Shown here one piece after another: positions 1-64,000 of a DNA stretch of 64,000 nt; position 1 is the first letter of the stretch; each line of letters starts with the position of its first letter. Source of the stretch: Lepisosteus oculatus. Lineage: Eukaryota > Chordata > Actinopteri > Semionotiformes > Lepisosteidae. The position numbers and the translations under genes were made by a program. Where the stretch lies: NCBI RefSeq assembly GCF_040954835.1, contig NC_090703.1, positions 15,513,444-15,577,443 on the forward strand, read 5' to 3'. Below the pieces are notes generated by a model. The model was not told the DNA's origin and made no database searches. It saw nothing but the letters and a program-made list of their open reading frames with translations.

Positions 1-1387
1 ATGGATTATGTGAAGTACAGGGCATTCAAAAATCAAACTCCATAAAAAAGATATCCCAATTACAAAAATACTTACACATCTTATTTCTGGATTAAAGCAC
101 TTAGGTAGAAAGAGTTAAAAAGCAAATGCGCACTAGCTATTGAAAACCAGAACAGTACAATTACTTGGCACAGCTGATAATACTAGGCAGATCAAGACAG
201 AAACATTTGTCTATGCCTTTTATTCAGGTACAGTGTGACTGCTAAAATGTGACATCCAGTTCTTTGTCTGTGCCTTTTTGTTTATGGCCTAGATTCATAT
301 ACAAAAGGAACACATTCCTCCTGAAAGGGCAGACAGGGAGGCCTATGTGAAAGAAACAGAGATAATTAAATAAGACCCTTGATGTACCTTGGGGTTTTTC
401 TGTTTAAACCCATTTCCTACCAAATGTACAGTATGTTGTCTTCACGTTTGTTTGTTCTTTTCAGTAAAAGGGCTTTGGAGAGCTTTATTAAGTTATTTTT
501 TCCTTAAGAAATTTTACTCCAATTCCAGAACAAATTAAAAAAAACACTCCAGTTGTCCTATTTTTTTCATTTGGCTGAAGGAAAGACTCCTGCAAACAAA
601 TGCATTATAGTAAAATTGATCAATTTATACTAAATTAAGTTCTCAAACTGCTTTATGATAACACTTATGTGGAAAAAGTCAGATGATTGAGAAACGATAA
701 AAGGATAAATATATTTTAAAACACCAACCACAAATACAGTATTTTTAAACATTAATTCAACTGCAATACAGCAAGATAACAAATTGTGCGGGATTATGAA
801 AATATTTTCCTTAATATTAATCCAGCCTACTGTATAGTTACAAATCCTGCAAGTAATTCAATGACTGCTTTAACTCATTTCAATCAATAATGTGAAGAAA
901 TGCAATCATCCAGATCACATAATTACAAACAGAACTTCCTTACAAGTTATGTGAGTATGAAATATGTTTCTAATCTTTTGGGTTTGTTCTGTCCAACTCG
1001 GTTTCATGTAAAAAAAATATAGTTTAGACGCATAATGATCACATCCTGCTATTCACTTTGAACAGCATTGGACTGAAAGGACATGTTATACAGCATAAAG
1101 ACTGTAAATTAACTTTACAAAGCGAAACATCTACCTGGCTGCAAAACCTAAACTTGCAGCTTTCACTGGAACTGATGCTGAAGTGGAGAATAAGAAGTAA
1201 ATTAAAGCCCAGCCTTAAATAAGGTCAGTGGACTTTTACTACTGATGTGATGAGGGAGGATAAGAGGTTTCTCATTCTTCTGTCTATGTACCAGCTGCTT
1301 GAGACAGGGACCAAGTACATGTATGAAAGACTTGCATAGCTAAAGTAATAATGTTGTGGCTTGTTTTATGTTTAATATAAATTAATA
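1..1387. other. AT-rich intergenic DNA, no gene seen
   Basis: No exon-like reading frame with splice sites, RNA gene or clear repeat was recognised. In human, CHURC1 lies on this side of GPX2. I looked for its conserved zinc-binding cysteine stretches in this interval and found none. Confidence 0.5.
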
Positions 1388-1762
1388 TGTTATGTGTGGA
1401 TGATGTGGATATCATGTGTGGATGGTGGCTCAGTGCTTGGGGTCCTGGGTTCAATTCCAGACCTGGGGTGGTATCTGTACAGAGTCTGTATGGAGTTTGT
1501 ACTGGGTGTTCTTCAGTGTTCGCATGAGTTTCGTCTGGGTGCTCTGGTTTCCTCCCACAGCCATTCTGGTAGTTTAATTGACTTCTGGAAGCCCTGGTGT
1601 GAGTGTGCATGTCTTTGTTTGTGTCTGTCCTGTAGTGGACTGGTGTCCCATCTAGAGTGTTTCTACCTTGTGCCTGTTGCTTGCTGGGATAGGCACCAGC
1701 TCCCCCATAACCATGTATAGGATAAAGTAATTCGAAAATGGATAGATGGATGTTATGTGTGG
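1388..1762 (+). mobile_element. tRNA-head SINE with L2-like 3' tail and 12-bp target site duplication
   Basis: The element body runs from about 1400 to 1750. The head has a Pol III B-box-like GGTTCAATTCC near 1448. The body contains the familiar fish SINE block with TTTCCTCCCACAG, and the tail reads GGGATAGGCACCAGCTCCCC, ending in a GATGGATAGATGGATG-type repeat. The 12 bases TGTTATGTGTGG occur immediately before (1388-1399) and after (1751-1762) the element, a perfect target site duplication that fixes both ends. The open frames on both strands here are by-products of the SINE and do not look like genes. Family assignment is from memory of fish SINE consensus sequences. Confidence 0.85.
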
Positions 1763-2604
1763 TTTCATAATATAGCATCCCTAAAAGGATATTACCACAA
1801 TGGAACAAAGTGACAAAGGCTGCAGAAAAAAAGCTCCCTGTAGCTGAAACCGTGTTATTCACTAATTAATTTGGTTTAATAAATATCAGTAACTTCATTA
1901 TTAATGATTATAATGACAAAGCTAATATTCCCCAGATTAGATGTATTCATTTTCCAAACTAACTAAAGGGATAGGTGATTAGGTTTCAATTAAACTGCTC
2001 ATGTTCCCATGGCTTCCATTCTTTACTGGAGTTGTTGAAAACAACTATCAGATTACACAGTCAAATAAAGAACTCCTGAATGTAGGTCTCATACAAATAT
2101 ATGTGTGTATTTTATGGGTCATTACTAACCTCCTAAAATTTGTTTTTGCTTCAGTGAGGAACTACATTCAATCATTATTATAAATTTTCTAGCTTTATTG
2201 TAAACTGTAAACTATTTGTAAAAGGAGAAAAATGTTTTAAACTCACAGACTTTCTTTAAAAAGCACATCAAAGCCCTACCCCTTCATGATAATGTGAAAT
2301 GAGTATTAAATCTTGGACTCAAAGGCAATGTTAAAGTTGCCCCATGTTTTGATAAACAGAAATGTTACATTAAAGATTAATAAAAAATCTTAAAATGTTG
2401 GCTGTTGAATGTAATTGCTTTGTAAAGATACAGGCTATTATTGACCTTCTGGCTGTGTGTAATACAAATCTCAAATATTAATTTTAACCAGTAGTTGAAT
2501 CACCAAATATATTATTTACACAAGGTCTTGATTGTATGTAATGGGGAGTGCGTAGTGTTCTATTATAAATTTACAATAATCCAGAGCTTGGGTTAGCTAC
2601 GTTT
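1763..2604. other. Intergenic DNA beyond the GPX2 3' end
   Basis: AT-rich sequence without a recognised gene or repeat, lying downstream of the GPX2 poly(A) signal. Confidence 0.45.
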
Positions 2605-2610
2605 TTTATT
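2605..2610 (-). terminator. GPX2: GPX2 poly(A) signal
   Basis: AATAAA on the minus strand, about 50 nt past the SECIS element and about 225 nt past the stop codon. It is the first canonical signal after the SECIS, so the predicted 3' UTR keeps the SECIS intact. Confidence 0.6.
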
Positions 2611-2660
2611 CAGATAAAGTGGTGTTACAGAATGGTTTCCAGCAGTAAATTCCATAGTGT

Positions 2661-2732
2661 TTGAATCTTTACAAGGTTTCAAGTATTCTTCCCAAGGCAT
2701 TTAGAACAATACTGTCATGTAGTAAGATTCAA
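2661..2732 (-). promoter_or_regulatory. GPX2: SECIS element of GPX2
   Basis: On the minus strand, helix I is a perfect 9-bp pairing of TTGAATCTT (2732-2724) with AAGATTCAA (2669-2661). After an internal loop comes the SECIS quartet ATGA (2718-2715), opposed by TGA (2681-2679). Helix II pairs AGTATT with AATACT, then a G.G mismatch, then TTCT with GGAA. The apical loop begins with AAA, 12 nt after the ATGA quartet, as expected for eukaryotic SECIS elements. It starts about 100 nt after the stop codon. In the mRNA this fold would recruit the Sec insertion machinery (SECISBP2/eEFSec) to decode the UGA at codon 40. The fold was done by eye. Confidence 0.88.
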
Positions 2733-2832
2733 GTACACGAGGAAGCCAATTTTCTACTAGTCCATGTTGACGATATAAGGCCGGGGACTGACAAGCAGAG
2801 AAAACCCCTTTCTTTTTTTTCTATTTCTATTT

Positions 2833-3183
2833 CTATTTGGGTAGTTTCAACAGTCGTAGGATGTCAGGTTCGATGTCAATGGTTTTAAAGTTTTTGCTGT
2901 AGCGTTTGAAGGGTTCTCCTTCGGGTCCGATCAGAAACTTCTCGAAATTCCAGGAGATGTCTGTCCTGTTGATCGGGCTCCAGATGAGGAACCTGGGATC
3001 TTGGATGAAGGTAGTCGGGTCATCATCAGGGTATGGGAGTTTGTCTTTCAAATAGGCAAATACAGGGTGAGTGTCCTTCCCATTCACCTGACATTTCTCA
3101 AACATGGTGAAGTTGGGCTGGAACCCTCTTCCTGGCCGAACATGCTTCAGTGAGTTCAGGATTTCCTCATTGTGGCAGTTTTC
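2833..3183 (-). CDS. GPX2: GPX2 coding exon 2 (terminal)
   Basis: Residues 75-190, starting [12 protein letters not shown] directly after the AG acceptor and ending LLRLPK-like (ILRLLKLPK) before TAG. It holds Trp152/Asn153 of the active site. The open frame extends upstream into the intron (to 3246), but that part is not coding. Confidence 0.96.
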
Positions 3184-4423
3184 CTGCCAAGAGGAAGGAC
3201 ACCTTGTGAACATTTCATTGTTCCATCTTATTAACCAGCCATCCATTTTCTAACCACTATATTAAATACAGGGCCCAGAGCCTATTCTGGCAAGCAACAG
3301 GCTGTTATTCATCACTTTAATTCAAATAATTATAAAAAGGAATAGCTGGGACTTGTTGCATGATATTACATTTCTCACCATTTGGATTTCAAAAAGGACA
3401 ATTAACTGAACTCCAAAACTCGGTGCAGTTTTGAACTAGCATTGTTTTTGCAGGAGTGAGGAAGAATTCCTGATGCTTTCCCTGTATGGACATTATTATT
3501 ATGAATGGTTAATGTTGATAATATTAACATTGACAACATTTTCAGACTGTTGTTCTTTCAAATCTGTTCTTACCATTTTTGACCACTTTCAAAGGTTTAC
3601 AAATAGTTTATAAATATGGTTAAGAATCTTCACAAATTCCAATAACCTGTTTTTTAGTAAATGATTCTCTGATTAATTTATGGAAGAAAATTCGTATATT
3701 GCACATATTTAATAATAATAATAAAAAATTTTTTTACCATGGTGTATTTTATCTTTCTAAATGCTCAAATTGCACTTTTCACTTTTGATAGCACTTATAC
3801 TGTTGAAATTGTATGAATCTTTATTTCATTATTAAATGTAAATGGTTTCACATGAGTTATGGCTATTACTTCCCTTTATTCATTCTTGAATTACATGATT
3901 AAATGACAAGAAACACACAAGGAAAACCCAGCACGCAATGCAAAACGATACATAAAAATAACCTTTGACATCTCCCAAAGAGATGTTGCCTGGATTACAG
4001 GCCCTTCTTCAATCCTTGTTTTTCTTATAGCAGATATATTCTTCCTGTTTTAAGAAAAATCATGCAGTTTCAGTATTTTCCGTTTCTCTCCAACTTTAAA
4101 TACTGACCCCTGTAGAAGAACTATGTTCCCATACAGTTACAGTATGTGGAAACCTGTAATCAACAACATCTGGACCCTTAGTCACAGAATGTCTCACCAA
4201 CCTGGTATCCAAACTGATTGCAGGGAAAGCCCAGCACCACCAGCCGATGAGGATATCTGCTCTGGAGGTCATTCAGATGGGTGTAATCCCTGGTGGTTGT
4301 TCCTCAGAGAGACGCCACATTCTCTATCAGGACCACCCTGCCTCTAAAGACGTTGAAATCCACGATCTCTCCCTCCAGTGTCTTGGCGGTGAGGTCATAG
4401 AAGGTCTTTGCAATGTAAGCCAT
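2833..4423 (-). CDS. GPX2: Glutathione peroxidase 2, selenoprotein (2 coding exons)
   Basis: Selenium-dependent glutathione peroxidase that reduces hydroperoxides with glutathione. GPX2 in other vertebrates is a cytosolic, mainly gut-epithelial tetramer. Coding exons are 4202-4423 and 2833-3183 (minus), joined in phase 0 to give 190 residues, the length of human GPX2. The start is the ATG at 4423, giving [11 protein letters not shown]. Codon 40 is TGA (4306-4304) inside the family motif NVASLUGTT and is read as selenocysteine. The other catalytic-tetrad residues are visible: Gln74 (CNQFGYQ), Trp152 and Asn153 (SWNFEKFL). The C-terminal exon keeps [11 protein letters not shown]. The donor is CAG/GTTGGT and the acceptor TGGCAG/GAA. 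A SECIS lies in the 3' UTR. GPX1 is the nearest alternative, but length, N-terminus and neighbours (RAB15, FNTB, MAX) favour GPX2. Standard gene callers will stop at the TGA and miss exon 1. Confidence 0.96.
3184..4201 (-). other. GPX2: GPX2 intron
   Basis: About 1.0 kb of AT-rich intron with a short AAT repeat near 3711-3725. No gene or recognisable mobile element was seen. Confidence 0.7.
4202..4423 (-). CDS. GPX2: GPX2 coding exon 1 (contains the Sec UGA)
   Basis: Residues 1-74, 222 nt, ending in phase 0 at CAG before GTTGGTGAG. The in-frame TGA at 4306-4304 is codon 40. The frame is open on both sides of it for the rest of the exon and aligns with human GPX2 without gaps. Confidence 0.95.
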
Positions 4424-7400
4424 CCTTTCAGCTGGGCATGGAAACTCTAGAATGCTATTCTCTGAGAAAATCTGTCTTGTTTAAATCCTTCTGCAGGTGA
4501 TCACCTGACTTCAGGTACACAAGGTCCTTGTTTGGTTTCAAATGACCATTGCAGAAATCCGATATGAAACCGGTCACTGAACCTCCTGAATGGCCAATAG
4601 AAGGAAGTGGGGTGACTTCAATTTCGCTAAATCATCACTACTTTGAAGTTAAAAAGAAATATTTAAAAACCACACCAACTCTAATGTTCTAGAATGTCCC
4701 ATGAACATGTGTTGCTGGTCACAGTTTGGGGAATGATTTTAAGAACAATTTTCACAGCAAAGGTATAAAACAGAAACGTTGCAGGATTTCAACACAGATT
4801 TGTGCTGTGTTATTATTAGAGCTTTTCAAACAAAAAATCTGAAAACCTTTTTGAGCCTAAATGTTTACCGTAATGTACTTTTAAGACATTAGTTGTAGCT
4901 GTTTGGTTTCAATCAAAGCAGTACTAGTGAGGTTTTATTCATAGTTCTACATTATTTAAAGTTATCTTTACATTTCTGTATGAAGACACCACACTTTTTT
5001 TTGGCTAGTTTCTTTTAATAATACAATAAAAATCCCAGTATGTGTAAACACTTAATATCATTATTAAACTAAATATCAAAATAGCAACAACAAACTGTTT
5101 TATGGATATTTTACGTATGTCAGGAAGAAACTGCTCAGACCCTTTAACACAGGACATAAGACAGGACTCAATCATCATTAACTGTTTAAGGCACGTGTGG
5201 TAAAAGTTTGTGAGCTCTGTTTGTTTGTCAGTTTAACAGTTTGCAAAGCATTTCCCATTCCATACTATGCATTTCCTTCAGTTATATTACAGAAACACAA
5301 ACAAATATATTTTGTGGTAGTGCAGGTGGGTCAGTTGGGTCAGGCTCACACCTGAATAAGGCTCCACGGCTGAAACATTGTGTTTTCTCTCTTCTTTTTT
5401 TCAGCATGGAATAAACCTATTACTTGTTCAAATATATTTTGAACTCTTTAAATCGTCAGGTGGAAAATAACTTGACTACACAAAACTAGGATGAACAAAG
5501 TTCTGAGAGTGAGATACAGCTTCTTTGTTACATTTATTACTGTAAATCACATACAGTAGATGTGTTATGGGAATGCAAGGGGATTTGGCAATTGTATGTG
5601 TGACTAACTGTAATTACTACAAAGCTAGCAAACCATCATAATTGGGCATGATTTTTGCCTTCTATTGGGTCCCACTGGGTTGGTTTCAAGATGATTATAC
5701 AGTGCATTCAGAGGTGAATCTGCTGTTATACATTATTATGGAGGAGATAAATGGTGAATAATTTTTATACCACAAATGATTATACAGTGTACTCTGCATT
5801 CTCCGGTTCCTGACCTCATTTCTTTTTGTTCCAAGTGGTACAAAGCCATGAGTTTTTTTTTGTTCTTGTCGGCAAGATTAAAAGTCTTATTATACAGGTT
5901 AGCAGATAAAATCATTGATAAAATACATCACACAAAAATATATTTCTGACATCTCTGGATCTCTCCTTTAGATCAGGCACTTGCTTTGTACATCATATAC
6001 CTTGGGCTGTGCAGTAATTCAATGACAGGTATCAGTTTCTTTGTTATAAAACATTCATTCTTTCAGAGAACTGTGCTGTTCTCCTCAGATGATGTGTTAA
6101 AAAATGCATGAGCACAGGGAACAGACTATATCCACAAAATACTTTCTACACCAAGGTGTCTCATATAATTACTCTCAAGGCTTTTTTTAGATGTTTATAC
6201 ATACCAGAATAAAGATGTTTAGAGCTGGCCAGAATCATGCAATGCAGATTGTGATTATTGGATACAGAAATTACAATGACTGTTTACTTCCAGCTGTTTC
6301 AAAAATGTGCTTGCTCAACAAACATTTAAATAAGACTATTGCCACTAGCAGTGAAACACTGGCAAAAAATAGCATCATTTTAATATTGGGTCAGATTTTC
6401 TATTTTAAATGCTACTAGATTACGCCTCTTAAGGAAGAGGAAATGTTGCATAAAAGTTACATATAGAACAGTAAATAGCAACATTGAAGTACTGCACAGA
6501 AGTACTATAGAAGTACTGAAGGCACATTGTTTTTGGGGGAAGCAGCAGTATACTGTAACTCATATGAACAAGTAGGAAGCCCTATCGTTTTTTTCTCAGA
6601 GGCTTGTTAACCCATGATAATTGTAGCACATCCACAGCTGAGGTGACTTTTAAGAAGGGATGAAAGAAGCAATAACTTTTAAAGAACAGGAACTAAGACC
6701 AATTCCTGATCTTGACCCCTCTGATAGTGTGAAAATGAAAGCAGTACTGATTTTGAGGTTCATACTAGCAAAAGCACACTTGATTGTCTGTGATTTTGGT
6801 TTAAGTGATATTTGATGTATACAGTTTGAGCATCTATATCTATACACAGTACTCTACAAGCCCATAGTTTTTATCTTGTTTTTTGTGTTTTATTTCTTTT
6901 TGGTCATTGTGATGTTAGGCTGCCCATTTTCCATTGCAGTTTAGTGAAAAAAAAATTCAAAGATGGAATTGACTGGCTCTGGACTAAACAGAAGTCCACT
7001 ATTAGCCCCATATCCTAGTGTTGAAGTCAGAGTATTCAAAGTTCTCTTTAAATCAGCAGCACCTGAAGAGCTGGGTGTAGCTGATAGACTCCAGCTCAAG
7101 TTAAGAAAGTAACCAGTTGGTTTAGCCTGTTAAGAGCAGAATTGGAATGAAACACACACCAGCCCTCCAGGACCAGGACAACCATACATACTTCTGAAAT
7201 TTGTAAACTGAAGGTGGAGGCAAAGATAATAGAGTGAAAACAGAGTAATAATACTTAAAACAAACTTTAATATAGTACTGTACCTGTCTTTGGCAGACAT
7301 GTCTGTCAGTAATATAGTTGTAAAGCACAAACTGTATAAAGTATGCTGTATAAAGTTTTGAACAGCAATGACCTCTGGTGGTCAAAAATATCAGAGTACA

Positions 7401-8589
7401 TTCATACAACTCTCTTTGCAAAGTTTCCTTTTGGATCTCCGTCTTGGCTCTTGAAAAGGTATCGAGTCCCTGGTTCATAAAAACTGCATCAAGTTTATCA
7501 GAACTATACAGCTCTTACTATTCCTCTAACAGAAATTTGCTAAAAATGCAATGACAGTTCACATGGTCCAGGTTTCAGTGGAGAATGTAAATAGTAAATG
7601 TTCTAAATAAAAAGCACCACACAAGGTGCAAAGTCCAAAACTAACTTCTTTGCATCAAATTATTTGAAGGTTATTAAATAATGCCTTAAATAATACAAGC
7701 AAATAATTAATACAATCATATAACCTGACAACTGGAGGAATGCGACAACTTACTCATTTATATTTAATTAATGCTTATCTTGCAACAGCAAACAAAAATA
7801 CCGTATATAAAATTAACTAGGATGACTGAAAGAGGTCTGATATAACATTTCAGCTTCAGGTATGTTAATATTATAATGCAAAGCTAGACTCTAGCTGAAA
7901 TTGACACTTATTAGAATTACCGTTTAGAAGCCATGATTGAACTTGTATTTAAATGCATAGAATTTACTGAATTTGTATTTAGATTTTAGTGCACTGGTAC
8001 TACAAACTGGTAAATAAGGATTACCACACCACATGAACATGCATGATCATTCATCAATAATGGCCTCGAGGTCCAGTACAGTGAGGGGGTTTGAGGTGTT
8101 GCAGCACAGTTCCAGGGAATAGGTCCTGCCATGGGAATCTTTTGAAGTTTCAGGTTATACTTCATCACATAACTGAGTAGGCTGAATTGGCTATGAGAAA
8201 TTACCTTATGGCTGTGTGCTCTTAGATCAGTCTAAATCCTGTGCTTTCAAGAAAGGCTCCATCCTTCTGTAGAAAATGATACTTCCCAGCACCAGTTTAA
8301 GAGCAGCTTTTGGAAAATGGATAAGTGTATGAATATGTGATAGGAACTCCATTTGTCTGAAGAGTGATTAATTTCTCTTACATGTCATCAAAACAAAAAC
8401 AGAAGATGGAGATTAATTATAGGGACACACTTATAAAGGTAAATATACACATATTGATTACAAAGGGCAGGCCACCATACCAATATCCCTCAGTGTTCAA
8501 TTCAACAGATTTTGGAGGCTGAACAAGGTAAGGTCTGGACAAAACTAGGGTAGGAGACACCTAATAAAAATCAGGTTGCTGTAGGTGGT
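4424..8589. other. Intergenic DNA between GPX2 and RAB15, left part
   Basis: Contains the GPX2 promoter side and one copy of a short interspersed repeat (5353-5430). No exon with splice sites was found on either strand. The small open frames here show no family I recognise. Confidence 0.5.
5353..5430 (+). repeat. Interspersed repeat, copy 1 of 3 (GCTCCACGGCTGAAACATTG family)
   Basis: Reads GAATAAGGCTCCACGG, then a pyrimidine-rich stretch, then TTCAGCATGGAATAAACC and TATTACTTGTTC. The same order of motifs occurs at 13487-13580 and, more decayed, at 32424-32500. The repetition inside one window shows that this is a dispersed family. I cannot name it securely. Confidence 0.7.
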
Positions 8590-8995
8590 GTATTTGTACC
8601 AGTAGGTGGCACTCTTCCCTCTATTTAAAAATTCCAAAACCAATGCACCTGTTTGGCCACAGGGGATACTGTGTTATATGAGGTTCTATCCTTCAGATGA
8701 AACACTAATCCAAGATCTTGACTACATAGCTGTGCTAAGGAGACTAATTAGAAGAGCAGTCATTCTTCAATGGCTTACCTTGGGCATACCTTTATTTAAC
8801 CCTTAATTCATCTAGTCAAGTATTTCCTCAGTTTTCCACATGATGTACTGTATAGTGAGGTTGCTGGCACACAACAGCTGCTGTTGGTCACTTAGGTAGG
8901 TGTTGCACTTCTGTTATAGATGAAGAGGGTTCCCTTCCATATTTAAGGGCTTTGGGATAACAATGTGGTATATCAATGCAAGGTATTATTGTTGA
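8590..8995 (+). mobile_element. 5S-type SINE, body and tail without its 5S head
   Basis: From 8599 the sequence follows the body of the widespread fish SINE whose full form begins with a 5S rRNA head: CCAGTAGGTGGCACTCTTCC, then a TTCAGATGAAACACTAATCC-type segment, then AAGGGCTTTGGGATAACAAT and a TATATCAATG...TATTATT end. The 5S head is absent, so the copy is 5'-truncated. Its first bases form a full match to the CTCF consensus. Confidence 0.65.
8599..8612 (+). promoter_or_regulatory. CTCF-consensus match inside a SINE
   Basis: CCAGTAGGTGGCAC satisfies all 14 positions of CCASYAGRKGGCRS. It lies within the 5S-type SINE copy. Binding is not shown, only the motif. Confidence 0.4.
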
Positions 8996-10963
8996 CATAA
9001 CAAACACATTTTGTAACTTCAATTCATCTTAAACAACTACATATACATATTACTATGTCAGTTGTAAAGTGACCAATGAAGTTCTCAACTAATTTCTCAA
9101 AACATGGACAACAAGATTAATTTAGCTGTCCTCAATTCATCAAAGCAGGGGTTCATAACTGGTTAAGGCTTCAGTCCACCATGCTCTCACTGCATTCACA
9201 ATCATGACAGACGTTCATGCATTGTCCACAACCACAGAACCTGAATGGCCATTTAGTAGTGTACTGTATGAGGGATTCATTATGCCAACGATAGCCCAAT
9301 TAGTCATATTTCATGTTCTTTAATTGTAAGAATTTCACAGTCTTCAACATGTCCTTTACAGACTGATGAATAAGTAAACCTGTATAATATGCTCAAATAT
9401 ATTTTCTGTTACTGTATGTAGTCCACATGTGATTTTTTACCCTTTTCCTTTTTCACAATACACACAACAAATTGGTTACATACAAATTCTTTACAATAAA
9501 GCAATGTTGTTTGTTTAGATTTGTTCTAAATGTTGCAAAACAGACACCTTTTGAACATAACCATAGTGAAATATTTATTTGGATGTGTATATTTTTAAAT
9601 TGCGGCAAATAATGCATCTATGAAGATTATATCATAATCTCAAATGCATTTTTATATTTTCACAAATACCAAGATAAAATCCAACAGTATTTATAAACTG
9701 AGCACTTTTATCAGAAATGAGCTGTAAGAACACAGAAATACATTTTCTACAGTATAACCAGGGTTTCCATTCAACAATACACACTCTTATATAGATGGAA
9801 TTAATCTAATAATAATCAATTCTTTACCAGCATAAAATACTAGGATGAACTGGTTCAAAAAGAGAATTTTTTGGCCTTCGTGTTAGATGTCAAAGTTATA
9901 GTTATATAGGTAAATGCACCCTTTATATCCATCAGAAATGAATGAAAAAAAAATCACAAAACATGATTCTAGGTGCTGCAATTTTGTGATACTGTGAAAA
10001 GAATACTTTAAAAAATGTCTGTCTTATAGGAGGCTACAACAAGAATGTAATGGCATCCCTCACATGTGCCAAGATTAAATATGATCATTTAAAAAAAGTG
10101 AATATTTTGAACTTTTGGACCCAAAAATGTTTTGAAATCTAAATATTTATTCAATGTTTTATAAATAAGACACAGCTAATAAAATAAGTATGCAACAATG
10201 AATACATATACAATTTCACCTTTTTACATCCATACAATTTCCAGAAGTATTTCTGCTAGAAACATTACAAATTTTTAGAAAATGTTGCAAATTGTGTGGT
10301 AATAATAGTTTATTTCAAGCAAACACCAAAATAAAGGATTGTGTAGCCTCCCCCCACGTTTAACTGCCTTGAGATAAAAGAACATAATTTCCTTTGAAAT
10401 CTTCAATGCTGTTAACTGATTCAGAAGTTACTTTTACATGCAGTTTTATTTAGGGTAATTTCAGTATTTCTTAACACTATCCATTGAACTGATTGTTCCA
10501 CTGCCGACACCCATGATTACAATGGAGAATTGAGCTTTAGCTCAGTTGTCCGAAGGGTAATATACTTAGATAACTTTTAAACAGATTTACAGTGGCATGA
10601 CCAGACACCTCATAAGATGGCTTTCATTGTGAACATAACATATTCAGAAGACATAAATTGGAAAAGGACACAGAGTTAATGCTATCAGCTAGTCCACTGA
10701 ATCATAGAACACTTTAACACAGTTAAGATCTTAAACAGTGAAACTGATTCCAATACAAAGGAATAGATAGACAAAACAGAAGGCTGGAGTTATGATAAAA
10801 CAGGAGGAGGATACGGTATGCTTCTCCAGAAGGACATTTGAAGCAGTCGTCCCTTCATTTCAAAGGTCTTAGAAAATCTGATCTTTGCAAAATTTCCATG
10901 TTCTTGGAAGTTAGTAAAAAAAGACAAAAATCAACTATAAAGTTACTTCATACATTTCACTTG
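8996..10963. other. Intergenic DNA upstream of GPX2 / downstream of RAB15
   Basis: AT-rich. No exon, RNA gene or recognised repeat was seen. Confidence 0.45.
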
Positions 10964-11315
10964 CATTCTGACACTTCAATCCATGCATCCAATACAGAGC
11001 TGGTGGAGAGCCGTTGTCCATTCTACCAAGCAATGGACACAAGGCAGGATACAACCTGGATGGGATGCCAGTCCATCTCAGGGCACACACAGTCATGAAC
11101 ACACATATACAGTACTCACACCAAGGCCATTTTTCCCAGAAGCCAATTAATTAATCTTTGGACTGTGGGAGGAAACAGGAGTGCCCAGAGGAAATCCACA
11201 CAAACATAGGAAGAACATACGAACTCCACACTAAGAGCACCTCAGGAATTGAACCCAGGGTCCCAGTGCTGTAAGGTAGCAATGCTAACAACTGTGCCGC
11301 CCCATTCTGACACTT
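10964..11315 (-). mobile_element. tRNA-head SINE, minus orientation, 13-bp target site duplication
   Basis: Same family as the copy at 1388-1762, in the opposite orientation. From the minus strand the head has a GGTTCAATTCC B box (about 11252), the GTTTCCTCCCACAG block (about 11175), the GATGGACTGGCATCCCATC block and a GGATGCATGGATTG tail. CATTCTGACACTT flanks both sides (10964-10976 and 11303-11315), a perfect 13-bp target duplication, so the insertion is complete (about 326 bp). Confidence 0.85.
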
Positions 11316-11328
11316 AACACAGTGCAAT

Positions 11329-11334
11329 TTTATT
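11329..11334 (-). terminator. RAB15: Candidate RAB15 poly(A) signal
   Basis: AATAAA on the minus strand about 400 nt after the RAB15 stop codon and just before the SINE insertion. Longer 3' UTRs using later signals cannot be excluded. Confidence 0.35.
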
Positions 11335-11410
11335 TTTAACATTGTGTGCTGCTCTAGCTTATTCTTGTGTACACCTAGAACTTGAGAACATTTTCTACAG
11401 CAGAGAAGTG

Positions 11411-11424
11411 GTGCCCTCTAGTGG
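11411..11424 (-). promoter_or_regulatory. CTCF-consensus match downstream of RAB15
   Basis: Read on the minus strand, CCACTAGAGGGCAC matches all 14 positions of the vertebrate CTCF consensus CCASYAGRKGGCRS. It lies between the RAB15 terminal exon and its candidate poly(A) signal. It is not within a repeat that I recognise. Occupancy would need ChIP data. Confidence 0.5.
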
Positions 11425-11732
11425 CTAAATCTGCAAACTGTGGGACTGCATTATTAGGCAAATATTTTATCATTCCATCTACAGATAGGTCACAGTGGTT
11501 AGAATTATAACTTACAAGCAAGGAAATGTGTGAAGTAAATGTATACTGTAAAATAATAGAGAAAAGGAGCGATACATGAGTAAGGCAGAACATAAAAATG
11601 AAGCATGTAATTCTTTGAACAAAAATCACAAATTATGACTGAATAAAATGTAGATGTTTTTTCTAAATATACACCTCTTTACAGCAGTTGCAGCAAGTAA
11701 GATCAACTCAGGGCATTTGTTTGTTTACCTTC

Positions 11733-11891
11733 CTAACACCAGCATGCTTTTTGAGAGTTAACACTTCTGTCCCTCTTGTTGTCATCATCTTCTAAGTCAG
11801 CAATATAGAGTTCATCGTTGATGGAGGCCCTCAATCCATCAAGCTCTTTCTTGTGGGCCTGCAGAACTAGCTCTGTTAATCGTGTGAAGGA
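11733..11891 (-). CDS. RAB15: RAB15 coding exon 7 (terminal)
   Basis: Residues 161-212. [20 protein letters not shown] is shared with human RAB15. The acidic hypervariable tail differs, and the exon ends CWC then TAG. The acceptor is TTCCAACAG/TCC. Confidence 0.97.
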   Translation of the reverse strand, partial: SFTRLTELVLQAHKKELDGLRASINDELYIADLEDDDNKRDRSVNSQKACWC

Positions 11892-14800
11892 CTGTTGGAA
11901 ATAGAAAAAAAGATTGATCATCAAATGCAAGTCTCACATTTTAACACTAAAAAGGTTACCCGCGTCCTAGCTCCCATGTAGATAAAAAACATTCACTAGT
12001 GTTCCACACAATAAGGACACATGGAAAAGTCCTGCATAAGTCTGGGGTCAATATTCTTTGGGACTGTCTTTGAAATAGGTCCCACAGGATCTTCCCTGTG
12101 GAAGTCCTGGAGCTGCCTGCTGGAGACTTTTGATAATATAAGCCCAAGCATGTTTTTTGTAAAAGTTAGGTAATAACGACTGAGCAAGTATGCCGATGGA
12201 TCTTTTAATGTTATAAATGTAAAAAAGTGCAGGAGAAACAACTTATTTAATACATTTGGGGACTTAGAATGGCAAGCTACATAGGAGCTCTCTGACCCCC
12301 TTCTGAGGAAGGTCCATGAACAAATGTCTACTCTTCACATAAAAAAGTTCAAGTCCCTGTTAGATCCATCCCGGTTTCTAAGGAGGAGGCATTAAGAGGA
12401 CTAGAGAGCATGGGAGTCCCTCCGTATCACACAGGTTACCTCTCCCCCAGCAATGCTCTCTCTCATACAGCGGTGAGGAGGAGAGGGGTAAATCCTTTTC
12501 CATACAGTTTTCACTTGTGTCCTCTGGTTCTGAAGAAGTCCAGTGCAGTGACTATTAATACCTAAATAATTATCTCATTTAGACAGTCAGAGTATTGACA
12601 ATCCTTTGAGTCTGAGAATGTACCTGGTCCCTCTTCCATGGAGTGATTCCAGAGCAGCAACAGCTCTACTGTACAGTGGTGACCAAAAGTGTTGCAAATT
12701 TGACTTAATTACTAATAATACTGGAATCTAAATCATGGATATAAATTAAGAACAGCTGTGGTCCTAACACCAAGATCCTTGAGACACTGCACTAATTATA
12801 TCACCCCAGTCTGAGCATCTGAACCTGTTCACCAACGTATTCCTAATCCAACTGCATGCACTACCTTGGATGTCTACTGAATGATAATGAATTGGTGTTT
12901 TTTTAACTTATACCATATTCTATGACTGTTTGGCTATTTCTCATTCCTTGCTCAAAGAAATTTAACAAGTTCATGAAGCAAGACCATTTTAGCAGTCACC
13001 CAAAATCCCGTTGTCATACAGATTATCCTGTAGTGTCACAGAAATTATGGTTTCTGTAACCTTATAAATAACATTAATTAGATATATTTGTCAAAAATTA
13101 CTTGGTTCAGTTTTTTTGCCCTCTTAGTGAATAGTTACATATTTCCTTTTCTTGTCTAAACGTTTCCCATTATTATCTCTGAGACACTGTTTTATCCACT
13201 TCTCTTGCTGTGGCAATACTGAAAAATGTTTACAATTGAGCCTCTGTTGCAATATTCATCTCTCCCTGCATTATAACCTTCAGATGTCATCACTGAACAC
13301 ACATTTCCCATTTTCATCTTCAAACCAATTTACTTCATTCTTCATTGTTGTTTTGCTATTCTAATGCCAAAAGAACCTGCCCTTGCAATTCATTCTATTT
13401 CTTTAATTGGAAAAAAAATATTGTTGTTTTTTTTGGAACAAGTAATAAGTTTATTCCATGCTGAAAAGAGAAGAAAGAAAACACAACATTGTGTTTTCTT
13501 TCTTCTCTTTTCAGCATGAAATAAACCTATTACTTGATCCTTTGCAGCCTGTGATGCAGCAACCCATCTGAACTACTGTACTTATGTTATTTTTTGCTCC
13601 TTTTATATTTAACCCATTTTATAAAGTGCTTTCTTTCTATTTTTTCATGAGTGGGTTATGACTGGACTACAGATTTTTTTGTTCATTTACTTATGGGATT
13701 AATCTGTTGTGTGCTTCAAGCTGAATCTCCTTAAAATGCTGCTACAGTATCTATTATTCACTGAATCACTAACTGTCCTTTTACTTACTTTCCTAAACAT
13801 TTGTCTCATTTCTTCATAGTCTGCTTTCCATAAAATCTAATCTTGTATCTATGAGTACAATTTCAAACTCTACTTAAAGAATACACCATCACAGTTTTCG
13901 AATGGTTCTCTCACATCTGTTTTTCTAGGTCTACTTAGATCATTAGAAAAGACTAGATCAACGCAGGCATTCCCTCTATGAGGTGCTCTGAAAAACATAA
14001 GAAAGCAGTCACTAACTATCTAGCATTTTCATTTCAGTTGCTGATACTTTATATTTTCCTGATTTAAGGTGTACGAGGACAAATAATATCTCCCACGAAA
14101 ATTATTTATATCTTTACATATATGTTTCTCATTTCATTATTAAAGAAAGCATTAGAATTAATATCTGAATTGGGTTGCCTGTGGAAGGCTCCTAAGACTA
14201 TGCAATTTGAACATGTTTTGTAAGTCTGACCCATATAATTTCAGAGACACATGACCCATTTGGATTAGCTTCATTTGCCTGATTGCTCTTTGTGATGTAC
14301 AGTGCTTCACCCCATCTATTAATTCTTTACAGTCTCTCCAGGATGCCAAGTACCCATTAACACTGTATATTTCATCATCACTCTCCATTTGCCATGTTTC
14401 AGTGATTCCAATTAAATGATAATAGCATGCTAATGCAGTAGCTTTATCTTCTGTATGTTGCTCCTAGTGCTCTTGGCATTTAGGTATGAGCACTTAATCA
14501 CCTGGTCCTTTGATGTTTTCGCCTAAAGTCTCTTTTGACTCAATTCTCTATGTAATTCTCTGGCAGTTTTTCTTTGGATTCTCTCCCCTTCCATTAAAGT
14601 TGCTTCTTACAGAACTGCAGTTTGAGACTGTGTTTGATAAACAATTCTTTTATACACAGTATACTTAGAGTAAAAGGTTGCAAATGAACAATGTTTTTTC
14701 TTACTTCCTTAATATTATGATTAGTACAGGCACTTGTCTCAAAGAAGTCCATTCCATATGTCTTGGCAAGCTGTAAAAATAAGAATTAAAATAATTAATA

Positions 14801-17800
14801 ATGTGGAACCTTTCATATGTGGTACTGAGTACTGGTAACTGATCCAAATTTCAGTATCATAATAGTTACTGAGTAACTGATCAAAATAGTATCATAACAG
14901 TTATTTTGAAATGGAAGAGAAGGACCATTCCTAATTTATTTTAACGATTTAAATTTAAATTAAAAGCCATATTCCTATTTCTTTTATGTAATACTTGCAG
15001 TGTGTCCTGTTCATCTCTCACTGGTTGTTGACCAAGCTGACCAGAACAAAATGATGAGGTGCCCAGAAAAGATATTTCTTTCCTATAGGATCTTTGGGTT
15101 TTTGACAGAAATGTTATTGCTAAAATTCACATGTAGTAATAACTTAACAACTTTACTCCTGTGGGTACTCGGTTCCAATTTACACAGAATGTTCTTTTGT
15201 AACTTCACAATCTGACATGCATCCATAGATATTTTTATAAATATAAAATTTAGTATTGTTAATCAAGTGATGCAAAGTAATCTGCTTTTATGCCTTATAA
15301 GCACAGAACTGTATACCATGAGGTACTGGAAATTCAACAAATCAATAGTACTAATCACATCTTAAATGCCTCTTAGCATATACACAGTTAGTCATACCTG
15401 ATAGTCCAAATGTATAAAAGATGTTCAAGTCGTAAAAGTGTTTTTGATTTTTGTTTCTTAATGAATAGAATCAAAATATTATATCTGACCTTGTTTCCCT
15501 GCTCTGTGGCCACCTGTCTTTTGTCTTCCTCATCAGATTTGTTTCCAACAAGGATCTTCTGAACTTTCTCTGGAGCATACTGAAATAAGACAGGGTTAAG
15601 CAAAAGTGTCTCATTTACCATGCAAATAATCTAAAACACTGACCCTTTTAGATCTGAGCGAAACCACCACCTGTGGTACCTGTTGTTATTCATGATAATA
15701 AACAAAAAAACGTATTATAACTACACTAGATACCTGTTGTGGCTACAGGAAGGGTACTCTTGCTGACAGCTGGTTAATTGATACTAGTTTTCACTCATTT
15801 GATTTCTCATTAATATAGAGTAGCTCTTGTAGATGTGTGTTTAAATCAACTCTCAGTCCCATTAAAAGACAGGACATGTGAACTTCTCAGTCTGAAAGCG
15901 ATCTCTGCTCAGTTCAATTTGTAGTATAATTTATTTTGTAAAGAGGAAATTAATAAAATTGTATGTTTGCTAAAGAGACAAATATTTCGGTTGATAAAGG
16001 AAACTGACGGTGTTAAACACATATGAAAAAAAATTAGAAGTGGGAGCCTTGTCACACTCATTGTTGGGTAGAAGAACAAGCACTATTTTTAATCAATAAT
16101 GAAAACTTTGGCTCAACTTGTATAGTTGTGGTGTACACTAGTCTACACTCCCTCTCCAAATGAGTTTTACCTTGTATGAAGTGGTTAGAGGGCAGCTGAG
16201 GTTAAGTATAGTGCTCAAGGGGGCTAATTTAGCCTGAAGAGCTACTGTATATACTGTACAGTAACAGCAATCTCTATTGGCACTGATTGGTAAATGGAGA
16301 AAAATAAGAAACACAATAACATGATTGTGCACTCCTTTTAGCATGCTAGGGCTTCAGTTAAGGATAATTCAATTTAATCGCAAATTATTTCTGGATAATG
16401 GTGTACCTGAAGTTCATAAAAACTTTCATTACACCATTGTTTGTTGTTCTGTTTTAAAAAATAATATGTGTGGATTGATATGTGAATGAAACTCAATGAA
16501 AAAAAAATGTGTTGCATATAGCTATATTGTACAGTATTCCATATACTAACTACACTGGAATACACTGTATTAATGTGAAGAAAATATGTTGTAAATTTCA
16601 GGAAAGGTAGGACAGACAGATAGGTGGACACACATACTGTACAGACAGACAGGCATCAGCAGCACAGCAGAAATTAAGACCTCACCTCATCAACATCGCT
16701 AACCCACTTCATGATATGTTGAAAGGAGCGCTCGCTTGTGATATCGTACACTAAAAAGATCCCCTGGCAAATCAAGAATAAAATCATTAACTGAACAATC
16801 ATGCTGCTCTAGACACAATAGAAGCATTTCAGTATCAGCGTCTTACTGATGACATTTAGAGTAGAGTTGACAAGAAACCAAGACGTTGTCCTCACTGACT
16901 GCAATTCGACAGCAATGGCTTAAATTGAACCTTTTCCAATTAGGGTGCTCGAGGATCACAGTCCAGCAGGTCTGATGGGGCTCTAGCAAACTGTAAGCTC
17001 AATCAGGCAATTGCGATTTCGATTTCAAAGGTGACGGAACCCTACTGGAACTAAAAAGGTCAGAGCAGCAGCTCTCAGTGTATGGCGCCACGGGAAAGAA
17101 AACTGTTGTGTTATCAAATATTTTTAAGGTGAAACGTGTCATCACTCCAACCTGACTTCCAATTTTGAAGTAAGAAAATCAGCACCAGCCCTCTTATGAA
17201 CGTATTTATGTATATATGTATATAAATACATTCATGAACATGCACTGATGCAACGGTTTCTGCAACAGTGTTTTGCACTGTTTTGCAAATGTAGTTGTGA
17301 AGGTACCGAAAACGAATTTCTAATAATTAAAGTTAAATGACCAAAGTTTATTAAGCGCAGTTATCTCTTATGTTCAATTTCCGTTCTATCATAACAGTGT
17401 CAAATAATTACTATGCGGTGGTCCTCGGAAAGCTTGCAAACTAACAAATTAACATGCGGCCTGCAGACTCAGAAAGGTTGGGATCTGATCTAGATTCCAT
17501 CTCATTTTAATTAGTGCCATGGCATCTATGTTAAACGGATCATAGCAACCACGGTGCCAAGCAAGAAAGGTTTCATTGTATATTTGATGTCCTACGTGTT
17601 TCAAACAAATCACCTAGCTTCCATTAATGACAAGCTGTTTTTTAAAAAGTTATTTTGGGTCTCGGTCACTGCTGCAAAAGGAAAGACGCATGTGACTTCG
17701 CTCTGCATGTCAAAATTGTTTGCTGTTCGCTGCCTCACAGAGCTGGCAAATGCAACAGTATCCTTGGTTTCCTGGACTCTAAGAATGTTAGATATACATT

Positions 17801-20800
17801 TATATGTAATTGCCTTATTATTTCAATATTTCTTCATTATTACACATAATGTTCATTAATCAGAATTGAACAGCAACGTTGAATGTAAAAGATAAAAAGC
17901 AGCAATTAATTAAGGCTATAAAGTATTACATGTTTCGACGTTCGCACAAATGCTAGCAAGAACATAAAACAGCGCAGCAAAAGGTCTACCTATAAGTTTA
18001 CATCATGTAACGATCTTTATTTTCTTTCCTCAAAACTTGGCATTCAGATTTTTTTCTGCCAATTATAATGCTTATGGCCCTAATTATAAAAAAGACTTGT
18101 AGTTCCACCTTCGTGGTCATTACTCGCATGACCCCAATGAAATCACCTGTGCTCTCCTATAATACTGTTTGGTGATAGTCTGGTAGCGCTCTTGTCCAGC
18201 AGTGTCCCTGTAAGAGACACAAAGCTTAATGTCAGGCTGATTCAATAACAAGCCATACAACAGCCTAGTGTGTGAGGTTTTTGGGGTGTTGGCCTTGGTT
18301 TTGCTGCTACCCAAGAAGGAGATTCCCCAGGACAGCACACACCATTAAATGTCACAGAGTGATTATTCAGCCCTAAGGAAATATATTGTACAATATTTTA
18401 TTACCCATATTGCTGTTGACTAATAAAGATGGAAGATACAAAAAAGAGTTAAGTAAGAAAACACAAGAGATTTTAATAAAAGATGAGTTTTTCAAAAAAA
18501 TACTGAGTAAGATTGTGCTCGAAAGAAGATGCTTTAAATAATTATTAAATAATTAACAGTTAATACAAACAAAAAACAGCCACTAAATGATATTAAAGGG
18601 TACAATTTAGGTTTTAATCTAATTTTTAAACATTTAAGACAACCATGAAAGAGGCATATCTAGACAATAGGCAAAGTTTTTTTCTGAACACTTTAGAATA
18701 TTTCCATAGAAAACAAGAGCAGAGCACAGATGCTGTATTTGTCTGGGTAACAAGCTGCAGATCCACAGCGTGGGTGATTATGCTATAATGCAGCATAATT
18801 AAAAACAGAAAGCTGATCCTTGTTATCATAGAATAGTTTTCATGTCTGTGTTTAATTTATCATCAGAAATTAGGTAGAAAACAGATGATCAGAAGATATA
18901 CAAAAGGATATGCAAAATGAAAATTAAACACTAGATACATGAGATCAACAATTGCTCAAATACGTATTATTAATTCTTCTTGAGTTTTATTGATTTGTTT
19001 TGATTCAAATATTTATTTAATTGATAATCCATATATTTATTTATTCCATATCTGATTACTTACCATATTTGTATTCTTACTTTGATTCCATCTACTTCTA
19101 ATGTCTTCATTTTGAAATCAACACCTATAACAGAGGATGAAAAAAGATCATTTTTAACCACCACCGCAAGAGTTTATCTGAACAGAGGCATGGACATTCT
19201 TAAAAAATGGAGGAGTTCATTGTGGTACTTCTCTTTTTCAAATAATCAACAAGTAACCATGCAAGACAGTGATGCTGCTAGTTGCTGTTTTTGATTTCCA
19301 AGGACCATGAAAAACTGGCATGGAAACCAGTTTGTGTAGACTGTTCCATACACCCGCAGCTTTTTGCATAACAAAACTGCTTTCCTAAAGTCAACCCCGA
19401 ATCAGCCTGTACCTGATTTCCCTTTCTGCAATCTGGCCCAGTGTGTGAGGTGAAATTAAAGTAAACATTTGTTTGACTTTGGTCAGTGCAATTCAGTAAT
19501 TTAAATACTTTAGTCAAAACTTTCCAAAGTTCCCTTTTAAAGATAATCAAATTTTTAACCAGTCCATACATGATATGACTTGCAGCCCTAAGACTGCTTG
19601 TTTGTTCTCTTCCCTGGATTATCTGGAATTTTATCACCATTATCTGTTTTTTAATGTAAATGAATTTTCTGTCTTTGACTTTGATGTTTGCACCACATTA
19701 TAAAACTTAGTTCAGAGAAACAATTATTTTTTCCTATTGGGATAGATTTCATCATATACTGTATATCCAGAAATGACTTAGATTACTTGATTAAAGGGTA
19801 GAAGAAATGTCCGTTAATGCTAAGTTCTCCCTCTTCACTAAAGGAGTTTCCATGGAGACAATTCCCCTCTGTGAATCATGAATAGATGTAGAATGAAAAA
19901 ACATTAAAATATATCCCTTGCCCAGGCATGACTTCACTTTAAAATCTTAACATTTTCACTGCCACACTTTTAGCTTATGCCAGTGATATTTTAAATCAGA
20001 CTGGGTAGATTTTCAAATTCTTCCCTATTGCATGTGTTATTTCTGTAGGTTAGCTGCCAGGAAATATAGCTGAAGTGTTAGTGGAATGGATTTAACTGGG
20101 TATTGTTTATTAAGTATTTAATATACCATGAGATTTGTGAGAGCATAGCCCTTATTTTATTCTTTTAACTGCAGGTACTTAACCACAACACACAGTGTCA
20201 TTGCATGTCACTAAAATACAACAGAGTACTGCATCATTACAGCTGCGGGGGACTTGAATCAGTCTAAAAAGTGAAATGTTTGATAACTAATAGAGCTTAG
20301 TTTAATACGATTTTAATGTGTTGGTACTTGTTGGGAGTTCAAGCACACTTTTTGTGATGACATTTTAGGTGGTAATTAAGAAAATACAAAGCAAACATTC
20401 TAAAATAATTCTGTCAGAATTACATGTCAGAGCCTCCATCATTCCATGTTTTCTTTGTGGCTGTTGAACTCAATTACAAGGACTTTGGTTTGACAATAAA
20501 GCTTTGCAAATATGATCTGATGAAAAAGCTCTATGGTCAGTTGGTTTCTAGCCAGAGGCTTTGAATAGTAATGAGAAGATCTTTTTTAATAGCTCTCGGT
20601 GCAAAGGTTGCTTGGATACATCCTGAAATTAGACTTATAGAGCACACTAAAACTGTTCGCAGCATGTAGTTGCTACATCAAAGTCAACATGTATATAAAA
20701 CAAAATTTACATTTAGTCAATTTAATTAGGAGTCTGTTTACAATACAATGGTATTTTTGCAAGCCTCTTGATATAGTCTCTTGCAAATTGATTAAAGAAA

Positions 20801-23800
20801 TCTTTTTTTAAATATGCTTTTAATTTTTTTTTATTGTATCCTACCAATGTCCACAGAAATAGCTCTTTTATTTAAAAATTAAAAGTATACAGTAGGAAAA
20901 TAAGCCATTTTTAAAAATAGTCCATCTGTTCACTCTGGCTCAAATCTGTATTGGCGTGGTCAGCTAGGCAAAATAACTTTTATTTCTACTAAACTTGTAA
21001 AGCATTATTTAAAAAAAATGAGTTTCATTATTTAATATGATCAGTTGTATATCTTTGTCTTGCCAAACAGAACAAGAAACTGCAAAATGGGCCTTTATCT
21101 TTGACAGTGTATTATAAACCCAATTATAAACCCATTTTTGTTCCTTAATATGTATACAACAGATGACTCAGCCCAAGAAAACACAAGGTTTGAACTTGGG
21201 ACTCAAAATTAAATGTCAAAAAAAGATTGTAGCTTGAGGTTCTGACTGAACAAAAAATTGATTTTTAAAGGATTTCCTGTCGTACTTCAGTATTTTGCCC
21301 TATGGCACACATTTCTCAGCCACTCAAACTGAAGTTTAAAGTACCGATTCATTTTCTCATTTCAAAGACATACAACACAACTTGTTTTTTTTTCTGTTTA
21401 AATGCATGAAATAATACATTTAAATAAGGTAATCAGATTAAGGATATCTGCACTTATTGAAATATTTCAGATCTTGCCAGGTAGTCCAACAAAATGTCAT
21501 ATAATCACCTGTGCCAACCAGGACAACTATTTCAATTAATTTCCTGACACAGACACGCTGGAAAAGGTAAGAAAGCTCAATGAAACTTTTATGATTTGCT
21601 TCTTTTGTTCTCCTAATGCTCAGCGAATGAAGGCTTGAGCATATCTTTGAACACAATGAACTGCTCCTTCCAGATAACATGATCCTTTTCTAAATAAAAT
21701 TATCAAATGGCTTCCCAGAATAGCATCATTTTTTCTGCATAACATTTGAGTGTGAAAGAGTCATTGTCAATAAAAGCACAAGTCCACCTTGATAAGGAAG
21801 TAATGCATCTTCATAGATGAGTTTTCAATAGAGTTTTACTAAGAGCACAGCGAGGTTCTAATGAGCAATTAAAAAGGTGAATAACAAGAGGGGGGATTTT
21901 GTGGAATTAAATAATAATATATAACAAATTTATTTAATTCCTGAAATATATTCCTGAATAGGTGCTGAATATAAAATAAGAGAATATTTAATAAATGAAC
22001 CAGAACAATCTTTCAGAAGATACTTCACACATGGACAGAGAATAATTCTAATTATTTCTTGCTATAAACATTTTCAACAAATTTAAAAATATAAATATAT
22101 GGCACATTTTACTGAACCAAGGCCCAGACAAAATGTTCCTTGCAGCTGACATTCAGAAAGTAGTATTATCTCATCTTGACACTACATCAGCACATGCTGC
22201 CTTAGAGTCTTCAATCCTTGATTAAGAATTCTACACAGGTTCTCAACATTCCTGAAACAGTTCCTAACTGGCCTCCAGTCTCAAAAATAGTGTAAAGTCC
22301 TGGGTTCGGTCTAGGGTTTTAGGCATTCATGTGTAGGAAAACAGAGTTTTCACTGGTCGATTATCAAACTTTATTGATAAAAAAAAACAACAAAACTAGC
22401 AGACCAAGCAAGAAGAAGAAAAAGAATAACGGACACAGCGTGAGCCTGCATTCTCTCCTCAACCGTCCACACCACACTTTTCCCTGGGTCTGAGATTAAA
22501 TAAAACTTCACTCACACCAAACTAAATACCACACACAAAACACTGAACACGTTAACCCAAATATGTCTCACAATAGCAATGAGTCAGTGCCAATGAAAGG
22601 GTGAAATAAAAAAAGATTGTTTTGTTCTAATGATTCTTTCCGACACCTTAAAACCCTGGTATTTTCCCATCCAAAGGCCAGGACTCTACTCTCAGTATGT
22701 CCACTGCACAAGGAAATGTCAACAGCGCCCCCCTGCAGTGTTCTGACAGACACACTGGTGTGTCAACACAATCCACCAGGGATGGAGCTGCTTGTCTAAC
22801 ATTCATTTAAGCAACTGTGGAGTTTTACTGGACATTTCTAAACACCAATAAAAAATGTATTTCAATATTTGTCTATGTAAAAGAGTCTCCTATTCATCTT
22901 CCACTTTATTGAGGTCAGATTACACGAAGACTTTCACATGAGCCTGCACATTATTTACATCCTACATTGGAAAAGGCACGATGAGAACCCAAACCAATCA
23001 TAAAATGAGAACAGGAAGCTTTTTGGCTCTAGCTTACTAACATTTAATATCTTGAGTTAAGAATGTCAAGGAGGTTGTCCCCTTTTTTTGTTGTCATTTA
23101 CCTACTGTCGTCAAACTGAGATCACCTTTAAGACAGTGACAAAGATATCTGTAGGACAATATTTCTTCCAGGATGTTATCTGTATGACCCCTCTATGCCA
23201 AGAGTCTCAGCCGATCGATAACATACCAACAATGCTTATCTCTAAAGAAATCTGTAGGTTTTTTAGCCGAGTATAAATTGTGCTGGTTATACATTGAAGA
23301 AAAACATGCAGCCTGCATAACCTGTGTATCATGAGCATTAATAAAAAACAAATTATTGTAGAACAAAATCCCAAAAGAGCAATGATATCAGAAATGAAAT
23401 TCATAACTTATTGCTTTGTGTACAAAATATATTTTTTAATCTTGTTCTATAAATCCAATAAAAAATAAACATTTTTGGGATTTAGCTTCTTGCATAACTA
23501 TCTCTATATGATATGTACACAGGTACCTGAACAAATATTGAGTGTTTCTGTCATACAACTAATTAGAAAATTATTTAGATGTAAGCAGTTTTTTTTTCTC
23601 AAACATCAAGTTTCCATTAATATGTCAAAATAACGATTAACTGAACTGACCTAAAAACACTCTTTTTGGACTTAATTTTCCAGGAACTAAAATAGGATCA
23701 CAAAGCATTGCTTCCAGAAGATTTGCTATAAACATATTCCAAAAATATACTGATGGAAAAAAGAAACATACAGTAACATCTCCTCCACACTCTGCCCATC

Positions 23801-26800
23801 CTGTCTGCGTGGAACAGGCTGAAGAGTGACTCGTCCGTGAAGAGGACCTGATGCCAGTGCTGACGAGTCCATCGCAGCCCCAGTCTGGCCCAAGCCAGTC
23901 TGGTGTGACATCTAGGAGGTGTGTGCAGAGGCCCTCTGAGAGCTCGCCTTGCTCTAAGACCAGCAGAATGGAGCCTCACTGTCCTGTCACTGATGCGGGC
24001 ATTGTGTCTGCCTGCAGTTTCAGCAGCAGTATGGGTGGCAGATCTGAAACAATCTCTCAGATGGACCAGTCTAATGTGTCAGTCCTGCTCTGGTGTGGTC
24101 ACTCGAGGGTGACCAGATCTTGGACAGTCATCTGTCTTGCTGGTCTGCTGAAACTTGAACTTGAACTTTATTGCCATATGTAACCGGTACTGGTACAATG
24201 GAATTCATACTTACAGAAAGTCTCTCGATTGTAAAACAAGTGTAAAAAACAAAACAAAGTGCAAACAGTGCATCAAGACAATATACAAATAAACAGTAGA
24301 CAATGTACAAGTAAACATGTAGACAGTTTGAATGTAAACAATACAGACGCGTAAACAATGACTGGAGATGTGCAAAAGATAAGAAATCATAATGAGGTAG
24401 ATGGTGATGGTGTAGGTGTGGTCCGGGGGGGATGGCTAAATGTGTTCGCCAGTATCACTGCTTGTGGATAGAAGCTATTGAAGAATCTAGTGGTGTCCAT
24501 ATGCTCTTATATCTCTTGCCTGAGGGCAGTGAGGTGAAGAGCTCATGCCCGGGGTGGTGACTATCCTCTGTGATGGCCAGAATTCTACCACGGCAGCGGT
24601 CCTCATAGAGCTGTTTAATCTTGGTGAGACCGCAGCCGATGATCTTCTGGGCCGTATTGACCATTCTCTGCAGTGCCTTTCTTTGTCGCAAAGAGGTGTT
24701 GCCATACCACACAGTGATCCCGTTGGTGAGGACGCTCTCGATGGTGCAGCGGTAGAAGTTCACCAACAAATGTAATGGCATCCCCCATCGCTTGAGGCAC
24801 CTCAAGAAATAAAGGCGCTGCTGAGCCTTCTTCATGATAGAGTCAGTGTTCAAAGTCCAGGTTAGATCTACTTCTCTGCAGATGGGACACAGTGGAGCGG
24901 CTCACTCCATAGTGGTTGGCAATGCTGGCACATGACATGCCTGTCTGCAGCACACCAATGGCCCTCTCCCTTGCTTCTGGTGACATTCAAGGCATCATGG
25001 AATGCACAGAAAACTGACTAACTGTGGCCTTTTTCTTGCAGTGACCTAAACTTCGAATTAAGGCCTTTTTAAAGGTGACCTGATCAGGCATTCTTCCACC
25101 TTGACCTTGTTGGGTAAAAGTGCACCTAACAATCTTTCGTGTGATTGGCAAGTTGCAATGCCTCACTGCACAAGCTGTTTTGCTGGTCAGAGGGTTTAAA
25201 ACAAATTGACAACTTTGTGAAAGTACATAAGCTACAGTATAACTACTGTATAGTATTCACGTTCCAGAAAGTGTTGCGTTTCTTTTTTCCCCATCAGTAT
25301 ATATTCAGCACAAGCCAACAATGGCAGAAGCCATTCAGTTCAAGAGGGAAGGGTGCATACAGAAAATCCTAATATTTGCTCAAAATAACTTCTGAGCAAA
25401 TACTGCAAGGAATGAAGGTTACAGTCGGCCATCAGCATTGGCAATAATAATTATAACACTGATAAACTTTAAAGGTAGAGAGATGCACACTTCCCCACAT
25501 AAATGCCACATGATCTCAGTGGACACCCAGTGATCAATAAGGTGCAAAAGGAATCCCAATGTCAATTAAGCTATAATAAAATTGTGCCAAATTGTCAACT
25601 TCATGTCTCTTTGAAAGATACATCAGCTAACCTTTGCATTTTTTTTCTTGTTTCAGTTTGGCTCTATGAACTTATTAAACAATGTCACTTTACAGCAGGT
25701 TGAGAGCGTAGACTTTATATTTATTTCTATTAAAAAGCAATACAGTTGAGCAATTCCAAACAAACACAGAATGTTGTTTAATTTTGAATTATTATTTTTT
25801 ATATAATTTAAAAAATACATAATACAAAAAAGGATATACCTAAGTTATACAGAGGAAGAAAACAAAGATTATGTTTAAAAACGACATAAACAAATGTACA
25901 ATCCATGTTCAATGTGTCCAGTGTGTCACTTCCTCTCTTGACTGAAAAGTAGAGAACGTCATTTACTTACATTAAGCATCTAGGACCGGTAAACATGAAC
26001 ACCTTGCTTATATTGCTGCCCTGGAGTCTGTCCCAAGAAGATCAATCAGCTACAGTATATTCCTGGGTTTAAAGGAACATCCTACACTGACCATTTTAAT
26101 GAAAACCCTTCATAGTTTCGTTCAAATATTCACAAATCTTCAAAGAGATTGACAAAGTCAGCCAAACATCTGTCTTCAGAATAAACAAAAAACACAAACC
26201 AGGGAACATACAACAAAACTATGTGAAAGTGCATTTAAAACTCAGAACATACAGTAAGGCAGTTTTTTATACACAAAGGGATGTGGGGGTCTGAAATGAG
26301 CTTCCCAGCCATATCGTTGAAGATGACACCCTGGCTTCTTTCAAGATACAGCTGGATGAAATCCTCAGATCACTTAGCTACTAACTACTAAATAAGCCAG
26401 GTGGACTGAGTGTTCTCCTCTTGACTGTAACTGTTCCTATTTCTGTTCTGTCCAGGCTTTTCTGCATTCATTTACAGATTGCTGAAGCAGGCCTTGGTTG
26501 TTTTTTTCCCTTGTTCTCGTGTTCATTTTACTCATGTCATCTTGAAAGAACAGCTACTTGCATATATTCTTAATCTATTAATTTTAACTCACTTCAAACC
26601 CAAAACACTGAGCGCCTGTATTAATTCACATGACTTGAGCTCAATAGTTTGTCAAACCACAGAATGATACCAGTCAGTCTATGATATTGTTTACCTTATC
26701 TCCAATGTATTTAAAACAAAATTAAACATGTGTAATACCCAACTGGGCAACTGATGTAAATCTTAGACTGTTGCACTTTCACTGTGCATCAGCATGTTTC

Positions 26801-29800
26801 TTATCTTACGATTAGCATCTCTTAACATTTTAAGAATATCACAGCTTTGTGCATTTTATAATAACGATTTTGATAACGTCTATTCTTCCAATCAAGACTT
26901 TTTAAATGTTTTAATTCTTTAATATTTTTAGTCGGTTATGAAGTGTGAATGAAAAGATGTCTTCACATCTCTCCAAAAAACGTAAACAGAGAAAATTATC
27001 ATTTACAGACAATTGTTTCTTTGACATTTCAAATTTTCCAAAAGCCTAACTCCACTTTTAGATGGTATCAGCATTCCATCTTCTTGTCTTTAAAAAACAA
27101 AAGGATTTACAGTGTTATCCTCGGAAATCACAGAAGAATGAAAATGAATTAAATTGCCTTTGCAAATTATCTCTGGTGTGCTTTACAGGACTGACAGACG
27201 TACTGCTAGAGCACACAAAAGAAAACACGTTCAACTAGAAGCAGAAGCACAACTGCTAAATTAGATGTTTCACTTGTGAGTGAGGTTGATAATCGTGAGA
27301 TTTTCCTTCCTTGTTATGCAGAATATCTATAGAGATCAGCCAATTATGTGACAAAAGAGAAATATACTATAGGTCAAATGGTTAACATGTGGAAAAGCAA
27401 ACTATTAATACATTACTGGCTTTTTACATCCGGCACTGCTTTTGTGAAATGGTGGATTTAAAGTTGCAGTCTTGGAATTTTTTGCAAGTGTTTCTTTCTA
27501 GGAAACTATAACCAAGCATGTTACTACCAAGTCAGCATAGTGTGGCTCAGGAGAAAGGTTTAGGTTTGCACAGCTTCAGTGACTGCCATTTCAAACATTC
27601 CACCACGAGTACAGATCCGCTGACAGTGCAGGCCATGTCAGAAATAACTGCCTTTTTGGTCTATTAATGTCTCTCAGTAGAAACGTGCTTGATTAAATTC
27701 TAGAGAGGCACACAGGTACATATTTATATACATAAAAACTGCAACACTAAATGTGTGTTTTCCAGGAGATAGTCATTTGATAAAGAGTTGTAATTTTTGT
27801 TGAGATATTTATATTTTGGCTATGATTTTGGATGTCATGCATGTGGTAGGCTAATAATAATATAATTACTGTAACAACCTCATTATATCCTTTACCAGTA
27901 ATATAAATATTATTTATAAATATAAATATTACTTGGCGTCATGGGTAAAACATTGATGTTCTCATAGAAAAGTAGCATTAAGACCCCAAAAACATTAAGC
28001 AAATAGCAAGTGTATTTCTGTTGCGTGGTTTAACATTAGTTTACTTGCACTTTCACACATTCAGTTTGGGATTATTGATTGATAAGATTGTGGTTTATGC
28101 ATCCTCACTGTTTCAACAGAAACCACAGTTATTCTGCTTAAAATTTGTGGGGTGTAAAGACTCTTAGCAGGAGTATCTGTTATTCAGAAACTGAACCAGT
28201 GCTTGGAAATTTTAAAATGTAACATTTTTAATTCTTTATCTTTAAACTGTGTAGAAGAATGTTTACATTTAGTGTTGGATAATAACATGAAGCTTTCATT
28301 CATGTGCTATTGATGCATTTTCAATGTTTTGTACACATTATTTTACTAATAAAGAAATCAGCAACAAGCTAATTTACCACATTGTCTTAAGAAGGGATAT
28401 CACATACACAGAGTAAGACCTTAGGTTGGAATATATATTTGTATATATCCTTTCTTTCTTAAAAGGTACCTTTTAACAAAATGCACACATGGACATTTCT
28501 GCAGCTAATAAATCTAGTATAAACAAATTTGTCAAAATTTAGTGCTGGCAAAATTTCTCATTACTTTGTCCCTTGAAGAATCAATAGTAAAAGGGTTACT
28601 TGCAACAATAAAAAAATATTTGTGGATTAAACTGTTTATCCAATGCTACAGCACCAGGCCAGCCTTTCTATAAATCAGGAGTATTCTGTTTTATGTTACG
28701 GTAGAAGAAACCAAGGGTAAAGATGAGAGAAACACTCAAAAGTTCAAAGACTTTGTACAAAAATATAGCAGAAGATCTGGCATCTTGGTCAGGGATATGA
28801 TAGAAGATAAATGTCAGGTTATTGACCAAAATGTCAAATAGGCTACATCTCCTATTGCTATAGACAACAGTATACCGTTGTACCTTCCAAGTGAGTGTTA
28901 CACCATTCTTTCCTTCATTATAGTTTCTGCTTCTTGGCGACACTGCAGCACTCTTAACCTTAACTAAAAGATGAGAGAAAGTCATGTGGCACATTTAAAG
29001 CTCAAAAAACAAACAACTTTCTCTTTATTCATCACAGATACTGAACAATACTATGCACAGTAGTTATTAAAAAAGAATATTGAAGCTGCAAGGGGACATA
29101 ATGTCAATTATGAACTTATTCATCTGCCAGAGACCATTTTGAATGTAGTTCTTTATCCACAACTCTCTCACTCTACTTATTACTTTCAGTGTCATTACAC
29201 AATTTATAGTGAGAAAAAGCATTCACTCATTCAACACAAGACCAGCTCTTTTAGGTAGCCATGCCACGAAGAAAGCTACTGTTATTTGCATTTTAATTGT
29301 TCCACAGGGCCAATATACTTTATTTGGCTTAGACTTTAACTTTATTGTTATTTCAGAAACTAAAAAAAACAACAAATCTTGTGGTGCGGCCGCTCTGTGG
29401 CTAAGGATCTGCTCCTTTGGCTGAAAGGTTGCCGGTTTGAACCCCACAGCTGGCAGAAGAAACCTATTCCGTTGGGCACCTGAGCAAGGCCCGTAACCCC
29501 ACCTGCTCCATGGGCACCGTATAAATGCCTCACCCTGCAGTCTGACCCCAAGCTTCTCTCCCTGTCTGTGTGTCTCATGGAGAGCAAGCTGGAGTATGCG
29601 AAAAGACAAGTCCCTAATACAACAAAATGATTTTATCTTAAAAATGAGTATTTGCCTGGTTGCCACTCTTAAATGAAAATACAGTATGGTCTTAATTGGT
29701 TCAAAAAGGAATGAAAAAGGTGGGATAATACAGGAATGGAGGGCACTGGTTCAGTCATGAAAATAGTACAGGTGGCACCATTTTTACAAACACATTCACA

Positions 29801-32800
29801 TTGTTCAATCCCATATCATTATTTCTATTAAGGAGCGCCTGCAAAAGTTTCCCGGCTCAAATAGCTAGCAACCAACTGGGCAAACTGGATCGAAAGATCT
29901 TCTCTTGTTTGTAACCTTGTCTTTGGTCCTTTTCATTCTTTCCTCACCTCTGGATCCTGCTGTTTCCACTGAATGTTGTTCTCTAGTTATTCCATTAACA
30001 GAACTAACTGTTCTGTTTGAAAATAATTTCCAGTATGATGCTGTAAACTGTACTAAATAATGTATGCTACTCATCCTATGATTAGAAGTTGTTTTATTCA
30101 TTTAGAAATGTACATTGCCTTTTCTTATTCAAACCTAGTTATCTCAGATAAAGTGTTGAGGTCAATTATTAGTAACACTAACTCTGTAAAAGAATTATCT
30201 CCAATATAAAAATCGCCACAGTCTGCAAACAGAATTGCTTTAGTTTACAAATGCTTGCTCCAAAGCCCGAAGCTTTAGGTTAATGGGAAAAACAATAATT
30301 TAGAGGACACTGGAAGAGCTATTTTCTTACACCAACAAGTAATTTATTTAATTGCACTCTAATGCCACCCCTCAATTCACTGAATTTAGAAGCCTCCTCT
30401 TATTTTTGTTTGCCCTCAAATTCTGGCTGACAATAGCTAGTTAACACTGATGCATTTCCTGTGTGCATCTCCTCTCCCAATGTGCAAGAAACCATGTGCC
30501 ATGACAATTACTGCAGGCGGGGTACAAAGCAAAACTGATGTTACCATGGAGAAATATTTTTTTAAGAAATAAGAAGCTGACTGTTTAAAGGGACTCATAC
30601 AAGTTTTGACATCTAAGGGAAAAAAACAACAACAAAGGGTCTTGTAAGCTTAATACAATACATATGTTAGTAAAGTTTCCTAGAAATAATCTTGAGATAT
30701 GGGAACTTGGATGTGAATGTTGACAATATCTTATAACGGTTATGACTTTGATTTAGGAGCCTCTACATTTAGAAATGTGTAATGACTTATCACTTAAAAA
30801 CCATCTAGATGAACTTACAGTTTTGGAACACAATGGCATTGTTTTTTTTTTAATAATATTAAATTTAAACAATTCTTTTTACATATTTGCTTTGAGACAC
30901 CCGATTCAAATCTGAAAATTACATACTGTGATCTACAGTTGTATTAAGGCGTTGTGAGTTTGTTCTACATAGTGTTTGCTGGGCAGGTAGTTCCTCCATA
31001 TTCTGCCCCCACTCAAATGTACATTAGTAGTACTGCATCTTGCGTATTACATTCTAGCTACTGCATGCCACACTGCAGACTATCTTGTTTCCTGTGAAAC
31101 GTATTCTGGATCTATATTTCACGTCTGTCTGGGCAATACTGTTCAGATGCATGGGAATCCATTCAATTCAAACAATACAACAATCACACTGATGAAAAGG
31201 GTATGAAAGAGTTTTCATAACTACAAGATTCAAACTCTTGGTTTAAATTACAACACAGCAGTTATTCTTCATCGTTGGCATGTCTTCTTTGGTTGTCATG
31301 GCTGCACGCTTTTAATATGTAGGGTAAGATACGGTATCATCAAAGTGCATTCTACTCTTCTAATACTTTATTGATTTCCAAATCATCAACATATACCTGA
31401 GCTCCAGGATCAGGCTACTTAAGTCTTAATATTTGAAGTCCATGTTTGTAAAAGCCACAGTTGTGTATAAAAAAACAAATGCTTACTAATTACCAACACA
31501 TTAAATATTCCCATTTTTTATTATTTCATCAGAGGCCTACAGCTGATGGCTTTCACAGGAAACAAGCAAAATCTCCACTAAGAAGTTCATTAGCACTTTG
31601 GCTAAAGCCTCACAATTGTCACCATAATTCTTCAAACCTGAGAAGGTTGTGATGGATCACCTGCAAGTTTATTTCCTTCTGTTTTAAAAATAGAAAAGGA
31701 TTCTGATGAAGGTTTCTTGTTTCCATCAGAAAATACCGATTCTACTCGCATTGCCTGAAACAGTGTCTTCACTATGCTGTAAATAGAATGTAGTTTCCTT
31801 TAACAATCTAACGGAAAGTTGGCTCACTTTAACCCACAAGGATGGGTGTGATTTTGAGGTATTTTAATGAATACCAAAAACAGAATACGTTAGCAACATA
31901 GAATGCTGAGCTATGCCACTGAGTGAATTGCAAAGAAACAAGTACACGAAAATTCCATACAAGGAGGTGATTTTAAAAAGGGTACTTTATAAGAGGAGAG
32001 AACAATTAAAAAGGTTGAATCAGTAACAATTAACCAACCAAGAGTCTGGCTGGAAAGATCACTTCAGGGATATAAAGTCCAAGAGTGAGAAGCCCTGCTC
32101 TGCTTCTGACTATGGCAACCACTTTTTCCTGTATTAAAGTATTGTGTAGTTGAGGTAATCATGCAAGCTACTTAGATAAATGAAAGGGCTCCAGTATGTT
32201 AGTGTACATAAACATAGATGGACTGGGATCAACTGGATTATCCATTTGGTAGAATACTGGCCTGTATATATGGACTGAGTTACCTGCCACAGTCTGCAAA
32301 CAGACTGGTGTCAGAATTAAATACACAAGATCCCAGAGGTTTAATTCCACCTTAATTTACATTATACTATCAAAATGTTCACCACAACCATGGGCTACAT
32401 GTATTTCTTAAACACACCAAGAAGAATAAGGCTCCACACCCAAAATGTTGCTTTCCATTCTTCTGCTTTTCAGTGAGGAATTAACTTCCACTTGTTCCTT
32501 TATAGCTCTCCAGTCATAAATTTATATTTGGCTTTAATCATGTTACGGTGAATTAAAGCACACTTGTGTTGTAATTAAAACTGGGACTAACCTCTTTGCT
32601 TGTTATGGTAGGTTGCTGTTTGACAGCTTTGACTGATGAGTTTAACCAGACTCATAGCAGGGTAGCACTTCTATTTTATTTATTTTTTAAATTAGATAAC
32701 ATTGTGGGCAACGTGAAAAAAAGCAGACCTTTCAGAAATAACATGTTGAAGTTGTTTCTGTTGACTAAAGCTAAAGAACAGTAAAACTTTATTCCATTTT

Positions 32801-33468
32801 TCATGAAAGAATGGTCGTCTAAGATTTAATTTCGAACTAAATGAGAAAAATGTTAAGGATTCTTTAACTCCAGGTCGGTTTACTCTTATGACATCACACC
32901 GGCAATCTGAGCCTTCACTAGAAACATCGTTTGGTTTCAGTCATAAAAAAAAACCTTTTAAAATGCTAATATCAAATTATCATACAAAAAAAGCTACTAG
33001 GTCTACTTATAATAATATTAATGTCTGTAAAAAACAGTTAGGTCAATACTTATAAAATAACATTTACATTAAGATTTTTTTTTGCCTTAATCAGAATCAT
33101 AACGCACAATCAGAAACCCAGTCCAATGAAACCTGGTTTATTTATATATTTCTTTCATACGTAAAAGAATTGCCGGTGTATCCCCCATTTCCAGGTAAAA
33201 CAAAACATTTTTTTCTTTCTCGCTAAGGGCAATGTAAACTGATATCTTTTTTATTTTAAAATGTGACTCCGCCATCTATGGCTTTGAAAACATGCATGAA
33301 AGTAGAGGGGATGCGTACAAAATACGGGGAAGGTGCTTTCTTACCTATTGTAGAAATATGTGAAGAATGAAATTCATTGTCCGTGAATCTGCACAGCAAA
33401 CAGGTTTTCCCAACCCCGGAATCTCCGAGAAGCAGCAGCCTGAACAGTACATCATACTGCTTAGCCAT
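11733..33468 (-). CDS. RAB15: Ras-related protein Rab-15 (7 coding exons)
   Basis: Small GTPase of the Rab family. Rab15 regulates early and recycling endosome traffic in vertebrates. Coding exons (minus): 33345-33468, 19064-19124, 18147-18207, 16686-16763, 15490-15579, 14705-14770, 11733-11891. They total 639 nt and encode 212 residues, the length of human RAB15, with every junction in phase and GT-AG sites. The protein starts [20 protein letters not shown]. Visible motifs are the P-loop GDSGVGKT (15-22), the switch I region with STIGVDF, WDTAGQE (62-68, Gln67 catalytic), NKSD (121-124) and ETSAC (149-153). The C-terminus is CWC, a double-cysteine prenylation site for Rab geranylgeranyltransferase. 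Near relatives are RAB8, RAB10 and RAB13. The N-terminal block, the YRRAQ exon end and the CWC end fit RAB15. Intron 1 is 14.2 kb and carries several mobile elements. Confidence 0.97.
13435..13540. repeat. Long inverted repeat (52-bp arms, 2-bp loop)
   Basis: Arm 1 is 13435-13486 and arm 2 is 13489-13540, with 3 mismatches over 52 positions and only CA between them. The arm sequence (TTCAGCATGAAATAAACC, TATTACTTG) is that of the interspersed family seen at 5353-5430, so this looks like two copies joined head to head. Confidence 0.9.
13487..13580 (+). repeat. Interspersed repeat, copy 2 of 3
   Basis: Same family as 5353-5430, continuing past the inverted-repeat arm with CCTTTGCAGCCTGTGATGCA and an AACCCATCTGAACTAC end. 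Confidence 0.65.
14705..14770 (-). CDS. RAB15: RAB15 coding exon 6
   Basis: 66 nt, residues 139-160, [20 protein letters not shown] followed by KE. It carries the G5 motif TSA. Too short to stand out as an open frame, it was found by its splice sites and phase. Confidence 0.96.
15490..15579 (-). CDS. RAB15: RAB15 coding exon 5
   Basis: 90 nt, residues 109-138, with the guanine-specificity motif NKSD (human RAB15 has NKAD). The donor is AAG/GTCAGA. Confidence 0.97.
16686..16763 (-). CDS. RAB15: RAB15 coding exon 4
   Basis: 78 nt, residues 83-108, [20 protein letters not shown] followed by VSDVDE. Phase 0 at both ends. The acceptor is TTTGCCAG/GGG and the donor GAG/GTGAG. Confidence 0.97.
18147..18207 (-). 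CDS. RAB15: RAB15 coding exon 3
   Basis: 61 nt, end of Trp62 to Gln82: [20 protein letters not shown], the switch II region with Gln67. Confidence 0.97.
19064..19124 (-). CDS. RAB15: RAB15 coding exon 2
   Basis: 61 nt, Gly42 to part of Trp62 ([20 protein letters not shown]). The acceptor is TTATAG/GTG and the donor ATATG/GTAAGT. Confidence 0.96.
19285..19640 (-). repeat. Possible decayed LINE remnant
   Basis: On the minus strand a stretch reading CTGCGGGTGTATGGAACA resembles the LINE-like remnants at 48020-48245 and 26228-26440 (TTGTGGGTGTATGGAACA). The similarity elsewhere is weak, so this is a tentative call. Confidence 0.35.
23747..24149 (-). pseudogene. Tc1-like transposon relic, distal part
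   Basis: Minus-strand translation gives Tc1-type transposase pieces: [13 protein letters not shown] with one in-frame stop shortly after, then [15 protein letters not shown] (catalytic DD34E-region Asp) and VWRR. It then drops straight into an inverted terminal repeat starting near 23747 (TACTGATGGAAAAAAGAAAC). The C-terminal catalytic part with the final Glu is missing, so the copy is internally deleted and not functional. Confidence 0.8.
24150..24871 (-). mobile_element. L2-type LINE 3' end inserted in the Tc1-like relic
   Basis: The minus-strand frame encodes the C-terminal part of a non-LTR retrotransposon polyprotein: [50 protein letters not shown] and [18 protein letters not shown]. 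The element ends at 24150 in an A-rich tail with repeated CAAGTT units. It is 5'-truncated, as is usual for LINEs. The boundaries come from where Tc1 homology stops and resumes (24149/24872). No target duplication is obvious. Confidence 0.85.
24872..25303 (-). pseudogene. Tc1-like transposon relic, proximal part with HTH and terminal repeat
   Basis: Minus-strand translation gives the Tc1-like DNA-binding domain: [20 protein letters not shown] then [13 protein letters not shown], which continues in the segment left of the LINE. The right terminal repeat (TACTGATGGGGAAAAAAGAA on the minus strand, about 25303) mirrors the left end, and TA dinucleotides flank both ends. Confidence 0.8.
26228..26440 (+). 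repeat. LINE-like remnant
   Basis: Follows the same order of motifs as 48020-48245: GTGCATTTAAAACTCAGAAC, a GTTTTTTATACACAAAGGGA block, GCTTCTTTCAAGATACAGCT, then TAGCTACTAACTACTAAATA and a GGTGGACTGAG segment. Frames are broken. Confidence 0.6.
29388..29630 (+). mobile_element. tRNA-head SINE (second family)
   Basis: Head with a Pol III B-box-like GGTTTGAACCCC (about 29433) preceded by TGTGGCTAAGGATC. It is followed by CACCTGAGCAAGGCCCGTAA and a pyrimidine-rich tail ending in a variably A-rich tract. ACAACAAA occurs on both flanks (about 29369 and 29621) and may be the target duplication. The open frames on both strands are by-products. Confidence 0.65.
32424..32500 (+). repeat. Interspersed repeat, copy 3 of 3 (decayed)
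   Basis: GAATAAGGCTCCACACCCAA, then TTTTCAGTGAGGAATTAAC and CACTTGTTCC, aligned with 5353-5430 and 13487-13580. Confidence 0.55.
33345..33468 (-). CDS. RAB15: RAB15 coding exon 1
   Basis: Residues 1-41 plus the first base of Gly42. It holds the P-loop and the switch I threonine (STIG). The donor is ATAG/GTAAG. The start ATG at 33468 gives the family-typical [10 protein letters not shown]. Confidence 0.97.
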
Positions 33469-36162
33469 AGTGTACTAGGGGAAAGAGGTTAACTCTGCAA
33501 CGAATCACTAATGCCGGTAAATTTATCTCCCATATCTGCCAAAATGTAAACAAAAGCCTTCAAGAGCCGATGTTTCCCAGAACCCTCTGGTTGCCTGTCC
33601 TTTTCTGTCAGTGCATCATCACAATACGCGGTGGTTTTCTTGGTTGTTAAAAGGGTGGATCCAATTTTCACGTTGTCTTACTGGGGTATGGAGAGCCAAG
33701 GATGAAAACCTGCCGTGGCTGTTTCGGCATCAATGACATCGCGCGAAATGGGAGGGGGAAAACGAGAAGGGGGGGATATACCTGAGCAAAACATGTGGGG
33801 TTTTTTTTATGACCCTTAAGGCATTCTTTATTTTTCAATATAACAGACTTAATGTATGCATTGTATCAGGTTTCTGGATTTTGTTGCTATATTGTCAGCT
33901 TTCGCATTAAATAAGAGCACCACATTCCGTAGAGCGGAACTGTGTTGACGACCTTAAGTGTAATCAGTATGGAAATACAAAAACTGTCCTTTGGACCATT
34001 CTGTATTTATTCCTTTAAACACCCTGTAATATTGACAATTAATCAATTCTGGATATAATGCGTTTATTTTAATTCAATTATAATCACTTAAATAATCAAT
34101 AGCAGTAGTGAAAACGCACTATTCAATATGTTGGGCTTCACTTCTCACCTGACATCTCTAGAATAACAGCGGTATTAGCGCTCCTACTAATCTTAAAACT
34201 AATCATACCACACTTGCATATTTTTAACATCCACTGAAAACGATCAATATGCGTAAACTGGTGTGTCAATTGTTGTATTAACTGGATTGCAATAGATTAT
34301 TTTTGCTAAAGAAGAGTTCAATTTAGGGCAACATAATTATTATTGCATTGCGAAAAAGCTCCTCCACCTAAACTCTTTGAGCAATCCATGAGAAGACCTC
34401 TAAAAGGACATCTGAAACAATCTCCCGACACCAAACAAATTACTTCGAGGTGAAGATGTAGAAAAACTGGCTGGCACATCGGACTTGTGCCTTTAGCTAA
34501 ACTCATCAGACGTTCGTGTACTCGTGTTGAAAGTGCACGTCTGACAGGTGAAACTTTACATTGGTAAGAATGGGAAACATTCTTACAGTTTTTTTTATTT
34601 CTCTGTCTGTTCCGGGTTTTTGCACCATTTGAGTTTATCGTAGGTCAATCTGTTTCCGTTTACCACTTTGGGCATATTTTACAATTGGCTTTGGACGACT
34701 TGAATGACTATTCTTTGTGGATATTGACAGTTTACATTTTAAACCTAGTTAATGTTCGCGTCTTTGTTGCAAGTGTGCATTCGTAATAATAGTTAATTGT
34801 AATTTTAGTAGTTTTTTTTCTCCTAAAGACATTTTTTAATAGTCCTTCGTTTTTGTGGATGCCTTGCGGTACGTTTACATACAGTAAGTGGTGCACTAGT
34901 AACATTCTGTAGATGAACTAACATATTGTTTGAATATTACTATTTTGCGCTGTGAAATTTGTCTGGTGACGTAGCAGACAATCTTGAAAAAACTGCCACA
35001 CAATCTGGCAAACAAAGAACTCAGTAGTTAAAGTGGTAGATATGGACAGTGCGTCTTACTGCAGACGGTTATTACTGTCCTTCACCTAACCTAGTAGAAA
35101 AAGACAAAAATGGCAAGAATCCGTGTTGTGTCTGTTGGTTTATGAAGGAAAGCCCCATTGAGACCACAGGTCAATAGCACTGTCTTTATCTCCCGTTCTC
35201 CTCTGTATATTTGTAACAAATTATCTCAGTTTACTCCAAGGTCGGCAATAAATAATTAATAACCAACAGAAAGTAAGCTGGGGCATTTTCCCCCAGATTA
35301 ATCCAAACGCCAGGGCAGCTCTTTGATTTATAAATGTGGTTTCAATTCGAGAGGGTGCATCTGAGAAGTGCCTTTGGACAAAAAAATGTAATAATACAGA
35401 TTTTAGACATCGTCTTCTATTTAAAAGTGGATAAACAGAAAATGAATGTAAAAATCACATTTAAAAGTTCGTATAAATTGTGCACATTACATTTTTTACT
35501 CTTAGAGCCCACTAATACCAAGTGTTTAATACGTTTTTTATCATTTGTATTTTAAAACGGGCAACTATTGTCTCCCATTGTGCATCAGCATTGCAATGTC
35601 ATACTGTACCTTTAGTTATCGAAGGGTACTTTAATTTGGCTTTCAGTTACGAGTGGTTAAAATATTTTGGATATAACAGAATATGGCCAGAATCGTGACT
35701 CATAATACACCCGTCCCGTGAATGTGTTAAAACATATTAGGATTATCCCTATATACAATATTGTTGTGACGTTATAAAGACAATTATAAACATATAATAT
35801 GTAATACTGAACCCCGTAGCGTTACAATACCTTAATTAAAATATTTAAGATGTTTTGATTTCCATTATTGTTTCCTGTTAATGACATTAACTGAAAAAAC
35901 TCTCTGTACTTCAGTTAGCATTATAATTGTCACCACAGGGGGAGAACAACAACCTCTACAGTTCGTTATTGTACTCCAGTGGCCGTGTTGAAAAAAGCGT
36001 TTTGAAAACCATGACTGTCCTTGCTGACGTGCCGTACAGTATTTTCGCTTGTTGCCGCCCAGTTTATAGGAAGCAGAAAGAAAGTGGATCAGTTGTTTCA
36101 GAAGGAATTCAGAATTTTCATTTATAGTTACAGTTTTTACACATTTGTTTTCCATTTTAACT
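33469..36162. promoter_or_regulatory. Shared 5' region between divergent RAB15 and FNTB
   Basis: 2.7 kb between the RAB15 start codon (minus) and the FNTB start codon (plus). It must contain both promoters and 5' UTRs. The part near RAB15 (33550-33780) is the more GC- and CpG-containing segment. No TATA box or extra exon was assigned. In human, CHURC1-FNTB readthrough transcripts exist, but no CHURC1 exon was seen here. Confidence 0.55.
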
Positions 36163-36261
36163 ATGGAGGAGCCGATCTCCCCTTTGCGATGTCTTTCTGA
36201 AAACCATAAAATGGAAATGTTTAAGGACGACAATGTGGAAACGGTGACTTCAGTAGAACAG
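36163..36261 (+). CDS. FNTB: FNTB coding exon 1
   Basis: Residues 1-33. Only the last part (DDNVETVTSVEQ) is conserved with human (DDSVETVTSIEQ). The first 20 residues are divergent, so the start is the least certain end of the gene. The donor is CAG/GTAGGT. Confidence 0.88.
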
Positions 36262-39200
36262 GTAGGTAATGTACCTGGTTAATGTTTTACTTTTGTAATT
36301 CTTTGGCAATCCCGACGTTCGTTAATTACATTTTTATTTAATTGGGATTTACTTCAAAATGCTTCTTATTAGATTGTTTTTTATTGTGTTAATTGTGGGA
36401 GGTTTACTGTCTACACGAGGGACACGTTGTGTTTTACCTGGAGCTTAGTTTTGTGCAGTTGAATTAAGCTAATCCCTGAGTTTAGCAGTGATTAGCTAAA
36501 TACAGCTTGCTAAACCTTCGACGCCCAGCATCTGCAAGGACATTAGCGCTGTTGTTGAGGGAATCTATAGGTTAGGAAATGTGCTTTGACTAAGTAATTC
36601 ATCCATCCTGTTGCACACTGAACAAGAATCAAGAAACAATTATTTGAGTTTAAACCCCTTAATGTCCATTATATTGTGCTAACTTTAAGCCCATGACGGT
36701 TTATGTTGGGATAAGTCATGTTCCAGCACGGCAGGAAGCACGCGAATCGAAAACATTTCAAGAGCTTTGACCTGGCTCTGCTGATGACGTCATGTGTCGG
36801 GATCTGTCCAGCTGTTAACCTGGCAAGTGAAGTTCTCGAGTAAAACTCCCGCAATTTCCAGTTCAGTTTATTTCTCATATGCACAAGTGCAATGAAATGC
36901 TTATCTGCATGTATGCTCCAATACAAAGACATTAAGGAAACACCAAGCATAATCACAGAACAGCAGCAGCAATGACAACAAATACAACATACAACTTAAA
37001 TACAAGTCAACACAAGCAGTGGGCAAAAAAAAAAAAAACATCACCGTGAGGCAGCGGTACATTTTACACCAATTGTATGAACTATGTGAAGAAAATTAAA
37101 ATGTTCTAGGGAAATGAGTCGATACTGTACTAAAATTTAAATAGCATTAAAAAGAATGTATATCCAAGAAATATTTTCCAAGAAAAGTCTTAGGTTATAC
37201 AATGATTTTATAATTTGTGTTCAGGATTTTAAAACCTGTCTAACGCTGTCACAGTAAAAGTTGGTTAAGTACAAGTGGGAACATGTGGAAGATTGTTCAC
37301 ATGGACAGTGACAGTACACACCCATGTGGGCACTTTAGCAGTTCGATGTGACCATCTCGTGTCCATGATGACTTGCACGTATGAGATGTGATTCACAACT
37401 GCATAAAGTTTGTTCTCGTGTATCATATTTCCCTGTTCTTCAGTGTGAATACAGCTCAGTAAGCCAGCTAACATCAGAAGGAAGCTTCACATGTTTATCG
37501 TATTGTAACATATCTCAGGGGTTATGCTTTTTAACCTTCCTGCTGTGTTTAGTGTGTATTGGAAACATCACTAGTTGAGCTTAAATGTAGCGTAATCCAC
37601 TCTTAATACATCTGCACCACTGAAATAATTATTGAGGTTAGTTTCACACCACTGTCGCAGAGAAACTTTACGTCAGAGGTGTACAGCTGTAATCTTTGAG
37701 ACATGCAAGATAGTTTGTTTTTCACTTGTGATTGAATTCATTATTTTTACAGTTGGACCATTGTAAGCTGCTGACAATGCATAGTAAAAGGGAACTATTA
37801 AACGTATTGGACACAGTGCCCCTTGAGACCCAGAACCAAGAAGCCCAGCTTAATCATTTCATTGTTCACTTAAGAATATAAATGGGAGGAAGTAATTATG
37901 CTCCTTGATAATTTTCTGCATGACGGGCACTGTAGTTTGAGAGCACTATAAGTGTAAAATCCACCATTGCCTTATCTTAAAACTTCACTGCTCCCTATCC
38001 CGACTTAACTGCGTGAAGAGAGTAATCTTGTTTGTCCAGACACTATCGTCACAAGACATGATCCCTCACTTGTCTTGTTGGAAAAACTGCCTGCGTTTCA
38101 GCTGCCAGTTATTTTGAAAGTTCTTCTGTCTCAAAGGCAACTGAAATCATTCAAAATTGAATTTGAAGATGTAATCATTTAAAAACTGAGTAATGTCCAG
38201 GTTCTAGGCCATAACTCTGTTCTTTGTAGTCTGGAATACTACAGCTCGACTTCCAGTCAGCCAGAGCTCTGCTTGTTTCTCTCCTGGGACTGCATTGCTT
38301 GGCACCTTCCTCTAGCTTCCTATATTTGCCCAGGTCAATTTCTTCATGCTCTCCTCCAGCACTTCTCCTCACCTTTCTTTTGTCTTCCTCCTACTTGTAT
38401 CCCCTCACATCCTCTCCACATGCATTCTCTGCTCCCATGCCTGATCTGTCCCTCCTGCTCACTGCCATGAAGGAACAGACGTACCTGGAACATCAGCACT
38501 GCCTGTCCGTCCCCAGCACTTTCCTGGCCACACCAGTTTTGCAGCTCCTGCCATCTCTTCCTGCCTTGCAGCTATTGGTTTTTCTACTGCACTGCATTGC
38601 TACGATTGCATTTTACCAACATGTGCTTTGTCATACTACAATTTGACATGTACTGAATTCCTAAATGTATTATGCTGTTTACTCCTTTGTGGAATCGTAC
38701 AATCCATTGTGTATTGTATACCAAAATGCATTGTATGCTTTGTGTTACGCAGAAAAAGGTCGAAGATAGCGTTCAGCAAGTGTTCAGTGCTTACCAGAAA
38801 AACCACAGATTAGCACAGTAAGTATTGGTCTGAATTGTTTTACTGCTCGGTTTCTTGTTGTGAAATCTAAAATCAGTTTTCCTATTTTATCCTTGTGATG
38901 TATAGTGATAGAGGCCATAACTCTAAAACGTGCTGCAGAGTAGCTTGATTGCAGCTGAAGCCTTAAGAGGAACAAGATACAGAAAAAAGAAGGTTTTTAA
39001 CTTAAAATTATTTCTTTTTCATAGGAGAACCATTATATTAATGAGAGACCCACTTGGTTAAAAAAAGACCCATGTGTTTTGACATAATACCTTAAATCAC
39101 ACCTGCAAGCTCCATAACCAATCCACTTCAAATCAATCAGGGTTCTGACAAACTATGAACAGATGGTTCCTGTCTCTAATTTAAATCTTGAATTGTCATT

Positions 39201-42200
39201 CTTTGACAAAAAGCTGGTTTATTAAGACATATTATTTTATAGTGATTAACTGTTCTCGCCTGTCTAATAATATCCTACAGTGTGTACTGTATGTAAATTT
39301 GAACGTGCACTTAATTATTGTGTTATATAGATGTTTTAAAGTTGTACTTTTTAGCTGCTTTTATACAGGGTTTCGCTGTCTGCTTTATATTATAATGGTA
39401 TTATTAAGGGTATATGTGATCATAGAAAATTAATTGCAAAAAGACAAAAAAATTAAGATGTCATCCTAGCCAGTACTACACATGACCAGAATGAAGAGAA
39501 TTAAGTGCATTATCAGCATAGAATGATAAATGTTGTGTATAATCGTAAATTACATAATCGTTTTTTGCAAATATCCCTGTCTAAAGTTTTGTGAAGATAC
39601 AGCATTTATTCAACAGTATTATCAATCATTTCTCATCACAGTAATTCACGGTTAATTCTTGGGATTGTGAATCTATAGTTTGTCAGCAGTAAAAATTAAA
39701 AAAAAATCCTTCATTTAGCAGGCTATCCATATTTTTAGAATTTCAAAAACTAAAAATTATCTTGGATTATGTTTTATATATATTCTCAAATGTATCCTTA
39801 GACTATATAGTCCTGTGCTTGGTTTTATTAATTATCTTTCATTCAATACCAGGCTGACTCATGGGTTTCTATGGGAACTGTTATATAAAGTGAGCTCTGG
39901 TTCAATTGACATTGCTGTTGGAAGAGAATGACTCAGTCATTATTAGACCCAAATTGCATTCAGTCAGACAGTTTTTTTTAAAACAATCTTTGCTTGACTT
40001 TTCAAACATAAAGAAATCACCTGATTTCACACATGAGGAAAAATTGATTTTAAACTTTGAACTTTTTAAAAACTTTTAAGATTCAAGAAACTTGAATCCT
40101 AAGATTCAGCTGCTCAGTTCTGATAGAAATCTGTAGTTTTAAAGGTAGATAAAAATCCTCAATGAGGTACAAAAGTAACTGAATTAATGCAATCCTTTTA
40201 TTGTATCTAAAAGACAAATATGCATTCATATTACAGATTATGCTAAATAGTTATAGATAAAAAGTATGTGCTTTAAGTTCTTAAGAATCCCATTCAAGTT
40301 CATTTCAGAACCAGTAATGGTTACATGACAAAAAAAGTTACTGTAAAATGCTATTCCGAACATGACAGCCTTGATTACAGCGACTAGTGCCCTTAATGTG
40401 TTAAATCGCTGCTTAAGAAAAATACAAATGACTGGTAATTCTCTGAAACATTGTTTGCATGAACTATAAACAGTTCTTTGTGATGTCTCTGCGAGTTGGC
40501 ATTAATTTATTTCATTTATACCGAGGGTTTTTTGGGAATATAAAGTATCGATCCATCTGCAAATGAGTCAGTGGAAAATTGCCCTTATGACATGCATGGG
40601 CAATGAATTGCCTTGGTACTGCATGCCTACACGCTTGTCCTGTTCCCAAGTGATTTGGTACATGCTGACATGAACTTTTTTACAGTTAAATGCCTCAGTG
40701 TGAATTTAGTCATTCGGATTTAACATTGAACAAGAAAGTAAAAATACTACTGTCTGTGCCACCAGTGCATACTTCTTGTATGAGGAATTTGACAGTGGGT
40801 GTTGTTCGCTGACACGTTTTAGGATGCAGTGCTTTGCAAAAGTATCTCCTTCCTTCGTAATTGTAATGAATCATTAATTTTTTTTAAATTAATATTTTTC
40901 ATTCAGATTTGATAGCTCCAACTGAACACTTTTATTGCAAAACCGGAATTTGTTGCACACGTTTTGCAATTGCTGTATACATATAGACGTTTAATATATA
41001 TACATACAGTACACATATGTACATATTTTGTGTTCAGTGCTGTTTGATAATGATCAGACTTTTTTCAGATGGAATAACAGGAAGCAGTCAATGTTCTGTT
41101 ACCGTGCAGTCCAACTTCTGCGGTGGCTTTCAATAAACTAAAGGCTAAACACGACCTGTTGCATCTGCACTGGAGAAAGGGTTTTTGTAGTAAGAGTTAC
41201 AGCTTATTGTAAATATCATCTTAAACCCTCATTTCTACAGTGATCGAAACTAATTTGTGCAAGCGGGGGTCTATTTAAATTCTTGTTCCCCCAAAACTAT
41301 AGCTCATAACCAAGGCTACATGCACCTCGATTGTCCTTTTGTCTTAGAACACTAGTATAATCTTTTTGGTACTTAGTTTGTGCTACTAAATGTTTCCAGT
41401 GCAACCCCACATCCTTATGTATATTTGTCTATTATTTTAATTCTTTTTTTACTTAGCATTGATACAAGGGTAATTAGAACTGTCTTATTATAGAGTTAAA
41501 AATACTCTAATTTTAGCTAGCATCCATGTCTTTCTAATATGATACATAAAGTATGATGCATAAAGAATATAAATACTTCGGTATTTATTTTAGTTTTTGT
41601 AAAAAATAATTTTATATTGTAACGCAACGGGGGCTCCGGCGGGCGCCCTTGCCGCATCAGGTCGGCCCCTGCACCGTCCGGGGCTCGAACCCGGGACTCC
41701 CGCGTCTCTCTGCAGCGACCTAGCCCCGTGAGCCAAAGAGAGATCTCTCTACAGCCCAGTAGCTGTGGTCGTGCTATCACAGGGAAGGGCGGTGACGTCA
41801 CCCGCTCTGGTACGCCGGCTCTTACACACTGCTTGTCGGCCGTAAGCGTTACACTCTCCCCCGCTTAAATCGCCGTCCCCGGCGAAGGGCTATCCCGCCC
41901 CGCTTCTGACACCAATGTAACGCAACGGGGGCTCCGGCGGGCGCCCTTGCCGCATCAGGTCGGCCCCTGCACCGTCCGGGGCTCGAACCCGGGACTCCCG
42001 CGTCTCTCTGCAGCGACCTAGCCCCGTGAGCCAAAGAGAGATCTCTCTTTGGCTCACGGGGCTTGGTCGCTGTAGAGAGACGCGGAAGTCCCGGGTTCGA
42101 GCCCCGGACGGTGCAGGGGCCGACCTAATGCGGCAAGGGCGCCCGCCTGAGCCCCCGTTGCGTTACAATATGTTATATATTATATAATAATTATTTATAT

Positions 42201-45200
42201 TCTGGTTTACATTGATGTAACCCATCATCAAGTTTCAAACATTTTGTTCAGACCTATTTTTCAAAATACCCCCAAGACTAGGGGAATAAGCAAGGCAACT
42301 ATCATCATTCATCACTGTTACTGTTATTGTAGTTACTGCATCTAAAAACCTCATGAAAAAGGAGGGTTAGCAGATCTTTTGCAGTTAACATTACATCTTA
42401 GGTCTGTTCATCCCTTCCCATCACAACTAAGAGCTTGATCGACTCCTTTTTCCAGCTTGTATAGTGATTAAAGATGTGGACTGAAATCCATCTGGAACAG
42501 ACTTGAAATTCCAGACTTATTACACTGCAGATTTAAATTGGACTTGAACACGAAGTGACAAAGTTGTAGCTCTTTTCAGTTCTGCCAGCTTGCCAGCTAG
42601 CCTTCTCTCATATTCCTTTATTGAATTACATCTGGTACAAACCGATATACTGTTGCTTATTTTCTCAGACCTACTTTACAGCGGGAGCAGCACTATGTAT
42701 ATCTGAAGAGAGGTTTACGTTACCTTTCAGATGCCTACGAGGTAAGTTATTGTCAATCCTGGAGGCAGATACAGAGCTCACTAATGACCTTCTGCGTTTA
42801 CTTAATGTCTGTAAATAGTATTCCAGCTTTCAAAAACTGCCCTTCTGTAACAAATCTCCCCACCTAGCCTTATTTTTAAATTTGAAGGGTAGGGTATCAT
42901 ATATGATCTAGTAAATCAAATAACTAAGTCTGCCTCCAGTTCAAATCAATTTAAGGATAATAATGCAACAGTTTTAATATATAATCATAACTGATAATCT
43001 ATTTTTAAACAATTTTCTTAATGCCTAAATATATATATTTTGATGGTCAGTATGATTTACCAATTTGCAAAGTAAATCTAACAACAGAAGTCATTTTGTT
43101 ATGCTGTCCTTTGCCCTTTGGAGCTGTTTCTGGAATTCACGAACACATGTTCAAGCTTTTGCGTTTGATTATACTGCGCAGTGTCTTGATGCCAGCCGTC
43201 CTTGGCTCTGCTACTGGATCCTGCATAGCCTTGAGCTCCTAGATGAAACTGTCCCAGCCTCCATCGCCTCAGAGTGAGTAGAGAGAGCAAAGTGGACTGC
43301 AGCTGTTACAGATGACTCATCTCTGGGTCTCGGACACAGGGCTGGCCAGGCACGATTTCACCTGAGATTTTTTTCATGCGTTGTCTTGTTTTTTACTCCT
43401 AAAAACACAAGAGTGAGAAGAAACTTCACACCTGATTCTCTTTGCCCCATGTTGTTCTGCCGTTGAAACCCAGATGACAGAGTTGAGATTGGGAAAATGT
43501 ACTTTCACCTACACCTCGGAAATGCAGATTAATCTGTAACTGTTTATTTATCCACAGATAGATTAGATACAATTTCTTATTTCTTTAAGGTACCCATCTT
43601 ATCTTAAAATTAAAACAGTCAATGATTTGAAATATTACAGTATTCAAATTATGTTCTCCATTTAACAGCTTTATTTGCTCAATTTCTTGATTTTGTAGGC
43701 TTGAAACGTTTTCAAGATAAAACATTAAATAAAACCAACAACTCACCCTTTATAATGCTGTCTTCACTTAGTGGCAATCTTTTCTTCGGCAGTAAACTGG
43801 ACTGAGTTATAAAGAGGACAGCATACAGAAAGGAAGGTATAGAATGGTTTAGCAAGACCATTCTAAAACTTTCCCCAAACTTTAACAAACAATAACGAAC
43901 GAGAACTGTAACTTATTATGTCACACCAATTTACCTTTCATTTTCTGGGATCACTTTTTTTCTTTTTCATTTTAACAATGAACACAAGCCCACATATTCA
44001 TAGTAATACTTTTGATATATTACTTAACCGTAAGAATCAGAAATGTATGGCATAAACTATACAGTATCATAATAACATATTTTTAAGCATCTAAAATATT
44101 GTGATATGCATCTCCAGTGTACAGCCCACTCCTACTGCATATTTTCACAATGTTATTGTAGCTGTATGTATTCTATACCTGACGTGAACACAAATATAGA
44201 GGCTTGCAGCTGGTGTTTTAGCTGTGCAGTGCACTGAATATTCCTTCCTTGTCTTCTAGTGTCTGTAAATTCCTAGCAAAGTGTCAGAGTCCCACGGGGG
44301 GCTTTGCAGGAGGGCCAGGTCAGCATGCCCACCTGGCACCTACATATGCTGCTGTCAATGCCCTCTGTATAATTGGCACAGAGGAGGCCTATAACGTCAT
44401 TGACAGGTAAGACCTGGCTGAAGTCTTCAGGAAAGTTTTTTTTTTTTGTAACTGAATGTGATTGGTGTAAATTGGAAGAAAAGTTTGCAGAATAAGAAAT
44501 TGCGCATGTAGTACTTGCACGTTAATCTTGAATATAAGTAAAGATAAGTATGATGTAAATACTGGCCACACTGATGGCACAGATGAAAAAGATACAGTAG
44601 ATGATATTATCCGCAAGGTTTCGGACATGAGCAATTACCACAGTCAGCTATGAGAGTAGAGAGTGGAGGTTTGACGTCCTGCAGGGTAGTACCTACTCTT
44701 ATCCTTATCCATTAGTCTTTCTGGAGCTCCTTCGTGAGTATGACATTCACGCAGTGTTCTTTTGAAGCACAGTTAAATGAATTTACCGTAAAATCCGAAC
44801 TGTTCCCAGCACTATTTTAGTTGGACTTTCAAGTCTGTGTAGTCTGCATTTGAGGGCTACAAATTGCTGTCTTCAAAGCTCTCCAGAGTTCTCAGGTGGC
44901 ATTCCTAGAAATACCGTATGTTAATGTTCCCCATTGAAACAGTTCTCGGGTAAAAAAAAATGAGGAGCATTAAACAAAAACAGATTAATAGAGCAAAAGT
45001 GACAAAAACTTTAGAAACAAATGAAGTGAGCGTAACTTATTAATGAAGTTCAAGTAACGATACTGGAATACTGGAATACTTTCGTTTCTTACCAGACAAA
45101 GACTGCTAGACTTCTTGTATTCAGTGAAGCAGCCTGACGGCTCTTTCATAATGCACGTGGGTGGAGAAGTGGATGTCAGGTACGTCCTGTTGCCTTGGTT

Positions 45201-48200
45201 TCTGTTTTCAGCAGACTGCCTTATCAGCAACAAACAGAGTTACATACCGTTTTCCCCTTTGGTAAAAACAACAGGAATCCGCTGCTTGTTCTGGCCAGCC
45301 CTTTTTTTTATTTGCAGTGTGTTTAAATGTGTTAAGAAGCATTAGTGATGAAAAACATTGAAGTCTTAATGCAGTTGGTAATTAATTTTTAAATTAAGAA
45401 TTCTAGCCCTAATAAGTTATTTTGTTCTCCCCCTTTTCTGTATGCTATGTGTATTTCTCTCTGTTCTGAGCCAAATCAGCTTTCCTTGAAGTTCTGAGCT
45501 AATGATTTTTGTGATGGACTGGCATCCTGAGGACGCTAGTCCAGGGGGTATCCTATCTCTAGCTCCTTTTTCTGCTCACCGTGATCCAGTAATAAAGGAT
45601 AATTTTATTTTATGCTAAATATTTGCTTTGTAAATTTTCATAACGTACCATGCATTTTAACCATACATATATTTTTCTGCATTGTTAATTATTGTATTGG
45701 GTTTGCATTATATTGGGTTGGCATACTGCACATAGATTAATCTGTGTAGCCTTTAAGCTTTTTTGTCTATATAGTTCTATTAATTGGCAATGGAAAGCTA
45801 AAGCTCTAAAAATGAATATGGGTAGGGCTTGTAAGCAAAAGTGTCCAGTAGCTGTCAGTTCCCTTACTTGATACAAGTGCAGGTCTCCTGATTAGGACCA
45901 GTCGCTAGCTGTCACAGCTTTCCCATCCACCCTGCCTGGTGCTCAAAACAGAATCGGCCATTGTCTTGACTGCTGTCAGCTGGCCTCGCTCAGATGCAGG
46001 AATTCATAGCGTATCTATAAATGCAATCACATTCTCTGAGTTTCTCCGAGTTCACAGTCTTCTGTTCGGAATATTCCCACTACTCTAAGATCACTTCCAC
46101 AGACAAATCAAATGAAATCCTTGCTTACTGAAAGCTTACTCCGAACTGGCAAAATTCCACCCACAGATCCTTACCCTCAGAGCCACTGCACCGTACCCAG
46201 AGATACTGCTGGCACGCAGAAATATACGTGGGGTTACTTGGGTGATTTTATGGTAGCCATTATATACCAACAGCCCCATTGCACATTAAATCAGGTGGAG
46301 ATTTGAGTAATTACTTTCCCAGTTGAATTAAAGTAGAACTGCTATGCTATTTTTACATTTCTGGGTTGAAATGAGTCCGCAATGATGAGTGCATTTCACA
46401 CTGTAATGAAACTACAAAGTACGTGATAATGTGTACAAGATACGATGTGCATCACAAAAGAGACAAAGTTGCGTAGCGCCATATTGCCTTTATTGTCTGC
46501 TGTTCAGAATGAGACAACTAAACTTTCAATGACGCAAAACCAGTTCTATTACATTGTAACCTGCTTTAGACCAAGCGACATTTTGCTACCATGTTAAAAG
46601 TAAATATTTTCATGAAACCAATACATACAAGATGATATGCTTTTTAGGTAGTTTTAAGTATTGCAAAAAAAAGATCAACCTGCCAACCAATTAAAATACA
46701 TTTATCATTATTAACTTTGTAGGAGACCATGCTTCTCATTTGCTTACAGTAACTAGTTAGCAGGGACGGGCGCTTTCACTTGACAGTTTGCACAAACTCA
46801 GATCTCACCCATGGCAAAACCAGCAGTTTCATGTCTGCCTGCAGCTACATGGCTACATTTTACACTTAATCTGAAATTTGTGGAATTTTGCAGTACCTAG
46901 GTTTCATAACCTGTCTGAGAAATTGGGACTGCAGTTCCCCTTGTAAGGAGGAAATGTAAGGAGTCCAGATTAAATATACCATAAAGTGGAATTGAGCAAG
47001 AGCACAGCACTGGTGTCAACAACCCTACTCATGAATGTTGTAGAATCTTTAATTGCCAAGTAGTCAATCTTGTGTTAACATCTCATCTGAAGGTTAGCAC
47101 CTCCTACAGCACAGAATGGTCCAGAGGCCACCTATTGGTCCAGCACCTGGATTTCCCCAAACGTCTCCCATCCCAGTACAAACCAGGCCCAGCCTTGTTT
47201 ACAAGATCTGAGATCTGGTGAGGTTAAGAGATGGTAATGCTGCTCTCTAAGTCTAAAAATAAATGTCATAAGTATGGCATGTCTTTGAGCAAGCTGAAAT
47301 GACTGCACTGGAAATCAACAGAAAGAGTGCAGATAAAGGGATGCTGAAAAGTAAAAGAAAAGAAGAGAAACTACTTCTCAGCTGTGAGGTTTTTCAGGTC
47401 AGATATCGGCAGTCAGGTGTGGGTCTGGTTAATAGGGGCCACAGTGTCAGTGAACTGTTTCTTGTATTTCAGAAGTGCATACTGTGCTGCATCAGTGGCT
47501 TCTCTAACTAACATCATCACACCTACGCTATTTGAAGGAACTCCAAACTGGATTACTAGGTAAGGGAATCTGAAATGCTTTTGAAAGCAATGACTAAAAC
47601 ATTTTGTGCTTCACTCCTGGCTAAACATTGCGTGAACAGTCCAGTTATTACTGCATTATTGCTTCTGGCTTGTGTGAATGCCTTGTGCTTTGCTATTCAT
47701 GTATTCATGTCATAGTTGTATAGCATTTTTAAAGCTGAGTCAAATTCCTCATTTTGAATAACTTTGGACGGAGTTATTCATCCTGTTTAATTTACCAAGA
47801 TAGTTTGGTCGGACTAATTAAGCCTATGCTCTGTTTTCTTGTTTCTGTCAGTTGTCAGAACTGGGAGGGGGGTATTGGAGGAGTACCGGGTCTGGAGGCC
47901 CATGGTGGATACACTTTCTGTGGATTGGCAGCCATGGCCATTTTTCAAAAGGAGCATATGCTAGACCTCAAATCCTTGTTAGTAAGTCTTGGCCTGCACA
48001 CTTTCAAAATATGTCTCTGTATACTAGATACAAACATCAAAGTGCATGACTTAAATGGAGGTATAAATGGTGCATGTAGAAGTGCATTTAAAACTGAGAA
48101 CAGGAGGCACTTCTTTACCCAAAGAGTTGTGGGTGTATGGAACAAGCTACCAGGGTGTGTTGTTGAAGCCGATTCTCTGGCTTTCTTCAAGAAACAGCTG

Positions 48201-51200
48201 AACAGGCTATTTCGGCTAAGTGGCCTTGTTTTTAACTGTTCTTATCTTAGTATATACGCTTGAAACTGCCATCCCTCCTACAATTAATCCATTATCTTTC
48301 ACCTTTAGTGTGAAACTACACCTTGAAATAGAATAGGTCTGTTGGGTGAAAAAGATTGTTTTTGAATTAATAATTACATCAAGAATTATGCTGCTTCCAG
48401 GTCTCAGAATAGTAACTTGTTTTGATGGGAAAAGACTGTAATATTCTGGAGCCTGTGATGGGTTTCCACTGCTCTGTGTATCATCTGATAAATACAGATT
48501 TGTTTGCATTACTTCTGTTTTAAAAAGTTCCCTTTTTTGAAGTTCCCTGGTTATGCAGTAGGAAATGCTGCAGTGAATGCAGTTGGGTCTCCTTTTTTGA
48601 TTTGTAATCTTAGAAGTACAATGATTGGATGGTACTTGAAGACCCATCATACCTGTGAATGCAACGGAAGGGTCACATAAAACCTAAGACCATACTGAAT
48701 GTTTCCCTATGTATCAAAATAAGATTAGCTTTTAAAACAGACCTTTACATGATGCCAATAATACATGCACTCAGAGCCTAGTTGTAGTGGTGTTTCATAA
48801 GAAGTTGGGCTTGATTAATTCTCCTGGTTCTCCTCTAAACACGTTATTCTAAGGAGGAACTTTATACATTTTCCTTAAATGATGCTTGAACGCACAACAA
48901 AATCAATTTGTTCTAATTCCAGTTTAACCCAGCAGAATTGATTTTTAAAACACTGAATTTAGATTGATTCCTGCAATTCTAAATATTGTGTGTTTGTTTC
49001 CCAGCATCATTTCAGAGCAAATGTTTCTTATAATATAGTGACATGAACTGGGTACAGTATTTTAAACCAGGTCAAACTATAGCAATTTTATTATGGTTTA
49101 ATAATTGATTATGTAACTAGAACAATGTGAATTCTTCTATTCTATGTGCTGTTTTTTTGGACTGTAGCGCTGGGTCACGAGCAGACAAATGCGTTTTGAG
49201 GGCGGATTCCAGGGCCGCTGTAACAAGCTTGTTGATGGCTGTTACTCATTTTGGCAAGCTGGGCTGCTCCCTCTTCTCCACAGATCTCTGTTCAAAGAAG
49301 GTATTAACATTTATCAGGACCTCAATCCATAATTGAGCTCAATATCGGGAATTTAACTCACATGTGTCTCTGTGGATAAATAGACACAGGGTAAACCATT
49401 TGTCCTTCATTGTTTCTGTGAGGTGGGCTCAGAAAGCCTTATCAATGAATTAGGCAAAATTGTTGACACCTTTTGAAGCTTATGTGTCACTCAAAAATCT
49501 AATTTGCAGTTGTGTGTGACACTGAATTTGTGTTACAAACTTAAGATTCAAATCTGGGTGAATCAGAGTTTTTTCGATTGGCCAATTGTGGTGGTGGGTA
49601 CAAACTGGGATTAAAAAGTCAAAAGTTTGGAATTGTGAAAATTCTGTTGCAGGAGACAAAGCACTGAGTATGACCAACTGGATGTTTGAGCAGCAGGCCC
49701 TACAGGAGTATATCCTGCTGTGCTGTCAGAACCCGAGCGGGGGGCTGCTGGATAAGCCGGGCAAGTGAGTATCGGCGAAACGTGCAGGGCTGCATAGTTG
49801 TAGAGTAGTAGTTGGTGAACTATGTGCACTTGTACTGAAACACATAAGGCTGTACAGCTGTAAATCAGTAGATGTTTAGCTTAGTAACAACTCTTTTAAA
49901 CTGCACTCTGTGTAGATGCTGGAAATGCAGATTTTTCTGAGTAATTTATAGGAAGGTTTTCACCATTGAAAATGTTATCTTTATGTCTGCTTACTAGGTT
50001 ATGCTGCTCAAATAAAAAAAGCAACCTTTAGCAGTGACACATATGTTCTTTTTAAATAGTCTGCAGTTTGATTTTTCTGAAACTTTTCAGTTCAAGGGTA
50101 CAGAACCATTTTCTTGGAAACGATAGTCCTTGCCTTTTAAGCATCGGAGCTTCTTCCTTAGAGAGGACACAGAAGCTCCCCTAGAGACTTGTAATCAATA
50201 CATTCAGACTGAATTGGAAGAATGTTGTGGATCAGGTTACAGATGTTCTCAGAGGGGCGTCAGCTGTCACAAAATTGTGTTGATGACAACATTGAAGAAA
50301 CGGTTAACAAGAACCAGACTGATCTTTGAAAGTAGTTGAAAGGCTAAATATCTAAACGGCTGTCTTGATTAAATAACCTTTTAGATCTTTTGGAATAATT
50401 TTCATATCTTAAATATTCATTTGAAATCTTTTTTCAACTTTTTATGCATTAATTGGCACACATGGAGAATTTGACTTGTCAGTGAAGGTCAGCTATCGTA
50501 TATTAAAGCAGTTTTTCTAAACTGGAAAAAATATAATGATGCCGCTCACAGAAATTGGGCCTTAGTGCTAGTTTTTATATAATCAGTGCTTTCACTCATT
50601 CTTTAAATGCTGTTTTCCTCAATGCTGAATCTATTCTAATTATCCTCCTTTACCTAGATCTAGAGACTTCTACCATACCTGCTACTGCCTAAGTGGTCTT
50701 TCTATAGCACAGCATTTTGGAAGCAGGGAAATTTACCATGAACTTATCCTAGGCAATGATGAAAACCGATTGGTAAGTTTCCTGGTAAATGTTTTTGAAG
50801 TGCACTCCACTAAATCTTTGCTTTTACACAGGAACAATTGTTCTGAAAAGCGTAGAAAAGAGGAGGTACTCTGTGAAATGTTGTGCTGTAAAGAGAGTTC
50901 TGTTGTTTAGCTACTAGCAACCAAACAAGCAGGATGGGCCAAATGGTCTGGCCAGTGAGGTCAGGACATATTCCCGGTATGAATGGAGAAGATTACCAAG
51001 GGACATTGCACACCATCCAGCAATGTCATCACACCACTGCTTTCCCAGAACTCATTATGAGGTTTTAACTCATATGTTACGCACAGTGTGAACTTTAAAG
51101 TGCTGCAGTAAATCTTTTTTGTGATGGAGCCCCTTTTCACCTGCTTGTGTACATGGTGAGTTCATAGTACACCACAGCCTTTGCATGGCAATACATCTTT

Positions 51201-51992
51201 ATAATACAAAGCACATAAGCTCTAGCTATTCCCCAGACAGGAATATTGCAGGTGGTGACATTATGTAGAATCTATTGGAAACCTAGAATAATGAATTTGA
51301 AATACATATGTGGTGCTACAGCACGTATAAAAAACACCTCTCTGCGTTTTTTACTTTAGATTGCCAGCAAACAAAATAATTACTGACTACGTACAGCTTC
51401 TCTGGTGTACCCAGAAAGTGCTCTGTTCTTGACAAGGTGCTGGCAAACAACCTCCACTTAATGATACGAAGTCTTAAATAATTGTATAGACATAACACCA
51501 AATGAAGGCTGAGGTACACAAAGAAATGATTTAATATAAACCACTTGAGAATCATTGCACTAGTATATGTACAATACAGTGCTTCTTACAGGTTCCAGAA
51601 TTTCAGATTCACAAATACAAACACATGATATTCAGTTTTATACAAACCTTTACATCTCCATCTAGTGGTTTAAGTAGAATACTACCTGAAGTGAAATTGC
51701 CATTCAACCTTGAAATTAAGCCAGGCAAGCAGTATGTTTAAGCCTGACCCAGTGATGAGATGTTTATATGACATTTTAGTATTTAATTAAATCTTTTCTT
51801 TTAAAGTGCTGTATGTTTTCTCCTTTAGCAAGATTGGATATGAAGCATTTCTCACTTTCTGTGTCCTAACAGGCACCGACCCACCCCGTCTATAATATCT
51901 GCCCAGAAAAGGTGGCTCAAGCCATAAGATATTTTCATCAGATGCCAGTCCCAGAGCAGAGAGCTACCACCTCCAGCACTCACAACCTCTAA
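36163..51992 (+). CDS. FNTB: Protein farnesyltransferase subunit beta (12 coding exons)
   Basis: Catalytic subunit that, with FNTA, transfers farnesyl to the cysteine of CaaX proteins in the cytosol. Coding exons: 36163-36261, 38753-38817, 42669-42741, 43182-43273, 44260-44406, 45096-45179, 47473-47559, 47852-47981, 49168-49300, 49653-49764, 50658-50772, 51873-51992. They sum to 1257 nt, 418 residues (human 437, with the N-terminus longer). Zinc ligands are Asp282, Cys284 and His347 (rat 297, 299, 362). Active-site residues conserved include Trp87, Trp91, Arg187, Tyr190, His233, Trp288 and Tyr346. The repeated GG-x-GG alpha/alpha-barrel motifs are clear. One family-conserved Arg at the exon 7/8 junction (human ARCQNW) is Ser216 here. 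Introns 3 to 11 hold only the repeats listed separately. The start is the first ATG in frame before DDNVETVTSVEQ. Confidence 0.97.
36262..38752 (+). other. FNTB: FNTB intron 1
   Basis: 2.5 kb with an L2-type LINE 3' fragment (36853-37050) and a strongly pyrimidine-rich stretch (about 38260-38560) shortly before exon 2. The open frames over that stretch reflect base composition only. Confidence 0.6.
36853..37050 (-). repeat. L2-type LINE 3' end fragment
   Basis: CAGTTTATTTCTCATATGCA and a CAATGAAATGCTTATCTGC block match the 3' end of the LINE at 24150-24871 (ACTTTATTGCCATATG, CAATGGAATTC) in the same orientation, followed by an A-run at 37028. Confidence 0.6.
38753..38817 (+). CDS. FNTB: FNTB coding exon 2
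   Basis: 65 nt, residues 34-54 plus two bases of Gln55 (KKVEDSVQQVFSAYQKNHRL). The acceptor is TTACGCAG and the donor CA/GTAAGT. Confidence 0.92.
41618..41750. repeat. 133-bp direct repeat of 41916-42048
   Basis: Identical base for base to 41916-42048. Identity over 133 bp, against about 4% divergence between the palindrome arms, indicates that the two direct copies were templated from one another at or near the time of insertion, as LTRs are. Confidence 0.9.
41897..41914 (-). other. tRNA-Leu-type primer binding site
   Basis: TGGTGTCAGAAGCGGGGC on the minus strand is complementary to the ...CTTCTGACACCA 3' end of vertebrate tRNA-Leu. It lies one base outside the LTR end, the position used by LTR retrotransposons. 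Confidence 0.65.
41916..42167. repeat. 252-bp near-perfect palindrome
   Basis: Arms 41916-42041 and 42042-42167 pair around AGAGAGATCTCTCT with about 5 mismatches per 126 positions. Each arm holds TGGCTCACGGGG (A-box-like, 42050-42061) and GGTTCGAGCCC (B box, 42094-42104), 44 bp apart as in tRNA genes. A perfect 5-bp/7-nt/5-bp T-arm lies at 42091-42107. Confidence 0.9.
42669..42741 (+). CDS. FNTB: FNTB coding exon 3
   Basis: 73 nt, end of Gln55 to Glu79 (PTLQREQHYVYLKRGLRYLS then DAYE). Confidence 0.95.
43182..43273 (+). CDS. FNTB: FNTB coding exon 4
   Basis: 92 nt from Cys80: CLDASRPWLCYWILHSLELL, the most conserved block, with Trp87 and Trp91 of the substrate pocket. The donor is GA/GTGAGT. 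Confidence 0.97.
44260..44406 (+). CDS. FNTB: FNTB coding exon 5
   Basis: 147 nt. Contains GGPGQHAHLAPTYAAVNALC and IIGTEEAYNVIDR. The acceptor is TCTTCTAG. Confidence 0.97.
45096..45179 (+). CDS. FNTB: FNTB coding exon 6
   Basis: 84 nt. LYSVKQPDGSFIMHVGGEVD then VR, a barrel repeat. Arg187 (rat Arg202) is split across the junction with exon 7. Confidence 0.97.
45510..45602 (+). repeat. SINE/L2 tail fragment
   Basis: GTGATGGACTGGCATCCTGA then GGGGGTATCCTATCTCTAGC and CCAGTAATAAAGGATAA follow the tail of the tRNA-head SINE family in FNTB intron 6. Confidence 0.55.
47065..47243 (-). mobile_element. 5S rRNA-derived SINE, head and start of body
   Basis: On the plus strand 47161-47225 reads as a decayed reverse complement of vertebrate 5S rRNA (GTCTCCCATCCCAGTACAAA, CCAGGCCCAGCCTTGTTT, then AGATCTGAGATCTGG). 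It is followed leftward by the SINE body (CACCTCCTACAGCACAG, TAACATCTCATCTGAAGG). The copy lies in FNTB intron 6, minus orientation, 3'-truncated. It complements the headless copy at 8590-8995. Confidence 0.75.
47473..47559 (+). CDS. FNTB: FNTB coding exon 7
   Basis: 87 nt. SAYCAASVASLTNIITPTLF then EGTPNWIT. Contains Tyr190 (rat Tyr205). Confidence 0.96.
47852..47981 (+). CDS. FNTB: FNTB coding exon 8
   Basis: 130 nt. CQNWEGGIGGVPGLEAHGGY then TFCGLAAM. His233 equals rat His248. The exon frame stays open past its donor into a LINE remnant. Confidence 0.96.
48020..48245 (+). repeat. LINE-like remnant with an intact short frame
   Basis: Encodes FKTENRRHFFTQRVVGVWNK then LPGCVVEADSLAFFKKQLNR, a pattern of a fish LINE 3' region. 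It lies in FNTB intron 8, directly downstream of and in frame with exon 8. Confidence 0.6.
49168..49300 (+). CDS. FNTB: FNTB coding exon 9 (zinc ligands)
   Basis: 133 nt. FEGGFQGRCNKLVDGCYSFW with zinc ligands Asp282 and Cys284, plus Arg276, Lys279 and Trp288 of the active site. Confidence 0.97.
49653..49764 (+). CDS. FNTB: FNTB coding exon 10
   Basis: 112 nt. GDKALSMTNWMFEQQALQEY then ILLCCQNPSGGLLDKPGK. The donor is AA/GTGAGT. Confidence 0.97.
50658..50772 (+). CDS. FNTB: FNTB coding exon 11 (zinc ligand His)
   Basis: 115 nt. SRDFYHTCYCLSGLSIAQHF with the third zinc ligand His347 and Tyr346. Confidence 0.97.
50900..50975 (+). repeat. LINE-like remnant, short fragment
   Basis: AGCTACTAGCAACCAAACAA then GCAGGATGGGCCAAATGGTC matches the end of the family at 26228-26440 (TAGCTACTAACTAC). 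Confidence 0.45.
51873..51992 (+). CDS. FNTB: FNTB coding exon 12 (terminal)
   Basis: 120 nt including TAA. APTHPVYNICPEKVAQAIRY is conserved. The last 15 or so residues are divergent, as in other species. Confidence 0.95.
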   Translation, partial: APTHPVYNICPEKVAQAIRYFHQMPVPEQRATTSSTHNL

Positions 51993-52229
51993 CAGACTGC
52001 AGGGGATATGTCCATTCCTTGGGTTTGTAAGAAATGTAATATACAGAGTTTACTTCATACTGGCCTGGAACATAGCTGTCATTGTATTTGTGTATGGACA
52101 TGTCAGGGAATGTCTACCAATGTAAAAGCTTTAACATAGGAAAAGAATGGCCATGCTTTCTTTTTGACTCCTTGGAGTAGGGCAAAACTTACTTCAGTAG
52201 CAGCCAATTTATTTTTAGAATGTATTACT

Positions 52230-52235
52230 AATAAA
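52230..52235 (+). terminator. FNTB: FNTB poly(A) signal
   Basis: First AATAAA after the FNTB stop codon (about 240 nt), within ACTAATAAACTTTTGG. Confidence 0.6.
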
Positions 52236-54084
52236 CTTTTGGAATCCAACTATTTTCTCAGAAGTACAGTGTTTCAGTTTAATGTTTTGGATACCTTGAT
52301 CTCAATTTGCAAACAGGTATATACTGTACATTACTGTTAACTGCTGAGCCCTTCTTGGACCCTTAATGTATATAAACTACTTCCAAAAGTGCTGATTTAA
52401 TTTACAACTGCATTTTCCAGGTGTCCCTCTTGAAATATTTTTAATTAAACCTTTTGTTTTGGAAAAACACTTCCCGATTGCTCTCTTCTCTAAGTCACGT
52501 AAAATTATTTTAATGTTTAAACATTTCGCAATGCTGAAAGCTAAACAGACAAGTATTTTTTTCTAGTGACATTTTTGCTAAGATACACTTATTATAATTA
52601 TTATTACATTCTGTATGTGCAGAACTTTTAAGCTAAAAATCTAGCACCTTCTAAACCATGAGGATTTAGTTTTGGTTTGTATCCATTTCCTGCAGAAAAT
52701 TTAAGGGCCCAAAGCTATAAATTATTTTTAATGAAGGACCAGTTTCACAATTTCCAATTCTATTTAAGAAGTATTTTCCACACTGTGGTCTTGAAAACAG
52801 AGACTATGATATAACATTTTGATTTAACACAAGAAGGAACTGGATAAACCCTTAGCTCCTCAAATCATGCCGACTTTCCCGTTTAGTAAATCCCTCTTAG
52901 TGCCTCAAAGGTCCTGCAGTGGCCAAAAAGCCTAATATACAGTAGATCAGTTTCACACAAAAATAAGGTTCATACTAATACAGATCTAAGGAATAAAAAC
53001 TTGTAATGCTAAGAAACAAGAATAAGAAGTTAATTCCACACCAGCATATAGAAAACATTTTTGCTGTCGAACCTTTTTTAGGTGTAATGGTGGCAAAGAA
53101 GGGGCACAAGAATATAAAGCAAAAGAAAGCATGTAAGAATGGACACAACAGGTGTGAAAGTATCAAAACAAGTGGAACTCTGGGGGACAAGATGTGAAAA
53201 GTTGAAATTCATAAATGAATGAAGAGAACATGCATAAAGAAGTAATTTAACATTAAGAGCTAGTGAAAAGTGTTATCCACGTTTAAGGATTCAGCATACA
53301 AACCGTGCCATTTGTGCCTGGATCTAACTACTTGCTAAAAACATGTTCATCTGCATTCTCAGTAAGGATGTTGAAGGGAAATCTGGTTTCATTTTAGTTT
53401 ACACTACACACAGTTTACAATTAATTATGTCATTATAATAAGCTATACTCTAAAGGAGCTCTAAAAGGCCCCAGAGAAATGCACAGATGATTCAATGGGC
53501 ATGATGCATCAGTTTAATACCTCTCCTTTTTATAGCAGGGCAAGTATAGATGTTTTATAACCCAGGATGCCATTTCACAATGTCCAAACTGCCCAGTTGA
53601 CTGGTATTATGGAACATAATCCAATTATATAATATCAGTGACATAATACATTCTGAAATGGGGAAATTTGGATTATGTTGGTAAAGTTTACAGACTTTAA
53701 AAATGAAATACAAATATTTGTGGCAAAGCTTATATATCAGGTACAGACATATTATGGCTCTACAAAAAATAAATTGGAAAGGTGTTAAGTTATCGCATGC
53801 TGTCATAGCACGTACACTAAAACACAAATGGAGAATGTAGCTACAAGACAAGCGACAAGGCTACACTGCCATTTGCAGTTCTTCCCAATTTGTCAGTGGC
53901 AGTGTTTCAAATTTTGACCTTTTAATTACAAGTTCCAATTGCCAAACTCAAGCTGCAGTTTCTCTTGGCATTTAATAAGAAGCACGAAATTTACAAAATA
54001 AATGTAATACACAGGAGTCATATAGAATCATCCCCTCACTGCCCAAAGACCACCAAACACACCAGCACATAAGGATAAAATAGT
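52236..54084. other. Intergenic DNA between convergent FNTB and MAX
   Basis: About 1.85 kb between the predicted 3' ends. No gene or recognised repeat was seen. Confidence 0.5.
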
Positions 54085-54090
54085 TTTATT
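54085..54090 (-). terminator. MAX: Candidate MAX poly(A) signal
   Basis: AATAAA on the minus strand (inside CTATAAATAAAACTA), about 1.1 kb after the MAX stop codon. This would give a 3' UTR covering 54085-55200, similar in scale to mammalian MAX. Confidence 0.45.
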
Positions 54091-55200
54091 TATAGTCTCA
54101 TAGTAAAGGTAGGCCTCAACTTGCAAGACAATTGTTGGCAGTATGTACAACATACCTGTAATTTCCATGGAATGGAATCAAACATGAACAAAGATCTATT
54201 TAGTACACTCTAAGTCCTATCGAAAAAAAAGGAAAAAGACATACATATACACATCCCCTAGACAGACAAAACGCTTCTAGAGGCAGTCTTGTTTGTAGAA
54301 TTTAAATCAGCAACATTAATAGGAGTTTACAGTGTAATGCACAACACACTGACATGGACAATTTTTTTCTTCAATAAAAAGGTATCTACCTTCAACTGCA
54401 TTGATGAAACATTCAATAACTATTATATATCTGGGAGAACTATATGTAGCATTTCAGTAACTTCCCATGGTTTCATGAGAATAATGTAAAATACAAAACT
54501 TGTGAACCTGTGAAGAAAGATTCCAAATGATGACCTTGAAATCGGTTAGCCTATGACATATACCACAATCTAATTGTTTAACTAGCTCAAGCTAAGGGAC
54601 AAAGTACAATTTAAGCCGCTTTGGAAGTCATTAAATACATCACTTTCAATATAGGGCTTTTTTAAAAAACATTTTTAAATGTAGTCTGATAACCATCTAT
54701 GGGTCCAGTGGTGGGCTGCTCATTTTTAAAGTAACTTTGTATTTAGTGGAAAAGTACAAATATTAAAAAAAGGTCAACCGCGCCATGACAATTATTAGAG
54801 TATGTGTAAATTTCACAACGCTTTACCTCCTAACAGGTTCATACATATTATCAAAAAGTAGTATTTTGTTTTTGCTTTATTTGAAGCTGTACATCGGTCT
54901 CCCTGGGATGCTGCTACGACTACCGTGAGGATATAAAAGCATCAAGTCCATAATAGCAAAGCTGCCACACTTGGGTCGAATAGTTGTTGCTGCTGAGAAA
55001 TGAGTGCTGTATCGTCAGAAAGAGGGAGAAGGAAAAGAAAAACTGAAAGCCCCCTGCTCCCTGCTCCCTCCCTCACCACCACACACCTGTGGGCTTTTGT
55101 CCCTCTCCTGAGCCAGCGTGAAGGGCTGAAAGACAAACTGAAAACGGGAAGTACAAGAGAGTCTCTAGTAAAAGCACACCAGTTTCTTTCTGTGTTGCGC

Positions 55201-55382
55201 TTAGTTGGCATCAACGCGTGGCTTCTTCCTTCTCCCGTCCGACTCGGAATCCGAGCTGGAGTCGGAGCCGCCGTCGAAGGCCGACACGGCGCTGCCTTTC
55301 GGGTTGGTGTACAAGCTGCTGTCCGACGACGAATAGCTGGCCTGGAGCTGCGTGTTCCCCTTTGCCTTCTCCAGTGCACGAA
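55201..55382 (-). CDS. MAX: MAX terminal coding exon
   Basis: 182 nt including [43 protein letters not shown] and the basic end [10 protein letters not shown] (nuclear localisation). The long open frames on the other strand here are shadows of its biased codons. Confidence 0.97.
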
Positions 55383-58300
55383 CTGTGTGAAACAAAATCA
55401 AAAACGAGCAGCTTTCAGGAGATGTTTTCATAACAGCTCATTTGGAAGAATAGAGAATCAACTAGTTTACCTTTTACACCTTGTTCAAAGTAGACCGCAT
55501 GCAACAGTGACTTCATATAAGGAACTTGGTTCTAATACTGCTCATGTCACTGTATCGTGTATATCACTAATTTCATTTCTGTGTTTTTCTCACTTTTTAC
55601 CCAGCTCAACATAAAACAGGTTAAAAAATAGGTCTAGATTCCATTTAGGAAAGGTATTCATTGTTCTTTGAATACTGGGTGTTTTCTTCATCATTATAAC
55701 TTTTAAATACATTTGTGATTACACTAGATCTTCATTTTCTTTAAAAGAACAATGTTAGATGTCTCAATAAACTGGCAAAAATTGTTGGTAAAATGCACGT
55801 TAAATAAGATCTAGGTTTAGTGATCTGCATCACCTGTAAATGCGGATCAGCGGATTGATGAGGAAAATACAACAGATGGTCATGACATTAAAAGAAAAAA
55901 GCCAAAAGGCCCGTATAAAGGATGCCACTTAAAAAATTCAGCAGAGTAAACAAAGAATATTAATCAATCGAAATTACAAAAGAAACGTTTTAAAATCCAT
56001 GTCTTTCTGAAACCATACATTTGTTTCTTTTGCTGCTCTGCATTTTTTTTTATTTTTTAATATAGCAATGTATATGAAAAGAGAAAATGTGTGTTTCAAC
56101 ATCAGTCAACATCCAAGCTCGAGGGGGAAAATAAAACTGGCAAGGGAAGTTAGGTCGGTCACAGAGATCAACGCATCCTGCTACCTGCAATGCGCAGCAG
56201 CTCTGCACTCCCTCACCTTGTTGCTCCAGCAGAGCGTTTTGCCTCTTCAGGTCGTCGATGTCTTGCTGGTGTGTATGGTTTTTCCGTCTCATGTACTGGA
56301 TATACTCTGTGGCTTTGTCTAGGATTTGAGCTCGGGATGCCTGTTTGATAGATTGCTGTCAGCAACAAGTTATAAACTAAAACACACAACGCAGGGTTAT
56401 ATTTTCCTTAGCTCATTACTACAAAATAACTTATTTCATAGGCCACTCTTACAATAACTATAACATGTTTAGGACATTTAGACATTTCCCTCCTCTTAGA
56501 GACATGTGTAACAGTTCCGTTCAAGGAAATAACCAGCTTACTGCTGTTCAGGAGATAATTATATGTTACACCATTCTGAGCCTCTTTACCTAAGGTTGCA
56601 GTCTCAAATTAAGGAACAAAGTAGATTTCATATTCATTCTAGCTTTATGAAGCTGTGGTTTATCAGCAGAAAGACATGCCTTTTCACTCTTATCAGAACA
56701 ATTTATTTAAAAACAATGTTGCTGATTTTCAGCTAACTGCTGTCTTCAACAGAAGAAAAGGCTTTATGAATGAAATGTTCTGAAAGAAAATCCTAACAAA
56801 AGGGTAGTTAATGCTAGTTCTGGCACTCGGCCAGACAAAATCCAAAACAATTCAGGTTTAGTCACTACTGTACTGTATGAGATAAAAGGGCAAGTATCTT
56901 TAAAGACTGTCACTTTAAAGAACTTTAATCTGATTAACATTTTTAAATGTTTTTTCTACTGCTGCCCAGCATTTTTTAAAATACTTAATTGCAAGCCATG
57001 AACATATATAATGCATTTCATAATATAAAAAAATGGGACAGTCCAAATTAAAATACTCATTCATTACTTAAAACTATTTCCAAATATTTGTACAACTTTG
57101 TTAAATGTGAATCATGCAACTGTATTTATAAAATGACACATATAGTCCTTGTCCCATCTTACCTTTAAAAGTGGACCCATTGGTTGTAGCTGGCACAGTT
57201 TAGGTTAAGTGCCATCTAAATACCTCTGTCTTTAATCTGAAACTGGTTTCAATCTCGCACTCTGTTGTCAAAAGGAGAATTTTCTACAGTGCAAACTCAT
57301 TTTTAAACTGAGTTTGTCACACACTGTAACTCAAACTGATACACTGAAATAAAGAGTGTTAATATCATACAGCAGAACATAAATTCCATTAGAACATATT
57401 ATAAAACCATACATTTTCAAGATGTACTTTGTCAACTTAGATTGAAAAACAGGAATGTAAAACTGAATTCCTTGAAGCTTTCATTCATTCATCACCATTC
57501 CTCTTACTATTCAGCCTTCTACTTTTTCTTGATGGGTCTTAATCCAGCAGATAAACTCTGCTACCTGTAGTTCAGTCAGATAAATGTTTAAATATTGCCC
57601 TGGTCCATAGTCTTAAGTGTGCATACATGAAGAAACCAATGACAGTGTAGTGTAATATACCTTGAGACTCTTAATAGGAGTTCTCAAATTCCAAAGAGAC
57701 CCCTTAATAAGTTCAAAAACTGTAATAAAAATATGGTACGAGTATCTTTAATAATGTCTTATCTATTTTATGTGAGGAAATGGCAATGTCTAAGGCCTGT
57801 GAAAATGGTATTTTCTCCCTGGCAGGCTTTAACAACTTTAATAATGAAGTGAGCAATGCAGGGTTAGGAGGGTGTGAAACCACCATTTCAGTGGAAATTC
57901 CTTTATTGCCGTCTTTTTACAGTGAGCACAGCACAAATATACTGCTTCACTTGTTGAAAGGAAAAGGGTTAAAATTAAAAGAGCTACATACAGTAGCTAT
58001 GTTAGAAATGTCTCAATGTATGCATCACCTTGAATAAACAGTTATTTGTTTATTGCAACAATACAAGTGGTTAGATTAACCCAATAAGTCTTCCAATACT
58101 TGATTCTCTCATTTTTAGGTTGTGCAGCAAAACTAATGTGTTCCTAAGACCAGAACTCTGTTAAATGGTTAAATGATTTTTTCCCCCAAAGGTATAACAA
58201 TTCACTAAGCCTAACAATTCTAACTTCAACAGATATTAAATATTAATATTTAATTATATTAGAGGTTTTCAAGGCCCTCTTTAAACACCTGTCTAAAGGA

Positions 58301-58990
58301 GTGATATCAATGATAAGATAATGTTTTTATGTTTAACAGTCATATAGCGATTCACAGTTCTAGCTATTGCTGCACTCAACCACAAAGTTTAAAAACATTT
58401 AAGTAGTAATGACTGGTTACCAGAAAGTTACAAGTACCTTAAAGGTACACAAAGTTGGAAATTAATTTTACAAATCCAGGAATGTTTGCTAGTACCATTT
58501 TTGTGATGTAAAGTAAAAAAAAAAATCTAATTCCTGTGAGAGAACAAGAAGAATTTATAGATGGTCTTAAAGCACAAAACTTCCAATTCCTTAAAATCAA
58601 CCAAACAGAAATGTTACTAATGGAGGCAATGAAACCTTGTTGTTTTAATTGGGAACCAAATTTACAAAGGGATCAGCACGAACTGCCCTCTTCTTAATTG
58701 AAATGCTGTTATAGCTCTTCTTTTCCAGAAAGTGCACTACAGTTTTCAGGTGAACACAGCATGCTTTTCCTTTATAAAAATGGTGGTGGGGGCAGTAATC
58801 ATAAAAATGTGCTGTACTCACAAACATTCCTGGTTTTACAGTGTACAAAATAATGGATCAGTAGTCCTGCCACTGTACTAACCTTTTCCCCTTGCAAAGC
58901 AGGCACAGAGTCTCGTAAACTGTGAAAGCTGTCTTTGATGTGGTCCCTACGTTTGCGCTCCAGCGCATTATGGTGTGCCCGTTTGTCTGC
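55201..58990 (-). CDS. MAX: Protein max, bHLH-leucine zipper (partial: last 3 coding exons)
   Basis: Obligate dimer partner of MYC, MXD and MNT proteins, binding the E-box CACGTG in the nucleus. Exons on the minus strand are 58883-58990, 56217-56340 and 55201-55382, giving 137 residues in one frame. The basic region is [20 protein letters not shown] (with the His-Glu-Arg E-box contacts). Next come helix 1 and the loop ([16 protein letters not shown]), helix 2 and the start of the zipper ([37 protein letters not shown]), then the acidic Ser-rich tail and the basic end [11 protein letters not shown]. All junctions are GT-AG and in phase. The first exon(s), encoding MSDNDDIEVESD and the alternative 9-residue insert in human, were not found up to 64000 and probably lie beyond the window. 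Confidence 0.96.
55383..58882 (-). other. MAX: MAX introns between the three exons
   Basis: Introns 55383-56216 and 56341-58882. AT-rich. No repeat family or additional exon was recognised. Confidence 0.5.
56217..56340 (-). CDS. MAX: MAX exon with helix 2 and leucine zipper
   Basis: 124 nt, 41 residues plus one base, identical in reading to human [20 protein letters not shown] and onward. The donor is CAAG/GTGAGG. Confidence 0.97.
58883..58990 (-). CDS. MAX: MAX exon with basic region, helix 1 and loop
   Basis: 108 nt, phase 0 at both ends, 36 residues ADKRAHHN...LQGEK. The acceptor is TTTCAG/GCA and the donor AAG/GTTAGT. One change from human in this block is VPALQ for VPSLQ. Confidence 0.97.
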
Positions 58991-59239
58991 CTGAAATGAA
59001 AATGTTACATTTATTACAACCCTGTAAAATTAAAGAATTACTGAAGCCACAAAATGTGTCAAAGTACCTGGAGGGTTCCAGTTTGTGATAATGGATTTTG
59101 CTTTAATGGCCAATGGCCAATTACATAAAGCCTGCAAACAGATTTTCCTTCCAATACTCCTGCATGCATCAGACTCCACTTTGACGCATATCTGATCAGA
59201 TCAAATGAAATGATCAAAATTCTCCACAATTCTTTATTT

Positions 59240-60690
<1,451 letters not shown>

Positions 60691-63600
60691 TGCAATACGT
60701 AAAGACCATATATGAGAAAGAAAAAATTAAAGTGTGACAAAGCAATGTATCATGGCTGCTCCATGCCAAGCAGGTGGACCGTAACAGGAAACAGGAAAAA
60801 CAGTGACTTATATTTAAACAGATTATGAGTGTTATTATGTTATGAGTGCAAGAGAGACAGCATGTGATACATGGGGAAGGGCTATGTGATTTAGTTCATA
60901 CTGTAACTGGGAGGGCTAGAATGATTCTGGCCAAACTTGTCAAACTGCTTTATAATGAAAAAGGCAACTTAGAGTTTAATAATCATCCTCTAGTAGAAAC
61001 AAATGTTAAGGAGTTAGAAACGTTTTCCTTGGAGCCCTCTTATAAATGCAATTTTCACAGAATCTTAACACAAAATAACCACATACAGGTTAGGTAAGAA
61101 AAATTAAAATCACATTTCAACTGTTTCTACAGCATCAGTAAAAAAACTAAACTTGTTAAAAACATCCCCCAGTACAGAATAGCAAGACACCCTCCAATAA
61201 TAAAAACTCAGTATAACTGTTCACTTGCCTGAGAGAATCACACGTACCCAAGCTATCATACATGCAAACCAATGCAACGTAGAAAGGTGTATTTTAGGAC
61301 GCAGATACCCATTCACCCCTAAGGTTTCACAAGAATTATGGAACAGAAATGCATATTAACCAACATCATCATTGTCCATTTTCTACTCACATGAATCTGG
61401 TGGACCTCACCAATGTAAAGCGCATGTAAAAAACTTAGAAAAGCAGAAGACAGCCCTTTTATCTTCACTCTTGCTTTTCACCTGGTAAACAAATTCAGAC
61501 TTTGCTGTTCAGAAATAGGTATTTTACACATTCCAACTAAGCCTTTCGCACCTCAAACCCATCTTGACTCTCAACAGGTTTATCCTTCAACCCAGACCGC
61601 CAATCTATGTGCCCTGTAAGTACAATCACAGTGGGACAAAGTAGCATTGCAAACCGAGTATTTGGCTGTAATTAACTGTGCACCGAGCAGTTTGCTTCAA
61701 AGTAGAATTATGTTGACTTTCTCGGGAACTAGACAGAACTTTTTCTTAAATCTGTCAAAATTTCAACCACTAGACAGTTTTTGGGAAGGAATATACCAAT
61801 AATCCTACATGTTAACTCCCTCAGGACAACTAATAAAAAAAGAATCCCCCAATTATAAAACTGTAAACATTTTTTTCCTTTCTGAAATAGCTACTTCTCT
61901 GCTGTAGTTCAGGATTACTGTTCATAGCATGAAAGACAGCTCTAAAGTCCCACGTTCCGTTTTATTCAGGACAGTCTGAATAGATTCTGTTCAACAGGAC
62001 AAAAACGATCCATATCTGAATATTTAAAATGTAATTACAAACAGCTTTTCAGCAAATAATTGTATTCAACAAGGTTTCGAATTCTCACTACTTCTGGTCC
62101 AACTTCATCATCATCACCTTGAGGTTAAGGGCACAACTTAACTGTAGTGAATGCCAGCTGTTGATAAATGAAAAACAGCTGCTTTGAGCAAAGGTTTACA
62201 AGTGGCCCACCTATCACTTTACACAAGTCATGTTTGCTTTATTTTTACCACCTGGGGTGCACTGGTATCCCAATACACTAGAGCTATACCAGGGTGGAGG
62301 CTGATGCAGTGTACAAAGGCTTAATAAAATGGTTACAAAAGAATAGATGTAAAGTGTAAAATGCTCTGTGCATGGGCAAGAGAAGTAAAACTCACACCAG
62401 CTGCTCCAATTGTTCCAGGCCATTTACATGAGCATGAGAATATCTACAAACTATACATTCCACTGACAGCCATCCTATTGAAGTCATCATAGTTAAAAAG
62501 CAGACAAGTCAGTTACCCAGAATCATTCATTTTTACAGTCCGATTCACATTTCAAAGCTGAAACATGGGGCTCTCATCTATAAATGTAGAGTCTTAGACA
62601 ACATGCTCTCAGAACCTGTCTTCAAACAACACGGATGGATCCTCAACAAACTGCAGTGAGATTGAAAAAATACAAATTCATCCATCACGACAGAACTGTA
62701 ACAAAGTACAACTTTAAAAAGCAGAGCTTTTGCACCTTTGACGCAGATGCATGCCATTTAAGTATGTCAATCATGGAAAAAAGCACCATCAGAACAGGAT
62801 CTGTCATTAGTTAATTGTAAGAACTGTACTATAGGAAGTGTTGCTTAGCGATAGAACAAAGTTGGCTAAGAACCTGTCTGTGGACATTAAAAATCCAGTT
62901 CTTCTCTCTGCAGAACATGAGACACCTGTCTTGCTGTTCAGGACATTTCAAAGGAAGTCTGCCTACGTCCACTCCATCTATCACCACATCTGTCCACTGT
63001 CTTCCTCGCTAGGTCATGAGTATTGGCCGTATGATACTACTACACTACAGGTTAATTAAAACAGCTTCATGACAAATACCTGTAGCTGTTAGGTTCTCAG
63101 CTAATTTTCATACAGGAGTCAGGAGAGTAAGCTAAGATTCCTGCTCTTCTCTGATTTAGGTTCTCAATTTCAAGTCCTTAGTAGTTTTAAGTCTTGCAAC
63201 ATCTTCGGTTGCATAATTCAGAAGTATTTCAAATGGTTTCTGATAATACCTGAAAAAAAAAAAGTATTATTCCACAGAGATGAAAATCTCTTCCTACAGA
63301 ATAGATGGTTTCCATGATTGAAAATGCTGTTGCAGGAGGAGACTTTTCCTTATTTCCATCTTGATCAACAAGGTTTTGATAAAAACTGACAAAACACCAG
63401 TATTCTAAAAAAAATAGGGACATTTTAGTAAAGCTCATTAGCTTTTTGGTGGTGCAAAATATTGTTCCACTATTAGCAAAATGGTTTTGAAGATCATATT
63501 CTAAAATAATTGAAATCCAAATAGTTCGAGAACAACAGATTCAGTCAAGTAATGGAACTTTATTCCACAACTTCGGGAGGCAAGTTCTGGAAAATGGAGG

Positions 63601-64000
63601 AGGGGCTGACATTTTTCCATTTTGTTACTGAGGACTAGTTTTTATAACAAAATATTCCTTTGACAAAAACGTAGCAAACTTTTCAAAATATTACAGAATT
63701 AAAATATTACTATCGAACACTTTCATCAGCCATATAAGCCATATAAAACTCACTTCACATTTCAAACATTTTATGGTTCATTGCCTGCTAATTTTACAAG
63801 GCTCAGATGCGATTGTAATAATGACAATGCCGCAACAGAACATACCGCCTTGTTATTCTTTTAATATTTTTTCAAAAAGTATGGAAAGAACGTGAAATAA
63901 CAGTATTCTTAATAGGTCGGAAGGAATGTCATTTTGAACTCATTAATCATCACATCTCCCACTGTGGCTTATTAAACATATTTCATGACTCAGAAATAAA

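Follow-up and report, generated by a model that had tools for sequence, protein, structure and literature searches.

The window, that is, the whole 64-kb stretch of DNA that was analysed, contains exons of several protein-coding genes. Two of the exons of FNTB (farnesyltransferase beta), at 45.1 and 47.8 kb, were identified by their match to solved structures of this protein, and the other six, placed solely by short motifs, are presumed to belong to the same gene. A second set of frames, on the opposite strand, presumably represents MAX. A Ras-family exon at 15.4 kb, which we take to be RAB15-like, and a glutathione peroxidase (GSHPx) exon at 2.8-3.2 kb are also present, and the gene order appears to resemble that of the vertebrate RAB15-GPX2-FNTB-MAX region.

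42676-50691, plus strand: FNTB exons at approximately 42.7, 43.2, 44.3, 45.1, 47.8, 49.2, 49.7, and 50.7 kb
56050-59029, minus strand: helix-loop-helix exon at 58.8-59.0 kb (Pfam HLH), and a second frame at 56.1-56.4 kb that is exon-like but has no Pfam match

The window also holds a Sleeping Beauty-type transposase remnant (PF25787 at 60167-60499, minus strand), perhaps extending from 59534; frame 59534-59965 looks related by eye and has no Pfam match. On the minus strand at 23698-24901 are a Tc3-like HTH fragment, whose 30.4 bits fall just short of the Pfam threshold (31.5), and a match to PF09004 that we take to be the end of a LINE reverse-transcriptase frame. The vertebrate-like genes and the Sleeping Beauty-type remnant make the fish origin assumed in an earlier, sequence-only reading plausible.

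A 550-bp element on the minus strand, at 41618-42167, precedes the first FNTB exon that was recognised (motif at 42676, plus strand) by approximately 0.5 kb. It thus probably occupies an early intron of FNTB, a vertebrate housekeeping gene whose N-terminal exon was not located, or lies a short way outside the gene on its upstream side. The features of the element are as follows.

41614-41617, no strand assigned: target-site duplication ATAT, left copy
41618-41853, minus strand: complete 3' LTR, 236 bp, TGTAACGC...GCGTTACA
41618-41750, minus strand: R-U5 of the 3' LTR, 133 bp, with a putative U3/R border
41681-41735, minus strand: box A to box B of the 3' LTR, a predicted Pol III-type internal promoter
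41737-41750, minus strand: natural, perfect 14-nt palindrome AGAGAGATCTCTCT (LTR positions 104-117), the proposed start of R and rearrangement pivot
41751-41853, minus strand: U3 of the 3' LTR, 103 bp, up to the putative U3/R border
41793-41800, minus strand: CRE-like perfect palindrome TGACGTCA in U3 of the 3' LTR (LTR position 54)
41854-41864, minus strand: polypurine-tract-like GCGGGGGAGAG, with one pyrimidine, recognised by eye directly before the 3' LTR
41854-41915, minus strand: internal region, 62 bp
41898-41915, minus strand: primer-binding-site-like stretch TTGGTGTCAGAAGCGGGG, judged by eye
41916-42167, minus strand: palindromic 5' LTR, 252 bp
41916-42048, minus strand: normal R-U5 of the 5' LTR, identical to 41618-41750, with box A to box B at 42033-41979
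42042-42167, plus strand: inverted R-U5 arm in the place of U3, with box A to box B at 42050-42104, facing outward
42168-42171, no strand assigned: target-site duplication ATAT, right copy

The sequence-only reading of this DNA had reported a 4-bp ATAT duplication, and ATAT does flank the element on both sides. ATAT is its own reverse complement and the flanks are very AT-rich; calculated from the local flank composition (400 to 50 bp), the chance of a 4-bp match is 0.6-2.2%, and the duplication is thus supported, although not overwhelmingly. On the minus strand, the palindromic LTR (42167-41916) is followed by TTGGTGTCAGAAGCGGGG, the purine-rich GCGGGGGAGAG, and TGTAACGCTTACGG...GCGTTACA (41853-41618). 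This is the order of 5' LTR, primer-binding site, polypurine tract, and 3' LTR, and the element therefore reads on the minus strand, which corrects the layout given in the sequence-only reading. The primer-binding-site-like stretch starts at 41915 and so touches the palindrome, as had been noted; it may correspond to the complement of a tRNA-Leu 3' end.

The left LTR had been described as only half length. On the plus strand of the window, TGTAACGC occurs solely at 41618 and 41916, and GCGTTACA at 41846, at 42160, and once elsewhere (35819). These 8-bp inverted termini are common to the four LTR ends, indicating that the left LTR is complete at 236 bp and has a 103-bp U3 of its own. The two LTRs have R-U5 in common (41618-41750 is an exact direct copy of 41916-42048, 133/133 bases, as previously reported), and U3 is not shared.

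The element has a GC content of 67%, compared with 37% for the window. The identity of the R-U5 copies and the CpG observed/expected ratio (0.98, versus 0.33 for the whole window) are as expected for a young insertion. Within the 64-kb window, no second copy of the element or its parts was found beyond matches of 11-15 bases, and the 103-bp U3 had no further match at E up to 1. Exact-pattern scans of viral, bacterial, and archaeal contigs returned zero copies, which says little because such collections are poor places to seek a vertebrate element and may lack records close to the window's genome. The element is overlapped by five open frames of 75 aa or more, none with a Pfam match above cut-off; the single weak match reached 12.4 bits (E = 0.09, cut-off 29.9).

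The claim of tRNA-like Pol III boxes holds for the boxes themselves. Box A TGGCTCACGGGG is followed by box B GGTTCGAGCCC at 44 bases in each R-U5 copy of both LTRs, and a 5-bp T-arm around a TTCGAGC loop is visible by eye. With consensus sequences for the two boxes and a permitted spacer of 25-60 bases, the joint pattern occurs three times in 64 kb, each time inside the element; when the window was shuffled 200 times with dinucleotides preserved, the mean was 0.005, and none of 5,000 shuffles of the LTR contained it. The resemblance does not extend to a whole tRNA: ARAGORN, also when applied to R-U5 alone, and Rfam at gathering level both returned no tRNA. At E up to 10, Rfam gave 17 matches, none to tRNA and all below gathering scores. 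Fifteen of these (microRNA precursors, VA RNA, TAR etc.) fall on the palindrome hairpin and were dismissed as structure-driven chance, and the other two (HOXB13-AS1 model), in the R-U5 copies, were likewise ascribed to chance. The one phage match (E = 4e-3), which covered 13% of the query and lies where neither annotation nor ARAGORN places a tRNA, was also ascribed to chance. Therefore, the boxes are best described as a promoter box pair and not a tRNA gene, of which at most the promoter part has been kept.

Across both LTRs and the internal part, the sense strand contains no TTTT, AATAAA, ATTAAA, or TATA. The first downstream TTTT begins at base 12 of the flank, and a Pol III transcript would thus have to end in flanking DNA. 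The CRE-like TGACGTCA in U3 is a candidate Pol II element that could possibly serve a Pol II start; the palindromic 5' LTR is without it because it is without U3. R-U5 RNA from the palindrome centre onward has an unremarkable predicted stability (z = 0.76; 157 of 200 shuffles fold equally well or better).

The 252-bp palindrome was also as described: it consists of 2 x 126 bases centred at 42041/42042, in which 121 of the 126 pairs match and five are mismatched. It is probably not, as had been supposed, the LTR type of the element; the palindromic LTR is the abnormal one of the two: an inverted R-U5 stands where U3 belongs. The 103 bases with which the normal LTR opens run up to GGGCTGT, and the 14-nt palindrome AGAGAGATCTCTCT comes next. 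The inverted arm pivots precisely on this palindrome, where the identity of the 133-bp direct copy stops too, and its outer end is the exact U5 terminus. A palindrome of this length is only moderately unusual, arising in 130 of 5,000 mononucleotide shuffles of the LTR. The distance from the palindrome centre to box A is 8 bases. In tRNA genes, Pol III starts approximately 10-20 bases before box A, and a start of that kind would fall within or at the edge of the 14-nt palindrome.

The inverted arm differs from both other R-U5 copies at the same five of 126 positions, none of which lies in box A or box B. If three equal copies had mutated equally, all five changes would fall in one given copy with a chance of 0.4%, or in any one copy with a chance of 1.2%. 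The confinement of the differences to the inverted arm suggests that it was probably different from the start, pointing to a different template.

The RNA of such elements spans from R of the 5' LTR to R of the 3' LTR (PMC10886601), and it is from the 3' end that plus-strand strong-stop DNA takes its U3 (PMC9278108); one passage of PMC1950507 has the two segment names exchanged, presumably by an error of phrasing. A new copy thus derives its U3 from the RNA 3' end and, as the 3' LTR is normal here, daughter copies should have normal LTRs. The palindromic U3 replacement would not be inherited, which implies that the palindrome arose during or after the last round.

The sequence-only reading knew of no named family with such a build. 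The Helenus group (Kojima 2024), as described in PMC10886601, fits it: these are TRIMs with tRNA-derived sequence in their LTRs, a primer-binding site, and a polypurine tract. They have lengths of 311-1,263 bp, and 4-bp duplications in animals. Vertebrate primers are tRNA-His, -Leu, or -Lys; the helpers are probably Gypsy elements, by that paper's inference, and Pol III activity lacks experimental proof according to the same source. Among fishes, LTR-11_DR has 5,575 LTRs in zebrafish and relatives in Ostariophysi, and closely related families occur in sterlet and paddlefish (PMC10886601). TRIMs are defined by a size below 1,000 bp, two LTRs, a primer-binding site, and a polypurine tract, and the present element is 550 bp long, with LTRs of 252 and 236 bp, an internal part of 62 bp, and a primer-binding-site-like start and purine tract recognised by eye. 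It is non-coding in that its five frames include no mobilisation protein recognised by Pfam. Within TGGCTCACGGGG, TGGCT fits the Helenus box A segment TRGCY and CGG fits YGG, and box B GGTTCGAGCCC agrees with GGTTC, while whole-tRNA models are unmatched; the ATAT duplication has the length that is expected of Helenus in animals.

We therefore lean, by a little more than an even chance for the whole of this reading, towards a Helenus-type element, assigned by build from the described features of a single copy, in which the palindromic 5' LTR was formed from the strong-stop DNA of a second co-packaged RNA. If Pol III starts at or near the 14-nt palindrome, the RNA would begin with that palindrome, and minus-strand strong-stop DNA would end in a self-complementary 14-nt tail. 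Where a particle carried two RNAs, the minus strand under synthesis would reach its own self-complementary end and could anneal to the like end of strong-stop DNA made from the second, slightly different RNA. Copying of this partner to its 5' end would yield the inverted R-U5 arm and leave a U5 terminus at each end of the cDNA; insertion by a Gypsy-type integrase could then generate the 4-bp duplication. The altered LTR keeps outward and inward Pol III boxes, but any daughter copy would regain a normal LTR. Complete copying of the strong-stop DNA would place the outer end at the U5 terminus, as is seen. With DNA parameters, the predicted duplex of two 30-base tails has a free energy of -16.5 kcal/mol, compared with -2.8 for one 40-base tail folding on itself. 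Related steps are on record elsewhere: HIV-1 strong-stop DNA can prime itself through a terminal hairpin (PMC4668388), co-packaged transcripts of Onsen recombine (PMC5668417), and proviruses with asymmetric LTRs have been attributed to reverse transcription (PMC9278108). Titles and abstract openings described no palindromic LTR from aberrant strand transfer, which does not establish its absence from print; the term 'palindromic LTR' itself occurs in work on two LTR-finding tools.

Several observations count against the strong-stop origin. A single copy is known, its 4-bp duplication lies in very AT-rich flanks, and no tRNA model matches; the sense strand has no TTTT terminator, the transcription start is placed by analogy, the 14-nt palindrome is only moderately unusual, and the R-U5 RNA stability is ordinary. 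Moreover, an identical structure would result from later gene conversion through the 14-nt palindrome and the 8-bp termini that the LTRs share. Such a change after insertion, in which DNA repair or replication replaced the U3 of a normal Helenus 5' LTR with the inverted R-U5 of another family member, with switches at the 14-nt palindrome and at the 8-bp terminus TGTAACGC, is unlikely, although it is the most probable of the rival origins. Both microhomologies are present, the flank duplication would be kept, and an arm taken from a different copy would account for the 5/126 differences. However, two precise switches would be needed, compared with one in the strong-stop model, which explains the outer end without a second switch.

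A junction of two elements, in which a Helenus copy and part of an oppositely oriented second copy were joined at the palindrome by deletion or recombination, appears improbable. Although the inverted arm looks like a distinct copy and tandem arrays are known for the zebrafish family LTR-11_DR (PMC10886601), this origin predicts no matching flank duplication, and the ATAT match would be left to chance at 0.6-2.2%. That the palindrome is instead the normal LTR of a distinct family is, if anything, slightly harder to credit. The outer termini are perfect and the primer-binding site adjoins the palindromic LTR, as such a family would have it. However, the palindrome, or half of it, would be looked for in both LTRs, and the 3' LTR is complete, is not palindromic as a whole, and has a different U3, which is normal and is preceded by a purine tract; under the established model, in which daughter U3 comes from the RNA 3' end, a palindromic 5' LTR would not be passed on. 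A separate family with the palindrome as its regular LTR was therefore rejected. Inverted duplications are a known type of assembly or sequencing artefact, but a fold-back artefact was rejected as very improbable here, because the end of the inverted arm coincides with the LTR terminus, ATAT and then unrelated sequence come next, and the two arms disagree at 5/126 positions, when a fold-back read should be near-identical and ignore LTR ends.

On the strong-stop reading, the palindromic 5' LTR probably preserves the outcome of a strand transfer that failed, in which two parental templates can be told apart by sequence. As a Helenus element the insertion is unremarkable, one more vertebrate (possibly fish) example of a group that was described in 2024; the palindromic 5' LTR is the unusual feature that remains, and for a TRIM whose promoter is of Pol III type, its pivot narrows the predicted start to a few bases. 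If the product recurs, LTR machinery can make fold-back elements and bidirectional Pol III promoters. A bolder extension, which we hold to be unlikely, is that, with R of this family probably beginning at the palindrome, its strong-stop DNAs dimerise tail to tail and that the machinery repeatedly inserts cDNAs with two U5 ends, giving both palindromic-LTR copies and free 252-bp U5-R/R-U5 fold-back elements with 4-bp duplications. If true, tail-to-tail dimers would allow reverse transcription to produce MITE-like inverted-repeat elements that have an outward Pol III promoter on either side.

In comparison with known systems, the element resembles Helenus as a short, non-coding LTR element with Pol III boxes in the LTR, a primer-binding site, a polypurine tract, and a 4-bp duplication. 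Its primer, if of the putative tRNA-Leu type, would be among those listed for vertebrate Helenus (PMC10886601), and the closest comparison by described build is with the fish families such as LTR-11_DR and its Ostariophysi relatives. Unlike Helenus as described, its 5' LTR is palindromic, with U3 replaced by inverted R-U5. The sequence-only reading had placed the element as a small TRIM analogous to Cassandra, and this agrees with the present findings in that both are TRIMs with a Pol III promoter in their LTRs (PMC10886601), although Cassandra is a plant element with a 5S rRNA promoter and the boxes here are tRNA-like. Finally, while the cases covered in the relevant passages of PMC1950507 and PMC9278108 are fused elements or deletions, and those passages mention no inverted or palindromic LTR, the complex LTR insertions of the former and the asymmetric HIV-1 LTRs of the latter, as template-switch products, share with the proposed history of this element an LTR abnormality that is ascribed to reverse transcription and was then integrated.
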